From Leuctra nigra (Eukaryota > Arthropoda > Insecta > Plecoptera > Leuctridae), in assembly GCA_934045905.1 (NCBI GenBank), contig OW203768.1, positions 34,005,060 through 34,069,059 of the forward strand: DNA of 64,000 nucleotides. The letters are read 5' to 3'. Below are positions 1 to 64,000 of this stretch, piece after piece. The position numbers and the translations under genes were made by a program. Every line of letters starts with the position of its first letter. The stretch's first letter is position 1. Under the pieces are notes generated by a model. It ran no database searches, was not told the DNA's origin, and saw only the letters and a list, made by a program, of their open reading frames with translations.

Positions 1-219
1 ATAAGATTTCTTTTTTTTTTAAATTCCAACTGAATGTCCTAATTAACAGTATAGCAAGGCGAATAACAATAAATATAAATTGAATTGGGACATGAAACCC
101 AAAAACAAACAAAAAATGTATGACAATGTTCGCACTCAATGTTAGTTTACATCGGATATATAGTTATAATTATATACTATTTATATATAATTATAATTAT
201 ATTTACTTTCTATTGAGAA

Positions 220-558
220 TCATCGACACCAACACACGCACACATATCCTTCTTGAGGAGAACCAAAGTCAGCTTGAGGGGGGGTGGATGTCACACGTAT
301 TACTTCTTCTATGTCGTCGAGATTCAGGGATGTACTTGGACTGTACGGAGTGTGAACGCCGTTGTGTTTGGGCTTGTGCACAGGCGCCACGTGAGCAGGG
401 TGTAGTGGGTGATCGCCCCTGTGTATGAACTTGCACAGGCGGGACGTTCTGCTCTGCCCTGCGACATAGACTGGACCTCCATCCCTCCGTCCTCGGCTGT
501 TTGGCTGGTGCGGTGTGGATGTTGACGTCCTCATCAAAGATCCAGTCATTGGCTGCGT
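220..558 (-). other. Possible terminal exon of an unknown gene
   Basis: On the minus strand a frame stays open from about 603 to a stop at 220, in a stretch that is clearly more GC-rich than its surroundings. A splice-acceptor-like sequence (cgttctcag) ends at 559-560, so an exon could begin at 558. The predicted peptide is rich in His, Pro and Ser, contains a short acidic patch (LNLDDIEEV) and matches no family I recognise. A second frame (269-592) is also open, so the reading frame is not settled. It lies downstream of the retroelement env gene and could belong to that element's 3' region or to a host gene. Existence as a coding exon is inference. Confidence 0.2.
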
Positions 559-603
559 CTGAGAACGAATATTTCCACACAAGTAAACGCACTTACAACA
601 CAA

Positions 604-1417
604 TTTGACATACAGTAAAATGAGAGAACTATTAATGAAAATTTAAAGCAATTATTCATGGTTACTCGCCAAAGTACATATACATACTGACATTATTTAT
701 CAGCTGATAACCTTACATTTTACTTAATATGGATGCTTCTTATTGCTCATCAGTTATTGATGCCATTGTTCTGATTAATTCTAAGTACTTATATTTTAAT
801 TTACTATATATCTAACATTATAAGTACTACTTACAAAATAACCTTGTCAGGCATGACAATGGCTGATGGAGTATCAACACCCGGGGTCAACGCATCCCTT
901 GCTTCTTGTTGTTGCGCCTTGGCAATGGAGCAGGTAGACTGTATAGCTGGCCAGCGTTGTTTTGGTAGACACCCCGGTACTCGTCGTAAACTTCCCTTTC
1001 AATTACTCAGCCGACGGTCTGTCTTCAGGTTTCAATGCTTGGTTGGCGAAGACGTCCTCTGTTGTGTGCTGGTATGGCGCCTCGCAGATTTCCCTTGACT
1101 TCATCCCTTCTCGAGGAGCTCCTCAAGTTGTTATTTTCTTTAGCTAATTTGTTAGTGCGTTAGTTTGAATTGAACTTCATAATTTTTTTTTTTACTCGTA
1201 ATCTCTTATCTCGATTTTTTTTTTTTTAGCCGAAAGTCAGAATTTTGTTTACTGCACTAATACCCATAAGCTAATTCCTGACAATTAATTACTAACCAAT
1301 AACTTCCCCCCAGTTACGTATAAATTTGAATTCCCAAATTCCTTAAATTTATTATTTAGTTTGTGTTCAATTGATTGTTAATTTAATTGTTTTTCATTGA
1401 AAAATTTTGCCCATCCC
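604..1417. other. Region downstream of env, no gene assigned
   Basis: This should hold the 3' end of the minus-strand retroelement. Read on the minus strand, env is followed by a purine-rich stretch (attaagggatgggcaaaa), then AT-rich sequence with two A-tracts near 1180-1230, then a GC-richer block at about 850-1110 with short open frames. I found no sequence here that repeats the region beyond the gag end, so no 3' LTR can be assigned. A splice-donor-like ttttgtaagt lies on the minus strand near 835-845. Confidence 0.3.
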
Positions 1418-3442
1418 TTAATCTATCTCGCGTTGTGTTATTGACCGCAGGCTGATCTGCGGGTAAACCGTAAGGGCACGCGGAGTCCTTGGTACCATGA
1501 TGGAGGTCGACTGAGGGTGCATTTGTACCGGCACATAATGCGCGTCAGTCAGCGGTAGGTGGACCATTGGTTCGACTTCCGGGTCGCGTTGACGAGAATG
1601 CCCGCGAGGGTTTCGCACGCGCACATTCCTCACACATGTTAGAAATGAGAAAATAGACCTTCTTTTAATAAAAATGATTAACCCAATAACAATGAGTATT
1701 AGTAGCATATATGATCCATACGACAAGAAAGTGGCGTGAACTTCGACCCACGATGGAGTTTCCAAGTGCTCCAATTCGTACTTCCACTCCTCCAGGGAAA
1801 TAGGTCTCGTTGGTGATCCTACTGTTACCCGACGTGATATTATTTGCTCAATTTGTTTAGGGGTTCCAAAAACGGTTTTCACTCCCTCCACTGTATTATT
1901 AGATATAAGGTTTAAAATGTTCGAAATAGCCGGCAATCTATAAGTTAATTCAATTGCTGTTTCTATTGTTCGTGATGCGTGACTCATTAAAATATAGTTG
2001 TCAGAGGTCCCTTGACAATTCGGCTGCAGCGTGATCAAGCCACTACCTCTCAGCACTCTCACCTCCGAGGTAGGGGTCTCGAGCTCGCTTGACTTCGGAC
2101 AATAAATTGTCATGGTTGCCTCCATTGTGAAATATATCCAGGTATTGCTAGCTGGTTGTCGGTGAAAGAACGAAGGTGGATTGACAACCAGGACGTGGTC
2201 ACATAGCTGTCGCGCCGCATTGTCATCACCGACATATAAAGCGAGTAAACACGACTTCGCCGACGCCTTCGCTACCTCCTTGATGGGTGGGCAAATGGTA
2301 ACAATGCTCGATCGACATGATGACAAGTCCTCCGCGGAAAGTTGAATAAAATTTTGGTTGTCCTGAGTAATGCCGAAATATTGATAAGTTGATGCAATCA
2401 TGACTGAAACACTGTTATTATGGATTTGGTATGGCAGAGGAATTGCCTTAAAAAGGGTGAAAAACTTGTTTGCTACTTTAATCGGAATCTTGACAAACAA
2501 TCGCAGTCGATCCTCCAATGCTACCAACGAAACAGTGGACAGCTGGTAGTAGCTATACATTGACGACAAATCTAAGGGTGTAAGTAAACTTTGCCCTAAA
2601 GCCAAGTGAGGTTGGATAGATGTCAATATGCTCAACAAATTAGAAGGCGAAACAAAATAGCTGCTAAGTTTATTCAAGGAAGTAAGTGCCAAAGAGGTTT
2701 CGAAACGATTGATGTCCGTTTTAATAGTTGAAATTGAGTTCTCAACGACTCGCAGCGCCGATTGTAGTCGAAAAGTCAGTGTGGAGTATAGGTCAGTTTC
2801 CAGGATGTTCTCTGCTATCGCTTTCTGTGAAAGTCTTACCTCCTTCCACAGGTTTTCAAATTCCCCGGCCAAAATTTCTATGTCTTTCCTGTCCTGTAAT
2901 CCGGACTTTCGCGAGTCATTGATATAAGTAAGTTGTTGTTCCATAATGTGAGTAATTATTTGTGCATTATGCTCTAGTCTATTAATTCTTGTATTAGCCA
3001 TGTCTACATCTACAGTCTGTGACACTCCGAAGACGTACTTCAAAATTTTTCCACCAATGTCCATCAAGGCCCGTCTCCTACGTGGGAACAGGTTTGTATT
3101 TAGGGGGGTAACTGTCTGCATAAGGTCGTGCAACTGCCTTTGTACTAGGTTCCCTTGATCTCGTAAAACTGACAATTCTATCCTAACAGTGTTCTCTAAG
3201 GTTCTTGCATGGTCAGACTTGTTGTTGGTAGTCGGTTTGTGGACAAAGTCGTGAATGGCCTCGATGGAATCGCGGTACGTTGCCATTACGTCATTGTACG
3301 AGTGAACGTCAATGTCCACTGACACCAACCATTCAGTCCCCGTAAACAGAACTGTCTTCTCAAACGAGAAAAACAAACCCTTATCAAAAGCTGCAGCGGC
3401 CACCGCCACGATGGACAAAAGGACGAAGATAGATGATTGCAT
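1418..3442 (-). CDS. env: Envelope glycoprotein of errantivirus-like retroelement (baculovirus F-like)
   Basis: This is a 674-residue class I-type envelope precursor, expected to be made in the secretory pathway and to mediate membrane fusion. It starts with a hydrophobic signal peptide (about residues 1-18). A tetrabasic furin-like site lies at R121-R124, followed at once by a glycine-rich fusion-peptide-like segment. One membrane anchor spans about 572-592, followed by an 82-residue basic, then proline-rich tail. This layout is that of insect errantivirus Env and the baculovirus F protein family. The frame has no stops. The ATG at 3442 is chosen because the signal peptide starts there and a good splice acceptor (tttgttccag, AG at 3459-3460) lies 16 bp upstream, consistent with expression from a spliced subgenomic RNA. 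Fold and function are inferred from family layout. Confidence 0.85.
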   Translation of the reverse strand: MQSSIFVLLSIVAVAAAAFDKGLFFSFEKTVLFTGTEWLVSVDIDVHSYNDVMATYRDSIEAIHDFVHKPTTNNKSDHARTLENTVRIELSVLRDQGNLVQRQLHDLMQTVTPLNTNLFPRRRRALMDIGGKILKYVFGVSQTVDVDMANTRINRLEHNAQIITHIMEQQLTYINDSRKSGLQDRKDIEILAGEFENLWKEVRLSQKAIAENILETDLYSTLTFRLQSALRVVENSISTIKTDINRFETSLALTSLNKLSSYFVSPSNLLSILTSIQPHLALGQSLLTPLDLSSMYSYYQLSTVSLVALEDRLRLFVKIPIKVANKFFTLFKAIPLPYQIHNNSVSVMIASTYQYFGITQDNQNFIQLSAEDLSSCRSSIVTICPPIKEVAKASAKSCLLALYVGDDNAARQLCDHVLVVNPPSFFHRQPASNTWIYFTMEATMTIYCPKSSELETPTSEVRVLRGSGLITLQPNCQGTSDNYILMSHASRTIETAIELTYRLPAISNILNLISNNTVEGVKTVFGTPKQIEQIISRRVTVGSPTRPISLEEWKYELEHLETPSWVEVHATFLSYGSYMLLILIVIGLIIFIKRRSIFSFLTCVRNVRVRNPRGHSRQRDPEVEPMVHLPLTDAHYVPVQMHPQSTSIMVPRTPRALTVYPQISLRSITQREID

Positions 3443-3811
3443 CGTGTTCAGAGTACGTCTGGAACAAACGATGAACTAATAACAGACAATAGACTAATAC
3501 AGAACAAGTTTCCCTCACTATGCACAAATGTAAAACCCACAAGAACTATTACTGAATGGTAGGAACATGGTGTTTCTAAGAGGCCCACCGACTACTGACT
3601 GAAAATTGTGCGACCTATAGTCCCACCGACTACTGAAACTCGTGACAAGGGTACGCAGCCACTGACGATTGCCTATTGGACGACAACCCCTCGACTTGCA
3701 AATTTAAACTATAAATGAAACAGAATGACTTGGCTTGGGAACTCCACTGCAAATGAGAACAACTGCAATTAGTAATTAGTCCAAGATACATAATTAACAT
3801 AAAAAAAAACT
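3443..3811 (-). other. pol-env intergenic region with env splice acceptor
   Basis: This is a 369 bp gap between the pol stop (3812) and env start (3442) on the minus strand. It contains the likely env splice acceptor (AG at 3459-3460) and a 15 bp direct repeat (cccaccgactactga) at 3584-3598 and 3622-3636, 38 bp apart. No open frame of note is present. Confidence 0.5.
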
Positions 3812-6800
3812 TTATTTATTTTTCTTAACATAAGGGCGGGTATAGGAATAATCAACTGGGAATAATTGTCTCAGCGAGCGTCGAAGACTCGAGAAGCTAG
3901 CTGGATCAGACGGATGCTCAACAGTACTGTTGTCGGCAACTGTCGAGTTCTGAGGTAACGAAGCAGAAGGTGTGTCCGGTGTATGGCGGGCAACTTCATC
4001 GGCCATCTCATCCCTCAGCGATAGTGGTTGAACGTAAATGTCTCTGGGATCAAGTAGCTCCTCATCCACTGAGTAAGGATGGTTACCCGTAAACACAACG
4101 ACGGGTGTTGATTCAGCTAATATAGCGTCATCAAACCCGTCTCCTTCGCTCCGCTCTCTCGGTAGGACCACGTCTGACATGTCCGGCGTTTTAGCATGGC
4201 TTCCCAGAGTCATGTCAAGATTCATGTCACGCAAGTCAAACGTGTGAAAGATCTTGAGCCGGTTCACATGGACAAAGTGTTTAATCTTTGCGTTATATAA
4301 ATCTGTAATTTCGAAATTGACCTCTCCTGACCTTTCAGTCACGACATAAGGACCCCGCCATGTTGAATTGTGCTTACGTGATACCGGCTCTTTAAGCACT
4401 GGCGTGTATAGGTAAACTAGACTACCTATGTCAATAGTGACTGGTTTGCTCCCCCGATCGTAATATTTAGCGTTTCGCACTGCACTTTTACGTAGGTTGG
4501 TCCTGACGATTTCTAGTGCTATGCGCAACCTGTTATGAAGTTCAACGCAATAGTCACTCTTCACTTCATCGTCGTCAGCTCTCACGGGGGAGGTGCTACA
4601 ATCAAAAGGAAGCAGAGGGACGTATCCATACAGGGTGTAAAACGGACTCATGCCATGACTTGCGTTGACTGACACGCGCATCGCGAGCTGCACGTGGTCA
4701 ACCAGTTCATCCCACTCGGTGTTCTCATTCACGAGCTTAGCCAAAATGTCATTTATGACGGCATTCTGACGTTCGGAGGCCCCGTTTGCCATTGGATGGT
4801 AGGCTGTGGTCAATAGCCTTGGCACTTGCAAAAACGTGCATACTTCCTTAAACATTTTACTGCAGAAGTTTGGTCCTCTGTCGGAAAGCAAATTTTCTGG
4901 GCAAGAATGAGGGGTAATGACATGTTTAACAAACACGCGGGCCACCGTGATGGCGGTGGTGTTATGCACGGGTACAATGATAGTCCACTTTGTCAAGAGG
5001 TCAACAAAAGTCACCAAAAATCTATTGTTGGCCTTAGTGGGTCGGAACGGACCGCTGCAGTCCATTGAAAGTACTTGAAATGGGCGCTTCAACTCCGGCT
5101 CGAACTTCTGGAGGGGGGCTCGAGATGACGCTGGTTTCATCTTTCGCCTTTGGCAAGCCACGCATGACGCTACATATTGTTTGATGTCATTTGTCATGTT
5201 CTCCCAATAAAATCTAGTGGAGATGAGGTCAGTTGTTCGCATGACGCCTCCGTGACCCGATGTTGGAATATCGTGATGAGACTGTAGGATCTTATATCTC
5301 AAATCACTTGGGACGACGAGTCTGTCATTATGCGGGTATGTTCTGCATCTGACTCTGTATAACAGTTTCTCGTCGTCCAGCGCAAAGAGCGGGTCAGCGG
5401 AATTGTCTTCCATCAGCTTGTCAATGATTGGCTTCAGGAGTGGGTCCATCAGCTGTCTTGACTTAATATATTGCCGGTCTATTACTGGAATATATCGCAC
5501 TTCCTCATCTCCATCCTTGATTATGTTGTTTACACGTATTCTGGACAATGCATCAGCATGACGAATAGCCGAAGCACTCCTGTGCTGAATTTCATAGTCC
5601 ATTTCCGCCAACGCCAATCCCCACCTAGTCTGCCGTGCCGACGCCTTCGGAAGATTTGCTAAATATTTCAAGGCAGCATGATCTGTCACTATTTTTATCC
5701 TATTTCCATACAGATAACAGTGAAAAAATTTAATGCCAAACATCACTGCAGCCATTTCCTGTTCAGTAACTGTCATTTTCTGTTCACAATCACTACATTG
5801 GCGAGAAGCATAACCAATAGGCTTCTCGACGCCATCAATTAGCTGAGATAGGACCGCACCCATAGCGAATTTACTACAATCGGTTGTGAGAATGAACTGG
5901 AGGTCAAAATTAGGATAGATTAGGAGTGGGGGTGTTACAAGTTTCGATTTCAGAATTTCAAACGCTTCAGCCTGTGGTTCCCGCCATTCGAATTTAACTT
6001 CCTTCTTAGTCAGAAGCGTAATATTCTTCGCTATTGCTGCAAAATTTGGAATGAAACGGCGGTAAAAATTTACAAGGCCGAGAAATCTTCTAACTTCCTT
6101 AAGATTCTTCGGTGCGGGGTAATTTACTACCGCATCAACTATTCTTTTTGTAGGCTCAATTCCATCTGCTTTAATAATGTGACCTAAGTACTCAATCTCA
6201 GTTTGAATGAAGTTAGACTTTGCTAATTTTAACTTCAAATTCGCGTCTCGGAGTCGGTCAAAAATCTCTCTCAAATTGCTGATGTGCTGTTCTACCGACG
6301 GAGCAAAACAGATTAAGTCGTCCAAGTAACAAAGAACTTTTGTTGACAGGAGCCCCGTCATAACAGTGTCCATGAGTCGTTGCCACACTGAGGGCATGTT
6401 ACGCACGCCCATGGGTGCGAATAAATATTCGAAACACCCTTGAGGTACGACAAAAGCTGTCTTCTCTATACTGTTAGGATGGACTTTAATCTGATGGTAT
6501 GCTCGATGGAGGTCAAGGGTAGAGAAGTGCTTGGCGCCTGACAGTGCATCAATAGTGTCAAGTAGATTCGGCAACGGGTGGTTTTCTGGTTTTGTAACCT
6601 CGTTGACATCTGTGTAGTTACAGCAGAACCTATGCGTTACTTTTCCATTATCTGAACGCTTCAAAACAACGACTACAGGCGCCGCCCATGCACTGCGCGA
6701 CGGTCTTATGATACCTGATTCCAATTGTTCCTTTATTAGGTCATCTACTATCTTTCTCCTTGTGTGTGGCAGACGGTATGGCGGACGCCTCGAAGGTCGA

Positions 6801-9568
6801 GCATTACCAGTATCAATCTCGAACAATACTTTATCACAGCCCCCGAGTCGATCGCCAGGCAAAAAGAATACATCCGTATATTCACATATCAGTTTTTCCA
6901 TTGCCTCTTTGTCTTCTGGGCTCAGATGGTCTAGTTTTACTCCTTCTTTCACGAGTCTCTCTCTTTCTGCTTTACTTAGCGGCTCTGAAGAGTGGACCGC
7001 TCCGTCTACCTGGCCGTTGTTATTGTTGTGAATAGCAGCGACAATTTCTATAGGCGACTGGCCCTTTAAATCAATGTTTACTGTTTTGTCATGTAACTCG
7101 TCGATCTCATCATTGTATTCGAAAGGTAAAAGTTGTGCTACCCCAACCGTTGTGTTTGCAGGAATTTCGATTGCTTGAAACGATTTGTTGAGCAGTTTAA
7201 TTTGAATACAACCATCTTCACGTTCATAAGCAATACTTCGTGCGGCAGCAATACCATGTATACGGATGTCAGTCGGAACAAAGATGATAGGCCGGTCTAA
7301 TCTTTCTTCGCCTTTCAGGTAAAGCCGCCTCTTTTGTTTAGCAATAAGGATCTGTTCCGACCTTGATGGAATAATGGTTGTACCTATTACTCGTACATTA
7401 GTCTCAAAATCCTTATCTCCCTGTTTGCGAGTATTTTTACTTTTGTTTACTTTAGATGAAAGTTCCGTGCCTGTGCCAACTTGCTCCGTGCTTATGGACG
7501 TTTCTGCGACCTCATACAATGCCACCACGTCCGCGCTTCTCTCAAGTATTCTGTCATCTTTTTCACATTCGACATCAATGAGCTCCAGGGGCTCATCACT
7601 GTCATGGATTATGTGTGAGAGTTCGACGTCATCCGAAAACTCAATGATGTTTCCAGATGATTTGACGTCCTTCTGTGCTGACTTCGCCTCCACACATTCA
7701 CTGATTCCTACATTTGTCTTGACATCAAGATCCCATTCACGAACATTATCTCTGACTTGAGATTCGTTTCGTATGCTAATTTGAGTGCAATGTTCCACTC
7801 TTGCTCCGCTTCGCTTGCAATACATGCTCGTTTGAACACCCATGAGAATGTGTTCAGACGTTTCTGAAATTTTGGCGGCTCGTGTAACTCTTACATATAT
7901 GTCACAATCGCCCTCATCTATCTGGAAGGAATGACTGTCTCCTGAGATATTTGACAGTTCGACATCATCGTCATCTTCGTGAGTGATCATGGACGCTGTG
8001 ACGTCATCGTGTGATGTCTTTGCATCCGAATCTAACTCAGTGATTGTGACACTCGTGCCGAACTCTTCATCTGACAGTTCAGTTTCCATGTTTCTCTCAA
8101 CGACCGCCAGGTTTCGCACTTGCATGATCTCACCGTTTCGAGTGCTTGGTTGTTGACTCTCGATTTGAAAGTCACAATCTCTGCTCGCGGTGGAGATCGG
8201 GGGCGAATCCTGTGCAGATTGTTGAGGAAAGTCCCTGATAAACGCTGCTTGCCTAATTAACACAGCTTGTATAATCAACACATATAAATAGGCCATGATC
8301 TGCGCTAATGCATTACTCTGTGCATCAATATCTCCCCGTAGAGGCATGGATCCTTGCCTCTGAACCGAAGATATTGGGCTCTCGAACTCGACGAGCTCAT
8401 TCCTAGTCGAACTTGAAGTTCCTCGGGAAAGAGGATCATTGCTCGCAGGGCTGCAGTCCCTGGATGAACAACTTTCGCTTTCCTGCTGAAAGTCCTTGCT
8501 GACTGAAGAATTGACACTCATGCTTGAATTGAGATGCGCTACATTAGTACACAAAGTTACCGTAATATTAGATTCACACAATACATTATGAATCATCTTG
8601 CAGACTTTAGGCCATTTCTGTTTATCGCGTCCGCATCCCAATCTAGGGATCGAAATGGACGTCAACTTATGCCGCGACATGTGGTCTTTTAGAGCAATTA
8701 GGGTGCGTCGAATGTCAGCCAGTTGCGGCTTCTCGTGGTATAGGTTCTTTGTTACTAAATAGTAAATAAACCGTCCATCTTCTTCGACTGCACCAACATC
8801 GCCGACCTGTAACTTTTGTTGTCGGAGCAATGACACGTGCTGAAATTTATTCCTAAAGCGAAGAGCCAGACCTGCTCGAAGAGCGAGGTCCGCGGAGACA
8901 CAATTGACGATACTCTCACGTCTTGTTAAAAGTGAATCGTCGCATTTTGAAAATAACTTTTCAAATCTACCTGGTAAGGGTCGCTGTTTCTTCTTATACA
9001 CTTTCACTTTCCTTTTAGCTGCGGGCATCTTGTCGTGGATCGTGTTCTCGAGAACACTAGAAAATCTCACGCGCTTAACCATGCGTCTCTTGTCCTCGCC
9101 GTAGGGGAAAGTATTCTCCCCATCGACAATCAAGCGACGGACTCCGTCAATGCTAAGTGAAAAGTCCTGGAAAAAATCAAAGCCGAGGATGCCGTCTGAT
9201 TCACCGAGGTCCAGACTGTCATCGCTTACCAGGAATGGATATGAATAGTTTTTATTTCCTAACTGGAGTGTTAAAGTTGCCTCTCCGATAATTGGCAACC
9301 TTCCTCCCGTAACTGAATAAATGCGCCGATTGCATGGTCGAATTGGAACATTTCCCTGTTTCAAATTTCTCCCGCTGATAATAGAAATTTCGGCGCCACT
9401 GTCAAGCAGAAGCGTCTGGACGCTCCTCACACCGTTTGGAGAAATAAGAATGGCTGTGATTCTCGGCTTGACGCGTGTACGAAGTGGAGGATCAGCTATG
9501 TTGGAAAATACCCTCCCTTGAGCTGCTCGATCAACACAGGGATCTATGACGAGCCGCTCCCGAAATTT
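3812..9568 (-). CDS. pol: Ty3/Gypsy Pol polyprotein with inserted macro domain
   Basis: This is a very long frame without stops (open from 9826). The true Pol part begins at the frameshift site near 9568, which is residue 87 of the open frame. Domains in order, residues counted from 9826: aspartic protease (LLLDSGAE with D142, ILGFD near 213-217); basic patch (267-283); TARG1-like macro domain (about 288-427); acidic spacer (about 428-812); a beta-rich domain with an IPSRSEQ motif common in Gypsy Pol; reverse transcriptase (about 995-1250, YLDD near 1167); RNase H (TTDCSKF, TEQEMAAV, TDHAAL, HADALSR); integrase with the H-H-C-C finger and D, D, E residues in MDCSGP, SDRGPNF and GASERQN; and a GPY-like module (WRGPYVV, VHVNRLKIF). 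No chromodomain is seen. All catalytic motifs are present, so enzymatic competence is plausible. Confidence 0.93.
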   Translation of the reverse strand, partial: KFRERLVIDPCVDRAAQGRVFSNIADPPLRTRVKPRITAILISPNGVRSVQTLLLDSGAEISIISGRNLKQGNVPIRPCNRRIYSVTGGRLPIIGEATLTLQLGNKNYSYPFLVSDDSLDLGESDGILGFDFFQDFSLSIDGVRRLIVDGENTFPYGEDKRRMVKRVRFSSVLENTIHDKMPAAKRKVKVYKKKQRPLPGRFEKLFSKCDDSLLTRRESIVNCVSADLALRAGLALRFRNKFQHVSLLRQQKLQVGDVGAVEEDGRFIYYLVTKNLYHEKPQLADIRRTLIALKDHMSRHKLTSISIPRLGCGRDKQKWPKVCKMIHNVLCESNITVTLCTNVAHLNSSMSVNSSVSKDFQQESESCSSRDCSPASNDPLSRGTSSSTRNELVEFESPISSVQRQGSMPLRGDIDAQSNALAQIMAYLYVLIIQAVLIRQAAFIRDFPQQSAQDSPPISTASRDCDFQIESQQPSTRNGEIMQVRNLAVVERNMETELSDEEFGTSVTITELDSDAKTSHDDVTASMITHEDDDDVELSNISGDSHSFQIDEGDCDIYVRVTRAAKISETSEHILMGVQTSMYCKRSGARVEHCTQISIRNESQVRDNVREWDLDVKTNVGISECVEAKSAQKDVKSSGNIIEFSDDVELSHIIHDSDEPLELIDVECEKDDRILERSADVVALYEVAETSISTEQVGTGTELSSKVNKSKNTRKQGDKDFETNVRVIGTTIIPSRSEQILIAKQKRRLYLKGEERLDRPIIFVPTDIRIHGIAAARSIAYEREDGCIQIKLLNKSFQAIEIPANTTVGVAQLLPFEYNDEIDELHDKTVNIDLKGQSPIEIVAAIHNNNNGQVDGAVHSSEPLSKAERERLVKEGVKLDHLSPEDKEAMEKLICEYTDVFFLPGDRLGGCDKVLFEIDTGNARPSRRPPYRLPHTRRKIVDDLIKEQLESGIIRPSRSAWAAPVVVVLKRSDNGKVTHRFCCNYTDVNEVTKPENHPLPNLLDTIDALSGAKHFSTLDLHRAYHQIKVHPNSIEKTAFVVPQGCFEYLFAPMGVRNMPSVWQRLMDTVMTGLLSTKVLCYLDDLICFAPSVEQHISNLREIFDRLRDANLKLKLAKSNFIQTEIEYLGHIIKADGIEPTKRIVDAVVNYPAPKNLKEVRRFLGLVNFYRRFIPNFAAIAKNITLLTKKEVKFEWREPQAEAFEILKSKLVTPPLLIYPNFDLQFILTTDCSKFAMGAVLSQLIDGVEKPIGYASRQCSDCEQKMTVTEQEMAAVMFGIKFFHCYLYGNRIKIVTDHAALKYLANLPKASARQTRWGLALAEMDYEIQHRSASAIRHADALSRIRVNNIIKDGDEEVRYIPVIDRQYIKSRQLMDPLLKPIIDKLMEDNSADPLFALDDEKLLYRVRCRTYPHNDRLVVPSDLRYKILQSHHDIPTSGHGGVMRTTDLISTRFYWENMTNDIKQYVASCVACQRRKMKPASSRAPLQKFEPELKRPFQVLSMDCSGPFRPTKANNRFLVTFVDLLTKWTIIVPVHNTTAITVARVFVKHVITPHSCPENLLSDRGPNFCSKMFKEVCTFLQVPRLLTTAYHPMANGASERQNAVINDILAKLVNENTEWDELVDHVQLAMRVSVNASHGMSPFYTLYGYVPLLPFDCSTSPVRADDDEVKSDYCVELHNRLRIALEIVRTNLRKSAVRNAKYYDRGSKPVTIDIGSLVYLYTPVLKEPVSRKHNSTWRGPYVVTERSGEVNFEITDLYNAKIKHFVHVNRLKIFHTFDLRDMNLDMTLGSHAKTPDMSDVVLPRERSEGDGFDDAILAESTPVVVFTGNHPYSVDEELLDPRDIYVQPLSLRDEMADEVARHTPDTPSASLPQNSTVADNSTVEHPSDPASFSSLRRSLRQLFPVDYSYTRPYVKKNK
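8546..8965 (-). other. TARG1/OARD1-like macro (ADP-ribosylglycohydrolase) domain within Pol
   Basis: About 140 residues between protease and the acidic spacer align in order with the OARD1/TARG1 branch of macro domains: a core with NCVSADLALRAGLA, then GRFIYYLVTK, then SIPRLGCGRDKQKW, then a final beta-strand ITVTLCT. In the human enzyme, Lys84 and Asp125 remove ADP-ribose from glutamate or aspartate. Here the equivalents are K360 (in LVTK) and D401 (in GCGRD), both retained. Its likely activity is ADP-ribose binding or removal of ADP-ribose from proteins. The domain sits in a position where Gypsy polyproteins usually have only linker. Family assignment is by motif recognition. Activity, and whether a cellular gene was captured, are inferences. 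Confidence 0.82.
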
Positions 9569-10188
9569 GTCGTCGCAACAGGCGCCGTCGGCGCCGACGT
9601 CGAAACGCCCGGTCCAGGGATCGGCGCCCGGGACTGGCTCTGCGATCTCTGTTCCCTGTTGTGAATGTACCTGCCATTCTCCACGCGTCCCGACGGCGCT
9701 ACGTCCTGGTACTGCGCCGCTCGTTTCCAGCAGGTGTCGTCGACATGCCCAAAGCCGCCGCAGAATGAACAGACACAGTCTCTGTTGACGCGGCAAAACC
9801 GTGCGGTGTGTCCTTGCTCTCCGCATCGGTAACAGACCTGTGGGCGCCGGTCGTCGTATCTCCTGTTGTTCTGCCGTGGGGCGCCCCGACGCCCTTGTTG
9901 ATTATTAGATGACGGCTGATTATTTGATGGCGTCTGTCCTGCCTTCAGCGTGGTGATCAGCTCGCCCATCACGGCGCACAGAGCGGTAATGGCAGGGATC
10001 TCATTTGATGTTGACGACGACGGAGGGTCACGAGCTGGTGACTGATTCCTTGGCGTCGCCCTCGACGTCGGACACCCAGATGCATAGTGTCCTGCTTGAC
10101 TGCACGAGCTGCAGGTGACCTGGCTGGCCATGACTCCGGGCTTAGGCAATGTAGTGAGGTGCGCGACGAGCAGCTCCTCCTCCATCAT
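9544..10188 (-). CDS. gag: Gag, C-terminal nucleocapsid part (N-terminus missing)
   Basis: The 214-residue frame contains three perfect CX2CX4HX4C zinc knuckles at about residues 26-39, 119-132 and 140-153, the mark of a retroelement nucleocapsid that binds genomic RNA. Low-complexity Ser/Pro/Gln/Asn linkers separate them, with an RG-rich basic patch before the second. No capsid-like region precedes the first knuckle: an in-frame stop lies about 40 bp upstream of the first ATG, and the next 0.7 kb has no gag-like frame. The gene therefore appears 5'-truncated, or its first part was lost by rearrangement; the ATG at 10188 is only the first Met of the open frame. It overlaps pol by about 280 bp and ends just after the frameshift site. 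Classical Drosophila errantivirus Gags lack such knuckles, as I recall. Confidence 0.8.
   Translation of the reverse strand: MMEEELLVAHLTTLPKPGVMASQVTCSSCSQAGHYASGCPTSRATPRNQSPARDPPSSSTSNEIPAITALCAVMGELITTLKAGQTPSNNQPSSNNQQGRRGAPRQNNRRYDDRRPQVCYRCGEQGHTARFCRVNRDCVCSFCGGFGHVDDTCWKRAAQYQDVAPSGRVENGRYIHNREQRSQSQSRAPIPGPGVSTSAPTAPVATTNFGSGSS
9562..9568 (-). promoter_or_regulatory. -1 ribosomal frameshift site (A AAT TTC) joining gag and pol
   Basis: The minus strand reads A AAT TTC in the gag frame, a canonical X XXY YYZ slippery heptamer, six codons before the gag stop at 9544. Slipping back by one enters the pol frame exactly (KFRERLVIDP). Two bases downstream, GAGCGGCTCG (9550-9559) can pair with CGAGCAGCTC (9520-9529) with one mismatch across a 20-base loop, a plausible stimulatory hairpin. 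The frame relation (gag to pol = -1) was checked from the coordinates. Confidence 0.8.
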
Positions 10189-10880
10189 CCGGACGCGCTC
10201 CTTGCTGCTCCCCGTGACTTCCCTAGGTCATGAAGATAGTCATCACACACTGATCGGTTATACTATAGTATTTATTACTTAATCAACTTACAATGTTCTG
10301 GTACAGACGGTCACTTCGAAGATGTGGACTGGTCACTCTCACTTCCTGATCTTGACTACCCTGATTCCAATGTCAAAAACTCTGGTCCAGCAACGCCATC
10401 CAAGTCTTAGCGCCCACCCCTCCTGCATAAGGGCTCATCTCATTGGTTAAGCCCTATGCAAGATTATCGATGATTGGCCTCTAAGATTTGTATGCAACTG
10501 ACATCTAACGTTATGCCGCCGTCCAGATGCATGCTAGTTTGACAATGTAATCCTCCCCGCTGAGTGTCCGGTGTAGAGAGACAATGTTCTTAGCGTGAAA
10601 AGGCATCTGCACCCGAATCAGGGTGCATTGATAAAAACTAATAAAGTACATTTTATGGGACGTTTCCCAGGAATCTGAAAAGCAACTGCAAGTAACTAAA
10701 TGTGTGATGTCACATAACTTTGTAAATCAATAAGAGCCAACTAAGGCTACACTGCATTCCATGAACGTATTGAACATGAACAATGTTATCTTGCAGCTGG
10801 TCAAGCTAAGAATATAAGAACTATTGAATTGAACATCGGCTACTCTTGATGAATAACGAAAGCCTAGTGGTTTCGTCACA
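10189..10880. other. Junction between truncated gag and viral island; possible LTR or leader remnant
   Basis: This is non-coding on both strands. Read on the minus strand it shows a TGTCAAACTAGC start near 10540, a taataaatac polyadenylation-like signal near 10265-10275 and a donor-like attgtaagttg near 10290, a layout reminiscent of an LTR followed by a leader. No second copy of this sequence is visible near the env end, and no primer-binding site of the TGG type is evident, so an LTR cannot be confirmed. The right end (10881) is the sharp edge of the inverted repeat. Confidence 0.3.
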
Positions 10881-11534
10881 TGTAGTCTTCGGCGGTGGAC
10901 CTTCGCGAATCCTCTGCAGAGAGCCCGCAAAACAAAGTGCATAGAGTCTGCTTTTACTTTCCAGAACTTCGACGCTTATCATGATACAGGGTTTGATTTT
11001 AAAAAGATGTTCAATTGTTGCTTGCTCGAGAAATATACTGTTTCCACCGTTGATTGGCTTGATGCCTACTACAGATTCACCATTTCTTAGCTCGGTTGTG
11101 AATAATACATTAGGGCCAATAGTTCTCGAAGCAAAACTTACTTTAAAAGGTTCGAAAACATTTACGTAGGCGACTGATAAATCACTGTAGAACTGGATCC
11201 ATTCTTGCGAAGAAAAGTATATTTTATCTTCGCATCTTGATGACAGAGTAACAACGGCCAAGAACGCCTTCAGAGGGTCCGCTCCCACGATGACACTTTG
11301 TGTTTTATTAAGAGTAAATAGTCTATTCATTACCGTTGAAATGTCTTCTTGTTTCACGTTCACCACACTTTCTTCAACATCACTCGGCCCATGTGATACT
11401 TCAGCACTCAGTTTAAACATATTGCTTGTTTGGATATTGGAATCAAACTGACTCTTTACAGCTCTTTCGAAAAGGTGCAGTAGAGGGAGACACCGGCGCC
11501 TGCATGCACTATACAAAAGAGGAGTAAGTTTCAT
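10821..11534 (-). pseudogene. Gene B, truncated left copy
   Basis: The first 218 residues are identical to the complete gene B at 16860-17753, but at the arm edge (10881) the sequence switches to unrelated DNA, giving about 19 junk residues before a stop at 10821. The lost part is the acidic segment and the C-terminal helical module seen in genes A and B. Its promoter region within the arm is the same as that of the intact copy, so it may still be transcribed. The protein is unknown. Its core motifs (MNRLF, GADPLKAF, FSSQEW, ATIEHLFKIKP) are shared with gene A. Confidence 0.75.
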
Positions 11535-12434
11535 TGTGAATGATTATGCACTTGATTACCCTTCAGTGATTTTCTTTAGACACCCCAAACTATTTCTCTT
11601 CTTAAACAATAGAAGCGAAGGTGCGCCATCCTAACCCTTAGAAAATCAGGTCAGACGACAGCGTGAGAAGTGGGTTATAGGATTCTACGTCACACGGAGG
11701 ACAGCGAATAGCAAAGCTCGAAATGGGAATAGGGGTGTATACATTTAAGGATATGTCCACTAGCCAGACGTTACAGAATATGCGCATAGGTCTTTGCGCA
11801 TCATTTGTCTTTGTATATTGGTCAGAAATGTAACAACAATCTGTTTTATATTGTCACCGTCAGAAATTAGCTGTGGCGAACGCTGTTTTAGCATCAAATT
11901 TATATATTCAGTTAAAATATTATGTGAATGTTCTCATTGCAGAATATAATATTGATGAGATTGTTGAAAACATTTAAATATTGATGTTATATATGATATA
12001 GGAAAAGGATAGGTGTACTCAATGACAAGGCAGATTCCCAGTTAACCAGTATAATTAAATTCAAATTGATACATTACATTCATGAAAATATATTGAGAGA
12101 GACATACATCTACAATTATTCACTCGAAACTTCTTCACACTGTGGCACTACTATTATTCAATTATCATCTATATATCATCTTTAATCAAATTCGACGTCG
12201 CTTTACCTATACTATACACTATATGGATTGTACTTAATCTTCAAATGTTCTGATCCGCTTTTGCGCAATTGATTCCATTTCATTATTGCTACATTTAAAT
12301 ATTACACATTCTTTATTTTCCACCATCCTTGTTGAGTAAGCATACCATCAATGTTCAATTCAAGCATGGCTATTCTGACTCCAATGGGAACTCCGATGTC
12401 TTTAAACCGGCTCTGCCATTTCTCTCTGACTGAG
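10881..12434. repeat. Left arm of 1,554 bp inverted repeat
   Basis: This is the reverse complement of 15960-17513. Paired positions keep a constant coordinate sum (28394) at every point I compared (gene starts, gene stops, intergenic DNA), so there are no net indels, and I saw no mismatches in the stretches read. Homology ends abruptly at both edges. The arm carries a truncated gene B, its upstream region, the 3' flank of gene A and the last part of gene A. Confidence 0.95.
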
Positions 12435-13003
12435 AGTTCCAGTAACGCATTGTCTTTATTCATTTCTCCAGGGCGATTAGGTTTCACAAGGAGTTCTTCC
12501 TCGTCGTCTCCTTCTTGTTTTACCATGGGTGGTTGGTTAGTAAGTTGAAAAGTGTTGAAAATATTTACAAACCACTGTTTATACATTTGACTGCAATTCC
12601 TCATTTCCTCAATACATAGGTTAATACTTGGAATTAATTTTACAAGATGTTCAACTGTAGAAACCGCTAGTAGCATCTCCTTACTGTACCTTGATTTGAC
12701 AGATACACAAGGACCATATGTAGCCTCAGATATGAAAATGGTGTGTGACGCACACACGCCACCCATATATAATTGTCTTAACCTATGATTTGCAACAGCG
12801 TCCCTTGCTTCAACTATTAAGGGATGTACAGATAACCATTCATCTGCAGAGAAACTCACTTTAAAGCCCTCTTGTGAACCTAGAATGATAACCGGTTGAA
12901 ACTCTTTTAAGGGATGCACACCTACAAGTATGTGCTTACTGCGAGAAGTACTTAGATAAAACAATCGGTTCATGATAGTTGGTACGTCATTCTGTTGAAC
13001 CAT
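12302..13003 (-). CDS. Gene A: unknown protein, paralogue of gene B
   Basis: The frame is open from 13051. A strong splice-acceptor-like sequence (gcttgttttag, AG at 13029-13030) lies inside it, so the Met at 13003 or an upstream exon is the likelier start. Aligned with gene B it shares TIMNRLF, VGVHPLKEF, FSADEW, a GP-V-S-K strand pair, STVEHLVKLIPSI, and the C-terminal module with VREKWQSRF, MLELNIDGML and QQGWWK. I do not recognise the family. Alternating strands around a conserved core would fit a small nucleic-acid-binding fold, but that is speculation. The last 43 residues lie inside the left arm and so occur again at 15966-16092. Context is a DNA-virus-like element with DNA polymerase B. 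Confidence 0.65.
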   Translation of the reverse strand: MVQQNDVPTIMNRLFYLSTSRSKHILVGVHPLKEFQPVIILGSQEGFKVSFSADEWLSVHPLIVEARDAVANHRLRQLYMGGVCASHTIFISEATYGPCVSVKSRYSKEMLLAVSTVEHLVKLIPSINLCIEEMRNCSQMYKQWFVNIFNTFQLTNQPPMVKQEGDDEEELLVKPNRPGEMNKDNALLELSVREKWQSRFKDIGVPIGVRIAMLELNIDGMLTQQGWWKIKNV

Positions 13004-13663
13004 CCTCGATTTGATTCTCCACGTTACTCTAAAACAAGCAAAAAGATACACTGTTTTATGTTAGAGCAATAATTGTGAATATACAAAGTTTTGCTCTGTT
13101 ATAGTGTGACATAGCTTATATCGTAGATACCTACATCGATTATGTTTTAGCGTTGAAACGTTGAAGGGTATGAAATAAATTATTACACAGCGTGCTGATC
13201 GTCTTCTTTCTTCCGATTCTTTTATTTATTAAAATGCTGTAATTAGCAATTAAATTAACCCACCGTCTTAACTTAAAATGTACGACAAATTTCCAAGTTT
13301 AGTTTGATTAAGACGAAACACTATGAAACATGCGCGTAAACGAATTGCTTATGTAGAGCACAAGAATATTCGCAGCCACCAGCACTGGTCCAAGAACGTT
13401 AGACGAATGACATGCGCAGCTTACAATTTCAGACGGTTCTTTAATTTATAGACATGATTGTGACGTGTTTTGACAAGATCTGACTAGTCAATTCATGCCC
13501 AAAGATGATAAAATTTAACATTGCAGTTGCTGTCAATTTTCTTTTTACTTCACAGCAATCACGAAAATGCAACAACTCATGAATATACCACACTGTTTCG
13601 GATACTTTCACTCTAGGACTTAAAATCACCTAGATCCCTGAATTCGGAAAATTAGCTGCAGTT

Positions 13664-13985
13664 ACACAATGTACAACACAATACACACAGTGTACAACGC
13701 AATGCACACCATGTACAACACAATGCACACCATATACAACACAATGCACACAATGTACAACACAATGCACACAATATACAACGCAATGCACACAATGTAC
13801 AACACAATGCACACAATGTACAACACAATACACACAATGTACAACACATTGCACACAATGTACAACACAATACACACAGTGTACAACGCAATGCACACAA
13901 TGTACATCACAGTGCACACGGTGTACATCACAATGCACACAGCGTACAACACAATACACACAGTGTACAACGCAATGCAAGCAGT
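13664..13985. repeat. 21 bp minisatellite (about 15 units)
   Basis: Tandem units of the type tacaacacaatgcacacaatg with scattered substitutions. Because the unit is 21 bp, several frames on both strands stay open: the plus strand gives repeated MYNTMHT, the minus strand gives Cys/Val-rich repeats. The plus-strand frame runs without a stop into the polymerase B block that follows. Confidence 0.95.
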
Positions 13986-13989
13986 GCAA

Positions 13990-14413
13990 TTACCTGCTAC
14001 CTTTACAAATATCAATCATATTTTAGTGAAAGATAGGAAGAAGAAACAACTTACTGAGGAGATGAAATTTAAGATTCATCTTGTTATATCTAAAGTAGAT
14101 CATATTATATTTAGAAATGCTGTTGTATGTAGAATTTGTAGTAAACCACTAAATGGAGATCGCGTCTGTGACCATGACCATATGTGTGTTAGTTTCAGAG
14201 AAGCAGCCCATAGCACATGCAATGTAAACTCTGTTCAAGCAAAACATATACCTGTTGTGTTTCATAATCTACGTGAGTACGATTCTCATTTGATTATGAA
14301 GGAAAACGGTATTTCAGTAATTCCAAATAACATGGAAAAGTATATCTCCTTCACTTTCGGTCGATTAAGATTCATTGATTCATTCCAGCTCATGAGCACA
14401 TCATTGGAATCAT
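13990..14413 (+). pseudogene. DNA polymerase B (Polinton/viral type), first block
   Basis: The frame shows a recognisable part of the organellar/viral DNA polymerase B family (DNA_pol_B_2, protein-primed type): a CRICSKPL...GDRVCDHDH segment, the FREAAHSTCN stretch, then IPVVFHNLREYDSH and MEKYISFTFGRLRFIDSFQLM, the usual order in Polinton, adintovirus and bidnavirus polymerases. It is open from the minisatellite to the transposon insertion at 14413. The N-terminal exonuclease start is not visible. The enzyme would replicate a linear protein-primed genome. This copy is dead because of the insertion and later stops. Confidence 0.85.
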
Positions 14414-15320
14414 AGTTGAGCGAGCGTAGCGAGCGTCACCACGGTACTCTTATGGCACTTTCTGTGTGTGTGTTTTTTTGTTTTTTTGCCTGCACTGCCC
14501 AGGTCAAACCGCACAACCAATCGATCTGAAATTTTGTACACATACTAACGTAATCTATGCGATCCCTGGGATCTTTTCTGAACGGGATCCTGTGATTGGT
14601 TCAAATTTTATAAAAATTATCTTTCGATTGGTTGGTTCGATCAATTTGAAATTTAGCAAAGTCATTGCAACCAACATTGTACCCAATCAAAAAAAAATTC
14701 AGCCAAATCCTCCAATTGGTTCAAATTTGAAACCATTTTTCCTGTGATTTTTGAAATTTAAACTGGAACCGATTGACCGACCAACTAAAAACTTCGCATG
14801 GTCATTGGTACCAACAATTAAGGTATTTTTTGACAATTTTCACTCTAATCTGTCGTTATTTTCAAAAGTTTTTGTCATTTTAGGGACATTTTGCATGTTG
14901 GCTGTCAAATTCACGGCGACTTCGAATCTACAGTTCAAGGCAAGGTAGTTAGAGCGAAAGTTTTAAACGATATGAAACTAATAATGACCGTTCAACCATG
15001 GTTCAACAGATTGATCTGATATTGTGTACACACACTACATATCATATCATATGGGTGGTCCCAGGTATATTTTTTGAACGAGATCCTGTGATTTTTGAAA
15101 ATTAACAAGGAACCGTTCAATCATATAGGTTTAATCGATCAACTTAAAACTTAGCAAGGATAAGCACCAATATTTTTGGAGATGTTGGAGATATTTATAC
15201 AAGTATGTGACGAAACTAAAGAATTATTGGCTTTTAATGACATTCGATAGACATAATTTCGGTTCGAGGTGTTGCGTGTATCCGTGCTCGCTCATCAACG
15301 CGTTACACAGAGCGTTTTCC
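14414..15320 (+). mobile_element. 0.9 kb non-autonomous transposon inserted in polymerase B (family H, copy 1)
   Basis: The block begins AGTTGAGCGAGCGTAGCG and ends with a small hairpin (AACGC...GCGTT) followed by TTTTCC, then TAGT. It matches 40135-40933 along its length. Polymerase B coding resumes in frame directly after it, and the flanks fit an insertion between two T residues with no target duplication. This, plus the 3' hairpin and lack of inverted repeats, is reminiscent of Helitron/Helentron elements, though a TC start and clean CTRR end are not consistent between copies. It has no coding capacity. Confidence 0.7.
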
Positions 15321-15950
15321 TAGTAAACAACCTTAGAAAGGACGTTTCAAGTAAATTCACTATGTTAAAAGAATGATTTGATTCTGATTCCCTCCCACCT
15401 CTGTTGCGTAAATGAGTATTTCCATATAGCTATGTCGATTCTGAGGGAAAGCTGATGGAAAGTTCTCTACCTCCTAAGTTTGCCTTCAGGAATGATCTCA
15501 CTGGAGATGAAATCTCCAATGACGATTACAACCATGCACATGAAGTGTGGAGGAAATTCGAAATATCAAGCATCGGTGAGTACCTACCAGGATCTATACA
15601 TCACCACTGGTATTCTCTTGCTTGTCGATGTATTTGAGAGTTTTCGTAGTCTGTGTCTGTAATTCTACTGCACCGACCCCCTGTCATACGTTCAAAGCTC
15701 CAGGATTAGCCTCGTAGAGTTTCTTGAAAATGACATATGCTCGTCTGGAGCTCATTACTGATCTCGATATGTATCTGATTGTCTTTCCAACCAACCAATT
15801 TAGTCTAAGCTCTCCAATCAGCACCGTTCATTATAGAAATATAGATTTTCTTGATTATTTTCTTAATTAATTTTCTTAAAACATGGAGAAACAGAATAAC
15901 TCTGTCTATGTTCCTAACTGAGTTCAATTCGATGGGTTATAGGTTTTGTA
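15321..15950 (+). pseudogene. DNA polymerase B, second block (decayed)
   Basis: This continues the polymerase directly after the transposon: a VNNL segment, a FPYSYVDS motif, SLPPKFAF, NDDYNHAHEVW, then LYITTGILLLVDVFESFR and LELITDLDMYL, all in the family's usual order. It carries in-frame stops (for example near 15375 and 15410), a frameshift near 15590 and more damage after 15650. A last weak match to the polymerase motif A region runs up to the right arm of the inverted repeat, so the arm edge cuts the gene. It is non-functional. Confidence 0.8.
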
Positions 15951-15965
15951 CTGCAATTACTCAGT

Positions 15966-16092
15966 CAGAGAGAAATGGCAGAGCCGGTTTAAAGACATCG
16001 GAGTTCCCATTGGAGTCAGAATAGCCATGCTTGAATTGAACATTGATGGTATGCTTACTCAACAAGGATGGTGGAAAATAAAGAATGTGTAA
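15966..16092 (+). pseudogene. Gene A C-terminal fragment in right arm
   Basis: About 42 codons (REKWQSRFKDIGVPIGVR onward to QQGWWKIKNV and a stop at 16090-16092) match the end of gene A on the other strand. The rest of the gene is absent because the arm begins here and joins polymerase B sequence. Confidence 0.85.
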
Positions 16093-16859
16093 TATTTAAA
16101 TGTAGCAATAATGAAATGGAATCAATTGCGCAAAAGCGGATCAGAACATTTGAAGATTAAGTACAATCCATATAGTGTATAGTATAGGTAAAGCGACGTC
16201 GAATTTGATTAAAGATGATATATAGATGATAATTGAATAATAGTAGTGCCACAGTGTGAAGAAGTTTCGAGTGAATAATTGTAGATGTATGTCTCTCTCA
16301 ATATATTTTCATGAATGTAATGTATCAATTTGAATTTAATTATACTGGTTAACTGGGAATCTGCCTTGTCATTGAGTACACCTATCCTTTTCCTATATCA
16401 TATATAACATCAATATTTAAATGTTTTCAACAATCTCATCAATATTATATTCTGCAATGAGAACATTCACATAATATTTTAACTGAATATATAAATTTGA
16501 TGCTAAAACAGCGTTCGCCACAGCTAATTTCTGACGGTGACAATATAAAACAGATTGTTGTTACATTTCTGACCAATATACAAAGACAAATGATGCGCAA
16601 AGACCTATGCGCATATTCTGTAACGTCTGGCTAGTGGACATATCCTTAAATGTATACACCCCTATTCCCATTTCGAGCTTTGCTATTCGCTGTCCTCCGT
16701 GTGACGTAGAATCCTATAACCCACTTCTCACGCTGTCGTCTGACCTGATTTTCTAAGGGTTAGGATGGCGCACCTTCGCTTCTATTGTTTAAGAAGAGAA
16801 ATAGTTTGGGGTGTCTAAAGAAAATCACTGAAGGGTAATCAAGTGCATAATCATTCACA
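16093..16859 (+). promoter_or_regulatory. Intergenic region upstream of gene B
   Basis: This 767 bp gap holds the 3' flank of gene A (16286-16400) and the upstream region of gene B. The last about 100 bp before the ATG include a gcgcacc...ttctattgtttaagaag block repeated in diverged form at 18096-18166, so it is a good candidate promoter or leader. A short inverted pair (tgcgca...tgcgca) lies at about 16593-16614. Confidence 0.5.
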
Positions 16860-17753
16860 ATGAAACTTACTCCTCTTTTGTATAGTGCATGCAGGCGCCG
16901 GTGTCTCCCTCTACTGCACCTTTTCGAAAGAGCTGTAAAGAGTCAGTTTGATTCCAATATCCAAACAAGCAATATGTTTAAACTGAGTGCTGAAGTATCA
17001 CATGGGCCGAGTGATGTTGAAGAAAGTGTGGTGAACGTGAAACAAGAAGACATTTCAACGGTAATGAATAGACTATTTACTCTTAATAAAACACAAAGTG
17101 TCATCGTGGGAGCGGACCCTCTGAAGGCGTTCTTGGCCGTTGTTACTCTGTCATCAAGATGCGAAGATAAAATATACTTTTCTTCGCAAGAATGGATCCA
17201 GTTCTACAGTGATTTATCAGTCGCCTACGTAAATGTTTTCGAACCTTTTAAAGTAAGTTTTGCTTCGAGAACTATTGGCCCTAATGTATTATTCACAACC
17301 GAGCTAAGAAATGGTGAATCTGTAGTAGGCATCAAGCCAATCAACGGTGGAAACAGTATATTTCTCGAGCAAGCAACAATTGAACATCTTTTTAAAATCA
17401 AACCCTGTATCATGATAAGCGTCGAAGTTCTGGAAAGTAAAAGCAGACTCTATGCACTTTGTTTTGCGGGCTCTCTGCAGAGGATTCGCGAAGGTCCACC
17501 GCCGAAGACTACACCTGAAGAGTACTGGGAAATGTTTCACGAAGAGCTGATTTCAGACAGTGACGATGATTCTTTCATTGACGATTATTCTTTTATTGAA
17601 AGTGTACCTCCAAAATCGTTTGCAAAAAAGTGGATCAACGCATTTGAAGATCAGGACATTCATTTTAGTGTACGTGAAGTGATGATGGAGTTGGATATAG
17701 ACAATATTTTAGAGCACCAAAGTGGCTGGTGGGATGCTTTTTCTAATAATTGA
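16860..17753 (+). CDS. Gene B: unknown protein of DNA-virus-like element, complete copy
   Basis: A 297-residue frame with no recognised family. Residues 1-70 are a basic, then low-complexity N-terminus. A core of about 70-215 shares motifs with gene A (ISTVMNRLF, VGADPLKAF, FSSQEW, ATIEHLFKIKP). An acidic stretch (SDSDDDSFIDD) lies near 235-248, and a C-terminal module of about 255-297 (KKWINAF, VREVMMELDIDNIL, SGWWDAF) corresponds to the gene A end (MLELNIDGML, QQGWWK). The gene is intact while the neighbouring polymerase is dead. Its 3' flank (17756-17875) resembles that of gene A, indicating that gene plus flanks were duplicated as a unit. Function unknown; DNA or RNA binding would be a guess. 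Confidence 0.75.
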   Translation: MKLTPLLYSACRRRCLPLLHLFERAVKSQFDSNIQTSNMFKLSAEVSHGPSDVEESVVNVKQEDISTVMNRLFTLNKTQSVIVGADPLKAFLAVVTLSSRCEDKIYFSSQEWIQFYSDLSVAYVNVFEPFKVSFASRTIGPNVLFTTELRNGESVVGIKPINGGNSIFLEQATIEHLFKIKPCIMISVEVLESKSRLYALCFAGSLQRIREGPPPKTTPEEYWEMFHEELISDSDDDSFIDDYSFIESVPPKSFAKKWINAFEDQDIHFSVREVMMELDIDNILEHQSGWWDAFSNN

Positions 17754-17755
17754 TT

Positions 17756-17875
17756 ATGTATGACTATGTATTTTCATGAATGTACTGTGTACTTTTTCAT
17801 TCAATATACTGGTTAATGGGAAATCTGTTTTGTTATTGAGTAAACCTTACCTCTTCCTTATAGTGTTAATAACGG
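17756..17875 (+). repeat. 3' flank of gene B, homologous to 3' flank of gene A
   Basis: Shared blocks with 16286-16400, in the same order: attttcatgaatgta, tatactggttaa, gggaaatctg (gggaatctg in the gene A copy), attgagtaaacct. This supports tandem duplication of gene plus flanks. Confidence 0.7.
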
Positions 17876-17934
17876 ATCGTTTTATTTTAATTGAAAAGAG
17901 ATAAGCGCTGGAAAATAAAAAAGGATAACCCTCA

Positions 17935-18060
17935 AGCTTCGCGAAAAGAGATTCGCCCTAGCAGGGGATCGAACCCTGGACCACTTTACACTTTTTAAAT
18001 TGGGAAATATGAGGTTAGTGATCTACACCAAGAGTACTCCTTTACTTTCACCTCGTTCAG
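17935..18060 (-). repeat. tRNA-like / SINE fragment
   Basis: On the minus strand there is a perfect T-arm, CAGGG-TTCGATC-CCCTG, which is also a perfect RNA polymerase III B box (GGTTCGATCCC). About 50 bases upstream is an A-box-like tggtgtagatc. An acceptor stem cannot be formed, so this is not an intact tRNA gene and more likely a SINE remnant. Confidence 0.5.
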
Positions 18061-18095
18061 TTGTTATTTCAAAGCACCTGTGTCTTTGGGCTGGG

Positions 18096-18166
18096 CAGCG
18101 CACCCTCGTTTCTATTGTTTAAGAAGGGAAGTCCGTTAAAGATTTGTCTAAAGAAAACCAATGAAG
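18096..18166 (+). promoter_or_regulatory. Third copy of gene-B-type upstream region, gene lost
   Basis: It matches 16765-16838 upstream of gene B: gcgcaccc, ttctattgtttaagaag, gtctaaagaaaa and atgaag occur in the same order with point differences. No gene follows; tandem repeats begin about 230 bp later. Confidence 0.65.
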
Positions 18167-18394
18167 CGCACTATATACGTACTCAGGTGTACGCATTAAC
18201 AAAAGAGCTTAACCCTTGTTCCTATTGATGGTCACTCAATGTCAAGTGTTGTTGTTGTTGGATACAAAAGGACCACACCCTTGCACTACCTGGTCACGAT
18301 GACGTAGTACTACACCTGCGTTTTCAAGTTAAGACTAGTGAGTTACTGATTCCAAGATGACACAGCAATGCGCGCGCCTCTGAAGACCACGATT

Positions 18395-18695
18395 AATATG
18401 CACTTGATTGATTGTACTTTTTGATTGATTGAATTTAACATGCGCTATTTTGATTGATTAGATTGATTATGCGCTTTTTGATTGGATGCGCTTTTTGATT
18501 GATTGAATGCACTTTTTAATTGATTGAATTTAATATGCACTTTTTGATTGATTAGATGCACTTTTTTATTGATTGGATTTAATATGCGCTTTTGATTGAT
18601 TAGATGCACTTTGTGATTGATTGGATTTAATATGCGCTTTTTGATTGATTAGATGCACTTTTTTGATTGATTGAGATTAATTATGCAAATTTGTT
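18395..18695. repeat. TTGATTGATT-rich tandem repeat
   Basis: Irregular repeats built from gattgatt joined by gaatttaatatgcgcttt or agatgcactttt, giving a roughly 35-50 bp higher unit. No coding capacity. Confidence 0.85.
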
Positions 18696-18850
18696 TAATT
18701 GACCGGAAGTAATGATGATTGACAGGTGTAATTGACCGTGTGATTATGAGTGACAGGACAATAGGCGGAACCCTTTGACTAATTGACCGTGACTAATGAT
18801 GATTGACGGCGGCATCCTTTGTTGGACCAGACTGCCATGCATACTACTTC

Positions 18851-19765
18851 TGTGGACTAGCAATGAGATGCTCGGTGTGGGTGGGCCCTGCAGTGGCGTA
18901 GGGTCTATAACAGTTTCACAAGCAGTGGCGTAGCGGACATACAGGAGTCACATGACCCTGGCGCGCTGTGCGCATGTGCGATGTGTCTGTGGACTAGCAA
19001 TGAGATGCTCGGTGTGGGTGGGCCCTGCAGTGGCGTAGGGTCTATAGCAGTTTCACAAGCAGTGGCGTAGCAGACATACAGGAGTCACATGACCCTGGCG
19101 TGCTGTGCGCATGTGCGATGTGTCTGTGGACTAGCAATGAGATGCTCGGTGTGGGTGGGCCCTGCAGTGGCGTAGGGTCTATAACAGTTTCACAAGCAGT
19201 GGCGTAGCGGACATACAGGAGTCACATGACCCTGGCGCGCTGTGCGCATGTGCGATGTGTCTGTGGACTAGCAATGAGATGCTCGGTGTGGGTGGGCCCT
19301 GCAGTGGCGTAGGGTCTATAACAGTTTCACAAGCAGTGGCGTAGCGGACATACAGGAGTCACATGACCCTGGCGTGCTGTGCGCATGTGCGATGTGTCTG
19401 TGGACTAGCAATGAGATGCTCGGTGTGGGTGGGCCCTGCAGTGGCGTAGGGTCTATAACAGTTTCACAAGCAGTGGCGTAGCGGACATACAGGAGTCACA
19501 TGACCCTGGCGTGCTGTGCGCATGTGCGATGTGTCTGTGGACTAGCAATGAGATGCTCGGTGTGGGTGGGCCCTGCAGTGGCGTAGGGTCTATAACAGTT
19601 TCACAAGCAGTGGCGTAGCGGACATACAGGAGTCACATGACCCTGGCGCGCTGTGCGCATGTGCGATGTGTCTGTGGACTAGCAATGAGATGCTCGGTGT
19701 GGGTGGGCCCTGCAGTGGCGTAGGGTCTATAGCAGTTTCACAAGCAGTGGCGTAGCGGACATACA
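18851..19765. repeat. 137 bp tandem repeat, 6 full copies plus a partial
   Basis: Copies start at 18851, 18988, 19125, 19262, 19399, 19536 and 19673, an exact 137 bp period. Differences are only a few transitions (gcgcgctgtg/gcgtgctgtg, ataacag/atagcag, one cggacat/cagacat). Each unit contains gcagtggcgtag twice. The last copy stops after about 93 bp where the next array begins. Confidence 0.97.
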
Positions 19766-21305
19766 ACACTGACTGTCTCTAACTGACTCCAACTCTCCCT
19801 AACTGTCTCTAACTGTCTCCAACTGTCCCCGACTGTCCCCGACTGTCCTTAACTGTCACCAACTGTCTCCATTTGTTTTCAACTGTTACCATCTGTCTCC
19901 AACTGTCCCCAACTGTACCTAACGGTCTCTAACTGTCACCAACTGTCCCCAACTGTCTCTAACTGTCTCCAACTGTTACCATCTGTCTCCAACTGTCCCT
20001 AACTGTCTCCAACTGTCCCCCATTGTCCAAAACTGTACCCAACTGTCACCAACTGTCTCCATTTGTTTTCAACTGTTACCATCTGCCTCCAACTGTCCCC
20101 ATTTGTTTTCAACTGATACCATCTGCCTCCAACTGTCCCCAACTGTACCTAACGGTCTCTAACTGTCACCAACTGTCCCCAACTGTCTCTACCTGTCTCC
20201 AACTGTCCCTAACTGTCTCTAACTGTCTCCAACTGTTACCATCTGTCTCCAACTGTCCCCCATGTCCCCAACTGTACCCAACTGTCACCATCTGTCTCCA
20301 ACTGTCCCTAACTGTCTCCAACTGTCCGCCATGTCCCCAACTGTACCCAACTGTCACCAACTGTCTCCATTTGTTTTCAACTGTTACCATCTGTCTCCAA
20401 CTATCTCCAACTGAACCAAACTGTCTCTAACTGTCTCCAACTGTTACCATCTGTCTCCAACTGTCCCCATTGTCTACAACTGACCCCAACTGTCTCCAAC
20501 TGTCCCCAACTGCCTCTAACTGTCTCCAACTGTCTCCAGCTGTCCTTAACTGTCTCCAACTGTCTCCGCAACTATCTTGAACTATATTCATCTGTCTCCA
20601 ACTGCACCCAACTGTCTCCAACTGTATCTAACTGTCTCCAACTGTCTCCGCAACTATCTTGAACTATATTCATCTGTCCCCAACTGTACCCAACTGTCTC
20701 CAAATGTCTCCAGATGTCTCCAACTTGCCCCTACTGTCTACAACTGTCTCCGCAACTATCTTGAACTATATTCATCTGTCCCCAACTGTACCCAACTGTC
20801 TCCAACTGTCATTAACTGTCTCCAACTGTCTCCGCAACTATCTTAAACTATATTCATCTGTCCCCAACTGTACCCAACTGTCTCTAACTGTCATTAACTG
20901 TCTCCAACTGTCTCCGCAACTATCTTGAACTATATTCATCTGTCCCCAACTGTACCCAACTGTCTCCAAATGTCTCCAGATGTCTCCAACTTTCCCCTAC
21001 TGTCTACAACTGTCTCCAAGTGAACCCAACTGTCTCCAACTGTCATTAACTGTCTCCAACTGTCTCCGCAACTATCTTGAACTATATTCATCTGTCCCCA
21101 ACTGTACCCAACTGTCTCCAAATGTCTCCAGATGTCTCCAACTTTCCCCTACTGTCTACACCTGTCTCCAAGTGAACCCAACTGCCTCCAACTGTCCCCA
21201 ACTGTCCCCAACTGTATCAACTGTCTCCAACTGTCTCCAGATATCGCTATTTTTCCACTACTGTCTCCAACTGTCCCCGACTGTCCTTAACTGTAACCTT
21301 AACTG
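19766..21305. repeat. 1.5 kb array of 10 bp unit (aactgtctcc)
   Basis: Degenerate 10 bp units (aactgtctcc, aactgtcccc, aactgtaccc). From about 20568 a higher-order unit appears, marked by gcaactatcttgaac at 20568, 20650, 20752, 20834, 20916 and 21068 (spacing mostly 82 bp). Open frames here are repeat artefacts. Confidence 0.95.
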
Positions 21306-21425
21306 TGTGTTGGTATTGTGTTGGGTTGTGTTGGGTTGTGTTGTGTTGGGTTGGGTTGGGTTGGTATTGTGTTGTGTTGGGTAGTGTCGGGTTGTGTTGG
21401 GTTGTGTTGGGTTGGTGTTTTGGGT
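21306..21425. repeat. G/T-rich tract of ttggg/ttgtg units
   Basis: About 120 bp made almost only of gttgg, gttgt and ttggg pieces on the plus strand. It resembles but is not the insect telomere repeat TTAGG. Confidence 0.85.
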
Positions 21426-21428
21426 TGA

Positions 21429-21602
21429 TGCGTGAAGTTGACCTCCCCCCACTTTCAAGGGTTGATATCTCGGAAACTAGCAGAGCACAAATTTTAAAAA
21501 TGTACAGGGTTGTACCACAAATTGGGCACAAAATTTTGCGCATTATCCCAGAATTTGTGCTGTGTTGGTGGGAAGGGGGGGGGGGGGTCAACTTCACGCA
21601 CG
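21429..21602. mobile_element. Small inverted-repeat element with G-run
   Basis: The left end gcgtgaagttgacctccccc is the inverted complement of the right end, a G-run followed by gtcaacttcacgc. The ends are about 24 bp and enclose about 125 bp of AT-rich DNA, like a MITE. Confidence 0.6.
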
Positions 21603-21659
21603 TGTCGTCGATGTATGCTGACAAAGCACGCCGCCTCGTTCTGATGTGTATATAGACCA

Positions 21660-24600
21660 AGATAAAATTCCTCACTATGCTGGATTAACCTAAAGACTGA
21701 ATTAAATGGAGGCACTGCCAATACGACACTTACAATTGATTTATTTAGCTTATGGGTGTGCATCAAATTCAAAGTTACCAAAGACACTAAGTACAATGAT
21801 TGAAACACGAACTAATACCGGAAGCAAGTTAATTAATTAAAACATATTTCAAAATACTTATGACTTGTCAATAAACTTGCATTAGTAGGTACTGGTGATG
21901 TTACTTTACTCACGACCCACCATGTATCATTGAATGTTTAAAACGTATTTTTTATGTTGTTACTCCTCCTAAATTTTGAACTTTTTTCAGGGGAATGATA
22001 CTTGGGTGTTTATGCGGAAGTTCTGTTTATGCAGTTATTTATGATTGATTTTAACTAGATATATGTACTTTTAATAAAGAGGAGCACCAAAAGTGAAATT
22101 AGCACCTGCTCCAAATTCCCCCCCAATGATCAGAAGCTACCCTACCGTGTGCAGCAAGTGCAGCCAACTCTACCATTATCTGGCGCCTGCACGGCTGCGC
22201 ACAGACCACTGCGCATCACCGCAAACTCAATCCCATTTGCTCCGTCGCAATAATCAAACACAGACGCCACCAAGGATCCGATTTAATGCCAATATTTGTT
22301 CTCTATAGTGGCGCCGACTTTTGCGGTTTTGCGCTTAAGGCGGCTGAGTACACCAGAGCTCTTGAAGAAACTGGGTAGGTGCAATGCAGTTTATAACGTA
22401 GAATATACCAGTTACTGAGTATTGACATTGTTACGGGTTATAAATAGTCGCTTGAGAAAATAATAACGTTACATAGAAAAATTATAACAAATTTAGCTTT
22501 GTATGTTGTCATTAAACACAAATTTGTTTAAGCAACAATTATTTAAAGGTGTTCACATAAAAAGACCCTGTCAAATTTTCTGTCAAATCATTTGATCAAA
22601 TCTTTGCTTTAAATCGTTTACAAAATTACAGAAGATTTGATCAAACTCTTTGGCAGACCGTAAAATTATCATCAAAGTTGGTTGCTTACGGGGTCAATTT
22701 TCTTGAAACAAATTTGATCTTGTAAATGGGGCATTAACGATTTAATTAATATTTCTACTGTACCGATTACATAGTATTTCTAAGCGGTAAAATAGGCATT
22801 TATGGTACAAAATGAATACTTCTTTGTAAGAAAGAACTAGATGTCTGGAGTATGGAGTACATAAGGGGGTTTAGTGGTCTTAATAAAAGTAATATTTGCC
22901 GATATTGCGGCGCCTTCAAGCTAAAGTGCAGGTTGCAGTAATGACAAAGAGAGGATTTGCAATATGAATACACAATACTTGGAGTTTATTATTATAAGCT
23001 GGACTAATCAATAGTGATGAGAGCTTATTCTATTTTGTTATGAAATCTGTACGAAATATTCAGTTTCCCATACGGAGTTCTGTTGTTATTTGAACTTCTA
23101 CAAATAACAAATTTAGCTAAAATAAGAATGCCTATTTCGTAAAATTATTTTTAATTAAGTTTCGAACGTTACTGAATTTTTAACAATCCTTCCCTTGAAG
23201 ACATTCCATTTAAAATTGTTCGGATAATCTTTTCAATTAATCAGATAATTTAGTTTTTCTCTGTCAAACAATAAGAGGGTATTCTTGAAATTCTATACGG
23301 CAAACCTGGCAAGTGATCTTGACATGTTTGTAAAATTTCCTCTCGATCAGAGAACTAGAGTGAGATTTATTGCCTCAACAATGGGAAATGAAGCAGATAG
23401 TCAAAAGAGTCAAAATGATACGCTCTATTCGTTTGTTTAAAAACTCTGCTGATCATTAAAATAACTTGTAAGAGTTACACCATTCTGAATTTGATACGTG
23501 TATTTATTATATAAAAAAGATTTTTAATAAAAGTTATCATGTCTTTCAAACTAAAAGATGAATAATTAAAGTAAGTATACCATGTAATAATTTAACTTAT
23601 AGGGATGACATACTTTTAAAAATGCATAATAATTCATATTTGAATTCGTCAAGCATCCCTTTAAAGAGATCTTCTCAAGTACCTAATCTCTAGCACAATA
23701 CATTGAACCCTCTAGGGTAAAGGGTGCTCGCTTAACCTTGACTCTGTGATTTAAATTGCGCTCTCAATGAATTGGTTCCACTCTCGTCCATGTCTCGGCT
23801 GGATTATTCACGTAAGTCATAAGTCATAAGGCACAATGACGCAAGATAAGCCGCGTGATCGTAACTCATAGACGGAACTTAGTCGGAAGAGTATCTGACT
23901 GTTGTCTTGAGGCGAGTTTGTCTTATTATTGAAGTGTGGAGTTATTTGGTGCTACGGTGAACATTCTTGGAAAGTGTTAAGTAATTCAGGACTGTTCATG
24001 AACAAGTGTAAAAGTGTAAAACACACTTACAAGTAATTTATACACTTATAAGTTGCGTCAACAAATGACTATGACATTAAAAAAATTGTATAATAGGTTA
24101 TATTTTATTATAAAAATTTATTCTTTCCTTTTTGGTCTGAATTTCGGCACAAAGTATTCTTTCGGATTTTCAATGTACCATTCAGTACATTAATTCGGGA
24201 AAGTTGCTCATATAATATCCAAATTATGGATAATATTGAAAATAATTTTCACTGTTTAGACATATTTTTTAAATCGTATTATTTTCTATTAATTATCTAA
24301 ATATTAAACATTTTGTAAACACGATACAATAGGATCACATTTAAATCGAATTGCAATTACTTTCTGAGTAGACATCTCATGCAAGGTCTTCGCTTTATCT
24401 ACGTCCGCTTTAGTAGCTGAAGATAAACTTCAAAATACAGAAACGATTTGGACAGCAAAAGTGTTCTCTCTTTTCACAGTTTCTGGGTGGCTTCAATAGA
24501 AAACGTAGAATCACTTGCTTCAAAAACCAGAATGACAGTCATGACAGAAAAAAAGGCGATACAAAAAAACATGATCTGATTCGTAGAAAAGAATATTAAA

Positions 24601-25441
24601 TTTAAAAAATAAACGACCACATTTTTCGTCGAGAATTTGTATTGTATTTATCTAAATTTATAAAATCTGCAAGTTCATATTTAATGCAGCCACATACAAA
24701 AGAAAGTGACGCCTCAGTTTACGAAATATTTCAATTCAAACATCTCACAAGATACTCACAAATGCATTTATGATTTCAAAGTCAAATCAACTTGTCTTCG
24801 AAGCGTCACTCCCAAAACGAAATGTGTATCTGAGGCGATTTCGTGTCTCTACTCTCTGTGCCTATTCTCGAACCAAAACCGCATGCGAAAATGTTCGACT
24901 ATGCGAAAGCAAGTGAAATCTTTTGTTTTATCAATCATAAAGTAGCTGATTCACTAGTGCAGTGGCTCATTTCCGCTTGGCGAACATTTTCAAAAACCTA
25001 TTCTCAGAAGATAGCACCAGTGTACATATTGTTTGCGCACCCTAACATTTTCACAATATGCATATTTTATGTATATTTTATTTACTATAAGACCAATTCA
25101 ATTTTCAACAATAACGTTTGCTAAAATATTACGTGTAGACTGCGAAAAGTGTTAGGTATCTATTTTCTGAGAAAAAAATGGTTACAAAACTAGAAAAAAA
25201 TCACACAAATTTGAAGCAAGGGGTTGGCATATCTAATTTCAAATGACGCCGACAATTATCATAATTGCCAATAATCCAATCCAATAATTGTCAGGATGGC
25301 TCTGGTATCTAAAAGAATTTAGCAAATAGCAAAACGCTTAGACAAATAAAAAATACGGAGAAACGATTGTAAACAAATAAAAAAAAACAATAAAAACAAA
25401 TACTACTGGTCCAAATTTTCACTGCATAGTTCTCAATCTAC
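21660..25441. other. AT-rich region without recognised gene
   Basis: Only short open frames occur. A GC-richer patch at 22090-22380 has a short frame (22093-22308) and a donor-like ctgggtaggt near 22370, but nothing supports an exon. The rest shows no repeat or gene that I can identify. Confidence 0.5.
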
Positions 25442-25563
25442 TTAGGCTGCATTTCACCAAGATTCCAAACCCGGGTTAGAGGCGGTAAACCTGGTTTAGA
25501 GGCTCCTAAACCAGGTTTACCGCCTCTAACCCGGGTTTGGAATCTTGGTGAAACTCAGCCTTA
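25442..25563. mobile_element. Perfect-type hairpin (58 bp arms, 6 bp loop)
   Basis: Arms 25442-25499 and 25506-25563 pair almost completely (constant sum 51005), with differences only near the outer end (ctgcat/ctgagt). The ends read TTAGGCTG...CAGCCTTA. It could be a fold-back MITE or a source of a long hairpin RNA. Confidence 0.9.
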
Positions 25564-28560
25564 ATGATCTTTGTGAAAACAAATCATACTTATTGTAATG
25601 GTTCACATGGTGTAACTTGGTACAGTTTGAGTGATTCTAAGTGACCGAATGTGACTCCATATGTTGTGGCAATAACTCCTCCATTCCCTTTCTGTCCGGG
25701 ATTGCACATGCAGAAGCACGATGCATGATCCGCACATTCACTTGAAAACGCCACCCGAGCTCGAATCAGTAGCATTGAACCCTGCCGCTACCGCACTCGA
25801 GCAGCTAACGAGCGATATTGTGGTCGCATCTTGTCCAAATGCACTCGGATATGAAACCAATAAATCACATCTTGTTGGAGATTTGTGACGCTTGTCTGGT
25901 GTTACGCCAAGATTAATGTACTGGGGATTTGAGTCCAGGTAGCAAATGATTTTGAATGGATTTGGATATTGCATCGCAGCCGTTCTTCAATCTGCTTTCA
26001 ATGCTAATCTAAATGTATTCATGGGGCATGATGTGGGACAGATCGAGAACTGATTTGCGTTGATTTTGATTTTAACAAATGGTTTGATTGAACTAGATTG
26101 GAATGTGGAATATTTCAATGGTATTTAGAGCGTGTAAGAGAGATTTTTTATTGATTAATTATGACATTTTAAGAAGGCTTAAATTAAGAATTCAATGCAA
26201 GTAATCAAATCTATTTATTGGTCAGACATTAACAAGGAGTCTATGGACTTATTTCATTTGTAATTTAGTCAGAACATTAATTTTCGCAGAGAGTTTGTCA
26301 CTGTCAGTAATAGAAAAAGTATTATTATAATTTATTTCCTTATGTTAAACAGCCAAAATTGAAATATTTCTACACAAATTCAGATATATTTTTATTTTAA
26401 TTTTTGTTGTTTTTGTATTTGTATTTTTGTAGTTAATTATTCTACGCCATTGTTGTATTACAGTGCCAGAAGAATTCTTATGATTAGGTACATGAGTTGT
26501 ACCTTGTTTTACTATACATTTTATTGCTATCATTGCTTTAGATACAGATTATCCTTTTGGCATATGGGATAATTTCACCAATTTTGTAAAATGATTTAAT
26601 TCAAATATGATAAATTACTAGTACAATCCTAACATCTACATATAGTTTTTTTTAATAATAACGGATATTACTGATATTTCTTAATACAGCAATATATTAA
26701 AATTAGAAATATTGCTCTCTAAGCTGTTATTAGGATTGGAATCAACACACCAATATCCCTTTTCCAAGAATAAAATGCAATCAGAATCAATCACCTCAAC
26801 CCTGAACTTTAGATTAGTTTTCTCAAGTTTCTGCCCCCAAAACCACCATATAATTCCACCTTCCAACCGATCCCACCATATCCCTACTAATTATCCAAAA
26901 CCAGACACCGTTAATCCATTTTCCGCTCCATTAACTAATTACTATGATCCTGAACTACGTTACTTAATTGCTTTACGTGATCCAAAACCGGCGGCAGAAT
27001 CTCCAATATTCAATAATAAAGAACTAATTAATGCTGAAATCAATTTCGTTGAAGGACTTTTAGAGTAATTAAGAACTAATGTTGCAAATTAATTAATTAG
27101 TATATCGAGGTGGTTTAACTGCTTGTGATGTAGCGTGGTTTGATGTGTACTTTCCTATAGGGTGGGACACAAGTTGGGTCAGTGAGGTGCGGAAGAATAT
27201 CCGGGTTTAAAGCTGACTTGGAATTTACTTTCTAAGCGATTCATATACTTTGTATTCAACACGTTTAGATACAGTTTATTATTAAAATGATTTTAATAAT
27301 GTTTGGAAATGTTGTAGAGATACGTTTGTGAAAAGTTGATTTTATCTTTGTTTATAAGAAGACAGGGAGGGGAGAAGGAGGAGGAGAAGAAGAAGGAGAA
27401 TTTACCTTGAAAAATCGCAACAATATTTTGAAGTGGACTTTTGGCAGCAACTACAAAATACCCCAATTAATTGAGCTATTTTGTGTGGATTTTATTTCCC
27501 TTCTACATGTACAGAAAGTAACTGTAAGAAATGTTTAATATCATATCGCATTTTAATACTGGGTTTGTTTGACCTGGAATGAACTTGACTATAAATTGTA
27601 ATACCAAGAAAAAAATTAATTCAAGAGTCGAAGCCACAATGAGTTTAAGCAAATAACATTAACCTGAGCCGACATTAAGTACAATTGGATATAATGTTAC
27701 TTGTGCGCAGGCGTGGAAGCAATCAAGATTCAAGACCCAGAAACAATCTCATCTTTTAAATGAAACGCAGACATAGAAAATAAATGTGTTTAAAAATTAC
27801 AGCCAAGCCGTGAAGATAATTTTAATATAACTGTGGCATTGTAAGGATAAGCAGTAATTTAGAAAAAATTAAAATTGCGATTATTAATTTTTTAAAAAAT
27901 ATTTAAAAATACCTAGACACAGGTACTTTAAGCCACAGGGAAGAAAAATAATTCATGCAACATGACCAAATTTCTACATAACTACTACAAAGTTGCTAGA
28001 AATTCACCCTTAGAGCATTAGAGCCATAAAAGTCAAGTAACTCTTAGAACATATTCTCGTGACTGTACCGACAGCACATCGCCGCGTGGGGCTACCTCAC
28101 ATTCACAGCACACGCAAGTAAAATAGGTTTTCCCAATGAGACTCACACTAAGGCTCGGTAGCAAACATCACGGCGTAATGCACTTCATGTTTGACTTGTA
28201 CAAAGTGGTGATGGAATTTGACAAGTTAGTGAATGAATTCGGTATGGGCCAAGCCACCAGAACAAACACTCGATCTCGTCGCCCATCCCATCACTGTTTC
28301 GCTCATCTAGCACTCAAGTGTTACCTTCCAGTGCACTCAGAGACTCAAGATGGACGAAAAATGATCCTCACAAATATGACGTCAGCATTGTTGGAACTTG
28401 AATTAGTATTGTTGGTTTATGAATAACAAATAATGTATAGCAGGTGAGGGATTTTGCTTTTTAAATTTGAGATGCAGTTTCAAGGTTATATTGACATAGC
28501 TGGATGGAAGAAGACGAGAAGTGAGTTTCTACTGGAGAATGACACGCATTTGTATATCTG
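25564..28560. other. AT-rich region without recognised gene
   Basis: A GC-richer block at 25590-25980 and an open frame at 26712-27068 (118 codons, Pro/Asn-rich) are the only notable items. A purine-rich gaggaggagaag microsatellite lies at 27361-27400. Confidence 0.45.
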
Positions 28561-28780
28561 TACTTCAGAGGTAGAAGGTTCGATGTCCATTTCAATGATT
28601 CTTCAATCCAATAATATTTGCAATCACAAGACATTTTGTAAGTGAATGAATACTCCAATATAACAGTTGTACTTGTCGACTTCAGTCAAACTACAATGAT
28701 TCATAGCTTAATTTTATGATTCCGAAAGTGTGCAATGCATAATCGAGAAAATGGACATCGGGCATGGACCTCTGAGGTAC
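28561..28780. mobile_element. MITE with ACCTCAGAGGTAGA-type ends, copy 1
   Basis: Ends tacttcagaggtagaagg and gacctctgaggtac are inverted repeats extending into gatgtccat/atggacatc. The same element lies at 62182-62418, with matching internal blocks (aatgattctt, atatttgcaa, aaagtgtgca, cgagaaaatggacatc). Confidence 0.75.
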
Positions 28781-31196
28781 AGAAATAATTTGAAAATGTT
28801 ACAAAAATAAAATTATGACTAAAGTAATTTTTTAATTTGAAAATAATATTAAAAAATCAATGAACACTATATTATAAAATGGCAATTATGACGTGCAGTA
28901 AAAATTCTTCTGCGCCTCGTATAGGATATGAGATAACAGATTTCGGAGCGTACACAGTGTTATTTTATCATCCGATTCTGTACATCATTACGAGAAGGGT
29001 TGAAATTGTTTCGTTTCTTTATTTGCCATATTTCACTGTTTTATTTTTAATATACCATTATTGTAGTTATTGTACCTAGCAATAAACAACAATCACGTAG
29101 GTATTAATGCCCATTAAAACCACGTTAAATTACTACCTACTGTGTAACGACTAATTCATTTTATTTCCACTAGTTTCGTTACGAAAGCTGTTGAGCCAAT
29201 GTCATATTTCAAAAATGTCAAAATAGTGTAGAAAAAATCCCTTTGTACTTTTACTAAAACCATGTTAAAAATATAAAATATTTGGCCTCATTTTTTCAAT
29301 CGGTTATGAAGGGGTGTCGGGGCTGTGTTTTGAGTAATGTGAACATTTCGTGATCATTTAGCAAGTCGGGGCGGCTGGCCCAGAATCCCCTCAGCATGGT
29401 GCAACGCGGGAGGGTTCTTGAGGGCAACAGATAAATTAAATTGACAAGCATATTTTCATAAGTTTTTTCTTCTGGTTTTGGAGTGTTTTGAGATACCTAT
29501 CTTACTGCGAAGTTTTCTCTGGTTTTTAACATAGGCTTGACAGAATGTGTTCCACCCTCATAAAGTGGAGCATCCAGGTACAGGCTGACTAAGAAGCATG
29601 ACGTAACTTGAGATTATCATACCTGGGGTTGGTTCAAGTCCAATCGGTGTTCGTAATAATGTTTTTCCATGACACTACATTGATGTTTTCACAATTATTG
29701 ATGGGTACTTTTAAGAACGTGAACTTAACAAACATAAGCTTGCGATGTGAATCGGCAAAAAGTTTTCTTAGTTTTAAAAATAATTAATTGTAGATTTGAT
29801 TGCATAAAACAAAATTTAATTTCTACAATAAATAAAATATATTTTTTATTTTACGAAAATTTTAAAAAAATTAATTTTTTTTTAAATTTTAATGTTTGTG
29901 TTATTTTTACTTACAATATTGTTGATTTTTGTGTATATTTTGTATACAGAATTTTACAAACAATACTTTCCGGGTAATATTTTCCGGAAATATATTTTTT
30001 TAGTAATTGTGAGATTAAGTGAATTATAAATATTTTCTAAAGTGGAAATACATGCCACACTTCAAGAATAGTTATAAAATTGAAAATGTATTCATGAAAT
30101 TGGTATTTCAAATCCAATAGTTTTACTCGTTGCGGGCATCCTACGTAGCTATTTAATCTTCAAATGATGCTCTATAACATGTAAATAAGAGAATTAAGAA
30201 GATGGTAATGAAGGGACTGTTTCAAACCCTCCAGTCTTTCAGTACACCCTGACTATGGATCCACGTGACATGTGCTTACTTGAAGCACGGATCATGGCTG
30301 CTAATTGTACACATGTTTCAGTTTCTATTCTTCTCGTAGACAAATGTTAAGGCGACATCTGCAAGCATCCAGTTCTTTCACTTATTTGTGAACCATGGAC
30401 GATGGCCAGTTTTACTTAATTGTTTGTAGCTGTTTAAAATGTTATTCCAGGTATGTTATTAGTTGATGTTATGGTAATATAGTGCTTATCAACACTTAAA
30501 CTTAACAGCTTGTTTAACAGAGATTTGAAATATCTGTTCATAAATAAACTATAGGAGATATAATGGACCAATGGTGATGTGAGGAGTCAATGTATCACAA
30601 TAGTTCTCTTTACTCACACTAGAGCAGCACTGTCCATATAGTGGGAGAGGGAGCCAATCAAACGTGTGGGGGAAAGACAGTTGAATTTCGAAATGGATCC
30701 ATTTGCTTTCCATTAGCATTAGCTAATTAGCTGTCACAGCCTTCTTGACGGTCACGGCCCACATCCTTCTGTCATCTGTTTTATTCGTGACGTCGCATAG
30801 CAAGATAATCACTAGTGGTCCATTGCCCTTCCTTCAATCGTTTTAAAAACTCATACCATGCAATTGCACAATTTCAATAATAAGCCAATTTGATTCGTTC
30901 CAAAACATAAGATAAATTTCAAAAATTAGTTCTGCAAATCCTGAAATGTCTTCTTGATCCATTCCATTTTTTCCATTTTGATTCCATTCTTGAATGGTCG
31001 AATCTGTACATCGCACACAATAATGAAAAAGGACGAGATTAGAGCCGAAAATTCAAATGGAGTCGCTCAAGTTTTAAGTTGTTAATCAAAGTTCACGTTA
31101 AAATAGTAGGCATAGGAGCAAAATAACAAAACAACAATTTAATGAAATTAAAACTGAATTTGTTTTAGTAATATGACGAGTTAAGCGCTCATAAAA
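28781..31196. other. AT-rich region without recognised gene
   Basis: No gene or clear repeat seen; only short frames. One short G/C-rich patch at about 29365-29420. Confidence 0.45.
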
Positions 31197-31749
31197 TTAA
31201 GGGGGTTCCAGGGTTACGGCATAGGAATGAAAATTTGCTGTAATTGACACCAAAGATTAATGAAACCATATTACATACAACTAGCAAAAAATATTTGCCC
31301 CTTACGGTATCATATAATTAGATATTCTTGATTGAAGATCATCTTTTCCCCCATAAGATAACACAGGGAGACATGAAATCGTCCCGGAAAATTGGCCTTA
31401 AATTGCTACTAAAACCGCAAGAGGAATGACAAATTATTGAAAATAGTCTCAAATTAAAGATAATAATTTTTAGAATAAGACTGCCGTTTGAAAATATGGG
31501 GTCACAGGCTAAATAAGAAAGAAAATGTGTACAATGTGTGAAATTTACCATAAATCTGGCAACATTGCACTACAAATATGATTTATTTTGGGATAGTTTA
31601 ATTGGAACTTCAATAAAAAAACATATAATTGGAGCACACGGTAAGATATAATTGTTTTATGCTGTTGTTTGAGGCATTATTTCATCAGAGATTTGTATGA
31701 ATTACGGCAAATTCTAAGCACCATGGCTGGAGCAGTGGGACCACTTTAA
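31197..31749 (-). mobile_element. TTAA-flanked 0.55 kb element, copy 1
   Basis: It begins TTAAGGGGGTTCCAGGG and ends GTGGGACCACTTTAA, flanked by TTAA at both ends. The whole block recurs in opposite orientation at 37948-38499 with few differences. TTAA flanks and imperfect inverted ends suggest a piggyBac-type non-autonomous element. The 70-codon frame inside is shared by both copies but short. Confidence 0.8.
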
Positions 31750-34700
31750 CCATCCAATGTTACGAGTAGGACTGCTAGTCGTGTAACGCCATAACAAAAA
31801 AAAATGTTACGCAACATTTTAGAATATACATTTTCCAATCACCCTATACCTATAAAAAATAACACCTCGCCCACCCTCTAAAGATGTATAACAATGAAAA
31901 TAGTTCCCTTCCACCCGTCTACCTGGCCGTGAGTGATCTGGATTGCCTTCTTGATTGCAAGTCACTGCAGCGAATACCAGCAGGCTGTGACTTGACGTGG
32001 GTCGCGCCATTATTTGAATTCAAATGCACCAATTAGAACGTTCTGAAGTTGATATTTTGTCAGACGTTCAATTTTTTTTCTTCAAAATGTGCATACAAAG
32101 AGAATGAGAGGGCGTTTACTAAAATGTCTGAGGGGTGGAATGTAGTTTCTTTTGTCATTCGATTTGATGAAATAGGATGTCTAATATTGGTCAAAATAAA
32201 CGATGTCCATTTAAAGGAATACGTCATTATAATATAATCTCTGGACTAAATGGTAAGCAATTCTTCTTCCATGAACGTGGAATCGTAACGCATGGAAATT
32301 TGCGACTAAAACGCCAATGTTAGTCGCCAGAGCAAAGAAGATCAATGAAGAACTGAAACTTCGTCGATAAATCGGGTTGCGATGCGAATTTAGTATTTAC
32401 ACCGATTGCGTTCATGGAAGACCCGCTTTAGCTTGACCCTCAAATTTATGGCCAACAGGTACTAACAAAACCATGCTAAATTTCTTCGAGTATTACAACT
32501 TTTCAGTTGTTAGAAATTCATTTTAAATCCACACAACTTAGAATGTTAAAACTCAATTATACTACAAGAAATGGAGCCCATTTATGTAGATTCCTTCACT
32601 CTATCTTGGCACAAAAAGGAATAAGAGACAATGTATCCACTATTTCCGAAAATCGTAGCAATGATTTTTAAGTTATATATTACAACAATACATTGAAACG
32701 TTTCTCATTTCTCATTTCAAAGTTCCATGTAACTCAAATAAATCCCTAAATACTAATCTTTATTATATAAATTCAGTCACAAATCAGCAACAATACATGC
32801 GTAAACGCCTTATGGTGCCCCCAAAAATAATACTATCTTCTTTAGACGTATAAAATATACTCAATGCCAATTTACAATACAACATCGTATTCGAAGGTCG
32901 AATAATGGTTGCGATCGTTTGAAATAATTTCCAAACGAAAATATTCGGAATGTTTTGTGTCAAATGATGACTCAACACTAATTGAAACCTATGATAAACC
33001 TCACCATTATAAATAGGCGGACCAAAAGCAAGTCATTTTGTAAATATTATCCTAGCATAGTCCAGATCACCTTTGTCAGATATGGGTCTAGAACCAACAG
33101 TTTACTGCATAGAAGTTTCATCAGGGGCGTGCAACGTCTCATGTTTTATACAGAGTTAGCTGCGTGATGTCTGAAGACACGTTAGGTTGAAATCAAATCA
33201 TCATGGTATATAGAACGCTGGACGTCGCTTGCTAGCATGGGCGCTGGAGTGGGGGGGGGGGGGGGGGGGGGGTAAGAGAATGCTCCTTCCTGGATGTCAG
33301 GGAAAATTAAAATTCTTGCAGTGTTTAACGTACATTTTACGTACATTTTTTGGTACAGTTAACGTGCATTTTGTAAACAAAATGCAACTCAACGCAAGAC
33401 ACATTGATAGTTGTGATCTTATTGAGTCAAATCATCCAGTCAATTAGATCACTGCTTGCCATGTATACGGTGTCTTGTGTTCTAGATGCATTGATAGTTG
33501 CAGAACCTAATTAAATCAGCTATCAACATGATAAGTATAATAAGATGAACACAAGAAGTGCATGAAGAATACACCAACACCGCATGGGTGCAGCAGACAT
33601 ACAACAGAATGACATCAGCAACATTTGGGACAATTTCAACGGTCTTGATTTGTTAGTTCATTCGTACAAGACTTTTTTTGACGAGTAATTTTTTTAAATG
33701 TTTGAATCTCCGTCCGCTTGAGTCGTCCTAGTTTGTAATCGGAATTGTAATAAGAAAGAGGATCATTACAATTGGTGGCAGCTGGTCGGATTTGGTGAAT
33801 GCATTCACGCGGAGTTAATGTACGAGTCAACAATCCTGCAATTAGGTTCTGAACATCTTGAAATAAGTGTTATTACATTCGCATTTGGCTGCACCAGAGG
33901 AGGGGCATAGAAAGAGGATCGCGGAGGATAGGAAGGAAAGTGTGAGACGGATTGGGAGCTAAATGTGTGTGGCGACACTTTGTCGTGGTTAGTTGTTTAA
34001 TAAGAGATTACCTACTTTCAATTTACGTGAATTAGTTGAGAATTAAAAAGGAGTTACAAATATTAATAATTGTTCTCCATTGATAAATAAATTATAAAAT
34101 CCCAGCTCAGAGGTGTGAAAATGTATAGATTACAATTGAAATATTTAATTATATAAACAATGCAAATTATTGTGTCGACTACCTGTAAAAATGAATTTGA
34201 ATTATGGAGCATATGCAGCATAAGAAAATCGAAATTTAAGCAAAATAACGGTCGTGTGAGTTAATGGTTGACTTCAATGCATTTTTATATAGAACCGGTT
34301 TTAACTCAATGCATTGAATGAAACATGATCCGGTAAAATTCTGAAGTTGGGAACCATCCCATCATTTATCTACACGAATAGAAGAATCCTTGAAAATCTT
34401 AACTCAAATGGATCTCGAACCCAAGACATTTCATTCCAGTCTTCATTCTCTACATTGTTGAATCATGACAATACGTGTCGATACAACAACACACTGTTAC
34501 ATCGACCGTCTGATTTGCGGAATCCTATCTCTCATCTTCTGCTTGGAATGTTGGCTGCACTGCATTCTCACCTCCAGTGATTGTGCGCGCGCAAGTAATT
34601 GCCGGTGTGGATTTGTGTTCACTATAATTCATCTCCCCCGCTTTTATAAGGGAATGGAACACACCCGATCAAAACGTTCCAAAACACACGATTCAAATAT

Positions 34701-35470
34701 TCAAATCATGATTTAGCAGTACTACGTAACTTAATTTAGTTTTTACAGAGTTGTAACAGACAAAATATATTTTAGAACGTGTTTAGAACATTTTACAATT
34801 TAAATTTCTTACTTAATTTATAATGAACTGGAAACTAGGAAATATTTTCAAAAAATACGCTAGTTAACGTGGCTATTTTGAGGTTATGTGTTTAAAAAAT
34901 TCATATAACACTAAACACATCTAGAGAACACACAGTTTGGTTCCTGATTAACAATTGCGATCTTGACATCATCGTCAAAATGCTTAAAATACTGCCATGG
35001 ACGAAATTCTTCACAGCAGTGGAAGGATGTGACGAGATAAAATCTCTCTCTTCGTATGCAAGTCCTTTAAAACAATGGTTGCAGGAATGTTGGAAATGCA
35101 TGGAGCTGCGTGCTGTTTGCAGACACGGTCTTGGATGCATTCTTAATTGAGTCAATCGTACGTGGTACGGCCCGATCATCAGGGAATAATTCTTCATCCA
35201 GGCGGCAATTAAAACACAGCTAGAGGCTCGTAACACCAGAATGCTCGCCAGAATGTGAGGATATGGAAGATGGAATGTCAGTACACGCAGGAAGACGGGG
35301 ATTCTGTTTGTAATCTTACTGGATGTTTGTTTAAGCAAATAATTATTTCAATTAGTATTAAAAATAATCGTAGCCATTCCTTTTCCACCATTAACAATTA
35401 TTAAAAGTAGGTACAAGGTGAAAAATGTGAAGTACCTACGAAGTAAATTTTTGAGTCAACCTAAGAAATA
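31750..35470. other. AT-rich region without recognised gene
   Basis: It contains a run of about 22 G at 33250-33272 and short open frames only, the longest at 34901-35338 on the minus strand with no recognisable domain. Confidence 0.45.
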
Positions 35471-35961
35471 TTAAGGAGGGATGAGTGATATACTCACGGT
35501 CTTCTGAAAATTTCTACAAATTTGCAAAGAATTTCGAATTTCTAGAAGGCCGTTTTACCATGACAACACACTTTTACATGGAAAACTGCACTTTTCAGAT
35601 GGTAAAACGTAAAAATAAAGCAGTAAAACCCTTATAGCTCGGTAAAACATCCACGAAGGTATACATTTAAAAATTTAATAACAAAATATTGCATCTGATA
35701 CACGCTATAGTAGTTTTTCAAAAAATTCTATAGGTGGGAAAGCAGCCAAATACGCTTTTAAAAATATCAGCTTGACTTTTTCCGTATGGTCGCAATGTTA
35801 AAATGAGAAAGAAACTGTTACTTTGAAGCGATATATCTCGAAAATTAGTTCACGTTGACCACTTTTTCTCACCATATTATGATGCAGAACATAAAAATCT
35901 ATTTATTTGCGAAATTTGAACGATTTCTATACATAAGTGAAATTCGGAGATCCCTCCTTAA
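35471..35961. mobile_element. TTAA-flanked 0.49 kb MITE
   Basis: It starts TTAAGGAGGGATGAG and ends GATCCCTCCTTAA, giving inverted ends and TTAA on both sides. Non-coding. Confidence 0.7.
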
Positions 35962-36219
35962 GAACTTACAAAATGAGAATATGGAATTCTGTCAATGCGC
36001 CTTCCTTTTTTTTATTTTATTTTTTTGAAGAAAACATTTCTTTGAAAGAAGAGCAAAAAAGTGAAAAAACGAGAACTCAATGATAGAGATCAACTCGAAA
36101 GAGCTCAAAAATGACTGGCAATTTGGTCATGTTTATGTTGGGGTGGGAAGGGGGGGGGGGGCGTAGAGTCACATCACAGATCACCTCTCCGTACAACCTT
36201 CCTATTTGCAAACATTATC

Positions 36220-36514
36220 TAGTGGAGCGGTCGCTCCACCCAGCCAAGTTGTACTGTACACTCACACTCACTCAACATACCGTAAATGCCTAATAAACTG
36301 AGGAGCAGACCAAACACTTTTACTGTAAGCAACAACATGGCATTTTCGGCCTACTGGATCTTAAAATTGGAAAATCTCACATTGTTGTGAAATGTCTTAA
36401 TTTCGACCCCATAATTTTCCACCCCATATACCAAATTTGGGAACAACAGGTTTTGCCATTTGCGAGCTAGAGGGCCATGAAAACAGTGAAATTATACCCC
36501 TTCTTAAAGCTATC

Positions 36515-36546
<32 letters not shown>

Positions 36547-37570
36547 CAGATATCAGGAAACATTGTTGACAGGGCCACAGCCTAAACGGCTAAACCGATC
36601 GATCTGAAATTTTTACCACATGTGCACTTTTGGCGTCTGATGATACCTTGCCTCCAAGAATTTTTTGTGCCGCCATTTTGAAACCGGAAGTGACGTCATA
36701 TCTCGAAAACGACTGAACCGATCGGAACGAAACTAGCGCCAAATGATTCAGACGGTCGTCTATATGGAATATCAATAGTTAAAGTAGAGATGTACTATTA
36801 CCAAAACCGGAAATGACGTCATGAAAATGAAGAACTAGATTTTAATGACCTCTTACTACAATAACTGCATACTCAGAAGGCTTATAATAATACATAACAT
36901 TTATAGAAATAAATTCTAGGTGGCAGTTATTTCAGTCGATATTTTGAAAACCGGAAGTGATGCCATATCTCGAAAACGGCTGGACTGATTGGAACGAAGC
37001 TTTCGCAATTCTTCATGGAATATCACTTTAAGCTTAGGTATATTGAGCACCAAACACAATTTTTCGTATTAACCAATTCGGAACTGGCGTATTTTTTAAA
37101 AGTATTTAGTCATTGTTGCTCCGATGTGTGTTACAAGTTGTGTAAATAAACTAAAAAAATAAGTGATATCCCCATAAAAAACACTCCGTGTAAAAATACC
37201 AGCCAAGTCTCTTCAACTATAAAATAATAGAAGAAATCTAAAAATTCAGCACTGAAAAGTAGTGATATCAAAAAATGAGCCAAGTCAAAACTTAATTTTA
37301 AAAACCAAAATATACTTGGCGAATCGCTTTTAAGGGAATTATAGGTATATTATATATATTTAGGTACATTTGATTTTTGGCATATGCTTCTATACTATTT
37401 ATATACACGATGCGCCAAGTATATTTTGGTTTTTAAAATTAAGTTTTGACTTGGCTCATTTTTTGATATCACTACTTTTCAGTGCTGAATTTTTAGATTT
37501 CTTCTATTATTTTATAGTTGAAGAGACTTGGCTGGTATTTTTACACGGAGTGTTTTTTATGGGGATTATA
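36220..37570 (+). mobile_element. Composite-motif transposon family C, copy A
   Basis: One end is the palindrome agtggagcggtcgctccac (36221-36239). The body has (gat)n at about 36516-36545, then diverged units with ccggaagtgacgtcat and a gccgccatttt motif. The other end is a long hairpin (37160-37570). The same layout occurs in reverse at 43110-46419. No coding frame. Confidence 0.75.
37160..37570. repeat. Hairpin with about 150 bp arms
   Basis: Arms starting atccccataaaaaacactcc and ending with its complement enclose a loop of about 100 bp (37320-37415). Pairing is near perfect over the arms (for example gccaagtatattttggtttt on both sides). Homologous arms occur at 43110-44196. Confidence 0.88.
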
Positions 37571-37650
37571 TGTAGCATAAGAGAAGGGGAATAGAACTGG
37601 AGTTTCATTACTTGGCGGATTTGAACGTTTTCAGCTTTAAAGTTTACGGA

Positions 37651-37935
37651 ACAGGTTGAGTGAGTGGTTAACGCTCTGAACTTGTATTCCGGAGGCCCGG
37701 GTTTGATTCCCGCGGCCGTCCTTCCTGACTGTTATTTTCGTGGTATTCCCTCAGTCGACAGGCAAATGCTGGGAAGGTACCCTACAAATAGGCCACGACC
37801 GCCTCCTTCCCACATTCCATCCTTACCCACTCTTCACCATCATCTCCCTATCATCATCATCATAATCATTCATCCGTCGCCATTTGCCTCGCTGCAGAAC
37901 AGTGCGACGTTAAGCCCCAGACCAAATTAAAAGTT
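37651..37935 (+). mobile_element. tRNA-derived SINE, best copy
   Basis: The head has an A-box-like gagtgagtggttaacgc and a B box (ggtttgattcccg, about 37700-37712). The body contains ccctcagtcgacaggcaaatgctggg and ccttcccac, and the tail has (atc)n. Core parts recur at 50108-50225, 51355-51480, 58895-59090 (minus strand) and 63113-63570. Confidence 0.75.
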
Positions 37936-37947
37936 GAGCTTTACAGG

Positions 37948-38499
37948 TTAAAGTGGTCCCACTGCTACAGCCAAGGTGCATAGAATTCGCCGTAATTCAT
38001 ACAAATCTCTGATGAAATAATGCCTCAAACAACAGCATAAAACAATTATACCTTACCGTACGCTCCAATTATATGTTTTTAATTGAAGTTCCAATTAAAC
38101 TCGCCCAAAATAATTCATATTTGTAGTGCAATGTTGCCAGATTTATGGTAAATTTCACACATTGTACACATTTTCTTTCTTATTTGGCCCGTGACCCCAT
38201 ATTTTCAAACGGCAGTCTAATTCTAAAAATTATTATCTTTAATTTGAGGCTATTTTCAATAATTTGTCATTCCTCTTGCGGTTTTAGGAGCAATTTAAGG
38301 CCAATTTTCCGGGACGATTTCATGTCTCCCTGTGTTATCTTATGGGGGAAAAAGTGATCTTCAATCAAGAATATCTAATTATATGATACCGTAAGGGGCA
38401 AATATTTTTTGCTAGTTGTATGTAATATGGTTTCACTAATATTTGGTGCGAATTACAGCAAATTCTCATTCCTATGCCGTAACCCTGGAACCCCCTTAA
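37948..38499 (+). mobile_element. TTAA-flanked 0.55 kb element, copy 2
   Basis: Inverted copy of 31197-31749, with TTAA at 37948-37951 and 38496-38499. It lies directly after the SINE. Confidence 0.8.
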
Positions 38500-38942
38500 A
38501 TAACGCAGTTCAGAGTGAATTCACAACTTGATGTAACTCAAGAAATGGATCTATTTATGTAGATTTCATTCCCCTTCTCTCTAGTGATTGTATTCGCGTG
38601 AGTTTGCCTTCCTCATGCTACCTGAAGGCAAGGCTGTGATTCGGAAGCAAATGGAATTGTGAGGAGATGATCCGTGGATCGCTGAGGCAGATCATCTGGC
38701 GGCAGCTTCTGTTGCCGATGGACCGCAAACAATGACGCGGTTGTTTGGCAATTAAACCCAATCTTCCGTGTGGTGGGTGAAGGGGGCGGGGGAGGGGGAG
38801 GGGTTAAACTATAATACAATGTCTTCAGATTCTGGATGCAGAACGTGAGTTAATAGATTTTAGATGATATGATATTAGATGATATTAAATACCACAAGTC
38901 CTCGGATTTTGTCGAGGTTGGGGGGAGGGGGGGGGGGGAGGG
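38500..38942. other. Non-coding, with G-rich runs
   Basis: No gene. Long purine/G runs occur at about 38780-38800 and 38920-38947, with potential for G-quadruplexes. Confidence 0.5.
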
Positions 38943-39080
38943 GGGGAATGACCACGGTACTCTTATGACACTTTCCCTGTGTGTTTGCTTATTAGTTTTG
39001 CCTGCAGTGTCAAGGTCAAACCATTCTACCAATCGATCTGAAATTTTTGCATTACTAATGTAAAGAATCCCGTGATTTTT
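38943..39080 (+). mobile_element. Family H transposon, 5' fragment
   Basis: It matches the start of 14414-15320 and 40135-40933 (accacggtactcttatg, caatcgatctgaaattttt) and then diverges. Confidence 0.6.
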
Positions 39081-40134
39081 TTTAATTTACAGAGTACAGA
39101 GTACATGTAATTGATTTGGATATAATAATTTCTTAATTCATTTTTAGAATTCTTAAAATGTGCATTCGTGTTTGATTATACATAAATTACAAAATAGCTT
39201 TTTCTAGACAAATTAAGCGAAAAGAAAATAGAAAATATTATTCCACTGACTTGACTTATTTTTTTATGAAGAGTGGAAAAGGATCTCTATTCTCTTCGTT
39301 CCTTCACCCTTCAATGAAGATTTTCAAAGAAGACAGCTTTCAATATTAATTAGTAAACTAATACATGTTCAGATAATGGAAATGACAATCAACTCTACAG
39401 CTCCTGTTTTTCTCGTACTAATAGGAAATTGCACAAATTCCAAGCTGCAAGTTCAAATATTTGATATTTGATTAGTAAAAGGTAATTAGTTAATTGGTAT
39501 TTATGCTGTTAAAGGTAAGACGTGTTTAATTGCTTCTCAGCAACACTTCAACAGTTTTTTTCTCTCAATAATGATTCATTGTCTCAGACGTGTAATTCAT
39601 TATATGATGATGGAAGTACATTTATTTATAAGAATGTAGCATTCACGTTCAATCATTGTTTTTCTTCAAGTCCTAGAAGCTTTTCGCTTTGGATTACATT
39701 TCAGCGAACTTTTTTGTACTTATTACGAATGGTTTCCGGATAACGAAGAGAGAAGATATTGGTAATTAAGATTTTTTGTTTTATTTCAATATTTTATGGA
39801 CGAGTGTAAAAGTTTAGACACAATAGTGGAAAAAAGGAAATCGAGTTGTGGCTATTAATGAGGTAAAATGAGGTTGAACATTTATTGCATCCTGATGTTC
39901 TATTTTTCTAATTTTATTAATTCGTTCATGTCTTTAGACAAATTACCTATCAAAAGATTCGTATTAACAAGAATTCAACGTTCAGTTGCCATTACTTTCT
40001 TCTATACTCTGATGTTTTTTTCTTACCCTATTTTTATATTTATATTTTGTTTTGTTTTTGTTTTGTTTTGTTTGTTATATTTTATTTTGTATTATTTTGT
40101 TGTTGTTAATAAAATAATGGGAATCCATTCTCGT
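39081..40134. other. AT-rich region without recognised gene
   Basis: Only short hydrophobic frames in T-rich DNA (for example 39868-40140); nothing recognisable. Confidence 0.45.
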
Positions 40135-40933
40135 AGTTGAGCGAGCCTAGCGAGCGTCACCACGGTACTCTTATGTCACTTTCTCTGTGTGTCTGTTTTT
40201 TTTGTGTGTGTGTTCACAGCCCAGGTCAAACGGCACAACCAATCGATCTGAAATTTTGCACATATACTAACGTAATCTATGCGGTCCCTGGGATCGACCA
40301 ACATTTTACTCAATCTTACAAAGTTTCAGCCAAATCCTCCCATTGGTTAAAATTTTAAACATCTTTCATTTGATTTTTGAAATTTAAACTAGAACCGTAT
40401 GACCGATCAACTTAAAACTTTGCATGGTCATTGGGACCTGCATTATCTGTATTTTTGACAATTTTCAGACTTATCTGTGTTTAAATCCAAAAGTTATTGA
40501 AATTATACTGAAATTTTACGTATTGGCTGTCAAATTTCTCGAAAATTTTGATCACGGCTACTTCGACTCTTTATAGTTCCAAGGTAGTTAGAGTAGAAAC
40601 TTTCAAACGTATGAAACTGATATGACCGTTCAACAGATCGTCTAATATTGTGTAAGTACACACACTTTTATCATATGAGTGATCCCAGTTATTTTTTTTA
40701 ATAGATCCTATGATTTTTGAATAATAACAAGGAACATTTTAACCATAAAGGTTCAATCTTGCATGGTTATTGGGACTAATACTTTAGGAATATTTGGAGA
40801 TTTTTATACCTACAAGTCTGACGAATTTTAAGAATTATTGGCTTTTAATGATGTTTACGATAGACATAATTTCGGTTCGAGGTGTTGCGCGTGTCCGTGC
40901 TCGCTCATCAACGCGTTACACAGAGCGTTTTCT
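40135..40933 (+). mobile_element. Family H transposon, copy 2
   Basis: Same ends and order as the copy interrupting polymerase B: starts agttgagcgagc and ends gcgttacacagagcgttttc with the 3' AACGC...GCGTT hairpin. It is shorter because of internal deletions. Followed by TTAGT, compared with CTAGT at copy 1. Confidence 0.75.
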
Positions 40934-43109
40934 TAGTTGTATCGGGGGGTACAAAGTTATAAATTATTTTATTGTGGGGTATCAGTAAAAACAGAGAATA
41001 GGTACCTATTATTGGAATGGCTATAAGCAAATACTCTTTTGTAGAGTTCTCATTCCAATAGTCAGAATAAGAAAAACAGTTATTTTGAAGTAAAAAATTC
41101 CACTGTCAAAGAAATTGTTTTGAAAATGTCAACCCAATGGGACATTTCCTCACCCCCCCCCCCCCCCCACCCCCCCTCCACAACAACAATGTTATGTCCA
41201 TCAGAATTTACGTAAGTATCTGTATGTGATTGATTTTGTTTCAGAATCCTGCCAACCTGTGACGTAGCTCTTACCTTCTCATGGCTCCTTCTCTTGTATC
41301 AAATATCAACTGACTGGACATAGCTGTCCGACCAGAGCTATGTATTATTGATCAGTCCTGTTGCTTTGCATGTTCTCTGAAATTATTTTAATAACTTTAC
41401 ATCGGGTCAAACTTGCTCGGTGCACAAATTCGAAGAAGATATTTCCAATCATTCTCTGACCAAGACCAGTTCACATCACTGTTGAACCGCAAGTGACGGC
41501 GTAAACAGTGGGAAGAGGGAGGAAATATGGAGCGTAAGGTCTGTCCATCAGGTGCAAATTCAATGGTTGTCATATTGTCATTTTGTAGCGAAATTAAAAT
41601 AATGTTGAAAAGTAATTATTGAAAAAGTAAAAAAAAATAAAAAATCCTGAAGTCACAGAGAAATGCAATACATCTCATTCCTGAGATATTTTTAATTTAC
41701 CTCCCACGACAATGATCAGTGATTATATTTTCATTAAAGAGTGGTTTTCTTTATTGAACTATATTTTCACAGATCATAAATGACCGCTTGCCGCTGGGGT
41801 ACACACACGTTAATTTATTTGAATGGTATTATATTTATATTAGGTGCATTTGTGTGTGATTAAATATTTCGCAACCACGGGATATTTTCCATTTTAAGAT
41901 CCTGGGTTGCGATCACATAAAATAAAAACTTTCTTGTCACATTGACAAGCTTAGTCTTCTCATCTTATACCCTAGCTAGAAGGCCAATGCCTAAAATTAC
42001 ATTTTGATTTCTAGGTACTTGGTTTAAAAGTTGTACTTGCAGCTCCAAACAATTTATATTACATTTAGGGCCATACTTTTAATACTCTGCTAACTTTTAA
42101 ACGGTCGATTATAGATATGTATAGTCATGGCAACAACCAATGACTTTCCTAGAATGACGCGTTAAGTTAATATATATTTTTTTTAGCAGAGTATTGAAAA
42201 ACTAGACATTAGACATTCACGGTAGGTTATGTGAGTGTGCGCGGCGTACGATTTGGCTGGATGGAGCGACCGCCCCACTAGATTTGATACAATATCAATA
42301 GAAAAAGTCTAGTTGAGTAAAACAATCTATGTGTACCTGAAAGTAGACTAATTGCCAAGACATTCCCCCGAGCAATGCATCCCGATGTGATTGCCTTTGA
42401 ACCTGGCTCGATCTGCAATCTCCCGGACAAATTGCTCGCGATGGTTGTGATGCTGCCTGCGTGTGGTCCATTGATTTGGCCAGATGGTCTGACCCGTGGT
42501 CATCCGATGCATCCGCCGAAACATCGATCACCATGTTAGCGATCCATGCGGCTCATTTATCAGCAGACCCCAAGTGGAATGGACAGGTTTATATTGCGTA
42601 TCATTGTCCAGTGTACACTTGCCCAAAGTAAATACGGTATTTGAACGAAACGGATTTGCACTGGCCAGATTCCTTGACAATCAATTCTTGTTATTATTTA
42701 TATTATTATCAATGAAATCAGAGCTCACCACCGGAGTTAGATGACGCATAGATAGATTACCTATACATAGATTTCATAGACTTCATCAAATCTGCATCAG
42801 CCAATCCGTATCTTTCGAACAGCCCGTTTTCGCTTTGGCCAAGTGTACATCGTGGGACAATGGGAGTTAATGAGTGTTATTCGAAAAGAAAATGCTAAAA
42901 GTAATTAAATCGCGTAACGAGTATTCTTATATCAGAGTAAATATAAAAACCAAAAATGCGTCAATATCAACTGTTTGGCTCAAATTTTGTTTGAAATGGT
43001 TTTTTAAATAGGAGCAAGAGATTTAGACCATGTATTTATCTGTTTTGGCTTTTATTTTCACAGGATAATGTTATGTTGTTAATTAATATCAGTACAGTTA
43101 TCGGTACCC
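40934..43109. other. AT-rich region without recognised gene
   Basis: A C-run lies at 41150-41177. A diverged end of family C is at about 42205-42290 (ggagcgaccgccccactag). A GC-richer block at 42330-42620 has no convincing exon. Confidence 0.45.
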
Positions 43110-46100
43110 AGAAAAAAACACTCCGTGTAAAAACGGCAGCCAAGTCTCTTTACTTCAAAAAAATTCAACACTGAAAAGGAGTGATATCAAAAAAGGAGCC
43201 AAGTCAATGACATTTCCAAATATTTAATCGTATTTTTGAAATAAAAGAATAAACACCGAGAAATACTTTACAAAAGGACTTGGCGCATCGTTTTTTTAAA
43301 GACATCATTCTATCCTAAAAGTAGAAAGAAATTTACAAATAGGTAGGTACATTTTCCTCTTTCTATTAGAGCCAGAATCTATTAATCAAGCTACTTTTAA
43401 TAATGGCTATTTTATAGTTTTGTCAATGGCGATAGAAGAAAGATTTCATGCTGTAATAGATAAGTAATATAAGGGTGGAAGAATTAAATAACAATTGGAA
43501 GTGGGCTCATACATATTCTTGCAATACCTACTGTTAATATGGTGATATTAGAAGGGAATCTTTTCATAATTTGATCTTGACTGAAGGAAATCATGAAACG
43601 TTGTCAAATAATTACTTACTATCTATGGAACACTATTATATATTTTTGAAGTGTCAAGTGTATAAAGTTATTTTTTTTTATAGAAATACAATGTGACTTC
43701 ACTGTGTACTTTGTGAAATGTATTGCTATAAAATGCAGTAGAAATTTATTTCATGATGAGAAGGATTAACGCATTAGACTTACCTAATTAATATGTTGCC
43801 ACGAAACAATATTACGAAGATAACTATTGTGTATTTATAGAAAACATAGGCAACAGTTTCATCGCGTATATATTCAAATAGAAAATATTTTACAGTAGGT
43901 ATGTGTAATAAGTAATTGAAAGATGTTTCCCTATTATTCTAAAAATTCTTAATGACGGTTGTTTATAAATGGCATATGCTTATGTTTATGAATAGAAAAA
44001 TGTCTTTAAAAAACGATGCGCCAAGTCCTTTTGTAAAGTATTTCTCGGTGTTTATTCTTTTATTTCAAAAATACGATTAAATATTTGGAAATGTCATTGA
44101 CTTGGCTCCTTTTTTGATATCACTCCTTTTCAGTGTTGAATTTTTTTGAAGTAAAGAGACTTGGCTGCCGTTTTTACACGGAGTGTTTTTTTCTGGGATA
44201 TCACTTCTTTTGTTAGTTTATTCATACAGCTTGTAGCACATGTCCGAGCAAGGACTAATTTCTTTAAAAAAATACGCCTCAACCGATTTGGATAGGTACT
44301 AAGAAAAGTTGCGTTTGGTAAAAGATTAAAATGATTATCCAAAAAAAATAGCTTAGGTTTCGTTACAATCGGTCCAGCCGTTTTCGATATTTGACGTCAC
44401 TTCCGGTTTTAAAATAGGGGCCGAAAATAATGTCTTCTTGAAATCATAATTAGAAGTCCTACAAAATTACATAATTTGATAACAATCGGTTTAGAAGTTT
44501 TCGATATATAACGTCACTTCCGGTTTTGAAATGGCGGCCGAAAATAATGTCTTCTTGAATTCATAATTATTAGTCCTACATATTTCCAAAATTTGGTTGC
44601 AATCGGTACAGCCGTTTTCGATATATGACGTAAATTCATGTTTTAACAATGGCGGCCGAAAATAATGTCGTCTTTAATTCATAATTATTAGTCCTACACA
44701 TTTCCAAAATTTGGTTGCAATTGGTACAGCCGTTTTCTATATATGACGTCACTTCCGGTTTTGAAATGGCGGTCGAAAATAATGTCGTCTTGAATTCATA
44801 ATAATAAGTCCTACATAATTGCATAATTTGGTTGCAATCGGTACAGACGTTTTCGATAAATGACGTCACTTCCGGTTTTAACAATGGCGGCCGAAAATAA
44901 TGTCGTCTTTAATTCATAATTATTAGTCCTACACATTTCTAAAATTTGGTTGCAATTGGTTCAGCCGTTTTCGATATATGACGTCACTTCCGGTTTTAAC
45001 AATGGCGGCCGAAAATAATGTCGTCTTAAATTCATAATCAATATTCTTATGTCCTACATATTTACACAATTTAGTTCCAATCGGTACAGCCGTTTTCGAT
45101 ATATGACGTCGCTTCCGGTTTTAACAATGGCGGCCGAAAATAATGTCGTCTTTAATTCATAATTATTAGACCTACACATTTCCCAAATTTGGTTGCAATC
45201 AGTACAGACGTTTTTGATACATGACGTCACTTCCGGTTTTAAAAATGGCGGCCGAGAACACTGCAACCTTGAATTTATAATTATTCACAATGTACGTTTA
45301 CTAATATCTATTTAAAAGTATAAAGTGGTGAATTTAATGTCATTTAACATATTTATGACGTAATTCATCAATCATCATATTTATGACGTCATTTCCGGTA
45401 TAGGTAATAAGAATACAATCTAGTTTTATCTATAGTTGATACTTCATGAACGACCATCTGAATTCATAATCCCTATATTTCCGTAAAATCGGTCATGTCG
45501 TTTGTAATATATGACGTCACTTCCGGTTTCATTTAGTGGTTCCTGCCGCCATTTCCGGTACCGTTAATTTGTTTATTCATTTTTCCCAATTGATTTTTCA
45601 AATAAATAGTAGAATGAATACGCAGGAGCTAGTTCAGTTGCAATCGGTACAGGCGTTTTAGATATATGACGTCACTTCCGGTTTCAGAAATGGCGGTCGA
45701 GAACACTGCAACCTTGAATTTATAAATTGTATTGTCTATATTACAATGTAAGTTAATTATGTACGTATTTTAAGTATAATTTGTTGAAATAAGTGAAATA
45801 TTGCGTATTTATGACGTCACTTCCGGTTTAGAAAATAAGAAAATAATTTTTTGTTATTGATACTTCATAAAGATGACCATCTAAATCGAATGGTGCTAAT
45901 TTCGTTCTAATCGGTCCAGATGTTTTTGAGATATGACGTCACTTCCGGTTTAAAAATGGCGGCACAAAAAATCACAAGAGGCAAGGTATCATCAGACGCC
46001 AAAAGTGCATATGTGGTAAAAATTTCAGGTTGATCGGTTCAGCCGTTTAGGCTGTGGCGGTGACAGCAACTTTTTCGGGAATCATATGAAGAAGAAGAAG

Positions 46101-46419
46101 AAGAAGAAGAAGAAGAAGAAGAAGAAGCAGATGAAAGCGGTGTAATTTCACGATTTTCACTGCCCTCTAGGTCGTAAAGGGCATGACCGGTTGTTGTCGC
46201 GTGATGTATATGTAGTCAGGTGGGCCATAGCTCAAAATTAAGACATTTCACAACAATGTGAGATTTTCCATTGCTGAGATCCAGTAGGCCGAAAATGCTA
46301 TGTTGTTGCTTACAGTAAAAGTAGTTGGTCTGCTCCTCAGTTTATATAGGCATTTACGGTATGTTGAGTGACTGTGAGTGTACGGTACGACTTGGCTGAG
46401 TGGAGCGACCGCTCCACTA
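43110..46419 (-). mobile_element. Composite-motif transposon family C, copy B (3.3 kb)
   Basis: In reverse order to copy A: a hairpin with arms of about 190 bp (43110-43305 and 44005-44200) around a 700 bp AT-rich loop, a linker homologous to 37085-37170, the tandem array at 44370-45960, (gaa)n at about 46087-46130, and the terminal palindrome gtggagcgaccgctccac (46400-46417). No transposase frame is visible, so it would depend on enzymes from elsewhere. Confidence 0.75.
44370..45960. repeat. About 118 bp satellite with CRE-, ETS- and YY1-like motifs
   Basis: The tgacgtca motif or close variants occur at about 44392, 44510, 44626, 44743, 44861, 44979, 45103 and 45222 (spacing 116-124 bp), then at 45385, 45511, 45668, 45811 and 45935 with less regular spacing. 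Most are followed directly by cttccggttt and then by aatggcggccgaaaata. Short frames here are repeat artefacts. Confidence 0.9.
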
Positions 46420-46449
46420 CATCAGCAGAGCAGCAGCTATTAATTCGCA

Positions 46450-46505
46450 TGCAATACGAAGGCTCACTTATCAACGCGTTAAACAGAGCGTTTTCCTCGT
46501 AAAAA
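46450..46505 (+). mobile_element. Family H transposon, 3' end fragment
   Basis: It contains gctcacttatcaacgcgtta and cagagcgttttcct, the terminal hairpin region of family H. Confidence 0.6.
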
Positions 46506-46852
46506 TAAAACAGATAGTTGAAGGGCACTGACTTCAGTAGAAACTAGACAAATGAAAACGGTTCCTGGTAAAACTATCAGTCATCATGTAACCAGATTCT
46601 AAACATATTCTAAATTATATGCATACAAATTAAAAGTGCATTGTTTGTGCATTCAGCTCGAAGTGCATCGGCCATCCATCAAGTTGTCCCAAGTTCAATT
46701 CAATTATCTCATTCCTAAGGATGCAAGATATTCTGGAACTATTTCGGGGCGGACACAGAGGACAGTAAGAAGATTCAAATTACTTGTTGTCGGTAGCTCA
46801 CTTTATACAGTAGGATTCTATACAATTTCTTGCCAATTTAAAAGGAAAAATG

Positions 46853-48540
46853 TCAGCGCCCCCAATGATAACCCCCGAGGCAAGCAACGCAATGAATGTT
46901 AGCGCCCCCAATGATAACCCCCGAGGCAAGCAACGCAATGAATGTCAGCGCTCCCAATGATAACCCCGAGGCAAGCAACGCAATGAATGTCAGCGCTCCC
47001 AATGATAACCCCGAGGCAAGCAACGCAATAAATGTCAGCGCCCCCAATGATAACCCCCGAGGCAAGCAACGCAATGAATGTTAGCGCCCCCAATGATAAC
47101 CCCCGAGGCAAGCAACGCAATGAATGTTAGCGCCCCCAATGATAACCCCCGAGGCAAGCAACGCAATGAATGTCAGCGCTCCCAATGATAACCCCGAGGC
47201 AAGCAACGCAATAAATGTCAGCGCCCCCAATGATAGCCCCGAGGCAAGCAACGCAATAAATGTCAGCGCCCCCAATGATAACCCCGAGGCAAGCAACGCA
47301 ATAAATGTCAGCGCCCCCAATGATAACCCCCGAGGCAAGCAACGCAATGAATGTCAGCGCTCCCAATGATAACCCCGAGGCAAGCAACGCAATGAATATC
47401 AGCGCCCCCAATGATAACCCCCGAGGCAAGCAACGCAATGAAAGTCATCGCCCCCAATGATAACCCCCGAGGCAAGCAACGCAATGAATGTCAGCGCCCC
47501 CAATGATAACCCCCGAAGCAAGCAACGCAATAAATGTCAGCGCCCCCAATGATAACCCCCGAGGCAAGCAACGCAATGAATGTCAGCGCCCCCAATGATA
47601 ACCCCGAGGCAAGCAACGCAATAAATGTCAGCGTCTCCAATGATTACCCCGAGGCAAGCAACGCAATAAATGTCAGCGCCCCCAATGATAACCCCCGAGG
47701 CAAGCAACGCAATAAAACTCAGCGCCCCCAATGATAACCCCCGAGTCAAGCAACGCAATGAATGTCAGCGCCCCCAATGATAACCCCCGAGGCAAGCAAC
47801 GCAATAAATGTCAGCGCCCCCAATGATAACCCCGAGGCAAGCAACGCAATGAAAGTCATCGCCCCCAATGATAACCCTCGAGGCAAGCAACGCAATGAAT
47901 GTCAGCGCCCCCAATGATAACCCCCGAGGCAAGCAACGCAATAAATGTCAGCGCCCCCAATGATAACCCCCGAGTCAAGCAACGCAATGAATGTCAGCGC
48001 CCCCAATGATAACCCCCGAGTCAAGCAACGCAATGAATGTCAGCGCCCCCAATGATAACCCCCGAGTCAAGCAACGCAATGAATGTCAGCGCCCCTAATG
48101 ATAACCCCCGAGGCAAGCAACGCAATGAATGTCAGCGCCCCCAATGATAACCCCGAGGCAAGCAACGCAATAAATGTCAGCGCACCCAATGATAACCCCC
48201 GAGGCAAGCAACGCAATAAATGTCAGCGCCCCCAATGATAACCCCGAGGCAAGCAACGCAATAAATGTCAGCGCCCCCAATGATAACCCCGAGTCAAGCA
48301 ACGCAATAAATGTCAGCGCCCCCAATGATAACCCCGAGGCAAGCAACGCAATAAATGTCAGCGCCCCCAATGATAACCCCGAGGCAAGCAACGCAATAAA
48401 TGTCAGCGCCCCCAATGATAACCCCGAGGCAAGCAACGCAATAAATGTCAGCGCCCCCAATGATAACCCCGAGTTAAGCAACGCAATAAATGTCAGCGCC
48501 CCCAATGATAACCCCCGAGGCAAGCAACGCAATAAATTTC
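46853..48540. repeat. 45/46 bp minisatellite, about 37 copies
   Basis: The unit runs cgcccccaatgataaccccc then gaggcaagcaacgcaatgaatgtcag. Units with one C fewer are 45 bp and divisible by three, so long frames appear on both strands (minus strand repeats LSLGALTFIALLASG). Variants such as gagtcaag and atgaaagtcatcg cluster, suggesting local amplification. Not a gene and not a CRISPR array, because there are no distinct spacers. Confidence 0.95.
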
Positions 48541-48647
48541 AGTCATTATTTCCATTATTTGAAAAGAAAATATATTTTATTTTTATTATTTCTAATTTTA
48601 TTTGTTTTTTTTGCATTTTTATGTAATAGTGCAGGTTCAAGTGTAGA

Positions 48648-49352
48648 AAAAATGCTTTCCGCTCGATTGGAGTGCCGAAATTGATTTTTTCATAATTATC
48701 GATTGTTTACATAATTCTTAATATTACCTGACGTGCCTTCAATTTTTTGGGTGGCCATCTTGGAAAATATGGCGGAAAACGTTCATTTTACAAATTATTT
48801 AATTGTTGGTAGAGTGAAGGTTGAAAAATTATGAAATAATTCACTAAAACTAACTCAAATATGGGGACTTGAAAAAAAAATACGCCGTGAACGAATTTTA
48901 TTTTTTCATTGTTGGAATTGACCAATCACGTTTCTGTGTTTTTTTGCTCTCAATTTATTATGAAACGCGTAGACTTAGACTAAAATATGTAGAATTAAAA
49001 TTTGTAGACAATTTCATTTTGAACAATATGCGTTTTAAAAAAAATTATGTTTTTTTATAAAAAAAACTTTTTTTTTTTAAATTTTTTTAAATTTTTTGTT
49101 TACGGCGTATTTTTTTTTTCAAGTCACTATATTTGAGTTAGTTTTAGTGAATTATTTCATAATGTTTCAATATTTCCTCTACCAACAATTAAATAATTTG
49201 TAAAATTTACGTTTTTCGTTCGTTTTCCGCCATATTTTCCAAGATGGCCACCAAAAAAATTGAAGGCACGTCAGGTAATATTAAGAATGATGTAAACAAT
49301 CGATAATTATGAAAAAATCAATTTCGGCACTCCAATCGAGCGGAATTACATT
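48648..49352. mobile_element. Fold-back element, about 245 bp arms
   Basis: Arms 48648-48895 (ttccgctcgattggagtgcc onward) and 49098-49352 (ending ggcactccaatcgagcggaa) are inverted repeats with small differences, around about 200 bp of AT-rich loop. It lies about 110 bp after the minisatellite. A YY1-like aagatggccacc/ggtggccatctt motif is in each arm. Confidence 0.88.
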
Positions 49353-51354
49353 TGCTCCCCTACTATAATTGTTTGTGGCATTATTTTTATTATTTCCAGA
49401 TATCTTCTTGATTTACGCAAAATGTAGGCTTCAAACTAATTCATTGTTAGCAATAGCTTTTAAAACTTATCAAATCAATTACTGAAGAAGTTGATTAAAG
49501 AAAGTCTATTAAAATCCTTAAATAATTTTTTATAAAATATATGTTACAAATTATATTACACTATAATATTCTTGAAGTTTTTTCGTTCAAACTCAAAAAA
49601 TTTAAGAAACGCATAGTTAAAATGCGTGAGAAATAATCTCTTACAAAATATGAAAAGACTGAATTTAGTTGGAGTTTGTCGCAACGTACTGACCGATAAG
49701 TTATTGTGCAATAAGTATTATATTGCACAAGTTACCAACTTTGTGATTTTAATTTCACAAATTCCAATTTATAAATAAAATTAAGTATTGTATTTAATGA
49801 TAATGGTTTGGTTTCAGAGATAACGGTAATTAGAACAAATTCTATAATAAAACTTAATATCAAGTTTTCCACCACACATTAAACTTTTACTTTAATTGCA
49901 TAGCTTCAATGTTCTCGAGTTAATCGCTCTCTTGTGTCTTAGTAAAATTAACTACTTACTGCTTATAAAAATCCGACTCAAAAGTATTCAACATTTAGAT
50001 TCGCAATGCATGAAAATCAATGCAAAGTGTATTCTAGAATTTTTACACATGAGGAAAATCGCATTGAGCAAAATCGCATTACCAATATTAGGTAATAATT
50101 AAATCAGACAGGGAGCAAGTTGGCTCAGGGATAAACATCCTTTCTGACTGAGGATTTTCGTGGTCCCCCTCAGTCTAGAGGCAATGCTGGGCAAGTTCCC
50201 TTCTAACAGGCCATCGCCGCATCTTTTCAACTAAATACCTAAAATAAATATGGCAATTGCCTGAATTGAACTACATCCTAAATCTAAATTGGACCAATAA
50301 ATAATTTTAAACCCTCTCTTTGTTATTAAAATTAAAATTATTTTGACAAAACATAAGTAGTGTTCATTTATACTGATTATACTGATCCTGATCAGTAATG
50401 CCTACTGATCTCTATATTTGTAAATATTACTTTATTTACACAAATTTTTATTGATGACACAATTTAATAACATTACATTTTGTCATGCGTCATATGACTT
50501 ATCAACATGGGAATGAGTAAACAATAAAGTGGAACATTTTCAAACAAATACCTACACACCAAAAGATAATATAATTACAATTTTTTTATTGCTTGTCATA
50601 TTATTACTATATTTGCCTAACGTAATTGTTAAGTACTTTTGCAAAGCAGAACATAATGCTCACAAAAGGATCAATTCCTGGGAATTTAATTCGTTTAACA
50701 GCAAGTTGTCAAAATTCCACATGGGTAAAAAGTCAGCTTCCCATGTTTTCCAAGAATGTGAACTTTTTGTGTGAATTCTGTCCCTTTTCTCTGTTGGTAT
50801 AGTAGGTATTTAATCCTTGTACACTAATTGTTCCCGTGCTCGCTGGTACACGACAATAAACAAAAGCATCCTCCTCATCTGCTCTAAGAACAACTAATTC
50901 CATTACGCCATGTTTTCTTGTCATGCTTTCAGTTTCCACGTAAACCCGCTGCAGTTGTGTAATAAATGAGATGACTTTGAAAATCACTACTAGAGTGGAA
51001 TTGTAGGTAAAGTGCTTTACTAATGGCAGCAAAGTCATTGACTACTAAAAATACCATAGTTTTTCATGAGGCATAAAAAAGTGTCTTGTGTGTTTAATGT
51101 AAGATTCCTGAAATGCACTTTTCAAGGAGATAAATAGTTTGTTAATAGATGTAGATGCCATGTGAAATTAAATTGAATTTGATTTTGAAAGTAGCGTGTT
51201 GTTTTGGGATTTTTTGACCTGGTTTAAAATTTACTAACAAAAACATGTACCTAAACATTTTTAAACTTTCCTTTACCAGATTCTCATGACAACACTCAAA
51301 TTGTAATTGTGTAAATAAACATATTTTTGAATACAGGAAGGTAAACATTTACGA
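49353..51354. other. AT-rich region with one SINE fragment
   Basis: A SINE core lies at 50108-50225 (gttggctcaggg, ccctcagtctagaggcaatg, aacaggccatcgccgc). Otherwise no gene is recognised. Confidence 0.5.
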
Positions 51355-51480
51355 GAACGCTGGGTGGCTTGCTATTTTATCACATTCCGGAGGCACGAGT
51401 TTGAATCCCACTGACGACAGTCCTGATTGTGGTATTCCGTGATTTCCCTCGTGATTTCCTTCCCACAATACTTTCAGCCT
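51355..51480 (+). mobile_element. tRNA-SINE fragment
   Basis: B-box-like gagtttgaatccc, then gtggtattccgtgatttccc and ccttcccac, as in the copy at 37651. Confidence 0.6.
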
Positions 51481-54400
51481 TCTACTTTAGATATCATACA
51501 GCAAACATCCTGAAAAATATTCACACATACAACATAATTTCTATAAGCTGTCGAGTCGTCTAGAAATAAAAATGCCAATTTTGCATGGATCTTATTTATT
51601 TATTCCGTATACTAACAGAAACAAGAAGGACAGAATGAATCTAAGTAAAATGACACAATTTATTTCTGGGGCATTGAACATGTATACGTAGGCAAGGTCT
51701 ACACCACTTAGAATCAAGAAAAGCAAAACTATTTTTACCGCCCTTAAAGCCGACTACTGAAAAATTAAAAGCGTCAAATCGCAAATACTTATACCCCAAG
51801 ATAATCTACTTTTTTATGTAGAATATCATCTCTCGCAATTATAGGTACTGTTCCTAAATGTACGTCAAAAGTATAAATTATCACGTCAATAATGGTGGTA
51901 CCTACATGACGACGTCTGGCGGTCCTCAGAGTGTCCATACCGTGAAATAATCGTATTTGTATCACCTTTTGGGTCGTACCAGAGGTCATAATAACTCAGT
52001 GCGTGGCATTTATTCGTATAGAATTCTGTTGCGTGAAAATACCTCGCCATTATCCCATGAAAACAAATTTACATCTAATTGCAGAAAAGAGCGTTTGACA
52101 CCACAATTGCAAAAAATCCAATCTATTTTTAATTCCATCGGAATCTAAAATCTAAATCTAAACTCTCGACATACACTCTGACACATTTCAAAACGTCTGA
52201 CAGCCAAACGAATGCTTAACAATTAGATATACATTGTTGTCGGTCCGGCAAAATCTTGTTGCTTTATTTGCTACGACCTAACAATTTCGACTTACTAATG
52301 GTCGTTTGTATGTACTACATGGACACATTCTGTAATCAACGAACTATGTTCTAGTCCTATTCAAATCGCAATTGTAGTCGCGCCATAACCTAAAACACGG
52401 TCAAAAGAAGAACGCTCTTGTAAGACATGTATGGAGGAATATTATTTACAAATGAAGCGAGCGAATCATGCAGCAAGGCTTCTGGACACGATGGGAAACA
52501 TTCTTATGTGACAGGTCGATCAAGAAACAAATGTTTGTTTAGTTAATGGAATTTTGGTTCCCACATGATTGTTACAATCAATATCAATCAACTACAAAAG
52601 ATGTTTCAAGCATTTTTGTAAATTGATAATAAACCTTTATTAACTCTTTCATGAATAGGTTTGTTAAAAATGATTACAGTGCCGCACATGATAATGCTAA
52701 ATGATGTGGCATCTGATTTTGCACAGACAATTGTTGTATATAGAAAGACAAGATTGTATTTTAAATTTATTCACAAATTATTACAAATAAAATATCATTG
52801 GGAATCCTGCTTATTTCCGGGGTTGAACTAATTTTTTACAAAAAAATGTACACACACTATACATAAAATAGTTCCTTATTTTTACATAATTGACATAATT
52901 TCCTGATGTATCAGGAAAATATTTACACATTTCATTTGTATGCATTTCTGTACCACATTAATCCACACAAAAACATGCCGTTTTAAGTTATTGTGTTACA
53001 CATTTTTTTATCTTGTAAAAAAGTCACAGATGTCTCTTGTTCCTTAAAAAGTATTTTTTAATTGTAAAAAGCTCCAATTATATCACAAGAAATGAAACCA
53101 TTTACCGTCTATTCCATTTAATGTATCACGTTGTAGCGAATCCTCCCGATCATCATCATTTCACCTTCACATGCGTGTTCCGATCTCCTATTCCATCACC
53201 AGCTGCCTCAGGCTCAAATCCCCATTCATTTGTCAAGATTTATCTTACACAATCCCAATCTGTCACTCAAATCTGTTTGAAAGTCGGTTCCAAAGCCCAT
53301 GTTCCAGATTTGCAGAATGCGCGATGATGGATGTTGTCAACGTAAGAGATTGTAACTCTGAAAGATGATAAAAGATGAAACGCCTCGCGTAGCTCAGGGC
53401 AAGGATAACGAGTCGTAGGAGATGAAGCGAGATTCAATAGCAGAACAGATACCAGGTCACACTGCCGAAACTGTTCATAGGTAAACGCTTACAACAAAGA
53501 GCTCATATTGGAACCTGTGCATACAATATATATAATGTTGAAGTTAAATGTTGTCGAGCCGTATCGTGACTATAGAATTGAGAAGTGACTCAAACTATAA
53601 CCAGGAAATAAGGATTGTAAGGAAAATCAGTGACATTTAATTTGATGATAACAGCCGCGTTTCGTTTTTTTATTAGAGCACATTTCAAAATATCAGCTTT
53701 GCGTGACGGGGAAATGTTCTTTTTTCTACCCTATCAAATATACAAATTTTCACTCACAATTAATTTGCAGGAAAATCGGTAAATTGGAAATCAGCGGCAT
53801 GTGATGTCATTTTTATGTCACCTAAATGATGTTTCCATGGCTACAATAAAATATGAAATCACTTTCGTGTATGTATAGGTGCAGGTCGTTTTCCCGACAA
53901 AATGTATACTGAATGAACATTTTGGTTATTGGGGCTGACAATGTTAGTTGTTCTAAATAATTGTTTTCAAACTCCTTTAAAAACGCATGTCAAACAAGTT
54001 CCAACAAAAAGGGTGGATAAATACGGGATGAGAGTGAGTAGAGTTGAGAGGAATTCAGAAAAATCCAATGTTCTCAAGAGATGAAAAATTGAATCTATTT
54101 AAAAAATATCAATTTGATTTACAATACGTTTTCTTTTAATATAATTAAAAATTACGTACATTTCTATCAGAAAGTCACTTGAAAATTAGAGATTTCACTC
54201 AATCGGGGTTTCTTTACGTTTTTAGAACTAAAAAATTGTATAACCCCCGAAAATTAAGTCTGTTTTTAACTTGTAGATTGATACTTTTCCTTTTCTTAGT
54301 ACAGAAGCAATCTTTAATAAATGGTAGCGCGTTCACACTTTTCTTATTATTACCTGCAATTTTCGAGGAAATTGAATTTTCAAAATGTATGGCCAATTGA

Positions 54401-57400
54401 AACTTTATAACATAAACTGCAACAATTATTTGCTTCTATAATCACACAATAATCAATTCAGTTGGTAATAATTTACAACGTATTTAACACAATATCGCCT
54501 ATAATATTTTGATCTTTGGACGTTTATGGTCCATTATGTAGGAGCCTGGAACCGGTTGGCTTGCCACAGCGATTACGAATCTTCTGCTCGGTCTGAATCC
54601 TGCGCATCAGGATGGCTGCTGGATGGATATTTGACCTGACCATCTCGCACCGTCACCTTCGACCTCACTCGATAATTCCATCAGAGAAAGCATTCTCTTC
54701 CGAGAGATCAAGCAGAAGATGAACATTTCATTGATACTTTAATAGACACTTTGAATGTTTTTTGCTGTGGAAATAAAATTAGTTATGAATATGATTTTAT
54801 ACACTTGTAGTGAAACTGAAATAATTTTACCTCACGCATTGCTGCAGTTCACAAACAATTTATGTGAATAGCTATACTTGAGTTGGCCCAAATTGAAATT
54901 ACCTTTACCACTTCATCCTTTACAAAGATCAAATGTAGTAAAGATATCCCCCAATTAATTTATTTGTAATTTTTAAAGTTATTTGATATAGTTTGTTCAA
55001 GTTTCCCAGTCGGATCAAATACAGTTCTAACTTCTACTTGTAAACATACCAGTTCTAGGTAGGTATTTTAAATTGTAATGAAATTTCTCATCATTTCCTT
55101 GAAAAGTTTTAGAATTTAAACATATTATATCTTTTTGGTGTAACAAACCAATTATACCAATTAGTACCAATTATAGAGGATATTTCTCAAAAATGGTCTA
55201 TGTTTGAATAATACGATACTAAAGCACCTGTACAATTTCAGATTAATTGATTGATCGGCTATGAGCTGGGAAGTGCGTACAAAAAAGCCAAACAGAGAAA
55301 GTGCCGTAAAAAAACTACTCTTAACGTTCAAACGATCACTTAATTAAGAAATTGCGGTCATAATGAATAATATTTGATTAATTCCTGCTATGATTACACA
55401 CATTTCTTGCTTCCTTAACCGTAGCTAAGACCGCACTGTGTCCTACAAGCTTCTATCCCAATATGTAGAACGATTTGACCTTCCTGTCAGGAAGAAAAAT
55501 CACCCGACTACGTGCAAGGTCAAGAATGTGTAGCGATCTATCTTCTGACGTCTCACTTCGACCATCCTGGCCATTCAGGTCCAGATTCGGTTACACAATC
55601 TTCGTACCTGAGATGAGGCGTCAAATAACCAAATAAATGATCTAGTAGAAGGGATTTGAAGGTTCAATGAGAACCGCTTTTTAAGATTTTAAGGAATTTT
55701 CAGTACAACTAGTTAAATTCTGGAGATAGCTCGTTCTTTAATATCCTCATAACTTTGAAACAATTCAAAACATAATATTTTCGTTGAATCTTTCAGAACC
55801 CATTAGTTATAAAAAAATTCCTTGAAAACAACGTACTTATAAGTCGCCTGATTGAAAAGAACTAACCGCAATATTTGCAACACTTTTCATTCAAAATATG
55901 TATATGAAAAAAATCTTCTAAATGCAGTATGTATTTGTGCCTTAGCTCGACATAAATGTGACAATGAATATGATACTTTATTTCTTAGATATTGTATTTA
56001 TAAGTTGGTGGAACTCGACTCAACTCAGAAACTCTTTTGACATTTTAAATAATTTGATTGGTTTAAAAGTTAAGACACTAGTTTGGAATTATTGTCTCAA
56101 GTACCCTCGGTGTACTGTATAGGCTCTTAAATGAATATCGATCATAGATTAGTTAAAGACATTAATTTGCATACAGTTTACACATGTATCAGGCTAATTT
56201 CAGCGGTGCAGGAGCGACTCAAAGGAAAGATGCAGGTGTGTGAGGTCGATTAAATACGAGCATTTAGAACCATCTGAAATATATTAATTACTGTGTAATA
56301 AAATCAAGGACCACAGGCTTCCAAATATCTGCTACAGATGAATACTTCTGCGGTATGTGTAAAGTTCCTTTATGTGTTCGAAATTTGTTAGAGGATATTG
56401 CAATACCAATTTAAACCCGCATGAGCACATATAGGTAAAACAAAAAATAATGAGAATAAAAATATAAAAAAATCATAACTTTGGTTCACAACAGAATGTA
56501 TATTATAAATACTGAGCACTATGTTTTTTAATCCATCCAAATTTATAATCAAATGATGTTAATTATCAAAATGTTGAATTTAAGGTGATACAAGCGCTCG
56601 GTCATTTTAGAAAATTGAGAGAGAAAAATTGTTTCATAAGTCTGATTGTATGTGATTGTATATTAGTAGCACTTTTTCATTTTTGCTTTCGTGCCTTGTT
56701 TTAGGCGCCCGGTTATTCAACAAAACTATGAAATTTCCGATATGATTGGATACTAATTGCCTGAACCAATTGATCTCACATTTTTATCGTGATTAGCTTA
56801 GACTCAAACTTAGACAAACTTAGTTCACTTGGCACATATATAACATTAAATTTCATATGGCACCCAGCGATTGACAAAACAATATAAAAATTTTAACCAA
56901 AAAATCAACGAATTATTACTTATTAACAAAACAAAAAATTAAAAAAGGACGAAGTGATAACCCTAAGTGTGTCTATTTTCTAATTATGATTAAAATTTCA
57001 AATCATTTCGTCAATCCATTTTGTCTCTAATCGCATCCAAAAAGTGCCTGCATCAAGCGACAAATCGCTTGCGCTCGTCAACTCTTCAATAATAAACTTA
57101 CGCATGCAACACCCTAAAACAATGAGGCATCAAAGATCCAAGACGATCATTTTCTCTCGTTAATTGTATTTGTTCTCTTATATTTTTATAATTACATTTT
57201 AATATTACTCTACCTATAATGCAATTTTATTAATAAAATGGGCACACATTGCTCTGTTTTCAAGTACGACCTTCATGGCTATATCTTGTTTACTGACAGT
57301 CCATCTAACTTGACCACCTGATCTAGTGATGGATTATCTTCGTAAATGCCCTATTGTTTCTGATTGAAAGCCGCGATTTCTAATCTGTATATAGAAAACG

Positions 57401-57698
57401 TTTTCCTCCGAAATCCATCTCGGAATCACCCACACCATCATCATCACCCGATGATTATGGCAGGTCCGGGCGGTGCTGAGTGTCAAAATCACCTGTTTTC
57501 ACCGCAACGATTTCATACTCTCATCTCGACTGCTAACGATGGTGCTAACTGCTACATGCCAGTGACAGCCGCTTGGAACCAGATATATACCAATATAACG
57601 TGATCGCAATGCGAGGCGCGGTTACACTAGTCGTACAGCACATTTGTATCGGATGCTTCACAGTTTGACAGCTTTTTAAAAGCTCAAAATAAATATAA
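51481..57698. other. AT-rich region without recognised gene
   Basis: There are short frames only. A weak tRNA-like patch occurs at 53385-53460 (gcgtagctcaggg), and GC-richer blocks at 54520-54700 and 55400-55620 that could be conserved non-coding DNA or old repeats. (cat)n/His-codon rich DNA lies at 57430-57460. Confidence 0.4.
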
Positions 57699-57720
57699 AT
57701 TTTTGACCTAGGTCAAAAAT
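57699..57720. other. 22 bp perfect palindrome
   Basis: The sequence is atttttgaccta followed by its complement. The centre, TGACCTAGGTCA, is an everted pair of AGGTCA half-sites with no spacing, a form that nuclear receptors can bind. Function is speculation. Confidence 0.5.
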
Positions 57721-58894
57721 CCAATTTGAGTCTCATAAAACGGCTTTTCAGCATCTGAGGACTTCCCAAAGTGAAAAACGAACAAATAACGGACAATTAG
57801 CAAAAATGAGCTTTAAGTAAGATGGTTCTGAATGTTCTCTTTACAAAAACTGTTTAGAAGTATATAACACAATTAGGTAAATTAAATTTTTATAACGTAT
57901 TTATTTCACAATTTCAGCAGAAGTAAGGGAAACACGCGCTACGCAGCCTGTAAACATTGTCTTCATTGCAGTGATGCAAACTTTGTCTTTGTGGCTAAAG
58001 CTTTCGAACCCAATAATCGAAACCAATTCATAATTTGGACGAACCTAATTTGTTTTAGTATATCAACAATTCAGAGAATTGAATTTCGGACATTTCTGTT
58101 TGCACGTTGACAGATCTCAGATTAACATGTAAATAACGTAAATCGATGTTTTATGTCCAGTGAGTGATTCCATTTCATACCAGAGATTAATTTAAAATCA
58201 TCAGATATAATTTATCATTTGCCCCTCGACTGAGCGGAAAGGATAGAATAACATCAACCAAAATGTTTTGGGAACCCTCATATCGATATCTCCTGTGCAT
58301 TTTTTTTCTCCAAAATTTACTTTTTAATAGTCTAAATAATCCTAATAATTCCTTTCTAATTATGGAAAATAAATTATTTCATAAGGTTACAAATTATTGT
58401 GTTGTTCAGACCAATGACATTCCTCTAAATCACGTCTTCAAAACTTCCCAAATAAAAAATGTAAGGAAAAACGTGAAAAAATCTTTTGTAAGATCCAGGA
58501 TTGCAGTATTTAAATTCGTCTTGATTGGGATATTTCATCCTGTAGGTAATCATGCGACCTACAGAGAGAGTTCGGTTCACATAATATTTGAATCTTTTTC
58601 AGGACAAATGAAGTTAGAAGATTCAAATGTGTGAATCGAAACTGTCGACATTATATCTTAAATTAAACTACCTACAGGATGAAAATCCAGGATGAAGGAT
58701 CCTGTATCCACAATACAGGATCAAAATCGAACAGAGGATCTTCAGTAATTGAAGAATTCGACTATTCATATTCATATTTGTAGCTCTTTTGAAAAGGTCC
58801 AGAAAATTATATTTTAATACGATTAACAGATATGAAATCTGCTTTCGTGACTCCTAAAACAATTGAGAAAAGTGCCCATACGTTATGGTTTGCA
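57721..58894. other. AT-rich region without recognised gene
   Basis: An open frame at 58263-58634 has no recognisable domain. A short perfect hairpin (gatcctgtat/atacaggatc, 58698-58722) lies among scattered aggat repeats. Confidence 0.4.
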
Positions 58895-59090
58895 GTTACG
58901 GTTTAGATATGTCCGTCGACTGAGGGAAAGCAGGAATGACTGCCGTGGAAGTGGGCCCTTTGCCCCGCGTGTTGACTGAGTTCCGTGCCCCGACTAGTGT
59001 AACCGGGACGCGAACCGAGGCCCACATCTCTCTGTGTAGCGCACGACGGTCTCCGCCCACCTCAGCAATAATACTCCTCGTTACATATTC
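58895..59090 (-). mobile_element. tRNA-SINE, minus-strand copy
   Basis: On the minus strand, B-box-like ggttcgcgtccc is followed downstream by cattcctgctttccctcagt and cgac, the same body motif as in the copy at 37651. It is much more GC-rich than its surroundings. Confidence 0.6.
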
Positions 59091-59839
59091 CAACTCAAAA
59101 TCGTGGGAACTTACAATTATGTTTTCGGTTACTATTCTTTATTTTTTCTTGTACAAGTTGCGTGTTGCCGACACCTAGACATGGGTGATGATAGCCCCCG
59201 CCCCCCTCGTCAGCCCCCCCCCCCCACCTGCTAGGGAGCACGATTTCGGGGGCGGTGGGCATTCAATTTCAACACTCTTTTGAGATGGCTGTCGGTTTTT
59301 TCAAAATATATTCTGCCGGGGTTTTGTTTGATGTTTGAATTTCAATCTTCTAATAATTAAAATCTGTTTTGTTTATTTGGTTGAAATTTGAGACCTGATC
59401 GAACCTGTTTTAGGTGTAAGATTATAACGTGCCATAAATTTTAAGTATTTTAGGGACGTAAAACGGATCTATTTAGAAATCATGCATTTCATCAAGTTTG
59501 TTAACAAAATTGTTTGGTACACAATTGGTTATGAGAATATCATTGAAATAAAATATACTCAATTTTGATATCGGGACTCCAAAAATAGTATCGATTTTTT
59601 GATAAATTATTTATTGGCAACTGTATATTGGATGGAACTTTAAATTATCGTGATTTTATTGCACTTTTCAATCTATACTTTCTGAAACAATTGAATAACA
59701 GTTCAACTAAAATCTGGAATTTGGTACTTTTCGATCAATCTCTTTTTTTACAACTTTTTCTAAACTCTTAAAATAGCAATATGTCTATAAAACACTCGAC
59801 CTATTAGGCTGAAAATATGTAAATAGCAAAAATCTGAAG

Positions 59840-60124
59840 TCATTATTTAACCCCAATTGGAGGATTTGGCTGAAATTTTAAAAAATCTGATAAAATGTTG
59901 GTCTCATGATTTTACAAAATTTCAAATTTGTCGCATCAATATTCAGAAGATATTGTTTAAAATTTAAACCCAACAAAAACTCTTCAAACACTTAGGTGGT
60001 CTTTACATGTGTGTGCAAAATTTCAGCTTGATCGGAGAAAATGTGTTACCTGTATGGACTCAGTAACAGGAAAAAATCAGAGGTAGGTACGTACCAAAAG
60101 AGGCAAAAGGAGTCGCTCGCTCAA
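59840..60124 (-). mobile_element. Family H transposon, diverged minus-strand copy
   Basis: On the minus strand it starts attgagcgagcgactcc and includes ccaacattttatc and tcagccaaatcctccaattg, both found in the copies at 14414 and 40135. Confidence 0.5.
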
Positions 60125-62181
60125 TAATATTTTAATTTTGATCAATCAGACTCCGGAATTAACAGTACTAGGAGACCGCATTATTAAAGTTTTAGAAAAA
60201 AATGAGTCATGAAACAAAATACCATCACGATATCTCAAGCAAGATTGATGAAATGGAGATGACTCTCTATATAATCTTTATTGATTTATTGATTTATAAA
60301 CCCTGTCATTTTTATCAAGAGTAATTGATTTTGTGATGTAGGTATACTCTATAATTTATACCCATATTTTCAACAAAATTAAGGACAAGTTGCGAGTGGT
60401 GTCGTAAAACATAAAATGCATTGCCTAATTTATTTGTTACAGCCATCTGGAAGAATGTTGACATACTCATTGTCACCATTTTGTCAGGCTGACAACGACA
60501 AAATGGCGTCGTGTCAAAGAACTGTGATATTTCTTCACATTTGAACATTCATCTTTTACCGCCAACACCATAATAATATGTTCACATGTCAAGAATCTCT
60601 ACGCTCAAGTTACACTTGCAACTAAATCTCACAAATGACCAAAAACCATAGTACATGTTACGTGGTAAGAGTATTATATCATTGTGAAGAGATATCAATC
60701 CCTAGAAATCAACAAAATAAGAAATCACTAATTAATTATTTTGTAAGTTTACATACCTACTAGTTCAATTATTTCCCAGCACTCTGAATAACAAATTGTA
60801 AATACTTCTGAAAAGTTTATCTTCTTCATTGCGAACAGAATTTTCGAAAAGCGAAGAGTAAGCAACTTCCTCAAAGTGTTAAATAAAACTATTTAATTGT
60901 AAGTTAATTGTATTTAACTTTGAGGACCTACCTGAGGTCTTAGTGAACTCTAGTGTGTGGAATTGAGGGAGTTTATGGACACTAACTGGTAAAAGGTCCA
61001 GGAGCAAACACGTTGAATAATTCAAGTTCATAGGGCCCCAAAGCAGACTTCTGGAAACTCAAAGTTGAAGAAACTCATTCAAGAAATAGAACAACATTGA
61101 TGTAGGTATTAAAAGAGATTAAAAAAGAACCAAAAAAGCTCGAAATGGATTATTTTTAGCTAAACTTTATCAGGTCTAGCTCTTCAAAGTGGACTTTTGC
61201 CAGTTTAAAAGCTGAACTAAAACTTTCAAAATATCCCAAGAATAACATTTTATCTCTTGAATTATATATTTTATAGTCATTTGACTCTGGAGGCCGATTC
61301 TTGAGCTTTCAAGTTATTCCGTTCACGTTTTCATTGCTAAAAACGCAAAGAAGTTCACACTAGGCCTTAGCCTTCAACTTTTTCAATGCAATTGCAAACG
61401 TGAACGGTTTCAAAAGGTGTTGGTGGTGGAATTAAACCACTGAAGTCGAGCTCCAGACACGACAATTAAACTCCATGCCTCTCGTAACACCGTCTTCTTG
61501 TGCGTCTAGAGACACTAATCACGTGTATGATTAACTGCGCAGGCGCCGCGACAGCACTGGGCGTGTAATTAGACATGTCAGGCAGTGTGTGCGCGCGCAC
61601 CTAACAAATAGTCCCTTCCTATGTGTTACTGCGCGCGCGCACAGCGGGGGGCGCGCTGTTTGAAATTACGTTTCAGCAAAATAGAACGTTAATCAATTTG
61701 AAGAAGACTAATTTCGAGCAATTTGGAATACCGCTTTTGGATGGGTGTCGGCGGTTTGTGGTGTTGGGTTTTCCGTTCTCATTTACCATAGAAAATAAAA
61801 GATTTTTGATACAACTCGTCTGCACAACGAGTGAACGGAAATTTAATCGACAAAAAAATAAATGTCTTGGTTTACATTTCAACACATTTATAAGCTTTCA
61901 AGTGTTCACTTTGCAGTCCGATAAACTTTCCGTTGAGCTTTTACTTCTTTCTATGTCCTAGTGTTCCGACATTATTGTTTCTACATTTAAACTCGATCAG
62001 AAGACGTTCCGAACTAATCTCTACGGCGGGAGTAACCGAAGGTGTTAAAATATTCAAAAATCTTAGCAAAGCTTTGAATTCCAAAGATAGATTTTTAAAT
62101 TAACACTCTTTAATTTTTAAAAATTTTCACCCTTAAAATTGATTTCCCGTCTTATATTCCCAATGTATGTTGTTCAATTCT
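60125..62181. other. AT-rich region without recognised gene
   Basis: A GC-rich patch with alternating gcgcgcgc (61590-61655) interrupts AT-rich DNA; the frame at 61623-61961 starts in it but has no recognisable domain. Confidence 0.4.
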
Positions 62182-62418
62182 GAACCTCAGAGGTAGAAGG
62201 GCGGAAGTCCAGTTCAATGATTCTTGAGGTGAGTATTTCATCCTTTATCCAATGATATTTGCAATACTGACACAACTCATTGTCTAAGAGGATTCTTCAA
62301 TATAATTGTATTTGTTGACATCAGTCATATGTAAATTATAAAGCTTGATTACATCATTCCAAAAGTGTGCACCGCAAAATCGAGAAAATGGACATCCACC
62401 CATCTACCTCTGAGGTAC
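62182..62418. mobile_element. MITE with ACCTCAGAGGTAGA-type ends, copy 2
   Basis: Same inverted ends and internal blocks as 28561-28780, with small indels. Confidence 0.75.
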
Positions 62419-63112
62419 AGATATATATTTCTTGATCTAGACACTTGATGATTGGCAAGTGTAATTCTAATTCAGGCTTCACACATCTCACAAATAAAAA
62501 GCAACACAACATTTCTAATATTTAGTCCTGATTTTATACGCATCACACTGCCCACACTAACCATTCATTCCATCCGACATTTTCTCACCTCTTTCCAGAA
62601 ACATTCTTTATCCTCAACTAACAGCGCTTTTAAAAACACATAATTTTAAAAAATCAATTCCAAGTATTGCCGTCTACAGGTGTTACGTTCGAGCCGAACT
62701 CTCCATTCTTTCCGGACGTTTATGAACCGTTCTAAATGATTTACTCTCAGAGAAAAGGCTTGGCTGTGCGGAGAATGCATGTAATGTGTAGCGCTTCTCT
62801 GAGAGCACGGCGCGGAATGACATGGTATTAATTAATGGCATGTGGAGGAGAGTTTTATTGATTAGAGAGAAGTTCATTTAGTGGAGATGACTCGATGAAG
62901 AGGATTTGTATTGTGATGATAAGATGTGTGAATTGAAGAAAGTGGCTTCCGAGAATACGTTATCAGAATACGTTATCAATACGTTAAACGTAATACGTAG
63001 AATACGTTATCAGTGTTTAAAAAATATTAATTAGAAACTAATAGGTTTATAGAGCTGGATATGTAGGTACCTCTATGTTTTTATGTCGTACAATTTATTG
63101 TGTACTTGTTTA

Positions 63113-63570
63113 CAGAGCTACGTTGGCTCAGGAAGTAATGTACTCAACTTGCACTTAGAGGTACCGAGTTCGATTCAGGCGTTTTGATGTTTTTCTCAGA
63201 CTTAGATGTTAGTAAAATTTTCCGTCGAGAAAATTATTAGAGGCATATTTTTCCAGAAAATTATCACATATTTTTTCTGTGGTTTTCAAATATTTTATGA
63301 AAGTGTTTACACAATTGCCAATACTGTTCAGAGGCAAGTTGGGGATGGTGATAGTACGGTATGCCAGAACAGTTGAAGAAACTATTAAAAAGGAGGACAA
63401 TTTTCTGTTTTATGTTTCCGGAAAATTAACATCTCTATACAGACAGGTATACTCAGACAAGCTGTAGCAAAATGCTGTTAGACGTCCATACTATAGGCCT
63501 CCTGTCCATCTTCCATCCTCACCCTGTACTCACCATCATCTCCCAACCGTTATCATCATCATACTCAATA
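63113..63570 (+). mobile_element. tRNA-SINE, interrupted copy
   Basis: The head at 63113-63180 (tacgttggctcagg, B box gagttcgattcag) and the tail at 63487-63570 (ggcctcctgtcc, ccatcatctcccaa, atcatcatca) match the SINE at 37651, with about 300 bp of unrelated AT-rich DNA between. Confidence 0.55.
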
Positions 63571-64000
63571 CCTAGCATATTAAGAGATGGTGACATTTAA
63601 AATAATCTGTATATAGAATCATTTTCTCTAAATAATTTTTGCCATTTAGCTCAAAATTATAAATAAGATTAATGATTATAAAACAATTTTAGAAGAGTTT
63701 GTAAACCAAATATAGCCTTGACTTATTCTTGTACGATATCGAGGGCCCACATATTATATGCTATATTAGTATACTTTTCATTAATCAGCAAAACCTCACA
63801 TTTCTCTCTAGAATTCCACGCACAAAACTTCACTTTCAACCCAAGTCCTTGACTACCTTGTCATCTACTCTCTTTGACATCCGCTGTCACACCTATAGCT
63901 ATAACCATCTTGCCAGATGCGGGCAGAAGAACATGTGAAAGCATCTCTAGAGGTCAGAGGTCGCCGTCTAGTTGCGATTATATGTCTGCCTTATAGGGAC
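63571..64000. other. AT-rich end of window, nothing recognised
   Basis: One short frame (63729-63938) without recognisable features. Confidence 0.4.

What the first reader, a model, noticed from the sequence alone, without database searches (positions are those of the whole stretch)
8546..8965. TARG1-like macro domain with both catalytic residues inside a Gypsy Pol polyprotein
A macro domain of the OARD1/TARG1 branch sits between protease and reverse transcriptase in an uninterrupted Pol frame. The Lys in LVTK (K360) and the Asp in GCGRDK (D401) match the human Lys84/Asp125 pair needed for ADP-ribose removal. Macro domains counter host ADP-ribosylation (PARP) defences in some RNA viruses, so a retroelement carrying an apparently active-type domain would be a plausible anti-defence or regulatory acquisition. 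I do not know of a standard Gypsy lineage with this domain, but cannot search.
Basis: partly seen in the sequence, partly recalled or inferred. Interest (0 to 1): 0.88.

Follow-up and report, generated by a model that had tools for sequence, protein, structure and literature searches.

The report
TARG1-like macrodomain inside Gypsy Pol
A jumping-gene polyprotein carries a domain that looks like TARG1, an enzyme that strips ADP-ribose tags from molecules, and jumping genes of two unrelated kinds in the same genome carry such a domain, so they may counter or exploit this tagging.

Summary

It is not a one-copy chimera. The capped list of 150 best genome matches has 142 without a stop. At 27 of 66 protease places paired (the window's included), a macro match lies 81-684 nt downstream, 21 with equal open-frame length. 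Two Gypsy copies differ at 4 of 3,414 bases. LINE ORF1 frames carry the domain too, some with PHD, SAP or esterase matches.

Most likely it is a mono-ADP-ribosyl hydrolase acting on the element's own proteins, nucleic acid or chromatin; that is inference. Against it: the one copy read of a 2136-residue Gypsy family lacks the Asp, and one LINE family lacks both residues. In ten paper searches I saw only fish retroviruses with macro ORFs as precedent. The host is unknown.

The parts
3812..9826 (-). Pol open frame, 2,004 aa, no stop (stop-to-stop frame reaches 9901)
9173..9436 (-). aspartyl protease region, Pol residues 131-218
   Evidence: 20.7 bits, below the curated cut-off; the region aligns to the protease of L040 and finds 82 places in the genome
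8546..8965 (-). TARG1/OARD1-like macro domain, Pol residues 288-427
   Evidence: NCBIfam DarG model 54 bits, far under its 250-bit cut-off for whole DarG
8747..8749 (-). codon of Lys360, equivalent of TARG1 Lys84
   Evidence: role of Lys84 from passages of PMC9411070 and PMC8501950
8624..8626 (-). codon of Asp401, equivalent of TARG1 Asp125
   Evidence: role of Asp125 from passages of PMC9411070
7427..8545 (-). long linker, Pol residues 428-800, rich in acidic and Ser residues by eye, without a Pfam match
   Evidence: shorter in L040
7112..7414 (-). segment without a Pfam match, Pol residues 805-905, between macro and RT, aligned to L040
6173..6625 (-). reverse transcriptase (RVT_1), residues 1068-1218
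   Evidence: 97.9 bits
5603..5908 (-). RNase H (RT_RNaseH), residues 1307-1408
   Evidence: 102 bits
5138..5314 (-). integrase zinc-binding domain (H2C2), residues 1505-1563
   Evidence: 78.2 bits
4793..5086 (-). integrase core (rve), residues 1581-1678
   Evidence: 40.8 bits
1418..3442 (-). Env, 674 aa, Baculo_F family; by eye a basic RRRR stretch before a hydrophobic one
   Evidence: 123.1 bits
9547..10227 (-). Gag C-terminal frame, 227 aa, with CCHC zinc knuckles, overlapping the Pol frame in another frame; no longer frame that could be a capsid part seen upstream to 10873

Best explanation
A Gypsy lineage with Env carries a TARG1-type macrodomain between protease and RT, and it is maintained there as a mono-ADP-ribosyl hydrolase. 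Proposed mechanism: (1) the domain is made with Pol and so packaged with the element's RNA, RT and integrase; (2) Lys360, activated by Asp401, releases ADP-ribose from an acceptor (Asp/Glu on protein or thymidine in DNA, as reported for TARG1; phosphates of nucleic acid are recalled from no call); (3) this undoes ADP-ribosylation put by the host on the element's proteins, RNA/cDNA or the chromatin of new copies. Shown: the domain, its predicted fold, both residues, its open frame, its recurrence in other Gypsy families and in LINE ORF1 frames, and constraint on the protein sequence between families. Inferred: capture from a cellular TARG1, activity, substrate, packaging and the anti-host purpose.
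For: TARG1 match and fold. Lys and Asp kept in 28 of 30 distinct domain rows aligned (4 rows from 3 Gypsy elements or families, the window's counted twice; 26 rows from LINE or unassigned frames); with L057, read later, 28 of 31. These rows are partly the best matches to the query, and rows covering under 105 profile positions were left out, so they lean to well-kept copies. Silent sites are saturated (pS 0.74-0.88) against pN 0.18-0.43 in seven distant pairs; L038/L049 gives dN/dS 0.11. 142 of the 150 best matches have no stop. 27 of 66 protease places, the window's included, have a macro match just downstream. L040/L041 differ at 4 of 3,414 bases. Best matches of the model among viral predicted structures include Kadipiro virus VP8 and thrips-associated flavi-like and virga-like virus proteins. 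Host precedent: SIRT6 silences mammalian L1 through mono-ADP-ribosylation of KAP1 (passages of PMC4695847); in Drosophila parp-1 mutants 8 mobile elements were misregulated, 5 up and 3 down (3 of the 8 gypsy superfamily), and ten more, nine of them gypsy superfamily, rose without passing the error threshold (passages of PMC7712786). TARG1 removes ADP-ribose from thymidine in DNA, dependent on Lys84 (passages of PMC8501950).
Against: No activity was tested. The one copy read of the 2136-residue Gypsy family keeps the Lys but has Gly for the Asp and a degenerate glycine loop (L057). The LINE family L006-L008/L011/L028 has Arg and Glu. The window copy has no near copy among the 150 listed matches (next best 42%), so selection on it alone cannot be measured; it has a long branch (1.7), a 6-residue insertion and Asn where most relatives have His. 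No LTR pair and no capsid part were found for it, so it may be dead. Host PARPs were not found or counted: that search did not complete. The PARP-1 paper allows an indirect cause. In human cells ZAP's own PARP domain is inactive and PARP1 overexpression did not inhibit L1 (passages of PMC4441479).
Confidence: 0.5

Rival explanations
1. ADP-ribose reader: the domain binds ADP-ribosylated chromatin or DNA-damage sites and tethers the integration or RNP complex there. Catalysis is secondary or lost.
For: Asp absent in the one copy read of the 2136-residue Gypsy family, which has 12 rows of equal frame length and score plus one of 2138; Lys and Asp absent in one LINE family. Some LINE ORF1 frames pair it with PHD (3 of 8 scanned, none clearly over the cut-off) or SAP (1 of 8, and L038), domains that I recall as chromatin or DNA binders.
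Against: 28 of 31 rows keep both catalytic residues, more than binding alone should need; L057 also has a damaged glycine loop, which should hurt binding.
Confidence: 0.25
2. Nucleic-acid protection, a narrower form of the best explanation and counted inside its 0.5: LTR and non-LTR elements share the need to remove ADP-ribose from their RNA or single-stranded cDNA, as DarG and TARG1 remove it from DNA.
Against: No host enzyme that marks element cDNA is known to me and none was searched for. The same fold acts on Asp/Glu-linked ADP-ribose (passages of PMC4695847).
Confidence: 0.15
3. Neutral cargo: the domain was captured and merely decays slowly.
For: Some families have degenerate dyads; the window copy has no detected LTRs.
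Against: Silent sites saturated while the protein sequence is kept; 142 of 150 listed matches without stops; found in LTR and non-LTR elements.
Confidence: 0.08

Closest known systems
Human TARG1/OARD1/C6orf130
   Different: 35% identity; embedded in a retroelement Pol; 6-residue insertion near the N-terminus
Bacterial DarG macrodomain
   Same: Same macrodomain class, equivalent catalytic Lys
   Different: Lower similarity (23.5 against 97.9 bits); antitoxin context
LINE ORF1 frames of this genome with macro and SGNH/GDSL esterase matches (L014, L020 over the cut-off; L017, L028 under it)
   Same: TARG1-like domain, dyad kept in the L013/L014 family, L017 and L020 but not in L028; a retroelement accessory domain
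   Different: In ORF1, followed by APE endonuclease and RT
L038 and kin (SAP + macro frames)
   Same: Highest identity to the window's domain in the genome search, 42%
   Different: SAP domain, no protease match in the 533-residue frame; element type not determined
MLV-type integrase end followed by a TARG1-like macro (P0038, P0042); fish ERVs with macro-domain ORFs (passage of PMC4977317, citing Basta 2009)
   Same: TARG1-like domain fused to a retroelement Pol
   Different: Domain after the integrase C-terminal domain, not between protease and RT; that P0038 is the fish case is my guess
Retroelements that took up helicase, esterase or exonuclease domains (PMC5563155 abstract; PMC5408684 passages)
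   Same: Same principle: an accessory enzyme domain captured by retroelements, some shared between classes
   Different: Other enzymes; the word macro does not occur in the main text of PMC5408684 or PMC4120745

Membership tests
TARG1/OARD1-type macrodomain | closer to TARG1 than to other macrodomain classes | tested here: met
   TARG1 97.9 bits, DarG 23.5, PARP15 14, PARP14 12
TARG1/OARD1-type macrodomain | macrodomain fold over the whole domain | tested here: met
TARG1/OARD1-type macrodomain | catalytic Lys84 and Asp125 | tested here: met
   K360 and D401
TARG1/OARD1-type macrodomain | ADP-ribosyl hydrolase activity | not testable with these tools
   needs an enzyme assay
Ty3/Gypsy retroelement | Pol order protease, RT, RNase H, integrase | tested here: met
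   (protease below its cut-off); protease region aligns to that of L040, which is over the cut-off
Ty3/Gypsy retroelement | Gag with zinc knuckles | tested here: met
   CCHC, 28.5 bits; capsid part not found
Ty3/Gypsy retroelement | long terminal repeats | tested here: inconclusive
   no flanking repeat found; another repeat begins at 10873 on the Gag side, so that end may be lost
Errantivirus-like (Gypsy with Env) | Env of the baculovirus F type | tested here: met
   PF12259, 123.1 bits; RT-tree placement not done
ERV with integrase-macro fusion (P0038 type) | macro directly after the integrase C-terminal domain | tested here: not met
   here the domain precedes RT
LINE ORF1 macro frames | APE endonuclease with RT in the next frame | tested here: not met
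   one search shows integrase and RNase H and no endonuclease match in the window's Pol

The most novel reading that the evidence does not exclude
ADP-ribosylation is a general host barrier to retrotransposition in this lineage. LTR and non-LTR retroelements, like some insect RNA viruses, have taken TARG1-type hydrolases as counter-defence, perhaps so often that most TARG1-like coding sequence in this genome now belongs to mobile elements.
Probability: 0.3. Interest if true: 0.93.

Novelty: new variant of a known kind. Interest (0 to 1): 0.78.

Why it matters
Macrodomains of some RNA viruses that remove ADP-ribose are known counter-defences (recalled). A TARG1-type domain lodged in Gypsy Pol and in LINE ORF1 frames of one genome, with the dyad in most rows examined (28 of 31) and with constrained protein sequence, makes it testable whether ADP-ribosylation restricts endogenous retroelements and whether elements fight back. 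Families with intact and with degenerate dyads give natural comparisons.

Tried and rejected
Assembly chimera or single odd copy: rejected. Recent capture from a LINE of this genome: not supported, but an old one is not excluded. Identity to 12 LINE-type domains was 27-35%, to human TARG1 35%, yet the best other match in the genome is L038, a SAP-macro frame, at 42% and 105 bits, just ahead of Gypsy L040 at 40% and 100.3 bits. Number of origins: the tree is poorly resolved; a single clade of Gypsy (p-AU 0.78), LINE (0.76), Gypsy+LINE (0.82) and Gypsy+LINE+ERV (0.69) was not rejected, which shows nothing either way. L057 was not in these trees. Single-sequence fold: poor (pLDDT 55), though its eight PDB matches at E 0.001 or better were all TARG1. 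Protein searches with Pol residues 285-430 and with P0001 alone found nothing at E 1e-3. The profile search found 221; 120 were listed, 19 read whole, domain parts of more. Viral contigs with P0001: none. Telomere repeats at 8 contig ends, to guess the host: none found. Beetle protein P0108: its tail resembles the stretch before integrase only weakly (2.5 bits), so no claim. PMC3642678 was not held. Literature: all ten searches used; in their listings I saw no paper on a macro domain in Gypsy or LINE elements; many subscription papers are not in the library. Nine papers were opened: eight by passages only (PMC4977317, PMC5408684, PMC4120745, PMC7712786, PMC4695847, PMC9411070, PMC8501950, PMC4441479) and one by outline and abstract (PMC5563155).
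Full report
What is there. On the minus strand at 3812-9826 lies one unbroken frame of 2,004 residues. Pfam finds a weak aspartyl protease at 131-218, RT at 1068-1218, RNase H at 1307-1408, an integrase zinc domain at 1505-1563 and an integrase core at 1581-1678. Behind it lies a 674-residue Env with 123.1 bits to the baculovirus F family. In front of it, in another frame, is a 227-residue Gag end with CCHC knuckles. No LTR pair was found.

Not a lone copy. A search of the whole 536-Mb genome with the domain filled its list of 150 scored matches out of 345 candidates, all at E 1.8e-16 or better; 142 of the 150 have no stop inside. These are the best matches, so the count leans to well-kept copies. 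The window's own copy is the only one near 100%; the next is 42% identical. L040 and L041 (two contigs, 1,638-residue frames) hold protease, macro and RT in the same order and align to the window's Pol at 36% over protease-macro and 35% over linker-RT. Their fetched stretches differ at 4 of 3,414 bases, so that family moved recently (inference). L046 is a further family; its frame shows protease and macro and ends before RT. A search with the protease alone gave 82 places. Pairing 66 of these with 31 chosen macro rows gave 27, the window's included, with a macro match 81-684 nt downstream on the same strand, 21 with equal open-frame length. One member of a family with 2,136-residue frames (12 rows, and one of 2,138) was read and also has the domain (101.7 bits to my profile) but with Gly for the Asp. 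So the arrangement is a settled feature of a diverse Gypsy lineage here.

LINEs too. Four of the eight best Pfam Macro places (L005-L008) lie in frames of LINE type. I then fetched 20 regions around places, two of them around places already held. Of 8 ORF1 frames scanned, 8 have the macro match over the cut-off, 4 an esterase match (2 over the cut-off), 3 a PHD match (at or under the cut-off) and 1 SAP. Of 7 next frames scanned, 7 have endonuclease and RT matches at E 0.01 or better. L038 is one more SAP-macro frame, with macro under the cut-off (18.6 bits). Among 30 distinct domain rows 28 keep both Lys and Asp; the two others, one LINE family, have Arg and Glu. Loci whose domain covered under 105 profile positions were left out. 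L057 makes it 28 of 31.

Selection. For seven distant pairs of macro domains silent differences per site are 0.74-0.88, that is saturated, against 0.18-0.43 at replacement sites. L038/L049 gives dN/dS 0.11 at dS 0.74. Of five near-identical pairs three give 0.14-0.29 on few changes and two have no silent change. The protein sequence has thus been kept between families; this says nothing about the window's copy alone, which has no near relative and a long branch.

Origin. A tree of 52 domains, rooted by my choice on three bacterial rows, is poorly resolved (13 of 49 inner branches starred), and none of four single-clade tests was rejected. The other rows include named animals (frog, salmon, flea, thrips, beetle, nematode) and many unnamed metagenome proteins. 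I claim neither one nor many captures. The shared place within Pol suggests one capture for the Gypsy lineage (inference), but the closest single domain to the window's is L038, not a protease-bearing frame. P0038 and P0042 show a separate arrangement, an MLV-type integrase end followed by a TARG1-like macro.

How it may work. TARG1 removes ADP-ribose from acidic residues (passages of PMC4695847) and from thymidine in DNA, dependent on Lys84 (passages of PMC8501950). In Drosophila lacking PARP-1, 5 of 8 significantly misregulated mobile elements rose and 3 fell; ten more, nine of the gypsy superfamily, rose without passing the error threshold, and the authors allow an indirect cause (passages of PMC7712786). 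SIRT6 silences mammalian L1 by mono-ADP-ribosylating KAP1. ZAP/PARP13 restricts L1, but its own PARP domain is inactive and PARP1 overexpression did not inhibit L1 (passages of PMC4441479), which counts against a simple PARP story. The best matches of the model among viral predicted structures include proteins of Kadipiro virus and of thrips-associated RNA viruses. Together these make a hydrolase that undoes host marks on the element the most likely role (0.5). A reader role (0.25) is favoured by the families that lost the Asp or both residues.

Novelty. Macro domains in retroelements are not wholly new: fish endogenous retroviruses with macro-domain ORFs are mentioned in a passage of PMC4977317. 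Capture of accessory enzymes by retroelements is known for esterases and exonucleases (passages of PMC5408684) and viral helicases (abstract of PMC5563155). In the listings of the ten paper searches named in Tried and rejected I saw no report of a TARG1-type domain between Gypsy protease and RT or in LINE ORF1.

Statements on PHD, SAP and esterase, on the Drosophila data, on the 2136-residue family, on the closest domain (L038) and on the tree's root were narrowed to what the calls show.

Noticed in passing
window 10873-12444 and 15949-17521: Two inverted copies of a 1.57-kb stretch, 99.6% identical, enclose about 3.5 kb and begin next to the Gag side of the Gypsy element; an ORF without a Pfam match (16860-17753) reaches into one of them.
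   Followed up: partly
window 13669-14415 plus: ORF with a 21-bp tandem repeat followed by a stretch with a weak match to recombination endonuclease VII (21 bits, under its cut-off); I recall similar sequence beside viral or Polinton-type DNA polymerase B, untested.
   Followed up: partly
L010, L012, L013, L014, L022, L023: By eye, long in-frame tandem repeats follow the macro domain in these LINE-type ORF1 frames.
   Followed up: no
L057 (C2:25761000-25762300): Member of a Gypsy family with 2,136-residue frames (12 rows) whose macro domain keeps the Lys but lacks the Asp and has a degenerate glycine loop.
   Followed up: partly
P0038, P0042, P0046: MLV-type integrase C-terminal domain fused to a TARG1-like macro domain (in P0046 only the macro part is present).
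   Followed up: partly
BFVD: Best matches of the model among viral predicted structures are in Kadipiro virus VP8 and thrips-associated flavi-, virga- and negev-like viruses.
   Followed up: no
window 18849-19765 and 19772-21285: Tandem arrays of a 137-bp unit (98% matches) and of a degenerate 10-bp unit.
   Followed up: no
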